This document shows, piece after piece, positions 1 to 64,000 of a DNA stretch of 64,000 bases (the first letter of the stretch is position 1; each line of letters begins with the position of its first letter). Below the pieces are notes generated by a model. That model made no database searches, had not been told where the DNA came from, and was given only the letters and a program-made list of their open reading frames with translations. This DNA is from Sipunculus nudus (Eukaryota; Annelida; Sipuncula; Golfingiida; Sipunculidae), in the NCBI GenBank assembly GCA_026874595.1, contig CM049306.1:60766019-60830018 (forward strand). Reading direction: 5' to 3'. The position numbers and the translations under genes were made by a program.

Positions 1-2229
1 TAACACTCACCCTCCTGACTTGGGTCATGATAACACTCACCCTCCTGACTTGGGTCAGGATAACACTCACCCTCCTGACTTGGGTCATGATAACACTCAC
101 CCTCCTGACTTGGGTCATGATAACACTCACCCTCCTGACTTGGGTCATGATAACACTCACTCTCCTGACTTGGGTCATGATAACACTCACCCTCCTGACT
201 AGAACCATGATAACACTCACCCTCCTGACTTGGGTCATGATAACACTCACCCTCCTTTATAGAACCACCATGACACTCATCCTCCTGACTAGAGCCATGA
301 TAACACTCACCCTCCTGACTTGGGTCATGATAACACTCACCCTCCTGACTAGAACCATGATAACACTCACCCTCCTGACTTGGGTCATGATAACACTCAC
401 CCTCCTGACTTGGGTCATGATAACACTCACCCTCCTGACTTGGGTCATGATAACACTCACTCTCCTGACTTGGGTCATGATAACACTCACCCTCCTGACT
501 AGAACCATGATAACACTCACCCTCCTGACTTGGGTCATGATAACACTCACCCTCCTGACTTGGGTCATGATAACACTCACCCTCCTGACTAGAACCATGA
601 TAACACTCACCCTCCTGACTTGGGTCATGATAACACTCACTCTCCTGACTTGGGTCATGATAACACTCACCCTCCTGACTAGAACCATGATAACACTCAC
701 CCTCCTGACTTGGGTCATGATAACACTCACCCTCCTGACTTGGGTCATGATAACACTCACCCTCCTGACTAGAACCATGATAACACTCACCCTCCTGACT
801 TGGGTCATGATAACACTCATCCTCCTGACTTGGGTCATGATAACACTCACCCTCCTGACTAGAACCATGATAACACTCACCCTCCTGACTTGGGTCATGA
901 TAACACTCACCCTCCTGACTTGGGTCATGATAACACTCACCCTCCTGACTAGAACCATGATAACACTCACCCTCCTGACTTGGGTCATGATAACACTCAC
1001 CCTCCTGACTAGAACCATGATAACACTCACCCTCCTGACTTGGGTCATGATAACACTCACCCTCCTGACTTGGGTCATGATAACACTCACTCTCCTGACT
1101 TGGGTCATGATAACACTCACCCTCCTGACTAGAACCATGATAACACTCACCCTCCTGACTTGGGTCATGATAACACTCACCCTCCTGACTTGGGTCATGA
1201 TAACACTCACCCTCCTGACTAGAACCATGATAACACTCACCCTCCTGACTTGGGTCATGATAACACTCATCCTCCTGACTTGGGTCATGATAACACTCAC
1301 TCTCCTGACTTGGGTCATGATAACACTCACCCTCCTGACTTGGGTCATGATAACACTCACCCTCCTGACTAGAACCATGATAACACTCACCCTCCTGACT
1401 TGGGTCATGATAACACTCATCCTCCTGACTTGGGTCATGATAACACTCACCCTCCTGACTAGAACCATGATAACACTCACCCTCCTGACTTGGGTCATGA
1501 TAACACTCACCCTCCTGACTTGGGTCATGATAACACTCACCCTCCTGACTAGAACCATGATAACACTCACCCTCCTGACTTGGGTCATGATAACACTCAC
1601 CCTCCTGACTAGAACCATGATAACACTCACCCTCCTGACTTGGGTCATGATAACACTCACCCTCCTGACTTGGGTCATGATAACACTCACTCTCCTGACT
1701 AGAACCATGATAACACTCACCCTCCTGACTTGGGTCATGATAACACTCACCCTCCTGACTAGAACCATGGTGACACTCACCCTCCTGACTAGAACCACGA
1801 TGACACTCAGGGACCTGACTACAGCCATGATAACACTCACCCTCCGAACTTGGGCCATGATGACACTCACCCTCCTGAGTAGAGCCATGATGACAATCAC
1901 TGACCTGACTAGATCCATGATGACACTCAATCTCCTGAGTAGAAAATGATAACACTCACTGACCTGACTAGAACCATGGTGACACTCACCCTCCTGAGTA
2001 GAACCATGATGACACTCACTGACCTGACTACAGCCATGATAACACTCACCCTCCGAACTTGGGCCATGATGACACTCGCCCTCCTGAGTAGAGCCATGAT
2101 GACAATCACTGACCTGACTAGATCCATGATGACACTCACCCTCCTGACTTGGGCCATGATGACACTCACCCTCCTGACTTGGGCCATGATGACATTAACC
2201 CTCCTCACAAGAACCATGATGATACTCAC
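1..2229 (-). repeat. 30-bp minisatellite abutting the STK32 splice donor
   Basis: About 74 head-to-tail units of 30 bp fill the start of the window and continue past its left edge. Two main variants alternate on the plus strand: one reads TTGGGTCATGATAACACTCA in its core, the other replaces TTGGGT with TAGAAC. From 1 to about 1790 the units are very uniform and in strict 30-bp register. From about 1790 to 2229, next to the exon, they are diverged. Read on the minus strand (the sense strand of the kinase gene), almost every unit contains GGAGGGTGAGT, a good 5' splice site. The period is a multiple of three, so long open frames run through the array on both strands. They are repeat by-products, not genes. 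Confidence 0.97.
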
Positions 2230-2346
2230 CCTTCTGAGGAGATCCCTCATTCCCTCTTCCCATGCTGATGGCATGTAGATGGTTACATCTCGGAACAACT
2301 GGTGGACTTCTGTAACTGGGGTAGATGAGTGGATCTCATATGGCCT
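2230..2346 (-). CDS. STK32: STK32-family kinase, exon encoding RPYEIHSS...DLLRR (C-terminal lobe)
   Basis: This 117-nt exon encodes 39 residues, RPYEIHSSTPVTEVHQL through SAWEEGMRDLLRR. From memory it matches the STK32A/B/C (YANK) kinase C-lobe after the LLRG motif, where vertebrate members read RPY(H/E/D)IHS... and end ...LL(R/K)KLL. The acceptor is TTGTTACAG before AGG (intron ends at 2347). The donor is AGAAGG followed by GTGAGT (intron starts at 2229). Both junctions are phase 0, which fits the preceding exon ending in RGK at phase 0. STK32 proteins are poorly studied AGC-type Ser/Thr kinases, some predicted to be N-myristoylated. The reading frame stays open for ten further 10-residue units into the downstream minisatellite, up to a stop at about 1927. 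The next exon should begin with LL(E/T)-like residues and lies left of the window. Confidence 0.9.
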
Positions 2347-5224
2347 CTGTAACAAATAAATCATCAGATTACAATCCTGAATGATACAAATCAACCCCTT
2401 TAGAAATGCATTATATTATAATGCAGCTTGGGCCACACTGTCCTACATGATCTCCACTCTTATTTGTAGCAAATCAGATTGTTTTTGTGAATGAGCACCA
2501 ACAGCTTCATACTGTTGCTAACATGGGTTCCTGCTTAATTTCTTCGAACAATTCATTTCAATGGACTAAACATTGACATTCATTTGTCCCCTATAAGGAG
2601 ATGAAGTATTCTGTATGTATCTCCCTGCAAGTTGGCAAAATTCTTAATCTGTCTAAGCCAGTCATAAAACATAAAAGCCAGACTGTCATATTTTGTTGGT
2701 CCAGAAGTCTGTAGAACTATTTATTTTTGTATCATGGTCCTAATGATTAAGCAGGGTACGCAGATATGTCAGGATGTGTGTCAAAAAGACAAACAAATGT
2801 CTGGGAATGTAAGAGTGGTAATCACCGCAGAATGGAAGACAAATGAGCTGCGGGGATGAGGATTTTGTTCAGCGACAGTAAAGTTAATGCCCTGATTACC
2901 CTGAGTGTTCCCAGTCAACGACCATATAGATCTGTGTTGTCCACCACTGACATGTAACACTGTATAATTGCTGTCCAGGGAATCTCTTGCTGTTCAGAAT
3001 GTACAGTGATATTTCAAATCACACAACAGGGAAATCTTTGGGAATGCAATTGCTGTGAATGTTGCTCACTTAGTGAATGTTGCTCACTAATACATCATGG
3101 CATCAATGCTGAGAGTTAAACACTAGATCTACTAACAAACAACACTGCTATCATTCCTGATCTATAAACAAATTGTAAATGTATAAAATATTAAAATATT
3201 GAAAAAAAAATATAAATGTAAAAGAAAATACTAAAAGAAATTAAGATGTCTAAGAAAATATTTATAAAAAAAAGTTAAATGTTTAAGAATTTATTAACAA
3301 AATAAAGATGCTGAAAAAATATAAAAAAGTTAAAATTGTATAAAGAAAACATAAAAATGATTTTAAGTGTTCAAGAAAATATACTGTATTTAAAAATATT
3401 TCTGTCGTTCTCTTAATGAATGATGATTGCACATTATATGGTAGCTCTGTAAAATAGCAAAATGATCTTTCAAACATTTTGGCTCAATCAGGAAACTTTA
3501 GTGCAGGACATTCTGATCATGGATGTTGTGTTGGGCTGTGATGGTACATATGATCTTTGTGACCCATACAACTTTTTCTTATTTTAACAAATATATAACA
3601 CTGACTCTATTGGTTTATGCTGACACATAAAGCATGCTGCTTTGACCACTTGGGGATTTAACCTGCCATTTGTGACTTTATTTTGCCAGCACCTGTCTCA
3701 ATGGAGAAGCAATAGAGCTGAAGTTTGCCTTGTAAACCTTCATTATGCAGAAACTTATCTGGGAGATGTAAACAAGATCAAGTTTATGAAGCTTGCCTCT
3801 TTGCTGTATAAACTGCATCAACTGTGACATGTGGGTGCTTCTAGATCTGGCTTTCAATGTGTATTCCTTTAGTTCCAAAGCATTCAATGGGTTCTACAGA
3901 GGCCCTTGGGGACTGCAGCAGACATAAACCCAATTAGGATAAGATAAAATTACAAACACTGCATTTTAACTGTATTTCTGCTTCCACTATAATGAACAGA
4001 CCTTTGCTCCTATAATAGTATATTTTTTAAACTAATTAGCCATGAGCTCCAAAAACTGATATAATCCCTGAAAATATTATTAAGTATCATCATATACTAT
4101 CATTTTATTGTATATCATATCTCTTTGCTAAATTGTGGTTCTATTAATTTGACCAGTTCAACATAAAAATAATTGTCATTAGGGATAACTCTCCATCTTC
4201 TGCTCATGAATATGCTGCTGAATTGAACCAATAGGACCTACTTAAAGTCATGACAGCAGTCATGCCAAAAACTGTTAAAACTACAGTGACCATCTAATAT
4301 TACAACATATCACTATACCTGGCTGGTTATCTTAACAGTATGAGGCAAGTGAGGAACTGACAAACAAGTAAAATTGTAAATAACCAAACCAATACACAAA
4401 ATCCCATCTGGCTGCAGAGATTTCCTGTGGCTTGCATGGCAAAGTGTAAATCACAGTTCCTGTGGGAAATATCCTTGTTGTCAGGCAAATGAAATATCCA
4501 GTGAGGAGAATTACCAATATATTGAATTATAACTAATTTTTTTTCATACATGGCAAGTGTCATGAGAATGTGAATAAACATTTTAATGGTTGACTTTATG
4601 ATTCCTAGTGACACAATCCTTGTAAGGAGTGAGGTTTACTCTCAACATTGACAGGTAAACATTTGGTTTTTTTTTCACTGAGAGTTTCACTGTAGTGTTT
4701 ACATGACTCACGATGCCACTCTTAGTTGGTCAGAAGATTTGATAATCATCAGATTTACTCCTACTGACGTGTCTTGATGTAGTTTTGATATAGATAAACT
4801 ATTCCTATTTAGACACTACAATAGTCTGGGATACAGGTATCAACAGTCTCAATCCATCTTAGTAAATCATTATACATTTAATAGGTTCATGAGACAGTCA
4901 TGCAATTATATATTCATGCTAATCAAATATGCAGCTGTATAATGTACATCTACAATTTTGCTTAACTGAAATAACTGAAAAATTATGCAATTTGTGGAAT
5001 TTATGTTCTTCGCTTCCTCCTCTTCTTATTTTAGCTTCCTGTGATCTTCATGCTTGCCTTCTCAATATGTTTTAGCTTTTATTTTCCCTGAAGATATCTC
5101 TACATGTCATAGTGCCTGTGTTTTAGTTTTCATTGTCCCCTAAAGATGTCTCCACATAATTTTTTTGTGAAATGGGAACAAAAGGGAAATTTTGCTTGTT
5201 TGGGAGCTAGTGATAAAAAATGTT
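2347..5224. other. AT-rich intron sequence without recognised genes
   Basis: No gene or clear mobile element is visible. Positions 3170-3400 are A-rich low-complexity sequence made of degenerate AAATGTTTAAGAAAATATT-like blocks. The short open frames here have no recognisable domain. Confidence 0.6.
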
Positions 5225-5417
5225 CAGACCTGTAGACACTCCAAAACCTGGTTCCCAACCAAGGCATGCATGAAAGCAATCACTGACCCATATTTGAATC
5301 AAATCAAAATATTTAGGAAAGTTATCACACGGAAATGAAAACCTGATGGATGGACAGAAGGACAGACAGACAACCCCAAATCAATATCCCCGTTCCGTGG
5401 AAGTGGAGGACAATAAA
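5225..5417. mobile_element. Right-end fragment of a GGAC-type element (ATCCCC...GGGGAT family)
   Basis: A GGACAGAAGGACAGACAGAC tract is followed by a weak hairpin around ATATCCCCGTTCC and GGACAATAAAA. The same end grammar occurs at 13500-13571 and 17040-17145. The left border is uncertain. The fragment ends exactly where the next element (5418) begins. Confidence 0.5.
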
Positions 5418-8036
5418 ACAAGGGACCCATGGGTCACAGCGCTCAGCTGTTAAATATGATAAAAAATATGATTTGGGAAAGAGGCACATGCTGGTTTTGT
5501 GTGGTAATAAGTATAAGCTGTATTATGAGTTGTTGTTGTTTAGCTAAAGTATGATTTTGATAGTATCTTTGGAGACAGGGAAGAGGATTGATTTCATTTA
5601 TTTTATTAACAAATGGAGTGCTACTGTCACACAGATTTTGACTTGGCCATATAACTTATAAGCAGCACATATAATAAAAGAGTTGAACTATTTATTAAAA
5701 TTTAATAACAAATATTGTGCCAATATAATTTTTATTTTAAAAAAATAATAAGAAAATCATATGATTTTTTAAAATAAAACTGAAATGATTATTGAAATAA
5801 TATTATAGAATATATTCATGAATGCATTCATGAATACATTTTGAAAGTATCTGCACTGGTATTCAAATACTTTCATTTTTACCTCAATTCCCATTCTTAT
5901 GCAATAAAATTTTATAATGCAGTATATATTCATATTCGTATTCAAATACATTTGCAAAGCATTCACACCATGTCTATTATTTATTCAGTTTTAGCCAAAC
6001 AATGATGTTGAGAATCCAGAACATACAAAATTCACAAATTGAAATAATGATCATAAGTACCTGGTTTTATGGCTTTTATTTATATTAAAAAAATAAATGT
6101 AATATATTCACTTTGGACTACTTTCACATCAATCTACACACTAGACACAGTAGGAATCTAGATTAATATTATCAACTGCATCTTTGTCTATCATTAATTT
6201 CCTTCATATGATCCCTAATGATTAGTAATGAATAATATGATTTATTTTTTTATCATTAAAATTTAACTGAAAAATACCATAGGTGACAGCATGGTGTTAT
6301 TTGGAATAACATTGACATTGACATTCTATCCATCCATACAAGATTCTTAAATCATCAGTAACAGTAATTTTCTGTTACTCATCAACTAACAAATTCCTTT
6401 TCTATTAATTTTTCTTTAATTTGTTATTAAAAACCAATAAAAAATCTTAATTTATTGTTTATTGTTATGTTGTTTTTCAAAACAACTACTAGATGAGTTG
6501 GGTTGGACACCTGGATCAACTGTGGCTGGGCATTAGCTGCCTGGCTGCCCAAGTGTATGCTTCGCTGAAGCGTGCAATATCTGATGAAAGGTCAACAAGG
6601 TCAACATACAGGTGACTGAAGAGGGGCTTGATTGAGCCTTGGTCTGACATGGTCTCATAAAAACATTAATAAAAGCTACAATATTTGGCCAATTTCTTTC
6701 AGCTTTCTAAACTACAAAGATGAAATCCTAATGTGTGCATGATATGGAAATTATATCAACAGTGCTCTCAGGAAACAAGTGTGCCATGGTCAAATTATGG
6801 CAAAATTTAAGGTACTAATTTTATATTTATACTAATAACTTATAAAACTAATTTTTGGTATTCAATTGAATCTTAATTAAATAATGTTACATCCCTGAAA
6901 AAAAATCTCTTGCTTCAGCAATCCTCTTGTTAAGGGAGTAAATATATTTCTTGATTTTTTAAAAAGTGCATCATGTTTGGGCCCATAACTTAAAACAATC
7001 ATGCAATACTGACATCATTTCTAGCATGTGCATAGCGAATGTATAGAAAAATATGTATATTATATATGATCAAAGTAAAATCAAAGTGGTTTTGATATTA
7101 GGCAGTTTTACAGTGTAACAATGGGTTTTTAATGGAAAAATGAAGTTTTTCATTAATATTTCAAAGGAATTAAGTCCTAGTGATCAAATTCTTGGCATGG
7201 TAGGGGATTTTGGAGACATCTTACTGTATGCCAAATTTAAGGAAGCTGGGGAGCTGAGCTCTAGCAACTGCATAACACTAGCTTGATGTAAACAATATGT
7301 GACATGGTGCTTGAAAACTTGAATAAAATATACAGTTTTTGATCAACTGGTTTCAAATTTTTGGTGTTAACAGTTGAAATGGTAGCAAAAACATGCTTTG
7401 AAAATTAAATCCTCAGCAGTTACAGGGAAAAAATGTGCCAGGGTCAAACTTGGGCAAAATTTAAGGTACCAATTTCATATTTTTACCAATATTTAAAAAA
7501 TTAACAGATTTTGATCTAATTTTTGGTATACAATTAAATTTTGATGAATTAAAGTTGTATTACTGAAAAAAAGTCCCTACCTTGAACACTTTTGGTCTTA
7601 AGTGACCAAATATCTTTCCTGATTTTTTTACAAAGTCCATTATGTTTGGGCCCATAACTTTTTTAAATTAAATAATACTGACTTAATTTTTGGCATGTAC
7701 ATAGGAACTATATAGAGGAATATTTATGTAAATATGAAGAAAACCAGATGACTGGTTTTGATATTAGGAAGTCCTGAAGTGTGAAAATAGATTTCTAATA
7801 AAAAATTGAGGTTTATCTCGAAGGACAAAGTCCTATTGACCTAATTTTCGGCATGGTAGGAGATTTTGGGGACATCTAACTGTATGCCGAATTTCAGATT
7901 CGTAGGTCCAATGGTGTTGAAACGTGCCAGTTTTACGGACGGACATCCTGACAGACGGACGGCACGACAGATGGACGGATGACGGACAATGGACCACAAC
8001 TATAGCTCAGATGACTTATAGTCAGCTGAGCTAAAA
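5418..8036 (-). mobile_element. Helentron/DINE-1-like non-autonomous element, long subfamily, copy 1
   Basis: The left end is ACAAGGGACCCATGGGTCAC followed by GCGCTCAGCTG. The right end is a GGACGG tract, ATGGACCAC, then an imperfect palindrome (about 8006-8036) ending GTCAGCTGAGCTAAAA. GCTCAGCTG on the left and CAGCTGAGC on the right form subterminal inverted repeats, and GACCCATGGGTC is a perfect 12-bp palindrome near the left tip. Read on the minus strand this is the DINE-1/HINE plan: 5' subterminal repeat, microsatellite, body, 3' subterminal repeat, 3' stem-loop. No transposase or Rep/helicase coding is seen. A module with CGTGCCATGGTCAAA-type sequence occurs twice inside (about 6770 and 7435). 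The copy at 18614-21266 is closely similar. Confidence 0.7.
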
Positions 8037-9480
8037 GTTTAAGGTTAAGATCTCTTAGATCGCAAGTGATCATGCACCTTTGGCTATAAAAACAGGGTGA
8101 CTCATGTCCATTGTAGGCAACTGACTTATCCATGAACTCTATGTGACCTTAATCACATATTCATACAATGAATAATCATGAGCAGAAGAGTTATTAACAA
8201 CCAATCAAGGTACTGTTGGCAATGTAAACAGTCAATCATCTAACTAGCGCACAATTTGCATAATCTGGGTGACTCTCCCAAACAGAACACATGTAGTCTG
8301 AGTAGTAGCTGTAATAGTACCAATGTGGGTATGTTTTCCAAGATAAATTTTTTATACAAAGGAGACAGTATAAAAAGTTCTAGTCCAAAGGTTGCGGGAG
8401 CCATTCCTCCAACTTCTGAGTGAATACTAATGTCTTACCTGGGACATAATTTGTATGAGGCAAATGATCTAAAATATTGCAAGACAGTTCACGATGACTA
8501 TGATATATTCATCACTGGAGAACAGAGATACAACAAGTCCGGTTGATGACGTCAGTCAATGCGACTTACTACATCATCTATCTTTGTTGCTTCATTACTG
8601 TCTTGTAAACAGTTCTCATAACCATGGACATCGAAGACCTTCTGTGTAGGAGAATTTTGGGGGCTCGTTATCATAATTAGGATAAAACAGCGGAGTATAT
8701 GGGCTGTGGTGGTTAGGTCAATTGGCAAAGTCCTGGTGGTTACCCCACTCACCCCAGTAAAGTTATGTGTAAGATGATTCATGATGAAGGAAAAGTAAAT
8801 TCTATGTGTTAATTGCAGCACCCAATGACAATACCGCAGTACTTAATGACTACATGCTGAAACTGAAACCCTTACCATAATGCATTTAAGAGCACAGATT
8901 CATACCAACACTGGACTGTGTTTGCCAGCTTTCATGGACTCAGTGGTGCACTGAAAAATGTAGATTTTTTATATTGTGAATAATGTTTACTTAAGCTGCA
9001 GCTAGACATGAATCCTGATACCTGGTAAGTTCATACCAGTATCTTTGTATTCTTAGCTTTAATGTTTCTTGATACACTTGTTTATTGTCATGTCCTGTTA
9101 TGAAGTAGGATATGGCATATTTGTAACTGAGAGGTATCTAAAGAATTGTTTCAACATTTCAATATTTTGAATTTATAAAATTATTACAAGAGCAAATGGA
9201 CACTAGAAAAATTTCCAGAGGACTGTATCCCCCGCAAAACAGCAATGTGAGAAATGTGTTCACAAACCATCACACACACACACAGAGTCACAGAACTGAC
9301 CAAAAACATGTTGTGCAGCCTTGATTAGAGAGCCTAATGTGCTGTCAATATGGAAAGTGACTTATAGGATGCACCTACTATTTTTATAAGAAGTAGATCC
9401 AGTATAACATTTTGAGAAATAGTGTCACACATGAATTGTACACAATTTTTATAAAACAATTTTTAAATAAACCACTAGAA
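8037..9480. other. Intron sequence, nothing recognised
   Basis: No gene, RNA or named element is visible. A short (CA)n run lies near 9275. The open frame at 8552-8821 on the minus strand has no recognisable domain. Confidence 0.5.
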
Positions 9481-11056
9481 ATATGGCTCTGCATGACCAT
9501 AATATGCATGAATTTTAATGAGAATGTAATTCAGGTAAGAAACTCTATTGGTAAATGTTACCTCCAGAGAACCTGTCGGCAATTTTTTTTTTTTTTTTGT
9601 GGAGGGAGTATTTACGGTAGCCGTGTTTTTTGTATCTGTGGCCCCCTAGTTCACAGAACGTCCGTTTCCATTTTTTACATCAGTGAGGGAAGACGTAGTG
9701 CCGCATAACCTGGTAGGAATTTTTGTGTTTTTAACCCGTACATATCAGCCCATGTACAGTAATTGTGTGGTATATGCATCAATGCATTGTGTTTCTTAAA
9801 AGGGGCCATATCTGGTATGATAACATAGCATGTAAATCTGGTATTCCGGTGATTTAAGGTGAATGATCACCGCCTCGCTTTGTGCAGGGGCGAGCCATGT
9901 GCGTTTCGTATACTTTTGGCCAAGATGGCAGTGACCGTTAATTTCATCACTTGTAATTAATAATCTCAGGCCCACACGAGCTTTAAACCTTGTATTTGAT
10001 GGGAGCGTCGCAATATTTAAGATATATTTATTGGCAGTTGGTCCATTTGAATGTGTAACTCGGCAGAACTTGAGTGGAGCAGGGAACTTCTGTGTAAAGT
10101 AGGGGGGGGGAGGGAATGTGACCGTCGAGAAGTGGGGGGGGGGGGGGGGATCGGATATACTTGATTTAGAGAAGGGCTTGGTGTATAGTCAAGTGCACTT
10201 TATTGTAATACTCCTGTAAACATAGATGGTGTTATGGGGTTGATGTTTATTATATTTATTTATTGTGACATCATCAGATAGGCGTTTATATTAGTTTATT
10301 GTGTGACCAGCTGTTTACACATGTGACAAACCATGTTCTCTTGGTCCAGGCAGATGCAACTTGAGTTGGTATAGCGTTGCCATAGCAGTGACCGGTAGTG
10401 TGGGACCTTGAGATGGTGCACAGTTGTGAGTTTGCTTTAATGTATTTAGTTTCAGTTTATTCTCAAAGAATAATATAATGTAGTTTACATTACAGATAAA
10501 CATGGTACTACCTTTGGAAATGACATGGTTGCGATTATCATATTTGTTAATATATTTGTGGCTGATATTGTCATAACTTGATCATATTGTTGTGCGTGGA
10601 GCAATGCATCACTAATAAACTTTAGAACTACTCCAGTGTTGATTTCGTCCCACATATACTACAGTAAATTTTATATGTTTGTTGAATTTTATGAAAATCC
10701 ACAAGTTTTAAAGTTTGATGACCTGGGACCTTATTAAATATGTGTGGATTTTGCTGAAAATTGAAATCATATTGATTAATATTTCTGCTGAGTTTGATCA
10801 AAATCCATTTTATTCCCCATAAGTCATCGCAATCACACCACGAAGTAGCCTTGTGACCTCTGATCTCATTAAATATGTGGGGATTTTGCCGAAAACTGAA
10901 CTCGGTTGAGATAATCTAATATTGCGTAGTTATGGAAAGTTTCATGAAAATCCATCAAAGCCCTGTTAAGTTATCAAACTAAAAGTTAACGGACGTCAGA
11001 AAGTTAGATGGACGGAGGTATATCATAATATGTCCTGTCCTAGATGGGCGTATAAA
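9481..11056. mobile_element. GGAC-type element of the ACAAGAGCAC family, split by an insertion
   Basis: Positions 9500-9557 (GAGAATGTAATTCAGG, ACTCTATTGGTAAAT) and 10665-11056 (TTATGAAAATCCA to GATGGGCGTATAAAA) align with consecutive parts of the better-preserved copy at 35667-36508. They appear to be two halves of one element. The right half ends in a GGACGG-like tract, ATCATAATATGTCC and a hairpin ending TATAAAA. The left tip is missing or diverged. Confidence 0.55.
9558..10664. mobile_element. Unclassified 1.1-kb insertion inside the ACAAGAGCAC-family element
   Basis: This block interrupts the repeat that continues on both sides. It contains a 16-18 bp poly(T), two long G runs (10102-10112 and 10133-10149) and, near its right edge, an AATAAA (about 10614). 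That arrangement resembles the end of an LTR, but no paired ends or target duplication were established, so its class is open. Confidence 0.35.
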
Positions 11057-11063
11057 AAATTGA

Positions 11064-13571
11064 ACAAGTGACCCATGGGTCATGACGCTCAGCTGACTGG
11101 GAAGAGATTTGCAAAAGGAAATTCTATCATCTGAATGGTAATATATTACCATTGAACTGAAGCATCAAACAGATTAACCAACAGGCTGAGATTGTGTCTG
11201 TATTAATATATCTCAAAAATAGAGAAAAAATGCGTAAACTTAAAAAAAATGTAGGTGGCTTCACCAGTCTGCAAAAACTAATAAAAACATTTAATGGTCA
11301 ATATCCATGCACAGAAGCATGGTGGTCTCTGGATTAGTTGTTCAGATAACTCAGCTTTTGTATCAGATTTTCCATTATTCTGAGGGATACTTTGGATTCC
11401 TATAGCTTGAAGGATATGGGTAATAGAGACCTAATTTCAGGTTTCCACAAACACTTTTCATGGGCCTCCTTGCATGACAAGAATGAAGATTCTTGGTCGA
11501 GTTGTTACAATGTACCCTGTTGACAGATAACCACATCTTTAAGGTCTCAAAAATAGAGAAAATAATTTGTAAAAATTTGAAAAAAATAGAGGTGTCTGCT
11601 GAAACTGATGGAACACATCATGATCAATATGTATGCCAAAAATCATGTGCGTCAGTGTTGTAGTTATTGAGATACTGGAGTTCTTGTATCAAATTTTTCA
11701 TTATTCTGGGAGGTACTTTGGAGCCATACAGCTTAATGGATATGGGTAACAGAGACCTGATTTCAGGTTTCCATGGAGATTTTTCATGGGTCTCCCGTGT
11801 GTAAATAATGAAGATTCTAGGTCCAGTTGTTATGATTTGTGCCCTGTTAACAGATGTTCATATCTTAAAAGGTCTCAAAAATAGAGAAAAAAATTCGAAA
11901 AAAAAAACCTGAACAAATATGTGGTGCCACCAGGCTGCAGAAACTAATGAAACACTCCATGACCAATATCCATACAAACAATTATGGTGATTTCTGCATT
12001 AGTTGTTCAGATAGTTCAGCTTTTGTATCAAAATTCCATTATTCTGAGCTGTAAAATATTTGGAGTGCCAAAGCTCAAAGGATATGGGTAACAGAGACCT
12101 AATTTCAGGTTTCCATGGAGACTTTTCATGGGTCTCCCTGTGTGTCAAGAATGAAGATTCTAGGTCCAGTCGTTACAATTTGAACCCTGTTGACAGATAA
12201 CTACATCCTTAAAGGTCTCAAAAATAGAGAAAAAAAATTGTAAAAATTTGAAAAATACAGGTGGCGCCACCAGTCTGCAGAAACTGATGTAGAATCTCAT
12301 GATCAATATGTATGCCAAAAATCAATACCATCAGTGATGTAGTTAATCAGATATTGAAGTTTTTTTTATGAAATTTTTTACTATTCTAGGGGGTACTTTG
12401 GGGCCCCAAAGATCAAAGAATATGGGTAACAGAGACCTTATTTCTGGTTTCCATGGAGACCTTTCATAGGTCTCTCAGAATGTCAAGAATGAAGATTCTA
12501 GGTCCAGTTGTAATGATTTGTGCCCTGTTAACAGATGTTCACATTTTTAAAGGTCTAAAAAATAGAGAAAACAATTGGTAAAAAATCGAAAAATACAGGT
12601 GGCGCCACCAGTCTGCAGAAACTGATGTAGAATCTCATGATCAATATGTATGCCAAAAATCAATACCATCAGTGATGTAGTTAATCAGATATTGAAGTTT
12701 TTTTTTATGAAATTTTTTACTATTCTAGGGGGTACTTTGGGGCCCCAAAGATCAAAGAATATGGGTAACAGAGACCTTATTTCTGGTTTCCATGGAGACC
12801 TTTCATAGGTCTCTCAGAATGTCAAGAATGAAGATTCTAGGTCCAGTTGTAATGATTTGTGCCCTGTTAACAGATGTTCACATTTTTAAAGGTCTAAAAA
12901 ATAGAGAAAACAATTGGTAAAAAATCGAAAAATACAGGTGGCACCATCAGTTTGCAGAAACTGATGAAACATCTCATGATCAATATGTATGCCGAAAATC
13001 ATGACCATCAGTGATGTAGTTAATGAGATATTGTAGTTTTGTATGAAATTTTTCATATTCTGGGGGGTACTTTGGGGCCCCATAGCTCGAAGGATATGGG
13101 TAACAGAGACCTTATTTCTGGTTTCCATGGAGACTTTTCATAGGTCTCTCAGAATGTCAAGAATAAAGATTCTAGGTCCAGTCTTTTCGATTTGTGCCCT
13201 GTTAACAGATGTTAACATTTTTAAAGGTCTCAAAAATAGAGAAAACAATTTGTAAAAAATAAAAAAATTCAGGTGGCGCCACCAGTTTGCAGAAACTGAT
13301 CAAACATCTCATGATCAATATGTATGCCAAAAATCATGACCATCAGTAATGTAGTTAATCAGATATTGAAGTTTTTGTATTCAAGTTTGACCAAATCCCT
13401 AATCAGCTCTGTAGACCCATCAGATGCACCTGCTTCAACAATTTGAAGTAGATCAGAGTAAAACTTTTGGAGATGTTGCCTCGCATATAATTCTTTATAG
13501 CCAGATGGACAGAAGGACAGCTGGAGGGAACTGATCACTATATCCCCGCTCTGCTGAGGCAGGGGATAATC
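11064..13571 (-). mobile_element. Composite Helentron-like element built of 338-bp monomers
   Basis: The left end is ACAAGTGACCCATGGGTCAT with GCTCAGCTGAC, as in the ACAAGGGACC family. The body from about 11205 to 13390 is roughly 6.5 tandem monomers of about 338 bp. Each has AGGTCTCAAAAATAGAG, ACAGGTGGCGCCACCAG, GGTACTTTGGGGCCCCA and TTTCCATGGAGAC landmarks. The right end is a different one: GGACAGAAGGACAG, ACTATATCCCCGCTCTGC, GAGGCAGGGGATAAT, the hairpin end seen at 5340-5417 and 17040-17145. It therefore looks like a chimera of two families. Confidence 0.65.
11205..13390. repeat. Tandem 338-bp satellite-like monomers
   Basis: Monomer starts marked by GGTGGCGCCACC or variants recur at intervals near 338 bp (for example 12260, 12598, 12936). 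The two monomers at about 12260-12935 are almost identical over their whole length, a very recent duplication. Related monomers lie at 47880-48545, 50447-51060 and 59268-59560. Confidence 0.85.
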
Positions 13572-13919
13572 AATGGACTGGTTTATGGATATAGAGCTAG
13601 GGAAATAATGGGTTGTTTAATTTATAGACTTAAAATGTTTTTACTGAGGGATAAGATTTACAATTATTAAGGCACTTGGTCATCAGTCTGCCTAGTCTCT
13701 AATGATATTCAGATGCTTATACAGCCTTGTTGGGACTAACATAAATTGGTTGGAAATTGCTCCCTATAATGAAATCATCAGATCAAGTTTATATGTGTCT
13801 GGAAATAAGACTGAAGTCAATCTAATGACGATATGCATAATTATGTCAATATCAGGTCACCATTACCATCTACTCTAATGACATCTCGAATCAATGACGT
13901 AACCGAGGGTAAATAAATA
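13572..13919. other. Intron sequence, nothing recognised
   Basis: This is AT-rich sequence without a recognisable element or gene. Confidence 0.5.
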
Positions 13920-14110
13920 TGTAACAATAAAGTCATTCAAAACTCTGTATCAAAAAGTCATGCATGGTGCCTGGTTCTCCTAGAGAGAGGTGCAGAGCAG
14001 GCACAGAGACTGAGGGAGACCACCCTGTTGCTGAAACAACATGTCAACTGATTTGGAATAAAGTCAAGTGTCTACCAACTTCGTCTTGTGTCTCTCTTCG
14101 ATGTGTTACA
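13920..14110. mobile_element. Possible short solo LTR (Ty3/Gypsy-like fossil)
   Basis: A 191-bp block starts TGTAACA and ends TGTTACA, perfect 7-bp inverted ends of LTR type, with AATAAA signals near both ends (about 13927 and 14061). No coding region is attached and I could not confirm a target-site duplication. The short length fits small LTRs such as those of the Mag/Steamer group in molluscs, but this is inference. Confidence 0.35.
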
Positions 14111-14993
14111 AGTGAAACACACACAAAATCACTTTAAAACATATTGGTGGATAACTGGGCAATTGATCCCCGTACCTCTCGAGTCTTTTGCTGGTTTTGT
14201 GTGGTTGAGATTGTAGCAAAGCATCTAATATGGCTGGGGTGATACTAAGAAAGAAGTCCCTGTCAAAACATTTTTAACAAATTCAGGTCAGTCAAAGACG
14301 TGGGTTGTGACATACAGTACTGTACACATAGTGCAGTATCTTGTTTAAGAGCAGCAAACATGCTGTGGTGATCGAAACGAGCTCTTTATTAAACGATAAA
14401 CACTTGTTAACCTGGAGCGTGACCACATGGCTGTGTTATACTACCAGGTCGCGTGAGCAATAACTGGATGGTGGAAGGCCCTGGGGAGAATAGATTGATC
14501 ATGCTAAAGAGAGAAAGCTGTTCTCTCAGCAGCTGCAATTTGTTTAGCAGGAATCAACATGATACACACCGGCTTTCAAGGGACACACTCTCAAAACAGA
14601 TGTAATACAAACTGCTATTGTAAAAAAAAGCAGATTAAGTCTTTGAACCATCCTAGAACTCAATCTTCCATAAGACACCATGTATCCTACTGGTTATATG
14701 CATACATGTGATATATATACAACTATGTGACAATCCTTTGATAGATTGTGATAAAAGAAGAGCTTAATGGTGCCTGGAGGCTAGATTCAGATCTTTATAA
14801 TGATTAAATAATAAAAATGAAGAATGGTGTGGGTCATGTGGTTTGCTTCACAACTTTTACTCATCTCCAGCAATACAGACTAGCACCCAACATGTAATAC
14901 GTGAATACCCCTATATGCATATCTATATCTTTTTTTCATACTAAAAATGACATAATACCAACTGTACTTTGTTTGTGGTGTTTGCAACATAAA
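14111..14993. other. Intron sequence, nothing recognised
   Basis: No gene, RNA or repeat family could be assigned in this stretch. Confidence 0.5.
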
Positions 14994-15976
14994 ACAAGGG
15001 ACCCATGGGTCACTGTGCTCAGCTGATGTTAACCTTGAAGGTAAAAATCTATAATAATATCAAATGGAGATAAAGTGTAAGAGGAAGAGGTAATAAAGGC
15101 CATGGTTGGTTTATATGATTGGTTTGTATTGATGAGCAAGAAATTGTTGCAAAAAATATTTTGTGACCTGACCATGTGTTTCCTAATGTTAAAACTAAAG
15201 CATGTGAGCAGTTTGTGAACAAATGATCTGTACTATTACCATGATCATTAGTTGGTTTTTTGATTAAATGTTGACATTTCAGTAGTTTACACATTTGTTC
15301 AATTGGATCTATTTTTTGTATAATATATATTATTAAATATATATGTATTTTTTAAATGAAATGTATACAGTTGAAATAGAGCTAATAAACAACATAAAAC
15401 GGGGCAAACACAGCCTTATCTCTAATAATGAACAAATGTTTGTATTAAATCCTCATTTTTTTTTATCACATCAATTATTTTCTAATTTAAGTTTATATTT
15501 CTATACATTTCCAATTTAACATATATATCTGAATATAAAAGTTGATTCATAATTCTCAACTGCATCATCATAAATCTCAATCTTGTCAGATAACACCACA
15601 TCATGCATACAAATGTTTATTTATTTTTTACCACAAAAATATATCTTTTAAATCTGCAAAACAATAAATATCTAAAAATAATACTTGATTTAGATTTCAC
15701 AATTTTTAATTGTGTCTTTATTTATCCATAATGTGCTTCATATTTTATAATAATTTAAGCATACTGAGTGGTTCAATTATTTTTGTTAAAATCATTTAAA
15801 AGAAAATTGATTTCTTTAAAAATGCTACATAACACAACATTGCATCTTCTTGATTACACCTTGAATTATTTTTTCAAGGAATGTTTTTGCATATCAGAGT
15901 GGAAAGAGCATTACAATTAAAGAGATACAGTGAAAACAATAACAATTACTGCATAACACTTGGTGGGTTGGGTTTG

Positions 15977-16008
<32 letters not shown>

Positions 16009-16870
16009 GATATAACTGTACACCTGTCACAGCAGGGGATCTCCCCCAGTGACTGTAACAAATCAGAAACCCTGGCATAGCTGACTTCCAGTGACCTGGA
16101 GTGGGACCCTGCATCTGTAATCAAAGCAAGTGACTACAGAAAAAAAAATCAATAACTAGCTTAATTTTCAAGCTTTTATTTTCAAATTTCAGATTTAGAC
16201 AAACTAAATATTTATGTTTACATGCTGTGAAAATTAAATCAATGGTGATTACAGGAAAAAAACGTGCCATGGTCAAAGTTGGGCAAAATTTAAGGTACTG
16301 ATTTTTTTTTCAAGCTAATAACTTAAAAATTTACAAAATTCAGATCTAATTTTCGGTAAACAATTGAATCTTAATTAAACATAGTTATATACTTGAGAAA
16401 ATAGACTCTAGTTTCAAAATTTTTCATGTTAAGTGAGTTATTATTTTTCCTGATTTTTTACAAAGTCCATTATGTTTGGGCCCATAACTTAAAGAATTTA
16501 TATTTTACAGACTTAATTTCTTGCATGTACATAGGAACTATATAGAGGAATATTTATGGTAAATATGAGGAAAAAGAGATGAGTGGTTTTGATATTAGGC
16601 AGTCCTGAAGTGTGAAAATAGGATTTTAATAAAAAATTGAGGTTTTTCCTTAATTTCTCAAAGGAATGAAGTCGCAAAGACCCAGTTTTCGGCTTGGTAG
16701 GAGATCTTGGGGACATCTAACATTATGCTGAATTTTGGATTCCTAGGTCTTATGGTTTCAAAACGTGCCACATCTACGGACGGACGGACGGACGGACGGA
16801 CAGACGGACGGACGACGGACAATGGACTACGACTATAGCTCAGATGACTTATAGTCAGCTGAGCTAAAAA
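14994..16870 (-). mobile_element. Helentron/DINE-1-like element, short subfamily, copy 1
   Basis: It is complete from ACAAGGGACCCATGGGTCAC to GTCAGCTGAGCTAAAAA, about 1.88 kb. It shares its last 700 bp with the long subfamily (CGTGCCATGGTCAAA, TTTGGGCCCATAACTT, (GGAC)n at 16779-16812). The left part is shared only with 48546-50446, to which it is nearly identical apart from the length of an internal G run. No transposase coding is seen; open frames such as 15049-15294 on the minus strand are by-products. Confidence 0.75.
15978..16007 (+). repeat. 30-nt uninterrupted G run
   Basis: Thirty consecutive G residues lie inside the element at 14994-16870. The sister copy at 48546-50446 has a shorter run at about 49550-49561. 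Length may be distorted by assembly or polymerase slippage. Confidence 0.9.
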
Positions 16871-18613
16871 TACATAAACATTTATGTGACAAATCCCTTC
16901 ACAGATCTTGTCATAAAAGAAAAGAATAATAATGTCTTGGAGCTGATATTGTTTGTTGTAAAGATTAAATGGTATTTTGGATTAAAAGTCATTCCCTGCA
17001 TTCCTTGTTACTCAAATTCTTTTTGAGTTATTTCGTTAACATCATATCTGTAACGGACGTATGAACAAACAGACAGCATGACAGAGGGACACTAATCATT
17101 ACTATGTCCCCCATTGACAGTGCCTTGGGTGAGGGACAATAAAATGATTTTTAAATCACCATGATGTTAAGGCCATGCAGTAACCTGTATGAAAAAAAGA
17201 AAAACTTTTCTTGAGTAATTTGACTGCTTTATTTGTGGCACATTTTCTCTGTAACATTTCATGTACTTCTTCAACCTGTGTAAAATTGCTTTCACTTGAC
17301 TAATATCCCTTGAACTTTAAGGTAAATCTGCCAACAAAACTAATAGCAGGGGTTTGCAAATCACTGAGTGATCACAAGGGTAGGCTCCCCCAACTGCCTG
17401 CAACTGCATGATAATAACTTTGAAAATTAGTTCATGGGGAAAAAAAATAAATAGATCAGTCACCTGTGAATATTACTCTGACTTAATGTCAGTCTGGAAA
17501 ATTAGTCACAATGCAAACATAAGCAAAAAACATTTAAAATCTAGTATGGTCTTGTTTATGATCAACTGATAGATAAAATCTATGAATATACAGCTAAAAT
17601 GCTAAAAATTAATAATTATCATTTGCAAGCAACCATATGACTTATGTTCCTAAGCTGATGTTTAATGGAATAATGCTTTGCATCTGGAAGCATCTAGACA
17701 GCGTGAACTCCAGGTACTGGATACAGACCACGCTCTAATCAGGTAGATTTACTCTGATCTACAAGATGGCTTAACCCCCTCTGAACCTACTTTCAAACTA
17801 AATGCTAGATGCTGTCTGACAAATGCAAGACCCTTGTAATGGCAAAAGCTTCAACTCAATGGACTGAAAGCTTCCCCTTAATGGACTGAGGATCCCACTG
17901 GAGCACCTGCCACCTAATACTACCTAGATATGACAAAGAAACATATGTGAGACAGTAAATCATATATGACATAATACACAAAAGCATCTGAAATTCTGCC
18001 TTGAGTCTGACTTTGTCCTTTATGCCAAGACATTAACAGTGTTATTGTATCTGCTGAAACAATTTTGCAGATACAATGTTTTCACACAGGTCCTGCCACT
18101 GACATGCCACTTTCTTTTTTGCATAATTCCTCTAGGACCCCTGGACAGATCTTTCAGAAACTCAAGTTCAGCAAATTTATAGGGCCACATGGGAACTGGT
18201 GCCTAACAAAGATTATTAGTGGTGCCACCTAGAATTCTTTTGTGTAGTGTCTATCTGTGCATCTTTTTTTTGATAAAGCACATATCTCAGGAGTGGTTTA
18301 ATATATTGGGCTGAAATTGTGTCCATCCATATATTTGTTTTGTGTGAAAATTATACATATCTCAGGAGTGGTTAACATATCCTTCAGTTAATATATCAAT
18401 GGCACCATGGTCAAATATCTGTGGAATCTAAGAGATTCATTGGCTCTAATGTACATCTTAACGACAGGTTACGACTTCTGGATTATTCCTTTACTTGTGC
18501 ATATATAACCTGAAATTCAGAAGGCTTAAAAATTACATTCTTACTGCATGAATACCTTCATCCTCATCCTATACACATTGCCACCAACAGGCCATGGACC
18601 CATCTTTATTAAA
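16871..18613. other. Intron sequence with one GGAC-type end fragment
   Basis: Positions about 17040-17145 form the right end of the ATCCCC-hairpin family: ACGGACGTATGAACAAACAG, TACTATGTCCCCCATT, GGGTGAGGGACAATAAAA. The remainder, 17146-18613, shows no gene or known element. Positions 18280-18380 hold a short direct repeat around CATATCTCAGGAGTGGTT. Confidence 0.55.
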
Positions 18614-21266
18614 ACAAGGGACCCATGGGTCATGGCGCTCAGCTGTTATATATGATAAAAAAATATGATTCAGAAATGAGGCACATGCTTGTTTTGTGTG
18701 GAAATAAATATAAGCTGAATTATGAGTTGTGGGTATTAAGCTTATGTATGATTTTGATAGTATCTTTGGAGACAGGGAAAAGGATTGATTTCATTTATTT
18801 TATTAACAAATGGAGTGCTATTGTCACACAGATTTTGACTTGGCCATATAACTTATAAGCAGAACATATAATATAAGAGTTTAACTATTTATTAAAAATA
18901 ATTACAAATTGTCCCAAATATAACTTTTATTACAAATAATAAGAGAATCGTATGATTTTTTAAAATAAAATACAACTGAAATGATTATTAAAATAACATC
19001 AAAGAATATATTCATGAATGCATTCATGAATACATTTTGAAAGTATTTGCACTGGTAATTATATACTTTCATTTTTACCTGAATTCCCATTCTTATGCAA
19101 GAAATTTTATAATGGAGTACATATTCATATTCGTATTCAAATACATTTGCAAAGTATTCGCACCATGTCTGGTATTTATTCAGTTTTCAACAAACAATGA
19201 TGTTGAGAATCCAGAATATACAAAATTCACACATTTAAATAATGATCATAAGTACCTGGTTTTATGGCGTTTATTCATATTAAAAAAAAAATAAATGTAA
19301 TATATTCATTTCGGACTAATTTCACATCAATGTACATACTAGACACAGCAGGAATCTAGATTAATATTATCAACTGCATCTTTGTCTATCATTAATTTCC
19401 TTCATATGATCCCTTATGATTAGTAATGAATAATATGATTTATTTTTTTATCATTAAAATTGAACTGAAAAATACCATAGGTGACTGCATGGTGTTATTT
19501 TGAATACGTGACATTCTATCAATAGATACAAGATTCTCATATCATCAGTAACTGCAAGTTAATTTCCTGTTATTATCAACTAACAAATTTCTTTTCCATT
19601 TTTCTTTCATTTGTTATTAAAAACCAATGAAAATTTATTAATTTATTGTTTATTGTTATGTTGTTAGTTTAAACTACTAGATGAGTTAGGTTGGACACCT
19701 GGATCAACTGTGGCTGGCCATAAGCTGCCTGGCTGCCCCAGTGTATGCCTCGCGTCAAGTGTGCATAATTTGATAAAAGGTAAACAAGGTCAACATACAG
19801 GTGACTCAAGAGGGGCTGGGGAGAGCTAAGGTCTGACATGGTCTCATAAAAACATTAATAAAGCTACAATTTTTGGCCAATTTCTTTCAGCATTCTAAAC
19901 TAAAAAGCTGAAATCCTTATGTGTGCATGATATGAAAATTATATCAACCATGCTCACAGGAAAAAAACGTGCCATGGTCAAAGTTTTGCAAAATTTAAGG
20001 TACTAATTTTATATTTATACTAATAAATTATAAAGTTTGAAAAATTCAGAGCTAATTTTGGGTATTCAATTGAATCTTGATAAAATAATGTTACATCCCT
20101 GACAAAAAAATCTCTAGCTTCAGCAATCCTCTTGTTAAGGGAGAAAATATATTTCTTGATTTTTTTACAAAGTGCATTATGTTTGGGCCCATAACTTAAA
20201 ACAATTACGCAATACTGACATCATTTCTGGCATGTGCATAGAGAATGTATAGAAAAATATGTATATTATATATAATTAAAGTCAGATCAGTGGTATTGAT
20301 ATTAGGCAGTCTTGAAGTGTAACAATGGGTTTTTAATGGAAAAATGAAGTTTTTCATTAATATTTCGAAGATATTTAGTCCAAGTGACCAAATTCTTGGC
20401 ATGGTAGGGGATTCTGGAGACATCTAATTGTATGCCAGATTTTAGGAACTGAGAGCTGAAGCTGGGGTTTGGGGCTATTGCAAACTGCATAACACTAGCT
20501 TGATGTAAACAATATGTTACATGGTGCTTGAAAACTTGAATAAAATCTACAGTTTTTGATCAACTGGTTTCAAAATTATGGTGTTAACAGACAAAATGCT
20601 GACAAAAACATGCTGTGAAAATTAAATCCACAGTACTTACAGGAAAAAAAATGCCATGGTCAAAGTTTGGCAAAATTTAAGGTACCAATTTTTTATTTTT
20701 GTTGATATTTCAAACAATTTAAAAGATTTTGATCTAATTTGGGGTATACAATTTAATTTTGATTAATTAAAGTTATATTACTGGAAAAAAAAGTCCATAG
20801 CTTTAACATTTTTTGTGTTAAGTGATCAAATATCTTTCCTGATTTTTTACAAAATGCATTATGTTTGTGCCCATAACTTTTTTTATATTATATAATACAG
20901 ACATAATTTTCTGGCATTTATATAGGAACTATATAGGGGAATATTTACGGTAAATATGAGGAAAAACAGATGATCATTTTTTAAATAAGGCAGTCCTGAA
21001 GTGTGAAAATAGGTTTTTAATAAAAAAATTGAGGTTTTTCCTTAATTTCTCAAAGGAACGAAGTTGAAAAGACCCAGTTTTCGGCTTGGTAGGAGATCTT
21101 TGGGACATCTAACATTATGCCAAATTTTGGATTTCTAGGTCTTACGGTTTCAAAACGTGCCACATCTACGGTTGGACGGACGGACGGACGGCACGACAGA
21201 CGGACGGACGACGGACAATGGACCACGACTATAGCTCAGATGACTTATAGTCAGCTGAGCTAAAAA
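18614..21266 (-). mobile_element. Helentron/DINE-1-like element, long subfamily, copy 2
   Basis: It is complete from ACAAGGGACCCATGGGTCAT to GTCAGCTGAGCTAAAAA, about 2.65 kb, and aligns along its whole length with 5418-8036. Shared landmarks include AGAGGATTGATTTCATTTA-like sequence, CTGGATCAACTGTGGCTGG and a duplicated internal module (about 19965 and 20645). It carries a GGACGG tract at 21173-21213 before the terminal palindrome. No coding capacity is recognised. Confidence 0.72.
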
Positions 21267-23929
21267 ATGCAACTGTATGAATACACATATACACATATGC
21301 AAGCTTGATTTGTACAGAAAACTGTCATCTTCACAGAATCTTCTACAGCAGGGCGCTGTTATTCGGTGAGTGTTGGGTGACAAGCTTTAAGTTCGGAAAA
21401 CAAACTCGGAAAAAATGATCAAGAGTCTAGCGGCAAGTTTGTACATTTTACAGTTAAAGATTAACTTAATGCTCATTTGTATGGCCAGACTAGCATGCAA
21501 TGGCTGCACAGATAAACCTGCTGCTGGAATGATACTTTGTCAATGCTCATGCAAGTTTAGTACATTCTATCCCAAGGCTGACGAAATATACTTACTTGAG
21601 CACAAACAAGATGTGGTTGACATAACACACAAGCACTCTTAAATAAACTGTTCAGCCTTCAGGCACTTTCTAAGGTATAGGGAGATTAGCGGTGCATAAC
21701 TTGATGTAGTTTTCACACCTTTGCCTGGCCACATCGGCTCAGAAATAATTAATTAGGGTCACCAATGGAACTTAAACACCTGACTGCTGGCCCTTGACTA
21801 AAATTACAAAAATTCATGTGAACTATTAACATGATTGAAATATATTTCACATTTAAGATTTCAGAAAACAAATTTTCATAAAAACAGCATTCAGGAAAAC
21901 AGTGCTGTACTGTACTTATCCATTAAAAAGCCAACATACACAACTGTTTGTTATCAGGTAACCTTTATGCAAAATTAAACTTTTTAACTGGAAGTACTTT
22001 GGTAGTGCTACTATCACTAGTAAGTCACCAAAGTCTGTGAGGCAATACATACTCATGACAAACATATCTAACCAGCATATGAAACCAAACCAGGGCTGCC
22101 TGGTGTTTTTATAATTGGAATACTAAAAAACCTGATATATAACTCCTTAAAGAGGACTAAAACCACAAACTTAAATGGGTGAGTTGTGAGATGTGCAGAC
22201 AGATTAAGAAGGAAAATATACAAAAATGTAATTGAAAGTAAAACAGTCCCCACAGCAAGAACACTTTCATTTGTTAAATGTAAAGTTCACTTTGGACAGT
22301 CTCAGTTCTACAAAACATGCTGTATTCATGTATGGAAGCCAAAAATACAATATATCCTGTGAAATATGAAAAAAAATTATATGAGGAAACAAATACTGTT
22401 TTTCTGTGGTTAAGAGTCTATTCTAAAGTCAATATTTGCACACATGGCTGTCATGAATATTTCCTTTTATCAGGATCTATGTAATTTGTATCCTTCCCCT
22501 AAGGATTATCTCCAGAATTCCATGTAGTCCTCAGTTTTAAAATCTTCATCAACAGAAACAAACATTTATTCTTATGCACAGCCAGAAGATGAGACATATA
22601 TTTCAAATATGTTGCTTATACTACAAGTCACAAGGCTGAATTATTTCTCCTTTCATTTTATCTTTCCTTTTCCAAACAGTGAAAAAGATCCTTCATAATG
22701 AAAAATGTCCTCATTAAGTGGGTTGACAAATATTCACCAAAAATATTAAGCAAATTAAATATCCAATTTTACTTTGTCCTGAATAAAAAGTCACTTTATA
22801 TCATGAGTTTTTTTTTACAATAATTCCAAATATTAATAATTTAATAATTTAAATGAAAACATACCTCTCTAATCTAATAGGTCCCTGATTTTAACCATTA
22901 GACAATCTGTGGTGTTTTTTCACCTGATTTTAAAATAATATTTCATTTACTTTTTACTGTGAGACACACTGCCTTAAATGTTTATACCCTTTCCCTATGT
23001 TTTGTTCCAGCTCTCCTTCATTTTAACCACTGGTTTATAAGGCAAAATTCTCAAAGTTATCCCACCAGGGCTTTCACAGAGCAAATAATTGTAATCAGAT
23101 CAATCAGAGTGTGGAATCATATTGTGCATCCAGCTCCAAATTTTAAATAGGAGACACCCCCTTTCATAGTGTCAACACTGTCAAGGAACCCCAAAAAACT
23201 TGCAGTGGTTAAAATGAAGATGAGATCTGAGGAACTGTAGTATGTAACCACTGTGTGAGTACTATACTTCCATTACAGTCAAATGAAAGCATTAAAGGCA
23301 AATTCAAATAAACTGTAACTTTATTATTATACCCATCCTTTATAAATCAGCAATTTTCAGTCTTGCATAAAGTTACACCTCTGAAGATCGACTTTTGGGT
23401 TGGTGTTAATGATGATTGTTTGTGAGGGTGACTGCTGGAAGATCAGTGAAAGTGGTTCAGTCCTGGCGGAGTTATAATCAGACAGAGTTTACAGCTGACT
23501 AGACCACCATCCCAGGCCTCCATGCTGGCTGTTACAGCTTGTTTAGGAGAATGAGGTGTTCCCTAAAGACACATATTTGTCACCTGGTCTGGTCTAAGAT
23601 GACTGCACGCCTGATCCCAGGTCGAGCCCCACTTTACTGCGGACCTCTTCCTCATGTGACCATATCCCTAATGTCAATTTTAGCAAGTGTTTCTGCATTC
23701 TCCAGGGCCAGCTAACAATCAGAAGAAATAATGGGATGCAAAAACCAGGGCAAGAAAGATCCCTCCTTAACAGGCTTGAAGGCATTCCTGGTGGCTGGGT
23801 GTGTAAAACAAAACATGTCACATAAAGGTGCCCCATCTGAAATCCAAAGATCAAACTGCTGTCACAATAACAGCCTTTGTCAAGTCAGGCTATCTAAATC
23901 ATGAAGAACTGTCACTTTGTCCTTTCAGT
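21267..23929. other. Intron sequence, nothing recognised
   Basis: This is 2.7 kb of AT-rich sequence. Open frames of 61-86 codons (for example 21415-21642 plus and 23594-23854 minus) have no recognisable domain or splice context. Confidence 0.5.
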
Positions 23930-24927
23930 TCATCATCCTGATCTCACAGGTTTACCATCCTGATCTGGTCAGTTCATCATACTGATCTCACAGGTTTGAT
24001 CCTGATCTTGTCAGTTCATCATTCTGATCTCACAGGTTAACCACCCTGATCTTGTCAGTTCATCATCCTGATCTCACAGGTTTACCATCCTGAACTTGTC
24101 AGTTCACCATCCTGATCTCACAGGTTTACCATCCTGATCTTGTCAGTTCATCATCCTAATCTCACAGGTTTACCATCCTGATCTTGTCAGTTATCATCCT
24201 GATCTCACAGGTTTGATCCTGATCTTGTCAGTTCATCTCCCTGATCTCACAGGTTTACCATCCTGATCTTGTCAGTTCATCATCCTGATCTCACAGGTTT
24301 ACCATCCTGATCTTGTCAGTTCATCATCCTGATCTCACAGGTTTACCATCCTGATCTGGTCAGTTCATCATACTGATCTCACAGGTTTGATCCTGATCTT
24401 GTCAGTTCATCATTCTGATCTCACAGGTTAACCACCCTGATCTTGTCAGTTCATCATCCTGATCTCACAGGTTTACCATCCTGATCTGGTCAGTTCATCA
24501 TACTGATCTCACAGGTTTGATCCTGATCTTGTCAGTTCATCATTCTGATCTCACAGGTTAACCACCCTGATCTTGTCAGTTCATCATCCTGATCTCACAG
24601 GTTTACCATCCTGAACTTGTCAGTTCACCATCCTGATCTCACAGGTTTACCATCCTGATCTTGTCAGTTCATCATCCTAATCTCACAGGTTTACCATCCT
24701 GATCTTGTCAGTTATCATCCTGATCTCACAGGTTTGATCCTGATCTTGTCAGTTCATCTCCCTGATCTCACAGGTTTACCATCCTGATCTTGTCAGTTCA
24801 TCATCCTGATCTCACAGGTTTACCATCCTGATCTTGTCAGTTCATCATCCTGATCTCACAGGTTTACCATCCTGATCTTGTCAGTTCATCATCCTGATCT
24901 CACTGGTTTACCACATTGATCTTGTCC
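23930..24927. repeat. 44-bp minisatellite with higher-order structure
   Basis: About 22 units alternate GATCTCACAGGTTTACCATC and CTGATCTTGTCAGTTCATCA. Shared unit variants show block duplication. The run starting with GATCTGGTCAGTTCATCATA recurs at about 23961, 24354 and 24484. A longer block of at least 300 bp, including a CTGAACTTG variant and a shortened TCAGTTATC unit, occurs around 24080-24300 and again around 24610-24830. Confidence 0.92.
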
Positions 24928-27429
24928 TTTTTTTTGTATGGGTATAATGGTGCAGCCATTGGACTTGTGACCAGATTTTTATAGTTCTGACTGCTTTATG
25001 TGTTAAGAATTCATAATAAAGTCTTTAATTAACACAAGGATGCACCCTCCCCATAGTACCAAATGTAAAGGGAATAGGTACTGGTCATGGGCATCAAGTG
25101 GATATAGAAAAAATAACTTTACACCAACTATTTTGGCTGCTCGGGTTTGTATACTCCCCCAGATAATGAAAAAAATGTTACAAGACTGAATTCAACAGAC
25201 CCATTAGATCAGGAGGGTAAAGTGTGAAGCTAGATAACACCAAGCGCATTAGTGACATCAGACTAAACCCTACCTTTAATTTTTATTTCGGTGACCGAGG
25301 TAAAGTATGCAGTACAAGACTAATCAAGTTGTGACAGCATGCAAACAATAAGGTCCAGTACTGTTCAATATAATTAGAAGAGTTTAGTCTGGCCAAGATG
25401 ATGAATACACCCAAAAAGTCATGGGGACACTGACATGTAAACCTAATCTTGCCTAGGACTCTGGGGAAGATGATTCTGGGTCTGGAGCCTGGACAGAGAC
25501 CCTTAGGGAGCATCACTGATGTGCTGAGCACCGGAGCATGCACATAACTTGAACATAATTAACTTAACAATCAGTTACCCAACCTTAAGGAAAGTGTGCC
25601 CAAAGATCTGGCACTGAACCACATATACCCTACAAGGCTGTGTTTGCTAGTATTTTATTTTTTTTCTTCATACTAAGCCAGAACTTGACTAAAAGAATGG
25701 TGATTTTGCTTGGTTGTGTCAAGGAAATGCATGTGATATGCCAGATTACTGTATCGGTATGTTTATGTTAAAGTCAAAGAGAAATCCGGCACTTCATAAA
25801 ATTCCTAAACATTTCAGGCTGTCCATGCAATTTCACATTTCCAGGAAATGCATGTGAATTTTGTGAAATGCCAGATTAGTATATGTATATATGTTAAAGT
25901 CAAAGAGAAATCAGGCACTTCATCAATACATAAAACTTTCCAGCCAGTCTGGGCAATCCTACATTACCACATGCAGTTATTACATGGAATAACTAAATCC
26001 CTCAGTTGTGATGGGAGAGAGGGAGTGAGTGAAAAAAGAGAGAATGAGAATATATATATATATATATATATATTTTGTTGTATTGTCATAAACTCTTGTT
26101 TTGTATAAAAAATTCTGTTGTTTTCTTGCCTCTAGGGTTGTTGTATTTTTTTAGTGTATAGCATGTTTTGTTCTCTCATGGCTACTGATATTGATCACCA
26201 GTGTAATTGTGGTAACAAGATCCACAGAGGCTAGCTACCATTAATTCTCAGAAGAAAATACTCTCTGTCTCTGGGTCACATTATACAATAACTGCTCAGA
26301 TCAGTAAACCTTTATCTAATCCCTGGTCCTACCATAACAGACGCTTAACTCATGGAATTCTGACCACAGAATCAGTTGTGATAGGAGGAACTGTGTCTGT
26401 TTTCAAACACACTAGCTAATATCCAGAATGCGGAATATTCTAAGATGCAAGAAATTCTTTTTTTTATTCAGTTATTTTAAATTTTCCATTTTGCAAAAGA
26501 AAGGAAATTAAAACAGATTACGATTTTTTTTCACAGAACAGCTAGTAAGACTGTGACCTAGTAGGATCAATAGATCAGAGTAGGATTGGGGATTTAAGAC
26601 ATCAATATCTGATCCTGGTTCATATTGGTAGGAGTTTCTAAACAATAAGTCCAGTCGTACAATCTTTGGTTCAAGTTTTCAGCTATGACAAATTAATATT
26701 TCAATTTTCTCTGATATCTCTAACAAGACTGCAAACAGTACTGAAAAATCCTGTATATAAATCAGTTAATTAAGGAAATTAAAGACAAGATAGCCTGCAC
26801 AGATCATATTTTTTTATTACTGAACAGGTAACATACATGCTACATAACATACATGTAATACAAATGACATAAGTACAACATAGAAACATACTGTCATTAA
26901 CAGATAAGTACAAGACTTGTATCAATGAGCATTGTCAAGTTTTTATGACTGTCAGATTGGTATGTATCTTTGATCTTGATACTGTTTAATTTCTGTAATT
27001 AAAAAAAAAATGAAAAAATAATAAATAAATAAAAATAATGTAAACTTAACTGTTCTTCATTCAGATCATATGGTTTTGTAGGGTACCCAATCTTAGTTAA
27101 GCTCAAATGTAAGGCAATCATTTTTGCTGTCACTCTCATATTTCTCTTTCCCTCTGTAATCTATTTATGGACATTCACAATAGGTTGACAAACCCTGTTA
27201 CAGCTGCCTTCTGTCTAGAGAACCTTTTTAATTAAACTAACTAATTAACAGATGTGCCAAGATATGTAAGGCAAGTCATGAACTAAAGTACAGGCAATAT
27301 GAGTAATGCATGGACAAACCAGGGCGTAAAAATTGAAAAAAAAGTCAATATGAACCTTTGTAAACCTTAAAAAAAATTTCAAGCATCCTTGTTGAGCCAG
27401 ACCCTGTCTGAGTAGTTCTTTTTCTCCCT
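24928..27429. other. Intron sequence with a small tandem duplication and an AT run
   Basis: Positions 25724-25845 and 25845-25960 are a diverged direct duplication (GGAAATGCATGTGA; TTAAAGTCAAAGAGAAATC). A (TA)n run of about 24 bp lies at 26050-26073. No gene was recognised in the remainder. Confidence 0.6.
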
Positions 27430-27952
27430 CTTTTTTATGATGTTAAAACAGCAGCAGGCAGGTGTGTTCTTTTGCCTCAAGAAATGTTCATGTCGATAAA
27501 TCACACATACTACACAGTATTTAATCTTCCTACATAAAACAGTTTGATGTAAATACTATGAAGTATGTAACTTGAACATTTCAAAGCAATACATGCACGT
27601 GCCAAAAAGATATACCATCTTCAATCAACAATATTCACATATAAAAAAAATAATCACTGCCTTCAATTTATGAAATGATTTCTCCTCTTCTTTATAAGGC
27701 CAAAACAGCAGTTGGCAGGCATGTTCTGTGGCCTCAAGAAATATTTCAATGTTATTAAATCACACTACTCAGTATTTAATCTTCATACTTAAAACTGTCA
27801 TGTTAATACAATGTTACATATTTCTGTTTTATTATGAGCTGTTGACATGTCTCTTTTATTGTGCACTTTTGACATTCTGGTTCGTGTTTGGCTCAAGCCC
27901 TGGGCATTGCTATGCTACAGTGTTCCTTGTTCTAGCTGGCCAGGTGCCCCTG

Positions 27953-28576
27953 TGTTAACACAGTGCTTATGCTAGTCTGGGGCTTTCTAGCCTCGCCAAG
28001 CTTGGCCGGCCCACATGTGAACCCTGATATGTAGAAAGCATTCGTTGTTCTTGATGTTTCCTGTAATGTGTGTACTATTGGGTTCTTTGGATTGTTTGAG
28101 AAATGGAAAGTTCTCAGCTTGAGGTGAAAAGTTATAAATAAGGGGCTGTGTTTTAGAGCCAGAGAGGAGAGATATATATTCCAGCGGACACAGAAGAGTT
28201 AAGTCAGTTTGTGGACTTTTTCCTATAATTGCAGCAGTTATAGCTTTTCTTTGAATTTGTAACAGATTTTAATTACTCTTCAGTTTGCCTTTGGGATCAC
28301 TATTAGAACTTCACTTTTGGATTACAACGGACTGATTTTGTGAATGAACTGGACTGTTATTCTCTGAGAAGATTTATGTGAACTGTTCATCTGGGTTGTA
28401 TGTTATTAAGGACTTGTTGTCACTGTGACAGTGGTGGTACCCAGGTACTGTACACTTCATTTTATATACTTGTATTGATTCACTGTTGTACTGTTGTTAT
28501 ACTGTGTAATTGTATTGATTAAGTGTATTGTAATGTTAGGATTGCTTTAAGAATAAATTATAATTATTTGTTAACA
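27953..28576 (+). mobile_element. Candidate solo LTR (fossil)
   Basis: This 624-bp block begins and ends with TGTTAACA, a sequence that is its own inverse and so satisfies the TG...CA inverted-end rule. Inside, TATAAATAAGGGG (about 28134) resembles a TATA box and AATAAA (about 28553) a poly(A) signal near the right end, as in LTRs. No target duplication or attached coding region was seen. Confidence 0.4.
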
Positions 28577-28716
28577 AAAAACCACTGACTTCTTTATTCA
28601 TTCCCCTAGACATTTCACGCTGCCTAGTGTTGCAGAATCTGATTTTGTTTTGTCTCCATAACCAAATTTATGCTCGTCTCAACTACGTGATCTGTTGATA
28701 TTAGGTTCTGTAACAA

Positions 28717-29460
28717 CAGTAAAACCTAGATATTAGGACCACCACCATGACCTCCATACAGTGGTCACATTTACTATAGTCCGTCCCAGTACCCGTGTCT
28801 GCATGTTTTTTCGCGATAATTATTTTTAAAATATTCTTTAAAAATGCCCTTTGGCCTGAAGCAGATATACAGATATTCTGCCGATTTTGTGTAAAGTTGT
28901 TATATATAATAAAAAACGTATTTACCTTGCGACTCTTTTGCGTGATTTTTGCTGAAATACCGTGAATGGCATCTTCCCGGCACTGCTAGACAGTACATTC
29001 CTCCACGTTACACTTTCCATGTCTATGGCTGCGTTTGGTGTTTGTTAGACAACAGTGACGTCACAAAGACGTCACAGTGATCGGTCGCACGTCACCATCA
29101 ATTAACTGACGTCATAAGTTTGACTGGCTTGTTTATTATCAGTTCTCAGGCAAGGAATAAGTCGTAAACACTGTAGCTTGTTTTGTCATATTTTGGATTG
29201 TCTCATATAAAATCAAGGCAAGGTAAGGTATTACTTTTTACGCAGGTAGTTGGGGGAATAGCTCCTGCAACCTTTGGACAAAAAAGGTTTACACTGCTTT
29301 ACTTGTATAAAAAATTATTCTGGAAAAACATGCGGACACGGGTACTGGGACGGACTATAAGTGTTTCTCTATTGGAGGTCTTATATAAAGAGCCAAAAGG
29401 AATAAGGACCTGCAGAAAGTAGTTGTTGTTTTGAGGTGGTTGTTAGGCAAGGTTCACCTG
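28717..29460. mobile_element. Pogo/mariner-like MITE interrupted by another MITE
   Basis: The left end CAGTAAAACCTAGATATTAG and the right end, read inverted, CAGGTGAACCTTGCCTAACA are imperfect terminal inverted repeats, with GGACCACC-like sequence just inside. TA follows the right end. Without the inner insertion the element would be about 160 bp, similar to the MITE at 43168-43351. It has no coding sequence. Confidence 0.5.
28775..29359. mobile_element. 585-bp MITE with long terminal inverted repeats
   Basis: The left end TATAGTCCGTCCCAGTACCC continues with GTGTCTGCATGTTTTT. The right end, read inverted, is TATAGTCCGTCCCAGTACCC then GTGTCCGCATGTTTTT. This near-perfect inverted repeat of about 37 bp becomes looser over the next 20 bp. 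The target duplication is TA or TATA. The interior has CRE-like TGACGTCA-type motifs (29055-29112) and no transposase. Confidence 0.8.
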
Positions 29461-29600
29461 TACTATGAAGTTTTTAAATCGAACTTTTCATGGTACTTAT
29501 ACATGCAGGTACCAAATAGGTATACCTCCTAAAATCAACAATATTCACAATACCTTCACTCTTTTTTTTTATACAAAAAATAATCACTGCATTCAATTTA

Positions 29601-30745
29601 TGAAACATCCCTTTCTGAAAGCTGATTGAGTCATCTAGCCTGATCTGGAATAGCCTCTCATCTCCAGTAATCAGTCTGTGAACTGGTCCCTGAACATCTG
29701 GTGTGATTTACATGACCTCTGCTGGCCTGCCAACAGGCCCCGCTGAATGGATCTATACAAGTTGATTTTCTGGGATAGTGATCCTCGGTAAAGCGCCTTA
29801 TAATGCATTCTCCTGCTTGTAGATTACCAGATTCTGACATCCCACTTCTGCCATGATTATATTTCAGCAGCAGACAGTGTGATATCTATACTATTATCAT
29901 CTGGTCTACTTACACTGTCATTACCATACCTTGTCATAACTTGAGAGCATGTTCAGTCAAACCTCATAATCATGGACAATAACAGGATCAGAGATTTTGT
30001 CTGTTATAGAGATGCAAATATTAGTGAGATTATTAACCTCTAAGTTGACTTCTCAACACACTCAAATGACCATACAAGACAGATGCTCAAAACAAAGAGG
30101 TCCCAATAATCCAGAGGTTCCTGCCCTGGAACACACACCTACTGGAATAAAGTCTAGTTGCAGTCTGTCCTTGGACAAACTCAGTCTTTAGGATAGGGTA
30201 AAAACTTATTTGAGTAAGTGGATTATAAAGACTTTTGTGACCAAGTCTCTAGTTAACAGATATTAATTTCATGGAAACAGTGAGACTCTGACCTTGCACA
30301 TGCTTCTACTTTATGCATGCATAAACTCTGGTTGCCTTTGTGTGTGTGAGGGTTTCAAATATGTGATATTCATGAAAGGAAAATTATCTCGAAAAATTAA
30401 AACTTTATGAATAAGATGCCACAGCTACATAGATGAACATTATTTATACTGTATCCTCATTTTCATCTCAAATATATATTATCTATGTTTTTTTGAAAGG
30501 CAAGTGTTTTGATTTTATTAATATTAACAGATCTTTGTGTTATCTGAAAGATAAAGCTTGATCTTATGCAACACACGAGATCTTTTACATTATGTAACTA
30601 ACAATAATTTCCGTTCAATGTTCTCAAATAAAAAAAGTTTTTTTGCTAATTTATACAATAAAGGATAATCTGTGTAATCTATTTTATGGTCAGATAACAA
30701 AAACTGAACCCTCATAACACTGAAAAAAGTGCAAATCATGAAATT
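29601..30745. other. Intron sequence with a possible degenerate pogo-like end
   Basis: CAGTCAAACCTCATAATCAT at about 29955 resembles one end of a pogo/Tigger-type MITE. I could not find its partner. No gene is visible. Confidence 0.4.
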
Positions 30746-30754
30746 TTAACCTTG

Positions 30755-31695
30755 CAAATGTGAAGCCAACAACAGTAGGTCCTCAGATATCCTGAAACAA
30801 ATGTGAAGCCAACAACAGTAGGTCCTCAGATATCCTGAAACAAATGTGAAGCCAACAACAGTAGGTCCTCAGATATCCTGAAACAAATGTGAAGCCAACC
30901 ACAGTAAGTCCTCAGATATCCTGACACAAATCAGAAGCCAACAACAGTAAGTCCTCAGATAACCTCACACAAATGTGAAGCCAACCACAGTAAGTCCTCA
31001 GATATCCTGAAACAAATGTGAAGCCAACAACAGTAAGTCCTCAGATATCCTGAAACAAATGTGAAGCCAACCACAGTACGTCCTCAGATATCCTCACACA
31101 AATCAGAAACCAACCAAAGTCCTCAGATATCCTCATAGAAAACATGCAAACCAAAGTAAGTTCTCAGATATCCTCACACAAATGTGAAACAACCACAGTA
31201 AGTCCTCAAATATCCTCACACAAATGTGAAGCCAACAACAGTAAGTTCTCAGATATCCTTTCACAAATGTGAAGCCAACCACAGTAAGTCCTCAGATATC
31301 TTCACACAAATCAGAAGCCAACCACTGTAAGTCCTCATATATCCTCACACAAATGTGAAGCCAACCACAGTAAGTCCTCAGATATCCTCACACAAATGTG
31401 AAGCCAACTGCTGTAAGGCCTCATATATCCTCACACAAATGTGAAACCAACCACAGTAAGTCCTCAGATATCCTCACACAAAAGGGAAGCCAACAAAAGT
31501 AAGTCCTCAGATATCCTCACACAAAAGAGAAGCCAACCACTGTAAGTCCTCATATATCCTAACACACATATGAAGCCAACCACAGTAATTCCTCAGATAT
31601 CCTCACACAAAAGTGAAGGCAACCAGTGTAAGTCCTCATATATCCTCACACAAATGTAAAGCCAACCACAGTAAGTCCTCAGATATCCTCACACA
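30755..31695. repeat. 43-bp minisatellite
   Basis: About 22 units are built around TGTGAAGCCAACAACAGTA and GTCCTCAGATATCCT. The first three units (30755-30890) are nearly identical. Later units vary (CTCACACAAATG replaces CTGAAACAAATG) and a few are shortened. Confidence 0.95.
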
Positions 31696-32639
31696 TAGTT
31701 ACCTTCATCTTAATTAAATATGTGGGAGTGCCACCTGCAGGGCAAGGTTAATTATTTAATTTATCTGATGGTAAGAATATTCCAAGTTTCTCGTGGAAAA
31801 TGTGTACAGCTAGTAATAATATACAGGACCCTGTTTTTTCACTGCATTGATATCAATACACTTCTGGTATGCATTCCTTAATAACAGAGACTCAAGTAGA
31901 TCAAAGCTGCAGTTAGTGGGTTTTACAACTCCATCCACAAGAGGAAGTTAATTACTAAACTGACCCCAACTGCTGCTTGAAACCTTGATATTCAGTTTTT
32001 TAATCCTGTTTGGCATATTTTCTTGTCAGCCGATAGTTCAACAATCAGTGCGACAGCAGTGCAGTGTCATAACTGTGTCAATCAGCATTCACTTCAGCAA
32101 GTTCGCTTAAACTTCCTCTGTAATCCATAGCTACAGTGATGAAACATCTCTTGTAAAATAAATTTTCTTTTTATCATCAAATGTGTTTCTTGCAAAAGTA
32201 TCCCAATTTCAGTAGTACACCTCAAACAGTGACTCAGCACTTATCAACGTGATGACCATGTCCACTGACAGGCTTCATTAACATTCTATTTTTAGTCTGC
32301 ATCATTGATGACCTAGGGAGGATGACAGGATAGGAGGAAAGTCTTTGAAGTTTGTACTTGTTGGGGTTACTGTGACTGTTAATTTAAGTTGATGTAATAA
32401 ATCAGTTTCTCTTGAAACATTTTACTGCAGAAACCTGATGAATAAAGGATTAAGCCATCTGATTTGCAGATCAGCTCTTTGTCCAAACTTATTATGGTTA
32501 TAATATATTACCATCAACCCAGGCAGGATTGCATTGGGAAGGATATAATTATGTAAAAATAGAAGCACAGAAGGATATCCAGCTTAGATTAGCTTCTGCT
32601 GAAGTAAGTTGGGTGCCAATAGTTAATTCCCATAGAATG
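31696..32639. other. Intron sequence, nothing recognised
   Basis: No gene or repeat family is visible. Confidence 0.5.
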
Positions 32640-32649
32640 ACTAGAATTG

Positions 32650-33020
32650 CTTAGTTCTGAGTTAGTTCCTGTGGGGTTGCTATAGCTGTTTGGTTCTGGT
32701 TTAATTCCTGGGGAGTGGCTACAGCTGTTAGGTTCTGGTTTAGTTCATGTGGAGTGGCTACAGCTGTTGGGTTCTGGTTTAGTTTCTGTGGAGTAGCTAC
32801 AGCTGTTTGGTTCTGGTTTAGTTCCTGGGGAGTGGCTAGAGCTGTTGGGTTTTGGTTAAGTTCCTCTGGGGTGGCACACCTGTTGGGTTCTGATTCAGTT
32901 TCTGTGGAGTAGCTTCAGCTGTTGGGTTCTGGTTCAGTTGCTTGGGAATGGCTACGGCTGTTGGGTTCATGTTTAGTTCCTGATGAGTGGCCACAGCTGT
33001 TGGGTTCTGCTTTAAAACCT
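32650..33020. repeat. 39-bp minisatellite
   Basis: Nine to ten diverged units contain GCTGTTGGGTTCTGGTTTAG and TGGAGTGGCTACA. The period is a multiple of three, so a 13-residue repeat (LNQNPTAVATPQK-like) is open on the minus strand at 32836-33171. I regard it as a by-product. Confidence 0.9.
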
Positions 33021-33529
33021 GTGGAGTGACTAATCTGTTTTGCTCTGCTATAATTTCTGTAAAACTACAGCTGTTTGGCAGCAGTAGCAGGAAAGTGGGG
33101 TTAGGGCCCAAGCCAATCATGTAAGGACCGGCACCAGCTCCCTCACCAAAGAAAAAAGAGGAGAGTAGCATTTTGTTTCAAGTAATTTGGCCTCCAGGCT
33201 ATTTTAAGAAGAAAATAAAAGCAATGTCTAAGAAGATTGTTGAAAATGCCACACCAAGCCAAGCCAAAAAAAAATCATGATGCCTTCCAAGTCAGTTCCA
33301 GAAAGTCATAAACTGGGCCCAAGAAGCAAAGTCGGATGAGTAAGGAGAGCACAAGCAACCATGTATACTCCATGCCGAACATTTGTACGATGCCTCCACC
33401 TGCATACAGACAGTTTAGCTTTGCCAAATACTTTTTATTATGAATAATAGTGAGGCACATTTGCAGGTCTACCAGAGAAGATAAAGCTTTGTGTTTTAAC
33501 CTGAAATTCAACAGGAGAAGAAAATTTTA

Positions 33530-33980
33530 GGCTTTCTACTTCAAGTTTTGCTGGAGGATATCAAGCTGTAAGCCTTTCTGCTATAGCTTGGCAGAAGACC
33601 TTTCTGCTTCAAGATATGTAGAAGACAATAAAACAATAGGCCTTTCTGCATCAAGTTCATCTGGATAAGATTCAAGCTGTAGGATTTTCTGCTTCAAGCT
33701 TTGCAGATGTCAATAAAGCTTTAGGCTTTTCTGCATAAAGTGCAGCCTGAGAATATTCAAGCTGTATGCCTTTCTGCTTCAAGATATGTAGAAGACAAAA
33801 AAGCTTTAGGCCTTTCTGCATCAAGTTCACCTGGAGAAGATTCAAGCTTTAGGCCTTTCTGCATCAAGTTCAGCTAGAGAGGATCAAGCCATAGGCCTTT
33901 TTGCTTCAAGTTCAGTAGAAGACAATGAAGCTCTAGGCCTTTCTGCATCAAGTTCAGCCACAGAAAGTAAAATGTTGGGT
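33530..33980. repeat. 42-43 bp minisatellite
   Basis: About 10 units carry AGGCCTTTCTGCATCAAGTT and GAGAAGATTCAAGC. They alternate with units reading TGCTTCAAGATATGTAGAAG, so two unit types partly alternate. Confidence 0.88.
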
Positions 33981-35666
33981 CTTTCTATTGCATATTTTGC
34001 TGGATGCATTGTTGTGACTTCTGCTTTCATTCCTGCTGAAGACATTATGTAGAGCTGGGGTCTCACTCTCAGTACACATTTAAATATGAAGACATAAAGA
34101 AAGATGTATGGTAATGCAGACAAATATTCCTGATCTAGTCATTTGCCCCATCTTTCCCTGAGTAATATCAGAGCCATTACAGCTGGGATGAACTAATTTC
34201 CCATCTGAAATGATACCCTCCATAGATTAAGCAGACAGCAAGGTCTCACACAACCTCTATCCATTTTCATCAACCCGTGACCTGTCACTTGGCTGTCTGT
34301 TTCTTTTACCCAGCAATTTGCACTCTTCAAATATGTCCTCCAGGATAACCAGTAGGGTGATGTGCCCGTTTCTTCTGTGCCAATCCAATTTTTATCTTTG
34401 TCCTTCCTGCTGCCATGAAGTCTCTGGCAATAATAGGAAAGAGTGCAAATAGTTACAACAGCACAATGGCTGAGCCCTCGCAACTTGGCAATATTGTTAC
34501 AGGGCTCTAGGAATTGTGGTGCGTGTTAAACTGTGGTGAGTGCTCTTTTAAGATAGGTCTATGACTGAGTACTGGCCTGTCTTGATTCTTGTAGGTCTCA
34601 CAAAAATGTGGTGTCGAGATTGACAAAAGGAACATAATGTCACTGATGTCTATTTAATTAATCAACAAATAAGATATTGCTGTAGTTTTCACAAATCTTG
34701 ATGGTCAGTTATACAGGAAAAAAATGCTGTGTTGTGCTGCAGGTATTGGGAGTAAAGTCTAATTTAAATAATGACTGTAGTGAGCAAAAGTTTCCTCAAG
34801 ACATGAAAGCTCATTTAAAGTCTCTTAATAACATGAACTTTTCACCACACATGGTTGTGATATGATTATGATCCACAGAGGTCAGCTACCTGCAGAAAAA
34901 TTATTATCTTCATGAATGCCTTTGGCAAAACTCTTATATTTTTATTTCTACCTCTAAATAGTGGCATAAATGCAATAAGATTATGAAATTCCACTGAAAT
35001 ATTAAGTGAACCTATTAGGACAGAAAACCTGAGAATTAAAGGAACTGATGAGAAAAACACATCAGAATAAAAAAATTATGAGAAAAGACATGAGAATGAA
35101 AAAAACCCTGATGAAATGATAACCTCCATGTGGGAGGAAAATATGACCAAAATTAATTTAAACTAACTGACTGCCATTTGTGCTTAAGGTCTGTGCATGT
35201 TTTGGCAGCTTTTTTCTGTCAGTATGATATATGCCTGATTACAGTACTTCATATGTTTCATTTAAACGTTTGAGAAGAAAAAAGCCCATTCTAGGTCTGA
35301 CTCTCAGCAGAAATATTGATATAAAATATTGGCCTCAGTTTAGATATTAACAAGTGCCTAGAAGCACAAATAGTTACCCAACTATATATGTGTTACTATA
35401 GGAAAATGTAGCATCAGTGATAGTCTTATATACCCAAACCTTGGCAAGAACCCTTTTTAAATTCAAAATACGTGCAAAATACACACTGGATTTATAAGCT
35501 AAAAAATTATGCCTGTCACATTTTATTATAATAACTGTAACTTTTATGATATCCTGCTTATATTGGGATATATGGTCCTAATTTTACATTAAGTTAGCAA
35601 ACATCAGAAATTGTAAAATTTTGTGATTGTTAATAATTGTATTTCCAAGAAGAAGCCATTTTAAAA
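33981..35666. other. Intron sequence, nothing recognised
   Basis: No gene, RNA or repeat family could be assigned. Confidence 0.5.
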
Positions 35667-36508
35667 ACAAGAGCACTGCAAATGGTGCATCATACGCCTG
35701 TTGCATATTTTGTGACCTCTGACCTCATTAAATATGCATGAATTTGCTGAGAATGTAATTCAGGTGAAAAACTTACGGTTTATACTCGATCATCATAAAT
35801 TATATGAAAATCCATCAGATTTTTGGTAAGTCAGGGTGGTGCCACCAAAGTTTTGTGACCGTTGACCTCATTAAATATGCATGGATTTTGCTAGAAATAG
35901 AACGTAGGTGAGATATTTTAATGATTAATATTTCTGTCAAGTTTGATCAAAATTCATTATGTTTTTTGTGAGTTACTGTGGCGACATCACAAAGTAACCT
36001 GTACAAAGCAGCCTCGTGACTTCTGACCTCATTAAAAATGCATGAATTTTGCTGAGAATTTAATTGAAGTGAGAAACTCTATTGGTAAATATCATATACT
36101 GAGTTTCATGAAAATCTGTAGGATTTTTGGTAAGTCATCATGGTGCCTTCAAGGTGCAGTGACCAATGACCTCATTAAATATGTGTAGATTTTGCTGGAA
36201 AATTGAAATTAGGAGATATATTTTATCAATTAATATTTCTGTTGAGTTTTATCAAAATCCATCATATTCCTTGTAAGTTACTGAGGTGACACCATGGTGT
36301 AGCCTAGTGGATTCTGACCTGTTTAAATATGCATGGATTTTGCCCATAATCAAACTCGGACGGATAATCTATTGGTATGCAGTTATGAATTTCATGAAAA
36401 TCAACCGAAGCCCTGGTAAGTTATTGTGACGACACTAAGAGTAAACCCTCAGACAACAAAGGCTGTGGGTATGTCATAATACGTCCCGTAATAAACGGGC
36501 TCATAATA
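35667..36508 (-). mobile_element. Non-autonomous element, ACAAGAGCAC family, complete copy
   Basis: It starts ACAAGAGCACTGCAAATGG with CATCATACGCCTG and ends ATGTCATAATACGTCCCG followed by an ACGGGCTCATAATAA hairpin. The body repeats TGACCTCTGACCTCATTAAA and TTTCATGAAAATC modules with a period near 160 bp. The ACAAGRG start is shared with the ACAAGGGACC family, which suggests related machinery. It is non-coding. Other copies lie at 9481-11056 (split) and 44180-51204 (split). Confidence 0.65.
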
Positions 36509-36899
36509 AACCACATTTAATTTCCTTTTCTGACTTATTCAGGAGTCAGCTGAAAAAAAAAAAATTCACTTCACAGAGTAAGCTACCACATGAGCACCAT
36601 ATGTAGGAGAAAATCGCCTAGCAGTCACATGATCAAACATGACTCTCAAATTTTGTAATGACTGGTGCAATGGTTCCTCGGCTGAAATAAGAGCAAACAT
36701 GCGAACAGGGGAAAATGTCACAAACAACAATTCAAAGTCCAGTGGAAACATAACTTTAAAAACTAGAATACGGGTAATCGACAAGCGACTACGTGTATCC
36801 GTCAAAATCAGAGTGGAATGGGTGAAGTGAGGCATGGATTAAGTGGCAAGCAGAAATAGAGTGAGAGGTGTTGCTATTAGCATGGATGTCTGCAGCCGA
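36509..36899. other. Intron sequence, nothing recognised
   Basis: This is unique-looking sequence with short open frames on both strands (36566-36835 and 36639-36830) that lack recognisable domains. Confidence 0.45.
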
Positions 36900-38035
36900 A
36901 ATGTGCATGCAGGTTGCGCCACCTACCACAAAATCCAGAAAGCTGTCCAAGTTGTATACATATGCAAAATTTTAGGCAGATAAGTCAAACCACTACATGT
37001 ATGTGAGTGATTTTATCCCACAGCAGACAAACAGCAGGACTTGTGCAAAAATGGTGGCAGGTGGTGCCACCTATTTTGTGTATGATTAAGAGATGTGAGA
37101 TCTATACACATGCAAAATTTCAGGGAGATATGTCCAACCAGTCCTAAGATATAAGCCTGAATTTCTGCAGCATTAACATAAATGTAGATGGTACCCCCTG
37201 CCAAAAAAAATCATGAAAGCTATCCAAGATGTATAAACACGCAAAATTTTAGGCAGATAAGTCAAACCACTACTGAGATATGAGTGATTTTAGTCCACAG
37301 CAGACAAACGGATGGAGGCTGTGCAAAAATTGTTGCAGGTGTTCCCTCCAGTTTTGTGTATGATAAAGAACTATATGAGACCTATACACATGCAAAATTT
37401 TGGCCAAATCGGTCAAACGGTTCCTGAGATATGAGCTTGGATGTCTGCAGCGCAGACTAGAATGTAGGTGGCGTCAACTGTCATAAAATCAAGAAAGCTG
37501 TCCACGATGTATAAACCTGCAAAATTTTAGGAAGATATGTCAAACCACTGCCCAGATATGAGTGATTTTGTCCCAGGGCAGACATACAGACGAATGCTGT
37601 GCAAAAATGATTGCAGGTGGCACCACCAGTTTTGCGTATGATAAAGAAGTGTGTGAGATCTATACACATGCAAATTTTCATAAAGATACGTCAAACCAGT
37701 CAGGAGATGTAGGCATGGATGTCTGCAGCGTGATCGTGAATGAAGGTAGCACAACCTGTCATAAAATCAAGAAAGCTATCCATGATTTATACGTATGCCA
37801 AATTTCAGGTGAATTAGTCAAACCACTGCAGAGATATGAGTGATTTTAACCCAAGGCAGACGAACAGATGGACACTATGCAAACATGGTTGCAGGTGGCG
37901 CCACCATTTTTTGTGTATGTTATAAAGCTATCCAAGGGCTACATTTGTACAAAATTATTTTCCTGATCAGTCAATAGTTCCTGAGATATGTGGGTTTATG
38001 TGTGGAAACAGATGCACAAATGGATGCTGGGTGGC
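36900..38035. repeat. Tandem dimeric repeat, about 275-285 bp per dimer
   Basis: Four dimers alternate an A half (CAAGAAAGCTGTCCA, GGCAGATAAGTCAAACCAC) with a B half (GCAGGTGGYGCCACC, GTGTATGATAAAG, GATCTATACACATGCAA). Starts fall near 36914, 37189, 37466 and 37746 for A and 37054, 37336, 37617 and 37898 for B. A related shorter array lies at 59632-60000. It probably represents the body of another non-autonomous element. Confidence 0.8.
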
Positions 38036-41000
38036 GAGGAAAGATCAGAGGTCACCACCAATTGGTTAGGCACCAGTTCACATGTGACCCGATAATTGGT
38101 GTAAGCTTTGGAAAAATCAGTCCAGCAGTCTCTGAGGAGTTCTCCGGAAAGGAATACGGCGGCAGCGGAACCCGGTCAAAAACATAGTATCCGCAAAACT
38201 CCTTTTTTGCGGATGCAATAATTCCATTCAATATAGTAATCATTTAATTCCCCTAAATCCAAGAAATCCTTGAATATGATTTGAATGGTAAAGTGTTCTT
38301 ATTTTTGGACTTATCTGAAGGGAAATGGAAATGACCATTTTATATCACAGAAAATTGTTCAACAGAACTGGTGCTACCTGCGGATTATTATCACATGTCA
38401 GTCATTTGAAGAGTATGTCTGTAAATAATAATTGTGAAGTAAACAGCAGGGTTTTAGAGATACCTGGTAAAAGAACAGGGCCAGTCTGTCAGGGGTCGGC
38501 TTTGCAGACACAAGGAAGGTAAGACAGACAGAAGAGGGGTAAGGCAGAGGTTTTAGTCGTCCTCCCTCCTACAGTGGGGGACTTATAATTATTAGCATTA
38601 AGATTAAACATGACTGCTGTGAGGAAAGTTAATATCCATCATAATCAGCAAGGGATTTTCAATAAAATATTCAAATTCTTATTTTGTTAAATAATTTGAA
38701 TGACCACATCTGGCAACAATGAAGCAGTTATTACACAATAAGAGAAAAAATTACTACATCACCAGTCTTAAATAAAGTCACCAAAATGGATATTTTCATC
38801 TGCTCTAATATATAATTATATTCTGACAGACAATAATGTTGCAATGTCTGCCATATGCAATATAGATCTAGAATAATATAAAATCTTGTTTTTGTTGCAT
38901 ACCATTTAATAATGAAAGTATTAATTATTTACTGAATCATATCAGAGGTATCAATAAAATTATTAATTCCTAGTAGACCCATAAACTGTGCATTGATTCC
39001 TTTGAAATCTGTTGAGTATCATATCAGTCCTCCTGCATCAATTGATATAGCAATACATATTGTGCGATCGCTATGCCATGTGGAAGCAAATGTAATAAAA
39101 CCAGCTGAAAACAACATGGCAGACACTGTTTTGTATCTGATCCCAAAGAGACTGTCCATAAAACTGTAGTCACTGGCAGGGGCATCGATAAACTATCCCC
39201 AGCTCGTAGTCTTCTCCTTAATACCATGCAGAATGACCCCCAAGGCCTCGGGTTAACTGCTTATCCCATACTTCAGATATGTGGATCACTGAAGGCCAGT
39301 TGAGGGCAGAAAATTCTCAATAAAACAATAGGCCAAAGAATTCTGAATGTAACATATTACATGTGTACCACAGACAGAACTTATCAATACTGGAGGCGGA
39401 CTTATAGAATCTGTGTCTATATATAGTACACCAACAAACATTTAAAACAGTCTGCATCATTCAACTTACACCAAATTGGTTGAAAAATTTGGAATAATGT
39501 TAAAGGTCTCATAACAGTTTGGAATCCCCTGCATGATCAGGTTTTGAAATGGTTTAGATAATGCTGAAACTGTTACATGTGAATGCACTTGTAAACTTTT
39601 TTGAAACTGGTTATCATTTGTTGTGTGAAATGGTAATGCAACCTGTCATTTTGAAAACCAGATATGAAGTGAAGATGATGAATTCTAACCCACATGCTTG
39701 ATAATGACACTAACAAAATTCAGGACAGATTGTCAAGGTTCTGTTTCAATCAAGAGGCTTGATTAGTTTAATAGTTTAATATAAATTCTAATCTGTCACA
39801 GTGATAAGACTATTTGGAAGATGAGCTTGTTTTTTTTTCAGGAAATTTATGCAGTGCCAAACAGTGGATACTTTGTCAATGTGTATAGCCTGACAAGACA
39901 ACCTAACCCAATCCTGACCAATAAACAAATTTTACATGGCTGGCATATACCAATAGGGGGAAACCATTTCGAGTTACAACACTGCAACTGATAGTCCTGG
40001 AATATCCAGTGGCTGCATACTTCCCGAGATGGTAGCCTTCATGAGGAGCAGCTATTATGACATAATGGTGATACCTCAGACAAATGGTTGTAAACCATAT
40101 TGTTACTGTGAGGTTATGTGATCTGATAATAGAAATTATGTATACTACCCAGCTGTATGATATAAAGCCAGAAAATGCATGTATTCATGGCAACAGTGTG
40201 GTTATCTGATTAATAAAGGTGTCTCCAGGTGTATAAGATATCGGCAGCAAGGGAGTGACATATCACATGAAATAAGCAATTTATCACCAACTTAACAATT
40301 AATACATAGGAAAAAAAATCATGGTAAAATACTGCAAGATACCCTAAAAGAATGTGTCAATTTATTGTCTGATTTAGCGGTGCAGGAAATATAGCAAGCT
40401 ATGAATCATACCAAGAAAACTAAAAAAAATGAAGGATTTTCCCTTTATTATAAGAAAGCTACATGGAATCATAATGTTTAACAACTGGTCTCCTGAGTAA
40501 TGTAAAAAATCTATAGCATGACTAGCAAAGCAACATGAGCCTTTTCAGGCCATTTGTACTTTTTCGGGCATTTCAATGATACCATAATTATGTCCACAGG
40601 GTGAACAGAAAGGTATTTATGTTAAGAAAAAGCTGGAATCACCAAGGAAACCAACAAGCTGGGATAGTGTATATGGAAGATCTGGAAATAAACATTCTTC
40701 ATCCACTTTCCGAATTTAAACAGCTTTACTCATTGCTAATACCTATTTAATTTTGAACCTTTTGTATATTAATGGTTGATTTTAGAGTTGACTTTAAATC
40801 TACTTTGATTCAAGTATTTACAACAAACAACATAACACAGTACCAACAAATGGTGGTAATTAATGCTGACCTTATAAACAAAGACAGTTGCTACAGAGCA
40901 ATTCCACTCAAAGGTACTGGTGGCTAAAGCTTAAACACACAGACCCATCTACTTTCACTTGCAAAGGTATGAAGCTGCATATGTTATCATTATACCATGA

Positions 41001-41159
41001 AGATTATGGTCAGCTATTGACAACATGTCCAAACTGTGACTCCCTGGAAACTGTGTAAAATGTCAATGGTAACTGGTATTTGTCTCGTTCTATGAAGCAG
41101 TAAGTGTGATGTTCAACTGTATAATTTTGTGTTAAAGGATTCCTACTTCAAATCATCTA
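38036..41159. other. Intron sequence, nothing recognised
   Basis: This is the longest stretch (3.1 kb) without an assigned repeat. I found no exon-like frame with kinase similarity and no structured RNA. Confidence 0.5.
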
Positions 41160-41640
41160 TAGAGTACAACTACATCAACCTGACCTAGCTGATACAGGGA
41201 CTGAAGAACTATACCAGAGAACTCACAGACTACAACTACAACAACCCCCATGTGATACCGACAAGGCTGATACAGGGACTAAATACTATACCAAAGAACT
41301 CACAGACTACAACTACATCAGCCCCCATGTGATACTGACCTAGCTGATACAGGGACTGAAGAACTATACCAGAGAACTCACAGACTACAACTACAACAAC
41401 CCCCATGTGATACTGACAAGGCTGATACAGGGACTGAAATACTATAACAAAGAACTCACAGAGTACAACTACATAAGCCCCCATGTGATACTGACCTAGC
41501 TGATACAGGCACTGAAGAACTATACCAGAGAATTCAAAGAGCACAACTACAACAACCCCCATGTGACATCGACCTAGCTGATACAGGGACTGAAGAACTA
41601 TACCAGGGAACTCATTGACAGCCATCACCATGCCCCTTCC
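41160..41640. repeat. 78-bp minisatellite
   Basis: About six units contain GCTGATACAGGGACTGAAGA, CTATACCAGAGAACTCACAG and CCCCCATGTGATACTGAC. Two unit types (AAGAACTATACC and AATACTATAACA) alternate. The 26-codon frame that stays open on the minus strand is a by-product. Confidence 0.93.
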
Positions 41641-43100
41641 CCTCAAAGCAAACTGAATCAATCTATGCAGAGAAAGCAGGACTATTTATTTTGATTGTAC
41701 CATCTGCCCACGACTCCTCTCAGGCTGTGTGGTAATGGCAAGGTAACTAGTTTATGGTTACTGGGTCATTACAGATATTGACCCTTAAGGGACCTTCTCA
41801 TACATCCAGAGGGAGCCATTAGCCTGGGCTGAGATGAAAACTGTCAGATGATCAATCAAAGTTCTCGTTTATCATCGGAACTTCTCCTTCCCCTCCTGAA
41901 ACATGCATACCTTTGTAATTGCTGTATATCCAGTAAAACACCAAGCACACAACTCTATTTTGGATACTCTCTCATCATACATGGCAATTTTCCAATCAAA
42001 CAGGTTTATTACCTGACATGAATGTGTCTGTGTGTGGATTTAAGAGTCTTCTAGCATCATCGGCAACTTTTATGCACTTGTTTGATTTATAGATGGATAA
42101 CTATTTGGACACGAGATCCCTAAACAATAAATCTAAAAAAAAACTCTGATCTGTCCTACTGCTTTGTTTTCCATGCAAAAAGGTATTTGCCCACTTGGTA
42201 TTCCTACTCTGAAGACAGCAATACACTTATACACGCTCATAGGATTGCATTCAACCCCATCAAATGACGAGGCTGACCTGAAGTCACATCATGTGACCAC
42301 CTGTAACTGGCCTCTGAAGCATGCTCTGAATGCTTGATCATTATTTATGGCTTGAAGTCATAGCAGAAACTGCTTTACGTGGGCCTATAAAAGGCAATCC
42401 TGGTTGGTTCAGCAATGGGTATGGCTGCATGTTCCAGAGGCTGATTTTAAAAGCACATAACTCTTTCTGACAAACAGATGATACCAATACTGACTTTATA
42501 GTTTCCCTGTTAAACCATTCTTATTATATTGTTGTCTACACTGCTACAGCAAAATCAACATATATGAGTTTCTTTGTAATATACTCACTTCCTCTTCACT
42601 GAACAAAAGAAAATCAAGTACTGGATTTTAAAACTGATAGGTTAAGATGAAGAAACACAAATATACAAAGGAATGATGTTGTACCAAAATAATGGATCAG
42701 AGGTCAACAACACAAAACGGCATAAATTCAAATGAGACCCCTATTGATACAAAATTTGTAAAGGGTCATACAAAGAGGCCCTTTTAATTTTAAATCAGAG
42801 CATTTTCTGCAAGCAGACAGGAAGAGAAACAGGTTTAAACAGATTCAAAAGATACAATGACTGACTAAATGCCCCAGATGAGCATATTTTTTTGCAGCTT
42901 GGGTCTTAAACATTTGGAGATAGTGGATATTGGTTTAGTATTTTGCATTGGAAACTGGTAAAATTTTGATATATTCCAAAATTTAAACCACTTATGCATG
43001 TTTTGACAAATATCTTCCTTGTACTTGATGTACTGCTGCATCACATGGTCTGTAACAAAACACTTAGGAAAATCTAAATCTGAAAACAAATAACTGCACA

Positions 43101-43102
<2 letters not shown>
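41641..43102. other. Intron sequence, nothing recognised
   Basis: No gene or element was recognised. CTATAAAAGGC at about 42385 resembles a TATA box but has no downstream gene. Confidence 0.45.

Positions 43103-43167
<65 letters not shown>
43103..43167. repeat. (AT)n microsatellite
   Basis: About 32 AT repeats with one interruption lie immediately left of a pogo-like MITE. Two more short AT runs occur at 43365-43386 and 43404-43423 on its other side. Confidence 0.95.
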
Positions 43168-43169
<2 letters not shown>

Positions 43170-43351
43170 GTGAAACCTTGTTGAGTCAAACTCGCTTAAG
43201 AGGAATACACCGCTTATTTCAAAGTTACAGACTTGATATTCTGGACAACTCTAGATAAATTATTACCAGATAAAACCCATTTGTGTTGAACCTTAGATTC
43301 GTCAAAGTTTTCTGAGGGTCCCTTCAACTTCAACACAACGAGGTTTTACTG
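43168..43351. mobile_element. Pogo/Tigger-like MITE
   Basis: The left end is TAGTGAAACCTTGTTGAGTC. The right end, read inverted, is CAGTAAAACCTCGTTGTGTT. The length is about 184 bp, it is non-coding, and it sits within TA-rich microsatellite DNA as expected for TA-targeting transposons. The exact ends are blurred by the flanking TA repeats. Confidence 0.65.
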
Positions 43352-43423
43352 CATATAGGCCTACATATATATATATATATATATACATACAAAATAAATA
43401 TTACATATATATATATATATATA

Positions 43424-44179
43424 GTCAAATGACTGGCTGCGAACACCCCTCTGGGGCATCCAACCCTGCGTAATGGGGAGTCTGTGGTATGAACCCCTCT
43501 TGGGTAGACACACCACAATTCACTACAATGGACACTTTTGTCCGCTGTGGCAAGTCAAATATTTTGTAACTGTGAATAAGTTCTGATTCTTGTAAGCTTC
43601 TCACCACTTAAAACTGTTTTCATTACGCAGCCAGGTAGCTAAGGAAACAAAACAAAAGACATTTTCCCTCCATTTATCTTTAGAATTTTGAATTTGTTGC
43701 CAAAATGGATGATACTTTAAGAGTTTCCATTATGCCGAGCTTTAGTTAAAGTGAAATAGTCAGCCTGATTTTATTATTATTAGCGATAGTATTTTCTCAT
43801 TGGCCTGGGACCGAAGATGACAATCTATTTGTCAGGTGTTACACACATTAATGGTGGCAGGTCATAACCTCCTGATAGTCTGTGGAACTCCTTTAGGCTT
43901 TTTATGCAATTGTTTAATGATTGATATGGTCATTCTTTGCTCACAATGATTAACTCATAACTTCTTGGGAGCTGTTTACATTTCAACCCCTTTAGATGAG
44001 TTTTTACAGTATGGATGATCAAGTGACACTGACATGAGCCAATGACCGATGGTATAACATATGCCTCATGGATACAAGTTACAAAGATCAATCCCAAGGA
44101 ATGCATAATACACTTTTAATTTATTTGTCTTCATTAACTTTGCCATCGCAGAGACTGTTAATTAACATAACGAAGATTA
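43424..44179. other. Intron sequence, nothing recognised
   Basis: No gene or clear element is visible. Confidence 0.45.
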
Positions 44180-47100
44180 ACAAGAGCACCGCAAACGTGC
44201 ATAATACGCCCGTCTTATGTTTTGTGACCTCTGACCTCATTAAATATGTGTGAAATCTGCCGAGGAATTAAATTGAGGTGAGAAACCCTGTTGGTACGTT
44301 TGTATAATGAGTTTCATGAAAATCCATAGGAATTTTGTTAAGTCACCACAATGCCTCAAAAGTTGGGTGACCTCTGACCTCATAAAATATGTGTGGATTT
44401 TGTTGGAAATCAAACTAAGGAGAGATATTTTATTGATACACATTTCTGCTGAGTTTTAACAAATTTCTTCATATTCTTTGAAGTTATAGGGGCTACACCA
44501 CAAAATAGCCTAGTAACCTGTGACCTTATCAAATATGCATGGGTTTTGCCCTTAATTAAACTTGGGCGAGATAATCTGTTGGTAAGTAGTTATGGTGAGT
44601 TTGGTGAAAATCCATCAAAGTCCCGGTAAGTTATCACAGATGTAACAAGGGACTCATGGGTCACGGCGCTCAGCTGATCGTGATTGGACTATAAATGTTT
44701 CTCCACTGTGATACTATATAGAGTCGATAAAGCTTATGAATATCATGGACATGTTGGGCTGTTATAAAGGAATGTAATGTAATATGTGAGTAAATGATAA
44801 ATGAAATTACCTGACTGATGGATTAATAGAGTAAAATATAGTGGTTTATTTTTTATTTATTTAGGAGAGGTTGAAAATTGTGATATATTTGAGCAAATAT
44901 GAATGCAATGACAGCAGTAATAAGCAGTAGTAGAATGATGATAAGGCTATTTGTTGAAGGATCTAAAGTGTATGGTAGTCTGCAAGCTTTCAATTTGACA
45001 GATATGATGTTATGATTAACTATGCTGATGAAGTGATTTATGAATTTGTGACTGTATGACACAATATCTCTTGACAAGGTACATTATTGTGATGCCCACT
45101 AAGTCTACATATTACACAATATTGACATAATTTCTGGCATGTACATAGGTACCTATGGACGAATAGTTATACAAAATATTAAAGTATGAATATATCTGAT
45201 TCATCTTGTTCTTGCTTACTGAGACTGACTTTGGGATGGGGATCGGAGAAGGGAAAAGTGAGGGCAGCACAAAGGTGGATGTAGAAATATTCTATTGTAA
45301 TGTTTTTCATTTATATAAGAATATGAAAAGCTAAGAGCAAAGGGACCCTCCTACTGTGTTATAGTAAAGTTCAAAATATATGATTGCAAACTAATACTCT
45401 GACCAGACTGTCATGAAGAAAAACAGTAAAAGTTTTGAGATACTGTGATGCATATGAAAATTTACAGATGGACAGGCAAGTGGACAGAATGGACTAATAC
45501 CTTTATTTCACTTTCAAGGGAATAATGCATTTAAGTTTATATATAAGCCTATTTTTTTAGCATATCCACTTTTCCATTAAGAAGTTTTTATCTGAATCAT
45601 TTTTTTTATTTACAGGTTTATAAATTTTTAATAAAAAAAACTGAAAATATAAGTTAAAATATTAGAATTGTTGCAAAAGTTGCAATCATTATATATACAG
45701 AGAAAAAAAAACTGAAACCAAAAGTTAAAATATTAGATTTGTTACAAAAGTTGCAATCATTATATATCCAGAGTGTAGCTTATATTGGGTCATATTATGC
45801 ATACCCATATATTTTATTATTTTTAAATCATAAATGTTTAAACTGAATTTAAAAGAAAATAATACCACAACATGGCATCTACAAGAATATTCCTTGAATC
45901 ACTATTAAAAAGTTTTGCACATTGGAGTTTTCAGGACATGCTCAATTTTATTCATCAAAATAAAATAAAAGATTCAGTAAATTTGATAAAATAAAACATC
46001 TTTTCAAATAAAGTATACACACTGTTGGTTGAATGAGGGACAAACAATATCATTGTGCTAATTACTATCCCAGTTTTAATTTATTACTGGAATTAATAGT
46101 CAATTTCACACTGGTGAAGTTTTTACTCTTCTGAAGTAAGGAATTACTTATCTGATGAACATCCACACTTTCATAGCAATACGCCACTTTGTGGACACAA
46201 TTAAATGTACACTTTAATCTTTGTAACCCTGGTGGTACAATGCAAAATCTAAAATGTAGCATAGCCTAGAATAAGAATAAATCAAATACAGAAAATAATA
46301 ACATTCATCTAGTTTATGCACCATCTGGGGGGGGGGGGGGCGGAGTGCAGGGCAGAGGGGAAGCCTGCTGGTAGTGGCCTAGCTGAGCCAAGGCAAGCTG
46401 CCTGGGGTGGGTTACATAATGCAAGTGAAGGCTGTACTACTAGGTGGGCTAGATGTAAACAACACTTGACATGGTGTATGAAAACGTGAATAAAAGCTAT
46501 TCTTTCAAATCAATTTCTTTGAAATTTCAGATTTTAAAAGAATAAATCCTTATGTATGTATGCGGTGAAAATTAAATCAACAGTGCTTACAGGGAAAAAA
46601 CGGGCCATTGTCAAAGTTGGACAAAATTTAAGGTATTGATTTTTTATTTATGCTAATAACTTGAAAAATTTGCAAAATTCAGATCTAATTTTGGGTAAAC
46701 AATTGAATCTTGATTAAATAAAGTTATATTCCTGAAAAAAAGTCTCTAGGTTCAGCAATTCTCATGTTAGGTGAGTAAATATATTTCCTGATTTTTTAAA
46801 AATTGCATTATATTTTGGCCCATAACTTCAAAATAATATCCAATACTGACCTAATTTTTGGTATGTTCATAGAAAATGTATGAAAGAATGTGAATACTAA
46901 ATATGATCAAAAACAGATCAGTGGTTTTGATATTTGGCAGCCTTGAAGTGTAACAATGGCTTTTTTATGGAAAACGGAGGTTTTTCCTTAATATCTCGGA
47001 GGAACAAAGTCCTAAACCCAATTTTCAGTATGGTAGGAGATTTTGGGGACATCTAACATTATGCCAACAGCCTGGGGAGCATAGAGATGTGCACTGAATG

Positions 47101-47877
47101 ACCTACAGTCATCAAAGTGGACTGCTTGACAATGTAAGGGAATACAACAAGAGCCTCCAAAAAATTCAATAACTAGCCTAATTTTGCAGCTTTTATTTTC
47201 AAATTTCAGATTTTAACAGATTAAATCCTTATGTGTACATGCTGTGAAAATTAAATCCACAGTACTTACAGGAAAAAAACGTGCCGTGGCCAAAGTTGGG
47301 CAAAATTTAAGGGACCAAGATATTTCTTGCCAATATTTAAAAAAGTTTAACAGATTTTGATCTAATTTTTGGTATACAATTAAGTTTTGATTAATTAAAG
47401 TTGTATTACTGAAAAAAAGTCCCTACCTTTAACACTTTTGGTTTTAAATGACCAAATATCTTTCCTGATTTTTTTACAAAGTCCATTATGTTTGGGCCCA
47501 TAACTTTTTTAAATTAAATAATACTGACTTAATTATTGGCATGCATAGGAACTATATAGAGGAAAATTTATGGTAAAAATGAAGAAAACCAGATGAGTGG
47601 TTTTGATAATAGGCAGTCCTGAAGTGTAAAAATAGATTTCTAATAAAAAATTGAGGTTTTTCCCTAATATCTCGAAGGAACGAAGTCCTATTGACCCAAT
47701 TTTCTGCATGGTAGGAGATTTTGGGGATATCTAACTGTATGCCGAATTTCAGATTCGTAGGTCCAATGGTGTCGAAACGTGCCAGTCTTATGGACGGACG
47801 GAGGGCAAGACAGACAGACGGACGGACAATGGACCATGACTATAGCTCAGATGACTTATAGTCAGCTGAGCTAAAAA

Positions 47878-48545
47878 ATGAAAAATACAGAAGGCGCCAC
47901 CAGTCTGCAGAAACTGATGAAACATCTCATGATCAATATGTATGCCAAAAATCATGACCATCAGTGATGTAGTTAATGAGATATTGAAGTTTTTGTATGA
48001 AATTTTTCATTATTCTAGGGGGTACTTTGGGGCCCCATAGCTCAAAGGATATGGGTACCAGAGACCCAGTTCCTGGTTTCCATGGAGACTTTTCATAGGT
48101 CTCTCAGAATATCAAGAATGAAGATTCTAGGTCCAGTCTTTACGATTTGTGCCCTGTTAACAGATGTTCACATTTTTAAAGGTCTCAAAAATAGAGAAAA
48201 CAATTCGTAAAAAATTGAAAAATACAGTTGGCGCCACCAGTCTGCAGAAACTGATGAAACATCTCATGATCAATATGTATGCAAAAAATCATGACCATCA
48301 GTGATGTAGTTAATGAGATATTGAAGTTTTTGTATGAAATTTTTCATTATTCTAGGGGGTACTTTGGGGCCCCATAGCTCAAAGGATATGGGTAACAGAG
48401 ACCCAATTTCTGGTTTCCATGGAGACTTTTCATAGGCCTCTCAGAATGTCAAGAATGAAGATTATAGGTCTAGTCTTTACGATTTGTGCCCTGTTAACAC
48501 GTCCTCATTTTTAAAGGTCTCAAAAATAGAGAAAACAATTCGTAA
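47878..48545. repeat. 338-bp monomers, left part of an interrupted array
   Basis: Two monomers contain GGCGCCACCAGTCTGCAG and GGTACTTTGGGGCCCCA. The array stops at ACAATTCGTAA, where the element at 48546 is inserted. Confidence 0.85.
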
Positions 48546-50446
48546 ACAAGGGACCTATGGGTCACTGTGCTCAGCTGACGTTAACCTTGAAGGTGAAAAA
48601 TCTAAAATAATATCTAATGGAGATAAAGTGTAAGAGGAAGAGGTAATAAAGGCCATGGTTGGTTTATATGATTGGTTTGTATTGATGAGCAAGAAATTGT
48701 TGCAAAAAATATTTTGTGACCTGACCATGTGTTTCCTAATGTTGAAACTAAAGCATGTGAGCAGTTTGTGAACAAATGATCTGTACTATTACCATGACCA
48801 TTAGTTGGTTTTTCGATTAACTGTTGACATTTCAGTAGTTTACACATTTGTTCAATTGGATCTATTTTTTTGTATAATATATATTATTGAATATATATGT
48901 ATTTTATTTATGAAATGTATACAGTTGAAATATAGCTAATTAACAACATAAAACAGGGCAAACAAAGCCTGATCTCAAATTCTGCTGAGGCAGGAAAATA
49001 ATGAAGAAATGTTTGTATTAAATCCTGATTTTTTTATCACATCAATTATTTTCTAATTTAAGTTTATATTTCTATACATTTCCAATTTAACATATATATC
49101 TGAATATAAAAGTTGATTCATAATTCTCAATTGCATCATCATAAATCTCAATCTTGTCAGATAACACCACATCATGCATACAAATGTTTATTTATTTTTT
49201 ACCGCAAAAATATATCTTTTAAATCTGCAAAACAATAAATATCTAAAAATAATACTTGATTTAGATTTCACAATTTTTAATTGTGTCTTTATTTATCCAT
49301 AATGTACTTCATATTTTAAAAATAATTTAAGCATACTGATGGGTTCCTTTATATTTGTTAAATTCATTTAAAAGAAAATTGATTTCTTTAAAAATGCTAC
49401 ATTACACAACATTGCATCTTCTGGATTACACCTTGAATTATTTTTTCAAGGAAAGTTTTTGCATATCGGAGTGAAAACAGCATTACAATTAAGGAGATAC
49501 AGTGAAAACAATAACAGTTACTGCATAACACTTGGTGGGTTGGGTTTGTGGGGGGGGGGGGTGATTGGGGTGGTGATATGAGAATAACTGTACACCTGTC
49601 ACAGCAGGGGATCTCCCCCAGTGACTGTAACAAATCAGAAACCCTGGCATAGCTGACTTCCAGTGACCTGGAGTGGGACCCTGCATCTGTAATCAAAGCA
49701 AGTGACTACAGAAAAAAAATCAATAACTAGCTTAATTTTCAAGCTTTTATTTCCAAATTTCAGATTTAGACAAACTAAATATTTATGTTTACATGCTGTG
49801 AAAATTAAATCAATGGTGCTTACAGGAAAAAAACGTGCCATGGTCAAAGTTGGGCAAAATTTAAGGTACTGATTTTTTTTTTATGCTAATAACTTAAAAA
49901 ATTCACAAAATTCAGATCTAATTTTGGGTAAACAATTGAATCTTAATTAAACATAGTTATATACTTGAAAAAATAGACTCTAGTTTCAAAATTTTTCATG
50001 TTAAGTGAGTTATTATTTTTCCTGATTTTTTACAAAGTCCAATATGTTTGGGCCCACAACTTAAAGAATTTATACTTTACAGACTTAATTTCTGGCATGT
50101 ACATAGGAACTATATAGAGTAATATTTATGGTAAATATGAGGAAAAACAGATGAGTGGTTTTGATATGAGGCAGTCCTGAAGTGTGAAAATAGGATTTTA
50201 ATAAAAAAATGAGGTTTTTCCTTAATTTCTCAAAGGAACGAAGTTGCAAAGACCCAGTTTTCGGCTTGGCAGGAGATCTTGGGGACATCTAACATTATGC
50301 TGAATTTTGGATTCCTAGGTCTTACGGTTTCAAAACATGCCACATCTACGGACGGACGGACGGACGGACGGACGGACAGACGGACGGACGATGGACAATG
50401 GACCACGACTATAGCTCAGATGACTTATAGTCAGCTGAGCTAAAAA
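48546..50446 (-). mobile_element. Helentron/DINE-1-like element, short subfamily, copy 2
   Basis: It is complete from ACAAGGGACCTATGGGTCAC to GTCAGCTGAGCTAAAAA, 1.9 kb. It interrupts a 338-bp monomer: ACAATTCGTAA on the left and TCGAAAAATACAG on the right are contiguous in other monomers (for example 12572-12596). This fixes the element's ends to within a few A residues and shows insertion into an A run. It is nearly identical to 14994-16870. Confidence 0.82.
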
Positions 50447-51060
50447 TCGAAAAATACAGTTGGCGCCACCAGTCTGCAGAAACTGATGAAACATCTCATG
50501 ATCAATATGTATGCCAAACATCATGACCATCAGTGATGTAGTTAATGAGATATTGAAGTTTTTGTATGACATTTTTCACTATTCTAGGGGGTACTTTGGG
50601 GCCCCATAGCTCAAAGGATATGGGTAACAGAGACCTAATTTCTGGTTTCCATGGAGACTTTTCATAGGCCTCACAGAATGTCAAGAATGAAGATTATAGG
50701 TCCAGTCTTTACGATTTGTGCCCTGTTAACACATGTCCTCATTTTTAAAGGTCTCAAAAATAGAGAAAAAAATTAGTAAAAAATCGAAAAATACAGGTGG
50801 CGCCACCAGTCTGCAGGAACTGATGGAACATCTCATGATCAATATGTATGCCAAAAATCATGACCATCAGTGATGTTAATCAGATATTGAAGTTTTTGTA
50901 TGAAGTTTTTTACTATTCTGGGGGGGGGGGGTACTTTGGGGCCCCATAGCTCGAAGGATATGGGTAACAGAGACCTAATTCCAGGTTTCCATGGAGATCT
51001 TTCATGGACCTCTCTGGATGTAAAGTAAGAAGATTCCAGGTCCAGCGGTCGATTTGTGCT
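50447..51060. repeat. 338-bp monomers, right part of the interrupted array
   Basis: This is the continuation of 47878-48545 beyond the inserted element, about two monomers, with a G10-11 run near 50920. It leads into GGACAGACGGCCGGACGG and the composite's terminal palindrome. Confidence 0.85.
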
Positions 51061-51204
51061 GTGTTAACGGACAGACGGCCGGACGGCCGACGGACAAAGA
51101 GTGATCTCTATAGCTCAGATGACTTACAGTCAGCTGAGTTAAAAACGGATGGACGGACGTTGGGTATACCATATTAATCCCATCATATAATGGGCATATA
51201 AAAA

Positions 51205-51876
<672 letters not shown>

Positions 51877-51965
51877 TTAACTTAATTTTATCAGAGGTCA
51901 ACTTTAAATATTGAACCTAATGCATATATTTTCATAAATAAATACTTGTTTATCTCATATATAAA

Positions 51966-53120
51966 TTATTCTTATCTTTTCCTCATCCCACTCCATATTT
52001 CCATCCTACTCCTTATCCTCATCCCATTCCTTCTCATCCTCCTCCTTCTTATCCTCATCCCACTCCTTCTTATCCTCATCCCACTCCTTCTTATCCTCAT
52101 CCCTCTCCTTATCCTCATTCCACTCCTAATTATCCTCATCCCACTCCTCCTTATCCTCATCCAACTCCTTCTTATCCTCATCTCACTCCTCCTTATCCTC
52201 ATCCTTCTCCTTCTTATCCTCATTCCACTCCTCCTTATCCTCATCCCACTCCTCTTTATCCTCATCCAACTCCTTCTTATCCTCATCCAACTCCTCCTTA
52301 TCCTCATCCCATTCCTTCTCATCCTCATCCCACTCCTCGATCCTTATCCTGATCTCACTCTTCCTTATCCTCATCCCACTCCTCCTTATCCTCATCCCAT
52401 TCTTCCTTATCCTCAACTCACTCCTTATCCTCATCCCACTCCTCCTTATCCTCATCCCACTCCTTCTTATCCTCATCCCACTCCTTATCCTCATCTCACC
52501 CCTCCTTATCCTCATCTCACTCCTTCTTATCCTCATCTCACTCCTCCTTATCCTCATCCCACTCCTCCTTATCCTCATCCCACTCCTCCTTATCCTCATC
52601 CCACTCCTCCTTATCCTCATCCCACTCCTTATCCTCATCCCACTCCTTCTTATCCTCATCTCACCCCTCCTTATCCTCATCTCACTCCTTCTTATCCTGA
52701 TCTCACTCCTCCTTACCCTGATCTCACTCCTCCTTATCCTCATCCAACTCCTCCTCATCCTCATTCCACTCCTCTTTATCCTCATCCAACTCCTTCTCAT
52801 CCTCATCCCACTCCTCTTATCTTCATCTCACTCCTCCTTATCCTCATCTTACTCCTTCTTATCCTCATCTCACTCCTTATCCTCATCCAACTCCTTCTTA
52901 TCCTCATCTCACTCCTCCTTATCCTGATCCCACTCCTCATCCTCATCCCATTCCTTCTCATCCCACTCCACCTTATCCTCATCCCTCTCCTCCTTATCCT
53001 CATCCCACTCCTCCTTATCCTCATCCCTCTCCTCCTTATCCTCATCCCACTCCTTCTTATCCTCATCCCACTCCTTATCCTCATCACACTCCTTCTTATC
53101 CTCATCTACATTACTTTCTC
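51966..53120. repeat. 21-bp minisatellite, purine-rich on the gene's sense strand
   Basis: About 55 units of ATCCTCATCCCACTCCTTCTT are mixed with 18-bp and 15-bp shortened versions and CTCATC/CTCCTCC variants. On the minus strand it reads GGAGTGGGATGAGGATAAG, rich in GGG and GA motifs. It begins about 115 bp upstream (in transcript terms) of the acceptor at 51852. Long frames open on both strands are by-products. Confidence 0.95.
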
Positions 53121-55256
<2,136 letters not shown>

Positions 55257-56304
55257 GGACTACCACTGTAATGTCTTTATTAAGCACCACTGTAATATCT
55301 TTATTGAGGACCACTGTAATGTACTTATTGAGAACCACTATCATGTCTTTATTGAGAACCACTGTAATGTCTTTATTGAGCACCACTGTAACGTCTTTAT
55401 GGAGAACCCCTATAATGTCTTTATTGAGCACCACTGTAATGTCTTTATTGAGAGCCAATGTAATGTCTTTATTGAGAGCCACTGTAATGTCTTTATTGAG
55501 AGCTACTGTAATGTCTTTATTGAGAGCCACTGTATTGTCTTTATTGAGCACCACTGTAATATCTTTATTGAGCACCACTGTAATGTCTTTATTGAGAACC
55601 ATTGTAATGTCTTTATTAAGCACCACTGTAATGTTTTTATTGAGCACCACTGTAATGTCTTTATTGAGCACCACTGTAATGTCTTCATTGAGCACCACTG
55701 TAATATCTTTATTGAGCACCACTGTAATGTCTTTATTGAGCACCACTGTAATGTCTTTATTGAGAACCACTGTAATGTCTTTATTGAGCACCACTGTAAT
55801 GTCCTTATTGAGAACCATTGTAATGTCTTTATTGAGAACCACTGTAATGTCTTTATTGAGCACCACTGTAATGTCTTTATTGAGCACCACTGTAATGTCT
55901 TTATTGAGAGCCACTATAATGTCTTTATTGAGAGCCACTGTAATGTCCTTATTGAGAACCATTGTAATATCTTTATTGAGCACCACTGTAATGTCTTCAT
56001 TGAGCACCACTGTAATATCTTTATTGAGCACCACTGTAATGTCTTTATTGAGAACCACTGTAATGTCTTTATTGAGAACCACTGTAATGTCCTTATTGAG
56101 AACCATTGTAATATCTTTACTGAGAACCACTGTAATATCTTTATTGAGCACCACTGTAATGTCTTTATTGAGCACCACTGTAATGTCTTCATTGAGCACC
56201 ACTGTAATATCTTTATTGAGCACCACTGTAATATCTTTATTGAGCACCACTGTAATGTCTTTATTGAGAACCACTGTAATGTCTTTATTGAGAACCACTG
56301 TTAT
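55257..56304 (-). repeat. 24-bp minisatellite carrying AATAAA in sense orientation
   Basis: About 44 units read, on the plus strand, GTAATGTCTTTATTGAGCAC followed by CACT, with AACCAC and AGCCAC variants. On the minus strand, the sense strand of the kinase gene, the unit reads AATAAAGACATTACAGTGGT followed by GCTC. About 35 units keep an intact AATAAA; the rest have AATAAG, AATGAA or similar. The period is a multiple of three, which explains open frames on both strands (for example VLNKDITV repeats). Confidence 0.95.
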
Positions 56305-56700
56305 ATAGATGATTGGTAATTTTCTTCCATATTCTATTAAAATAGCTTTGATTTTGCAAAATTAATGGCAACAATTAAGAATGTACATCCAAATCATATT
56401 AAATCATATTTACCAGAAAATCATATTCTTATCCAGGGACAGATCCATGTATAAAAAAGACTTGACACAAAGTAACGAACAACATTAAAACAGAACCTTG
56501 TACATTGAACAAATGTCACCAACTTGGGAAATTACTTTGACCATTCAGGATAATGTACTGTTCATACTTCATTTACTTGGTCAATATTTTAGGTATAATT
56601 CTATATAAAGCAAATTTCCGACAGGAATAAAAGTGTACATAAAATATTTTATCATCGGCAGTTTGTTTTTATGATTTTACAACCAATTCCTACCAATTGT
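56305..56700. other. Intron sequence, nothing recognised
   Basis: This is short AT-rich spacer sequence between two minisatellites. Confidence 0.5.
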
Positions 56701-57855
56701 ATTCACTGATAAAAGACAGCCCTGCATTAAGTAAAAGACAGCCCCTACATTTAGTCAAAGACAGCCCTACACTTTATCAAAGACAGCTCCTAAATTTAGT
56801 CAAATCCTTACATTAAGTCAAAAACAGCCCTTATATTAAGTCAAAGACAGTCCTAAATTAAGTCAAAGACAGCCCTTACATTAAATCAAAGACAGTCCTT
56901 ACATTAAGTCAAAAACAGTCCTTACATTTAGTCAAAAACAGCCCTTAGATTATGTCAAAGACAGTCCTTACATTTAGTCAAAGACAGCCCCTACATTAAG
57001 TCAAAGACAGCCCCTACATTAAGTCAAAGACAGTCCTTACATTTAGTCAAAAACAACCCTTACTTTAACTCAAAGACAGTCCTTACATTTAGTCAAAGAT
57101 AGCCCCTACATTAAGTCAAAGACAGCCCTACATTTAGTCAAAAACAGCCCCTACATTAAGTCAAAGACAGTTCTTACATTTAGTCAAAAACAGCCCTTAG
57201 ATTATGTCAAAGACAGTCCTTACATTCAGTCAAAGACAGCCCCTACATTAAGTCAAAGACAGCCCCTAAATTAAGTCAAAGACAGTCCTTACATTTAGTC
57301 AAAAACAACCCGTACTTTAAGTCAAAGACAGTCCTTACATTTAGACAAAGATAGCCCCTACATTACGTCAAAGACAGCCCTACATTTAGTCAAAAACAGT
57401 CCTTACATTAAGTCAAAGACAGTTCTTACATTTAGTCAAAGACAGCCCCTACATTAAGTCAAAGACAGTCCTTACATTTAGTCAAAAACAGCCCCTACAT
57501 TAAGTCATAGACAGTCGTTACATTAAGTCAAAGACAAGTCTTACATTTAGTCAAAAACAGCCCTTACATTAAGTCAAAGACAGTCCTTACATTAAGTCAT
57601 AGACAGTTCTTACATTTAGTCAAAGACAGCCCCTACATTAAGTTAAAGACAGTCCTTACATTTAGTCAAAAACCACTTACATTAAGTCAAAGACAGTCCT
57701 TACATTTAGTCAAAAACCACTTATATTAAGTCAAAGACAGTCCTTACATTAAGTCAAAGACAGCCCCTATATTTAGTCAAAGACAGCCCTATATTCAGTC
57801 AAAGACAGCCCCTACAATAAATCAAAGACAGCCCTTACATTACATCAAAGATCAA
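56701..57855. repeat. 22-bp minisatellite
   Basis: About 52 units contain CATTAAGTCAAAGACAGCCC with CATTTAGTCAAAAACAGTCC variants, which often alternate. Larger blocks recur: the run with CCCTTAGATTATGTCAAAGA occurs at about 56940 and 57190. On the sense (minus) strand most units contain TGTA. Confidence 0.93.
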
Positions 57856-58350
57856 CCTTTCAAACAAACAGGTCAAAAGGAAGATGTATTACATTAGAAG
57901 AATATAAGAACTGAATTTACAAATTGATAATATTTACACAAAAGGAAAATGTATGGAGTGCAGAAATGTATGAAGTGCAAAGTCTTTTATCCACTTTTTA
58001 ATATTTCTTTATGAGAAAATGACATCTGAATATTATAATCATTGAACCAATATTAAACAGAAAATGCTAGATTTATAGTATATAATGAAGTAATGATTCA
58101 GTATTGTCATTTTCCGTACAACAACTATCAGTTTTGATGATAGCAACTGAGTGCCTGACATGCACCATATTTGAACAAGGCCTACAGGCCTAATGCAAAG
58201 CTGTGCATTGGGAAATACACCAGGTATAATGCTTCAATGCTGGACCATGACTTCTCATGTATATGAACAATGCAGGTACTAAACATTTTGAATAAGAAAC
58301 AAATACACAAATACCAGTGCTGAAATTCTGGCATGGGTGCACACAACACA
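57856..58350. other. Intron sequence, nothing recognised
   Basis: No gene or repeat was recognised. Confidence 0.45.
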
Positions 58351-59630
58351 ACTAGGGACCCATGGGTCTCAACGCTCAGTTGAATTTGTCTATAAGAATA
58401 TTTTGAAAGAAATTTTTCAGAACGACAGTCCTGTGACCTTAACCAATTACCTTGTGACCAAAAAATCTTAGAACTTAATATCCTTGAACTTGCAGCATTA
58501 GGATTATTGTAACAATCTTTTAAAAAGTGACCTTGACCTCTGACCAGATAACCTCAAATTCTACAGGTTTCCTCACTTTGGGCAAGTAAGCCATGTGTGA
58601 ACGTTGGAAAGTTCAGGATGAAAAGTTTGATTTACAGTGCATCCACAATCTTTTTAAAGATGTGGTTTCTGTGACCTTCAACTCAGATCGCTGGACCCTG
58701 AAAATCAAAATGAATTTACATATGTGGTTGGTCATTATTAAATCAAGTTTGAAGCCAGTCTGTCTATCCAAAGCTTATCATCCATAAACTAATTTGTGAA
58801 TGGATTGGCCCTGTGACCTTGACCACTGACCCAAAAATCAAACAGAATCTTCCCCTAGTGGCAGGTTAGCAATATTTTGAAAATGGAAGGTTTGTGATGA
58901 AAAGTTTGGCTTCAAATGCATACACATTCCTTTTAAAGAAATGGGTCCTGTGACCTTGACCTTTGGACCCCAAAATCAACATGGTTCTTACTTTAGTGGT
59001 GGGCCATTTATAAGTTAAGTTTAAAACCAATATATCAAACTTAACTGGAGTTATCATCTGGAAACTAATTTGTGTGGATGGACGGATTGACAGACAGACA
59101 GACATACAAACAGACAGACTGACAGACAGGGTGATTAGTATAGGGCATCCACTTGTGATCAATAAACACACCTGGTTTAGGACACCAGATGTAATGACAG
59201 TTGAGAAACTGACACGATTGTTGTCATTTTATAGTAAATAAATAGAAAAAATATTTGTTAAAATAGGAAAAAATATAGGTGGTGCCACAACGTTTCAGGA
59301 ACTGACAAAACTAGTCAAGGTCAAAATTCAAGGCAAGATTCATGACAAACCATGCATTAATTATCAAGATATTGGAGGTTTTGTATCAAATTTTTTACTA
59401 TTCTGGGGGGTACTTTCAAGCCCCATAGCTCGAAGGAAAAAGGTTGCAGTGACCTAATTTCAGGCTTCCAAGGAAATTTTTAATTGACCTCCCTGGATGT
59501 TCACTTAGAAGTTTCTAGGACCAGCTGTTACGATTTGTGCAATGCTAACGGAGGGACCAACATCCAGACAGACGACGGACAAAGCGCCATTCCTATACCT
59601 CAGTTGACTTACAGTCAGCTGAGCTAAAAA
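58351..59630 (-). mobile_element. Composite ACAAGGGACC-family element, diverged
   Basis: The left end is ACTAGGGACCCATGGGTCTC with CGCTCAGTTGA. The body has repeated TGTGACCTTGACC modules to a GACAGACAGACAGACATAC tract (59090-59130), then one 338-bp-type monomer (59268-59560: GGTGGTGCCAC, GGGGGGTACTTTC). The right end is ACTTACAGTCAGCTGAGCTA before AAAA. It appears assembled from two element types. Confidence 0.55.
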
Positions 59631-59631
59631 T

Positions 59632-60010
59632 GATTGTAGCTGGCACCACCAGTCTTGTATACAACAAAGCTATCACAGATATATACATATGCCCAAGTTC
59701 AGACTGATATATCAAACCCCTCCTGAGAAATAAGCAGGGACACACACTGTGCGAAAAATTATTGTAGGTGGCACCACCAGTCTTGTATACGACAAGTATA
59801 CGATAATTAAAATACGATAGGTATAAATATGCCCATTTTCAGGATGATATATCATTAATTATTGATATAATTAACTATGATTAACTATTGATATAATTCC
59901 TCAATAGAAATAAGCAGGCACAAAAGTCACACACTGTGCAAATGTCATTGTAGGTGGTGACACCTGTCTTGTGAACAAGAAACCCATCAAAGATAAATAG
60001 ACAGGTCAGA
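59632..60010. repeat. Short array related to the 36.9-38.0 kb dimeric repeat
   Basis: Three units begin with GTAGGTGGCACCACCAGTCT (or variants) near 59635, 59764 and 59951, followed by TTGTATACGACAA and ATATATCAAACC. Confidence 0.7.
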
Positions 60011-60084
60011 ATATTAGGCCAATACATCAAACTTACCTTAAGTCTGATGCATGGGGCTGACCACGCTTAGGTGAGAAAGGCAGT

Positions 60085-60475
60085 TGCCCCGAGTGAACTG
60101 TGACAAATTTGCTAGCTCAGGCTACTACACTGAGTGAACTCATGACCTGCACCTGGCTAGATTGGGTGAACTTTTGACCTGTACCTGGCTACACTGAGTG
60201 AACTCTTGACCTGTTGCCTAATCTGATACAGTTGGCAGTCTGCCAAAGCTATAAATAGATTGGCTCCACATGCAGCCCTGAGGGGCATGACACCCATGGG
60301 ATGATCACATGCTGCCCATGAGGTGATCACATGCTGCCCATGAGGTGTTCACATGTCACCCATGAGGGGATCACATGCCTTGTGCTTGGCTGCACTGACT
60401 GAACTCTTGATCTTTATCTGGCTGCACTGAATGAACTCTTGATCTATTGCCAAATCTGAAACAGTTGGCAGTTTC
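60085..60475. repeat. Short degenerate tandem repeats
   Basis: There are two kinds. One is CTGAGTGAACTCTTGACCTG-like units of about 40 bp (60130-60220 and 60390-60450). The other is GCCCATGAGGTGATCACATG units of about 22-24 bp (60285-60380). Confidence 0.75.
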
Positions 60476-60559
60476 TTAACCTATTTAAATATACAGACAC
60501 GATCTTGGCCTGCTGGCAAATCTGTTTACACATACTGAAAGACTTTGGCTAAAATGCTT

Positions 60560-62593
60560 TTTTTTCAAGCTGAAATATTCATAAACTTTTTTTTATTCAA
60601 AATATCTAGAATAATAAAAGATGCAGTCCCTTTATTGTTATATGTCCAATAATTCTGCCAAAAATCATTCAAGTAAACTTGAACAAAGGCAAACCTAAAA
60701 ATAATTTTTGTGCAATGTTACAGAAGTTATAATTGAAACAATAATTTGTAGAACAGTGTTGCAGTCCTCAGTTTGAAATAGACATAATAATGGCCATAAG
60801 ACCAACTTAAGCTTTTCTGATATGATTGAAAGAACCATGTCCTAGGATAATTCTTTTGAAAAATTGAATGATTCAACTTGAAAGTTTCATCATACACAAT
60901 TTAAGCTGAAAGATGCTAAAATTGTGAGGTTTTGCCCATAAATAAACAGGTCAATGAAGGTGGCACCACAAAATCTGCAACTTCAAATATGAGTCATGTG
61001 ACCAACATTTGCACTGGCATAAAATTTGGTGATGATAACTCTGGCTGTTTTTGGGATTGTCATTTTAGTATGCTTTTTAGACAGATAACTAGGTTCAACT
61101 TCCTGTAATTTGGCCAAAATTCATCTAACTTGAACCATTTGAACAAACTTGAGAGAGATGGCATAAAAGAATATTTCTGTGAAATATTGAACAAATTGGC
61201 TTGACTGTTTCAGAGGAGAAGATTTTAAAAGGTTTTTTAGCTTTTTCTCTATAAAATCTAAGAAAATGCCAATTTTTTTCAGATGGCTAATTTTTTGCAT
61301 TAAATTTCATGATGCTAGCTCCACTCATTTTCGAAATAGTATGGGTTAACGTATACCTGTGATTGTAAACATTGCCCCACATGAGAAATATCTAAAATCA
61401 TAAATCTACATTTTTTAAAATTTAAAAAAAAACATTCTTGTCAATATTAACCAAAGATAACCTGAAATCTAAATGTCTAGAGCATGATGTAACGGATGCT
61501 GATAAACTAGTTCCAGGCTAGATGTATCTGCTTCACACAGCTAACATATGTGGTAAAATGACTCAATTCAATCTTTATTATTCATCCAAAATTCATTCTT
61601 TGGAACCATAAAAGACAATTATTATAAGAATTATTAAGGCGATTATTCTTGTAAAATATTAAACAAATTGGCCTCAGTGGCATCAATCAAAAAACGTTTT
61701 GCAGGTTTATAACTCATATGGGAAAATAAAGCAAAATGGCTAAGTTCAGCTTCCAATAACTCAGCCAAAAATCACTGAACCGAAACCATTTGAACAAACT
61801 TGAATTATCAACATCTAAGGATAATTAATGTGTGAGATTTAAGAATTTGGCCCAGTGGTTTTTGAGAAGGAGATCTTTGTAGCCACTGAGCTAAAATGGA
61901 CTGTTATGGCATATGACTAAATTCAGCTTCCCTTAACTCAGCCAAAAGTCACTGAACTGAGACCATTTGAACAAACTTCAGAATGCATTACCCTTGGATC
62001 ATTTTTGTGCGATATTAAACAATTTGAATGGTTTCAGAGAGAAGAAGTTTTTTGTAGCTGTCAGTATGATACGGGCACTGATGACCCCTGTTAAAAAAAG
62101 GCCGATGCAGGTGGCGCCACCAATACCTCAATTTCAGACATGACTCATGTGACCAACATTGGCATAAAATTTGGTGATGACAGCTCCAGCCGTTTCTAAG
62201 ATTGTAATTTTAGTATGCTTTTTTGGACAGATGACTAAGTTCAACTAGCTGTAACTCGGCCAAAAATCACCGAACTTAAACCATTCGAACAAACTTAATA
62301 GAGATTGTTCCAGGGATCATTTCTGTGAAATATTGGACAATTTGGCTGAACAGTTTCGTAGGAGAAGATTTTTAAAGCTTTTTTAGCTTTTTCTCTATAA
62401 AATCTAAGAAAATGCAGTTAGCCAAAAAATAAGCAAAATCCGATAGAGTTTTTTAGATGACTAATTTTTTGCAGAAAATTTTTTTATGCTAACTCTTGCC
62501 GTTTTCAAGATAGTATGGGTTAACGTACAGACAACGGACGACGGACGCTGGACGACGCCACACCATCGCATAAGCTCACAGGTTCGCTAAAAA
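60560..62593. mobile_element. Non-autonomous element with internal duplications, GGACGACGGACG end
   Basis: Modules with GGCCAAAAATCACCGAAC, CCATTTGAACAAACTT and GTGAAATATTGGACAA recur near 60650, 61110, 61750, 61930 and 62260. A module with GGTGGCGCCACC and GTGACCAACATT occurs at 60958 and 62108. The right end is ACGGACGACGGACGCTGG, then AAGCTCACAGGTTCGCTAAA. It is non-coding, and the left border is uncertain. Confidence 0.55.
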
Positions 62594-62853
62594 TAAAAGT
62601 ACAATGCACATTGATTCAGATATAGTCATGCTTTATAATCTCTCCAGACATTTCTGATGATATCAAAGGATAAGCAAATGACAAACACATACAGTCAGAC
62701 AAACACAGATTTGAAACAAAAGCAAAAACACATGTGACCTTATATGCATGTTGGAAAACCTTACAATGGTTTTACTTTCAGTACAATACATTATAACTCT
62801 GTCCGCAGAAAGAGCATGGTATTTTCATAATGTCTACCATGAATACCTGATAT
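62594..62853. other. Intron sequence, nothing recognised
   Basis: This is short spacer sequence between elements. Confidence 0.4.
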
Positions 62854-63054
62854 AACATGGGGTCCCATGGGTAAAGGCACTCAGCTGAATTTTGTAAAAT
62901 TTTAGCAAATGCAAAATATGTTTATTTCTATTGTTATTGCTTTTTTATGTGTTAGCATTTGAAAAGCTATGAGAAATTGGCCCTCTCATTTGTTCATAAT
63001 AGAGTAGTAAATACATGATTGCAAAACTGATACTCTGACATGACTACCATAAAA
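62854..63054 (-). mobile_element. Left-end fragment of an ACAAGGGACC-family element
   Basis: ACATGGGGTCCCATGGGTAA with CACTCAGCTGAATTTTG begins about 200 bp of sequence (AAAAGCTATGAGAAATTGGC, GATACTCTGACATGACT). It matches 45310-45420 and the start of the next element, so two left ends stand in tandem. Confidence 0.6.
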
Positions 63055-64000
63055 CAAGGGACCCATGGGTCACATCGCTCAGCTGAATTTTGGAAAACAT
63101 TAGTAACTGCAAAATATTTTTATTTCTTTTGGTTTTTCAAGTATATTATCATTAGAAAAGCTATGAGAAAATGGCCCTGCTAAAATGAAACTCTGTAAAT
63201 TATAGAATAATGGACATGAGCTAAACCATTTAGTGATGCACCAAGGGAACAAATAGGCCTACAGTAAGTGTTACATAAAAGTAACATTTCATAAACAAAT
63301 AATGTGTGAAAGTAATTAAGTTTTCAAAAGTTAAATATATGGCCATATGAGTTAAAAATAAATCCAACAAACTTTGACCAATATTCCTAATTTTGATACT
63401 AAGTTAACAGTGTTATTCACACCTAGGCCCTGCCACCTTTAAGAGATATGAATGAAATGCTACAAAGTATTTATATCTTCTTAAATCTTGTCAGTTAGCA
63501 CTTACATTAGATCCTAATATTTTATCACATTTGAATATTAGGATTAAATTCCTGATTTTTTTTCTTTAAAACAATCAAAATTGTCCACGTCTCATCAAAA
63601 AGAATTTATTTAACATTAAAATTATAAGATTCATCTTGTTTATTAGTCCTGTGTATTGAAGGGGTGGGTGGGGGGAGGGGTCTCTGTTGTTACTGCTCGT
63701 TGCTGAAATAAAATGTTAATTTTAAGATTCATCTAGTTCATAGTACAGGTCTGTCTACAGAATGGGGGTGGGGTGGGATGGGGTGGGGAGTTGACAGAGA
63801 AATAGGCTCCCTGTGGTATGGTATTTACTAGAGGCAGCCTGATCAAGCTCAACTCAGTGGAGAGAGCTGCACTGAATGACCTACAGTCACCAAAGTGGAC
63901 TGCTTGACAATGTAAGGGAATACAACAAATGCCTCCAAAATAAATTCAATTACTAGCCTAATTTTGCAGCTTTTATTTTCAAATTTCAGATTTTAACAGA
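63055..64000 (-). mobile_element. ACAAGGGACC-family element, cut by the window edge
   Basis: It starts ACAAGGGACCCATGGGTCAC with CGCTCAGCTGAATTTTGG. Positions 63865-64000 (GAATGACCTACAGTCA, GGACTGCTTGACAATG, AATTTTGCAGCTTTTATTTT) align with 47085-47220. It belongs with the 44645-47877 element and should continue for about 0.65 kb to a GTCAGCTGAGCTAAAAA end beyond the window. Confidence 0.68.
63657..63790 (+). repeat. Two G-rich clusters with quadruplex potential
   Basis: AGGGGTGGGTGGGGGGAGGG at 63659 and TGGGGTGGGATGGGGTGGGG at about 63768 each contain four or more G runs of three or more with one-base loops. Confidence 0.8.

What the first reader, a model, noticed from the sequence alone, without database searches (positions are those of the whole stretch)
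1..2250. A minisatellite that seems to have grown from the gene's own 5' splice site
The 30-bp array abuts the STK32 exon in register. Taking 2250-2221 (last 21 exon bases plus first 9 intron bases) as unit zero, it matches the array unit at about 1862-1891 at 24 of 30 positions, including GGTGAGT. The units next to the exon are the most diverged and the far ones the most uniform. That suggests the array began at the junction and later homogenised outward. The result is well over 60 donor-like GGTGAGT sites in a row directly downstream of the real donor. Minisatellites seeded on an exon-intron junction are not something I recall as a described class.
Basis: partly seen in the sequence, partly recalled or inferred. 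Interest (0 to 1): 0.86.

Follow-up and report, generated by a model that had tools for sequence, protein, structure and literature searches.

The report
Minisatellite grown from a splice site
In a marine peanut worm, a roughly 6,000-base tandem repeat appears to have grown out of the junction between an exon and the following intron of a kinase gene, leaving over a hundred copies of the splice signal behind the real one; such repeats are known from some lancelet and human genes, and here similar ones turn up at a number of other genes of the same worm.

Summary
The observation largely holds. The window is from Sipunculus nudus. An STK32 exon (2346-2230, minus strand) ends AGG|GTGAGT; a 30-bp array follows in register. 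The 21 exonic bases match a unit at 16 of 21; 0 of 736 other GTRAG sites and 0 of 24 other exon ends do. A genome search with array DNA hit only this array. The exon codes conserved kinase residues, so the array derived from the junction. It runs past the window to about -3770: 200 units, 115 GGTGAGT plus the real one. The class is not new: amphioxus 'mirages' and human cases are in print. Scale and taxon seem new: 19 of 37 donor-word arrays inspected in this genome start on an exon donor with exonic bases in the unit (by eye; seven with protein homology), against 0 of 8 control arrays. With so many minisatellites, random birth at junctions roughly explains the number. Use of array donors in RNA is untested.

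The parts
2230..2346 (-). STK32 (YANK kinase) exon, 117 nt, phase 0 at its donor, codes RPYEIHSSTPVTEVHQLFRDVTIYMPSAWEEGMRDLLRR
   Evidence: tblastn with a recalled human STK32A; PDB 4fr4 STK32A E 4.9e-20 for this exon joined to the two that follow; the 120 listed of 3,843 homologs aligned, none with an insertion after this point; limits read from the sequence
2221..2229 (-). real 5' splice site GTGAGTATC following AGAAGG
   Evidence: exon end by homology and by continuity with the next exon, which starts LLLVETTLRLW at about window -20664
2221..2250 (-). 'unit zero': last 21 exon bases plus 9 intron bases, 24 of 30 identical to array units at 2010, 1891, -2636 and -3751
1..2220 (-). in-window part of the 30-bp minisatellite; it continues outside the window to about -3770 (200 units, 80 distinct, 115 GGTGAGT in all)
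   Evidence: TRF; flank L002; unit parsing; counts
51748..51852 (-). another STK32 exon ([35 protein letters not shown]); the nearest array starts about 130 bp upstream of its acceptor and does not abut it
   Evidence: TRF
54526..54627 (-). another STK32 exon ([30 protein letters not shown]); no TRF array abuts it
   Evidence: TRF

Best explanation
An intronic minisatellite of the 'mirage' kind. A roughly 30-bp segment straddling the exon-intron junction of STK32 was duplicated in tandem. The copies fell on the intron side of the real donor and multiplied, by unequal exchange or slippage, to about 200 units (6 kb), with runs of homogenised units inside and diverse relics at both ends (origin and amplification inferred from the unit patterns). 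The real donor is the first of 116 GGTGAGT sites; 113 array sites share its nine bases AGG|GTGAGT. The spliceosome is expected to use the first one, because exon definition fixes the 117-nt exon; the rest are then removed inside a 22.9-kb intron (inferred, RNA not examined). The same structure occurs at a number of other genes of this genome. It fits a minisatellite-rich genome in which arrays are born everywhere and those that cover a junction are tolerated.
For: Exonic 21 nt match array units at 16 of 21: 0 of 736 other GTRAG sites reach this (max 13), 17 of 515,564 other 30-mers, 3 of 20,000 shuffles, 0 of 24 other exon ends. All 53 matches of a 150-bp array query lie in this one array. The exon codes MRDLLRR, and the 120 aligned STK32 proteins largely keep the LL and the two basic positions, so the exon is older than the array. 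Unit zero groups, with weak support, with units from both array ends. Other genes show the same anatomy: PKA RI-alpha, ABCC2/MRP1, aquaporin, CSE4/CENP-A-like and a PH domain, where protein homology runs into the repeat unit up to its donor (aquaporin: to two residues before it), and exonic bases recur in the array (28 of 28 in L050, L054, L056, L066).
Against: At six positions nearly all array units differ from unit zero, so the founding copy is inferred, not seen. No orthologous junction without the array was available. No RNA evidence. Synonymous encodings of MRDLLRR reach 16 of 21 in 2.2% of 15,552 cases, so the amino-acid sequence itself favours some resemblance.
Confidence: 0.87

Rival explanations
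1. The array arose within the intron from unrelated sequence, and the likeness to the exon end is chance plus the shared donor motif.
For: Only 24 of 30 bases match and the donor heptamer accounts for seven; six positions differ in nearly all units.
Against: The exonic part alone reaches 16 of 21, which 0 of 736 other GTRAG sites and 0 of 24 other exon ends reach; perfect register with no gap; clean cases at other genes with 28 of 28 exonic bases repeated.
Confidence: 0.06
2. The array is a functional splicing device: downstream donors are used to add in-frame 10-residue repeats to the kinase, or to tune STK32 output.
For: The first nine units keep the frame, and read-through from the exon is open for 100 residues, to a stop at 1929; 113 array sites equal the real donor over nine bases.
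Against: Among 20 junction-seeded arrays, STK32 included, only 8 have a period divisible by 3, as expected by chance (p 0.64), so there is no sign of selection for frame; none of the 120 aligned STK32 homologs has an insertion there; amphioxus mirages were reported not to disturb splicing (PMC3087553, passages read).
Confidence: 0.05
3. Splice junctions are special birthplaces of minisatellites in this genome, for example through transcription- or U1-linked breaks.
For: Triplets of AGGTGAGT number 706 against 164 for the reversed word, of AGGTAAGT 608 against 437; 19 of 37 inspected donor-word arrays start on an exon donor, 0 of 8 control arrays do.
Against: Counted as distinct arrays the excess is small (17 AGGTGAGT against 11 TGAGTGGA over the same span). 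Array density (24 in 264 kb) times 168,000 introns predicts about 400 arrays covering a donor by chance; the roughly 83 inferred for the two octamers lie within the 40-120 expected for assumed octamer shares of 10-30%.
Confidence: 0.15

Closest known systems
Amphioxus 'mirages' (Adh3, globin, PGBD5, troponin C genes; PMC3087553 and PMC3902484, passages read; Canestro 2002 known only from the reference list, not held)
   Same: Minisatellite-like tandem repeats of an exon-intron boundary, splice signals in many units, concerted evolution with array edges left out of it.
   Different: Here an annelid; a far longer array (about 200 units; the globin cases have a few units of about 150 bp, Adh3 units are 10-72 bp); similar arrays seen at a number of genes of one genome; RNA effect unknown.
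[quoted passage not shown] title seen in reference lists; that it is the 6-16 gene and its details are recalled)
   Same: Tandem unit with a donor site at an exon-intron boundary.
   Different: There, by its title, several donors are provided to a transcript; here usage is untested. Recalled unit 12 bp against 30 bp.
Internal tandem repeats at exon-intron boundaries of human segmentally duplicated genes (PMC2812944, passages read)
   Same: Minisatellites of about 30-bp units at exon-intron boundaries, cryptic splice sites.
   Different: About four copies on average, recent paralogs, linked to formation of novel introns; the STK32 array lies in an intron with the exon kept.
Intron gain by tandem genomic duplication (PMC4974935; listing and start of abstract only)
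   Same: Tandem duplication around a splice-like signal.
   Different: No gain of an intron is shown here; the duplication lies inside an intron.

Membership tests
Mirage minisatellites | Tandem unit spans an exon-intron boundary (exonic plus intronic bases) | tested here: met
   for STK32; for other loci
Mirage minisatellites | Many but not all units keep the splice signal | tested here: met
   115 GGTGAGT in 200 units; 31 units of the TC type have lost it
Mirage minisatellites | Concerted evolution inside the array, boundary units excluded | tested here: met
   Ten-unit bins: mean pairwise identity 26.0-28.4 of 30 from 1621 to -749, against 23.5-24.5 on the exon side and 23.4-25.1 from -779 to -3751. 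Uniform runs are internal, though diverse units also lie between them
Mirage minisatellites | Regular splicing not disturbed | not testable with these tools
   No RNA data; STK32 exons on both sides of the array were found
Mirage minisatellites | Length polymorphism, including somatic | not testable with these tools
   One haploid assembly only
Minisatellite with multiple used splice donors (Turri 1995 type) | Array donors used in transcripts | not testable with these tools
   No RNA; the period test gives no hint of frame selection
Intron gain by tandem duplication | A new intron created by the duplication | not tested
   Intron position in other animals was not compared at DNA level

The most novel reading that the evidence does not exclude
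Splice donors are preferred birthplaces of minisatellites in Sipunculus nudus, so that its genome carries several hundred arrays of tens to hundreds of competing 5' splice sites behind constitutive exons, a natural test of how the first of many identical donors is chosen.
Probability: 0.17. Interest if true: 0.8.

Novelty: new member of a known kind. Interest (0 to 1): 0.52.

Why it matters
Minisatellites seeded on a splice junction were reported for some lancelet and human genes. Seeing them at a number of unrelated genes of an annelid suggests that they are a general by-product of minisatellite birth. It also supplies natural constructs in which a real donor competes with tens to a hundred or more near-identical copies, so rules of donor choice (first site, exon definition) could be read from RNA-seq without any engineering. 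They are also candidate starting points for intron growth and intron gain.

Tried and rejected
Transposon-borne or multi-locus repeat: not supported, all 53 matches to a 150-bp array query lie in one array (the tool warns that it scores only the best candidates and skips very common words). An array that wrote itself into the exon: rejected, the exon end codes conserved residues.

A first, stricter acceptor threshold found only 5 of 36 exon-like cases (2 of 17 and 3 of 19) against 1 of 45 AGGTRAG sites; I relaxed it and report three thresholds with their null: 28, 26 and 20 of 36 against 344, 241 and 154 of 733. The null sites are any GTRAG, not matched to the full octamer. With the loosest threshold, scanned over several end points, 4 of 8 control arrays (L069, L070, L074, L075) also show a short exon-like stretch, so that test alone is weak. 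Rfam gave nothing in the window at gathering scores or in 11100-13500 up to E 1. PDB gave no significant match for the L038 exon (best E 0.76) and Pfam none, so I do not count it. L037 and L045 have too few exonic bases in the unit to count; L041 is unclear; L033 looks like a coding repeat. A second control word (TGAGGATG) met a busy machine and was not asked again. The 3' splice-site version of the survey (TTTWCAGG triplets) did not complete, so acceptor-seeded arrays are untested.

Full report
What the window is. The window is G000:C1:60766019-60830018 of a 1,426,538,692-base assembly. Contig C2 is 98,497,835 bases long, exactly the N10 scaffold of the Sipunculus nudus assembly in Table 3 of PMC10212961 (passages read), whose total is 1,426,776,655; C3 is 97,945,123 against 97,953,984 for N20 there. 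I therefore take the species as the peanut worm S. nudus, an annelid. Its STK32 was not close to any listed protein (best Capitella, 78%; 120 of 3,843 hits listed).

The gene. STK32 lies on the minus strand. Exons matching a recalled human STK32A were found at window 129027-128692, 93556-93515, 54627-54526, 51852-51748, 2349-2227 (true limits 2346-2230, read), about -20688 and about -35846. The exon in question codes 39 residues and ends ...MRDLLRR at AGAAGG|GTGAGTATC, phase 0; the next exon begins LLLVETTLRLWTL about 22.9 kb further on. In the 120 aligned homologs the two leucines are kept in 105 and 104, the two following positions are mostly K or R (second also Q), and none has an insertion there.

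The array. The window holds only the first 2.2 kb of it. With the flank, TRF gives -3792 to 2237, period 30, 201 copies. Parsing gives 200 units, 80 distinct, 13 of them not exactly 30 bp. GGTGAGT occurs 115 times in the array and once more at the real donor; inside the window 56 times and the real donor. AGGGTGAGT, the real donor's nine bases, occurs at 113 array sites, so no model based on those nine bases can tell them from the real one. CAGGTCAGT, another donor-like form, occurs 24 times.

Is unit zero real. The 30 bases 2250-2221 match units at 2010, 1891, -2636 and -3751 at 24 of 30. The 21 exonic bases alone match at best 16 of 21. None of 736 other GTRAG sites in the 264-kb region outside the array reaches 16 (maximum 13); none of 515,564 other 30-mers reaches 24 of 30, and 17 of them reach 16 of 21; 3 of 20,000 shuffles do. 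None of 24 other exon ends (5 of STK32, 19 of the seeded loci below) reaches 24 or 16 (maxima 18 and 13). Against this, 2.2% of 15,552 synonymous encodings of MRDLLRR reach 16, so part of the likeness may follow from the amino acids.

Direction and polarity. The exon codes old kinase residues and the array was found at one place only in the genome (53 of 53 matches), so the array derives from the junction. In ten-unit bins, mean pairwise identity is 23.5-24.5 of 30 from 2220 to 1651, 26.0-28.4 from 1621 to -749, and 23.4-25.1 from -779 to -3751; mean identity to unit zero is 19.3-20.9 of 30 throughout. Uniform-type units run from 1801 to -869 with short breaks and from -2100 to -2490. In a unit tree, with weak support as 30 columns allow, unit zero groups with units 2100, 1891 and -3751, from both ends. 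The exon's C at column 12 (counted from 0) is kept in 20 units, all outside the uniform runs.

Is it alone. I searched the genome for three exact donor octamers in tandem, spacing 15-45. AGGTGAGT: 706 hits against 164 for the word read backwards. AGGTAAGT: 608 against 437. Hits are clustered, and only about the first hundred are listed. By distinct arrays in the listed rows I count 17 for AGGTGAGT over C1 to C4:62.5 Mb, 22 for AGGTAAGT over C1 to C4:24.5 Mb, and 11 for the backward word TGAGTGGA over the first span. The STK32 array itself is not found by these octamers (it reads AGGGTGAGT), so they undercount.

I fetched flanks of 17 of the 17 AGGTGAGT arrays (L032-L048), of 20 of the 22 AGGTAAGT arrays (L049-L068) and the upstream side of 10 of the 11 control arrays (L069-L078; the eleventh contains a donor-like word itself). 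By eye, asking for an exon open up to the first donor and at least 12 exonic bases recognisably repeated (9 to 12 of the last 12 recur), 8 of 17 (L032, L035, L036, L039, L042, L043, L044, L047) and 11 of 20 (L050, L051, L053-L057, L061, L066-L068) start on an exon donor. L052 showed no upstream boundary and counts as a miss. Of the 10 control arrays, 8 show an upstream boundary and none of these starts on an exon donor; L074 has an exon-like end about 45 bp away with an unrelated unit.

Homology checks on the exons: 20 peptides, in frames chosen by eye, went to Pfam and six single ones to the PDB. PKA RI-alpha, E 8.6e-25, 41 of 41 residues aligned, the last ten (PGEDFFIITE) inside the repeat unit. 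ABCC2, E 9e-9, 55 of 55, the unit coding about twelve of them. Aquaporin, Pfam MIP 6.6e-10 and PDB 7.2e-9, residues 1-40 of 42. CSE4/CENP-A-like, E 1.5e-4, 27 of 27. PH domain, E 9.6e-4 in the PDB, residues 4-34 of 34 (Pfam PH only 0.016). Kunitz 4.1e-20 and LRR_8 3.9e-9, whose matched stretches end before the unit. These are the seven with homology. Arv1, E 0.0028, is below its curated cut-off and not counted. The L038 exon had no significant match. In 8 control loci, given in three frames, the best Pfam E-value was 0.05. Exonic bases recur in the array at 28 of 28 in L050, L054, L056 and L066. A mechanical test points the same way: exon-like structure in 26 of 36 donor-array loci against 241 of 733 other GTRAG sites (Fisher 2.9e-6), and a median open run to the donor of 45 against 26 codons (p 1.1e-6); the first, stricter version gave 5 of 36 against 1 of 45, and under the loosest version 4 of 8 control arrays also show a short exon-like stretch.

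How many are expected by chance. The 264-kb region holds 24 arrays of period 15-45 with three or more copies, about 130,000 per genome if typical. Table 7 of PMC10212961 gives 28,749 genes with 6.84 exons each, about 168,000 introns. A random 33-bp founder would cover a whole donor octamer in about 400 arrays. The two octamers together give an estimated 83 seeded arrays against 40-120 expected if they make up 10-30% of donors, a share I assumed. So random birth of minisatellites suffices, within a factor of a few. The density estimate rests on one region that was chosen because it holds such an array.

Does it do anything. The first nine units keep the frame, and read-through from the exon is open for 100 residues, to a stop at 1929 in the tenth unit, so use of a donor in the first nine units would add up to 90 residues in frame. 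But periods divisible by three are 8 of 20 among seeded arrays including STK32 (p 0.64), so there is no sign of selection to keep frame, which fits array donors being rarely used. RNA was not available.

Place in what is known. Tandem repeats spanning exon-intron boundaries were named 'mirages' in amphioxus Adh3 and seen in globin genes with concerted evolution and boundary exclusion (PMC3087553, passages read), and in PGBD5 and troponin C (PMC3902484, passage read). [quoted passage not shown] PMC2812944 reports tandem repeats at exon-intron boundaries in human segmental duplications (passages read). My searches showed no report of such arrays in an annelid, but I saw only the top of each list and the library holds open-licence papers only. 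So this is a new member of a known kind, with a spread through one genome that I did not find described.

Noticed in passing
window 11211-13388 and 47872-48546: Two arrays of one roughly 338-bp repeat family (6.5 and 2 copies) sharing GGCGCCACCAGTCTGCAGAAACTGATGAAACATC; a hammerhead-ribozyme likeness came to mind, but Rfam finds nothing in 11100-13500 up to E 1 or in the whole window at gathering scores.
   Followed up: partly
window 23925-24926, 30755-31695, 51982-53106, 55262-56301, 56712-57851: Five further minisatellites of 0.9-1.1 kb with different units; TRF arrays of period 10 or more cover 12% of the 264-kb region.
   Followed up: partly
window -20465 to -18572 (left flank, L003-L004): A 33-bp array of about 37 copies about 200 bp upstream of the next STK32 exon, so the same intron has an array near each end.
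   Followed up: no
L033 (C1:74850200-74851600): A 33-bp array with GGTGAGT that looks like a coding repeat (KVSQESQPSED-like) rather than a splice junction.
   Followed up: no
L044 (C3:95726700-95727700): A centromeric-histone-like exon (best PDB matches CSE4) whose donor appears to have seeded a 36-bp array.
   Followed up: partly
C2:8183736-8184773: A control-word array whose units also read CAGGTGAGTGG, possibly another junction-seeded array.
   Followed up: no
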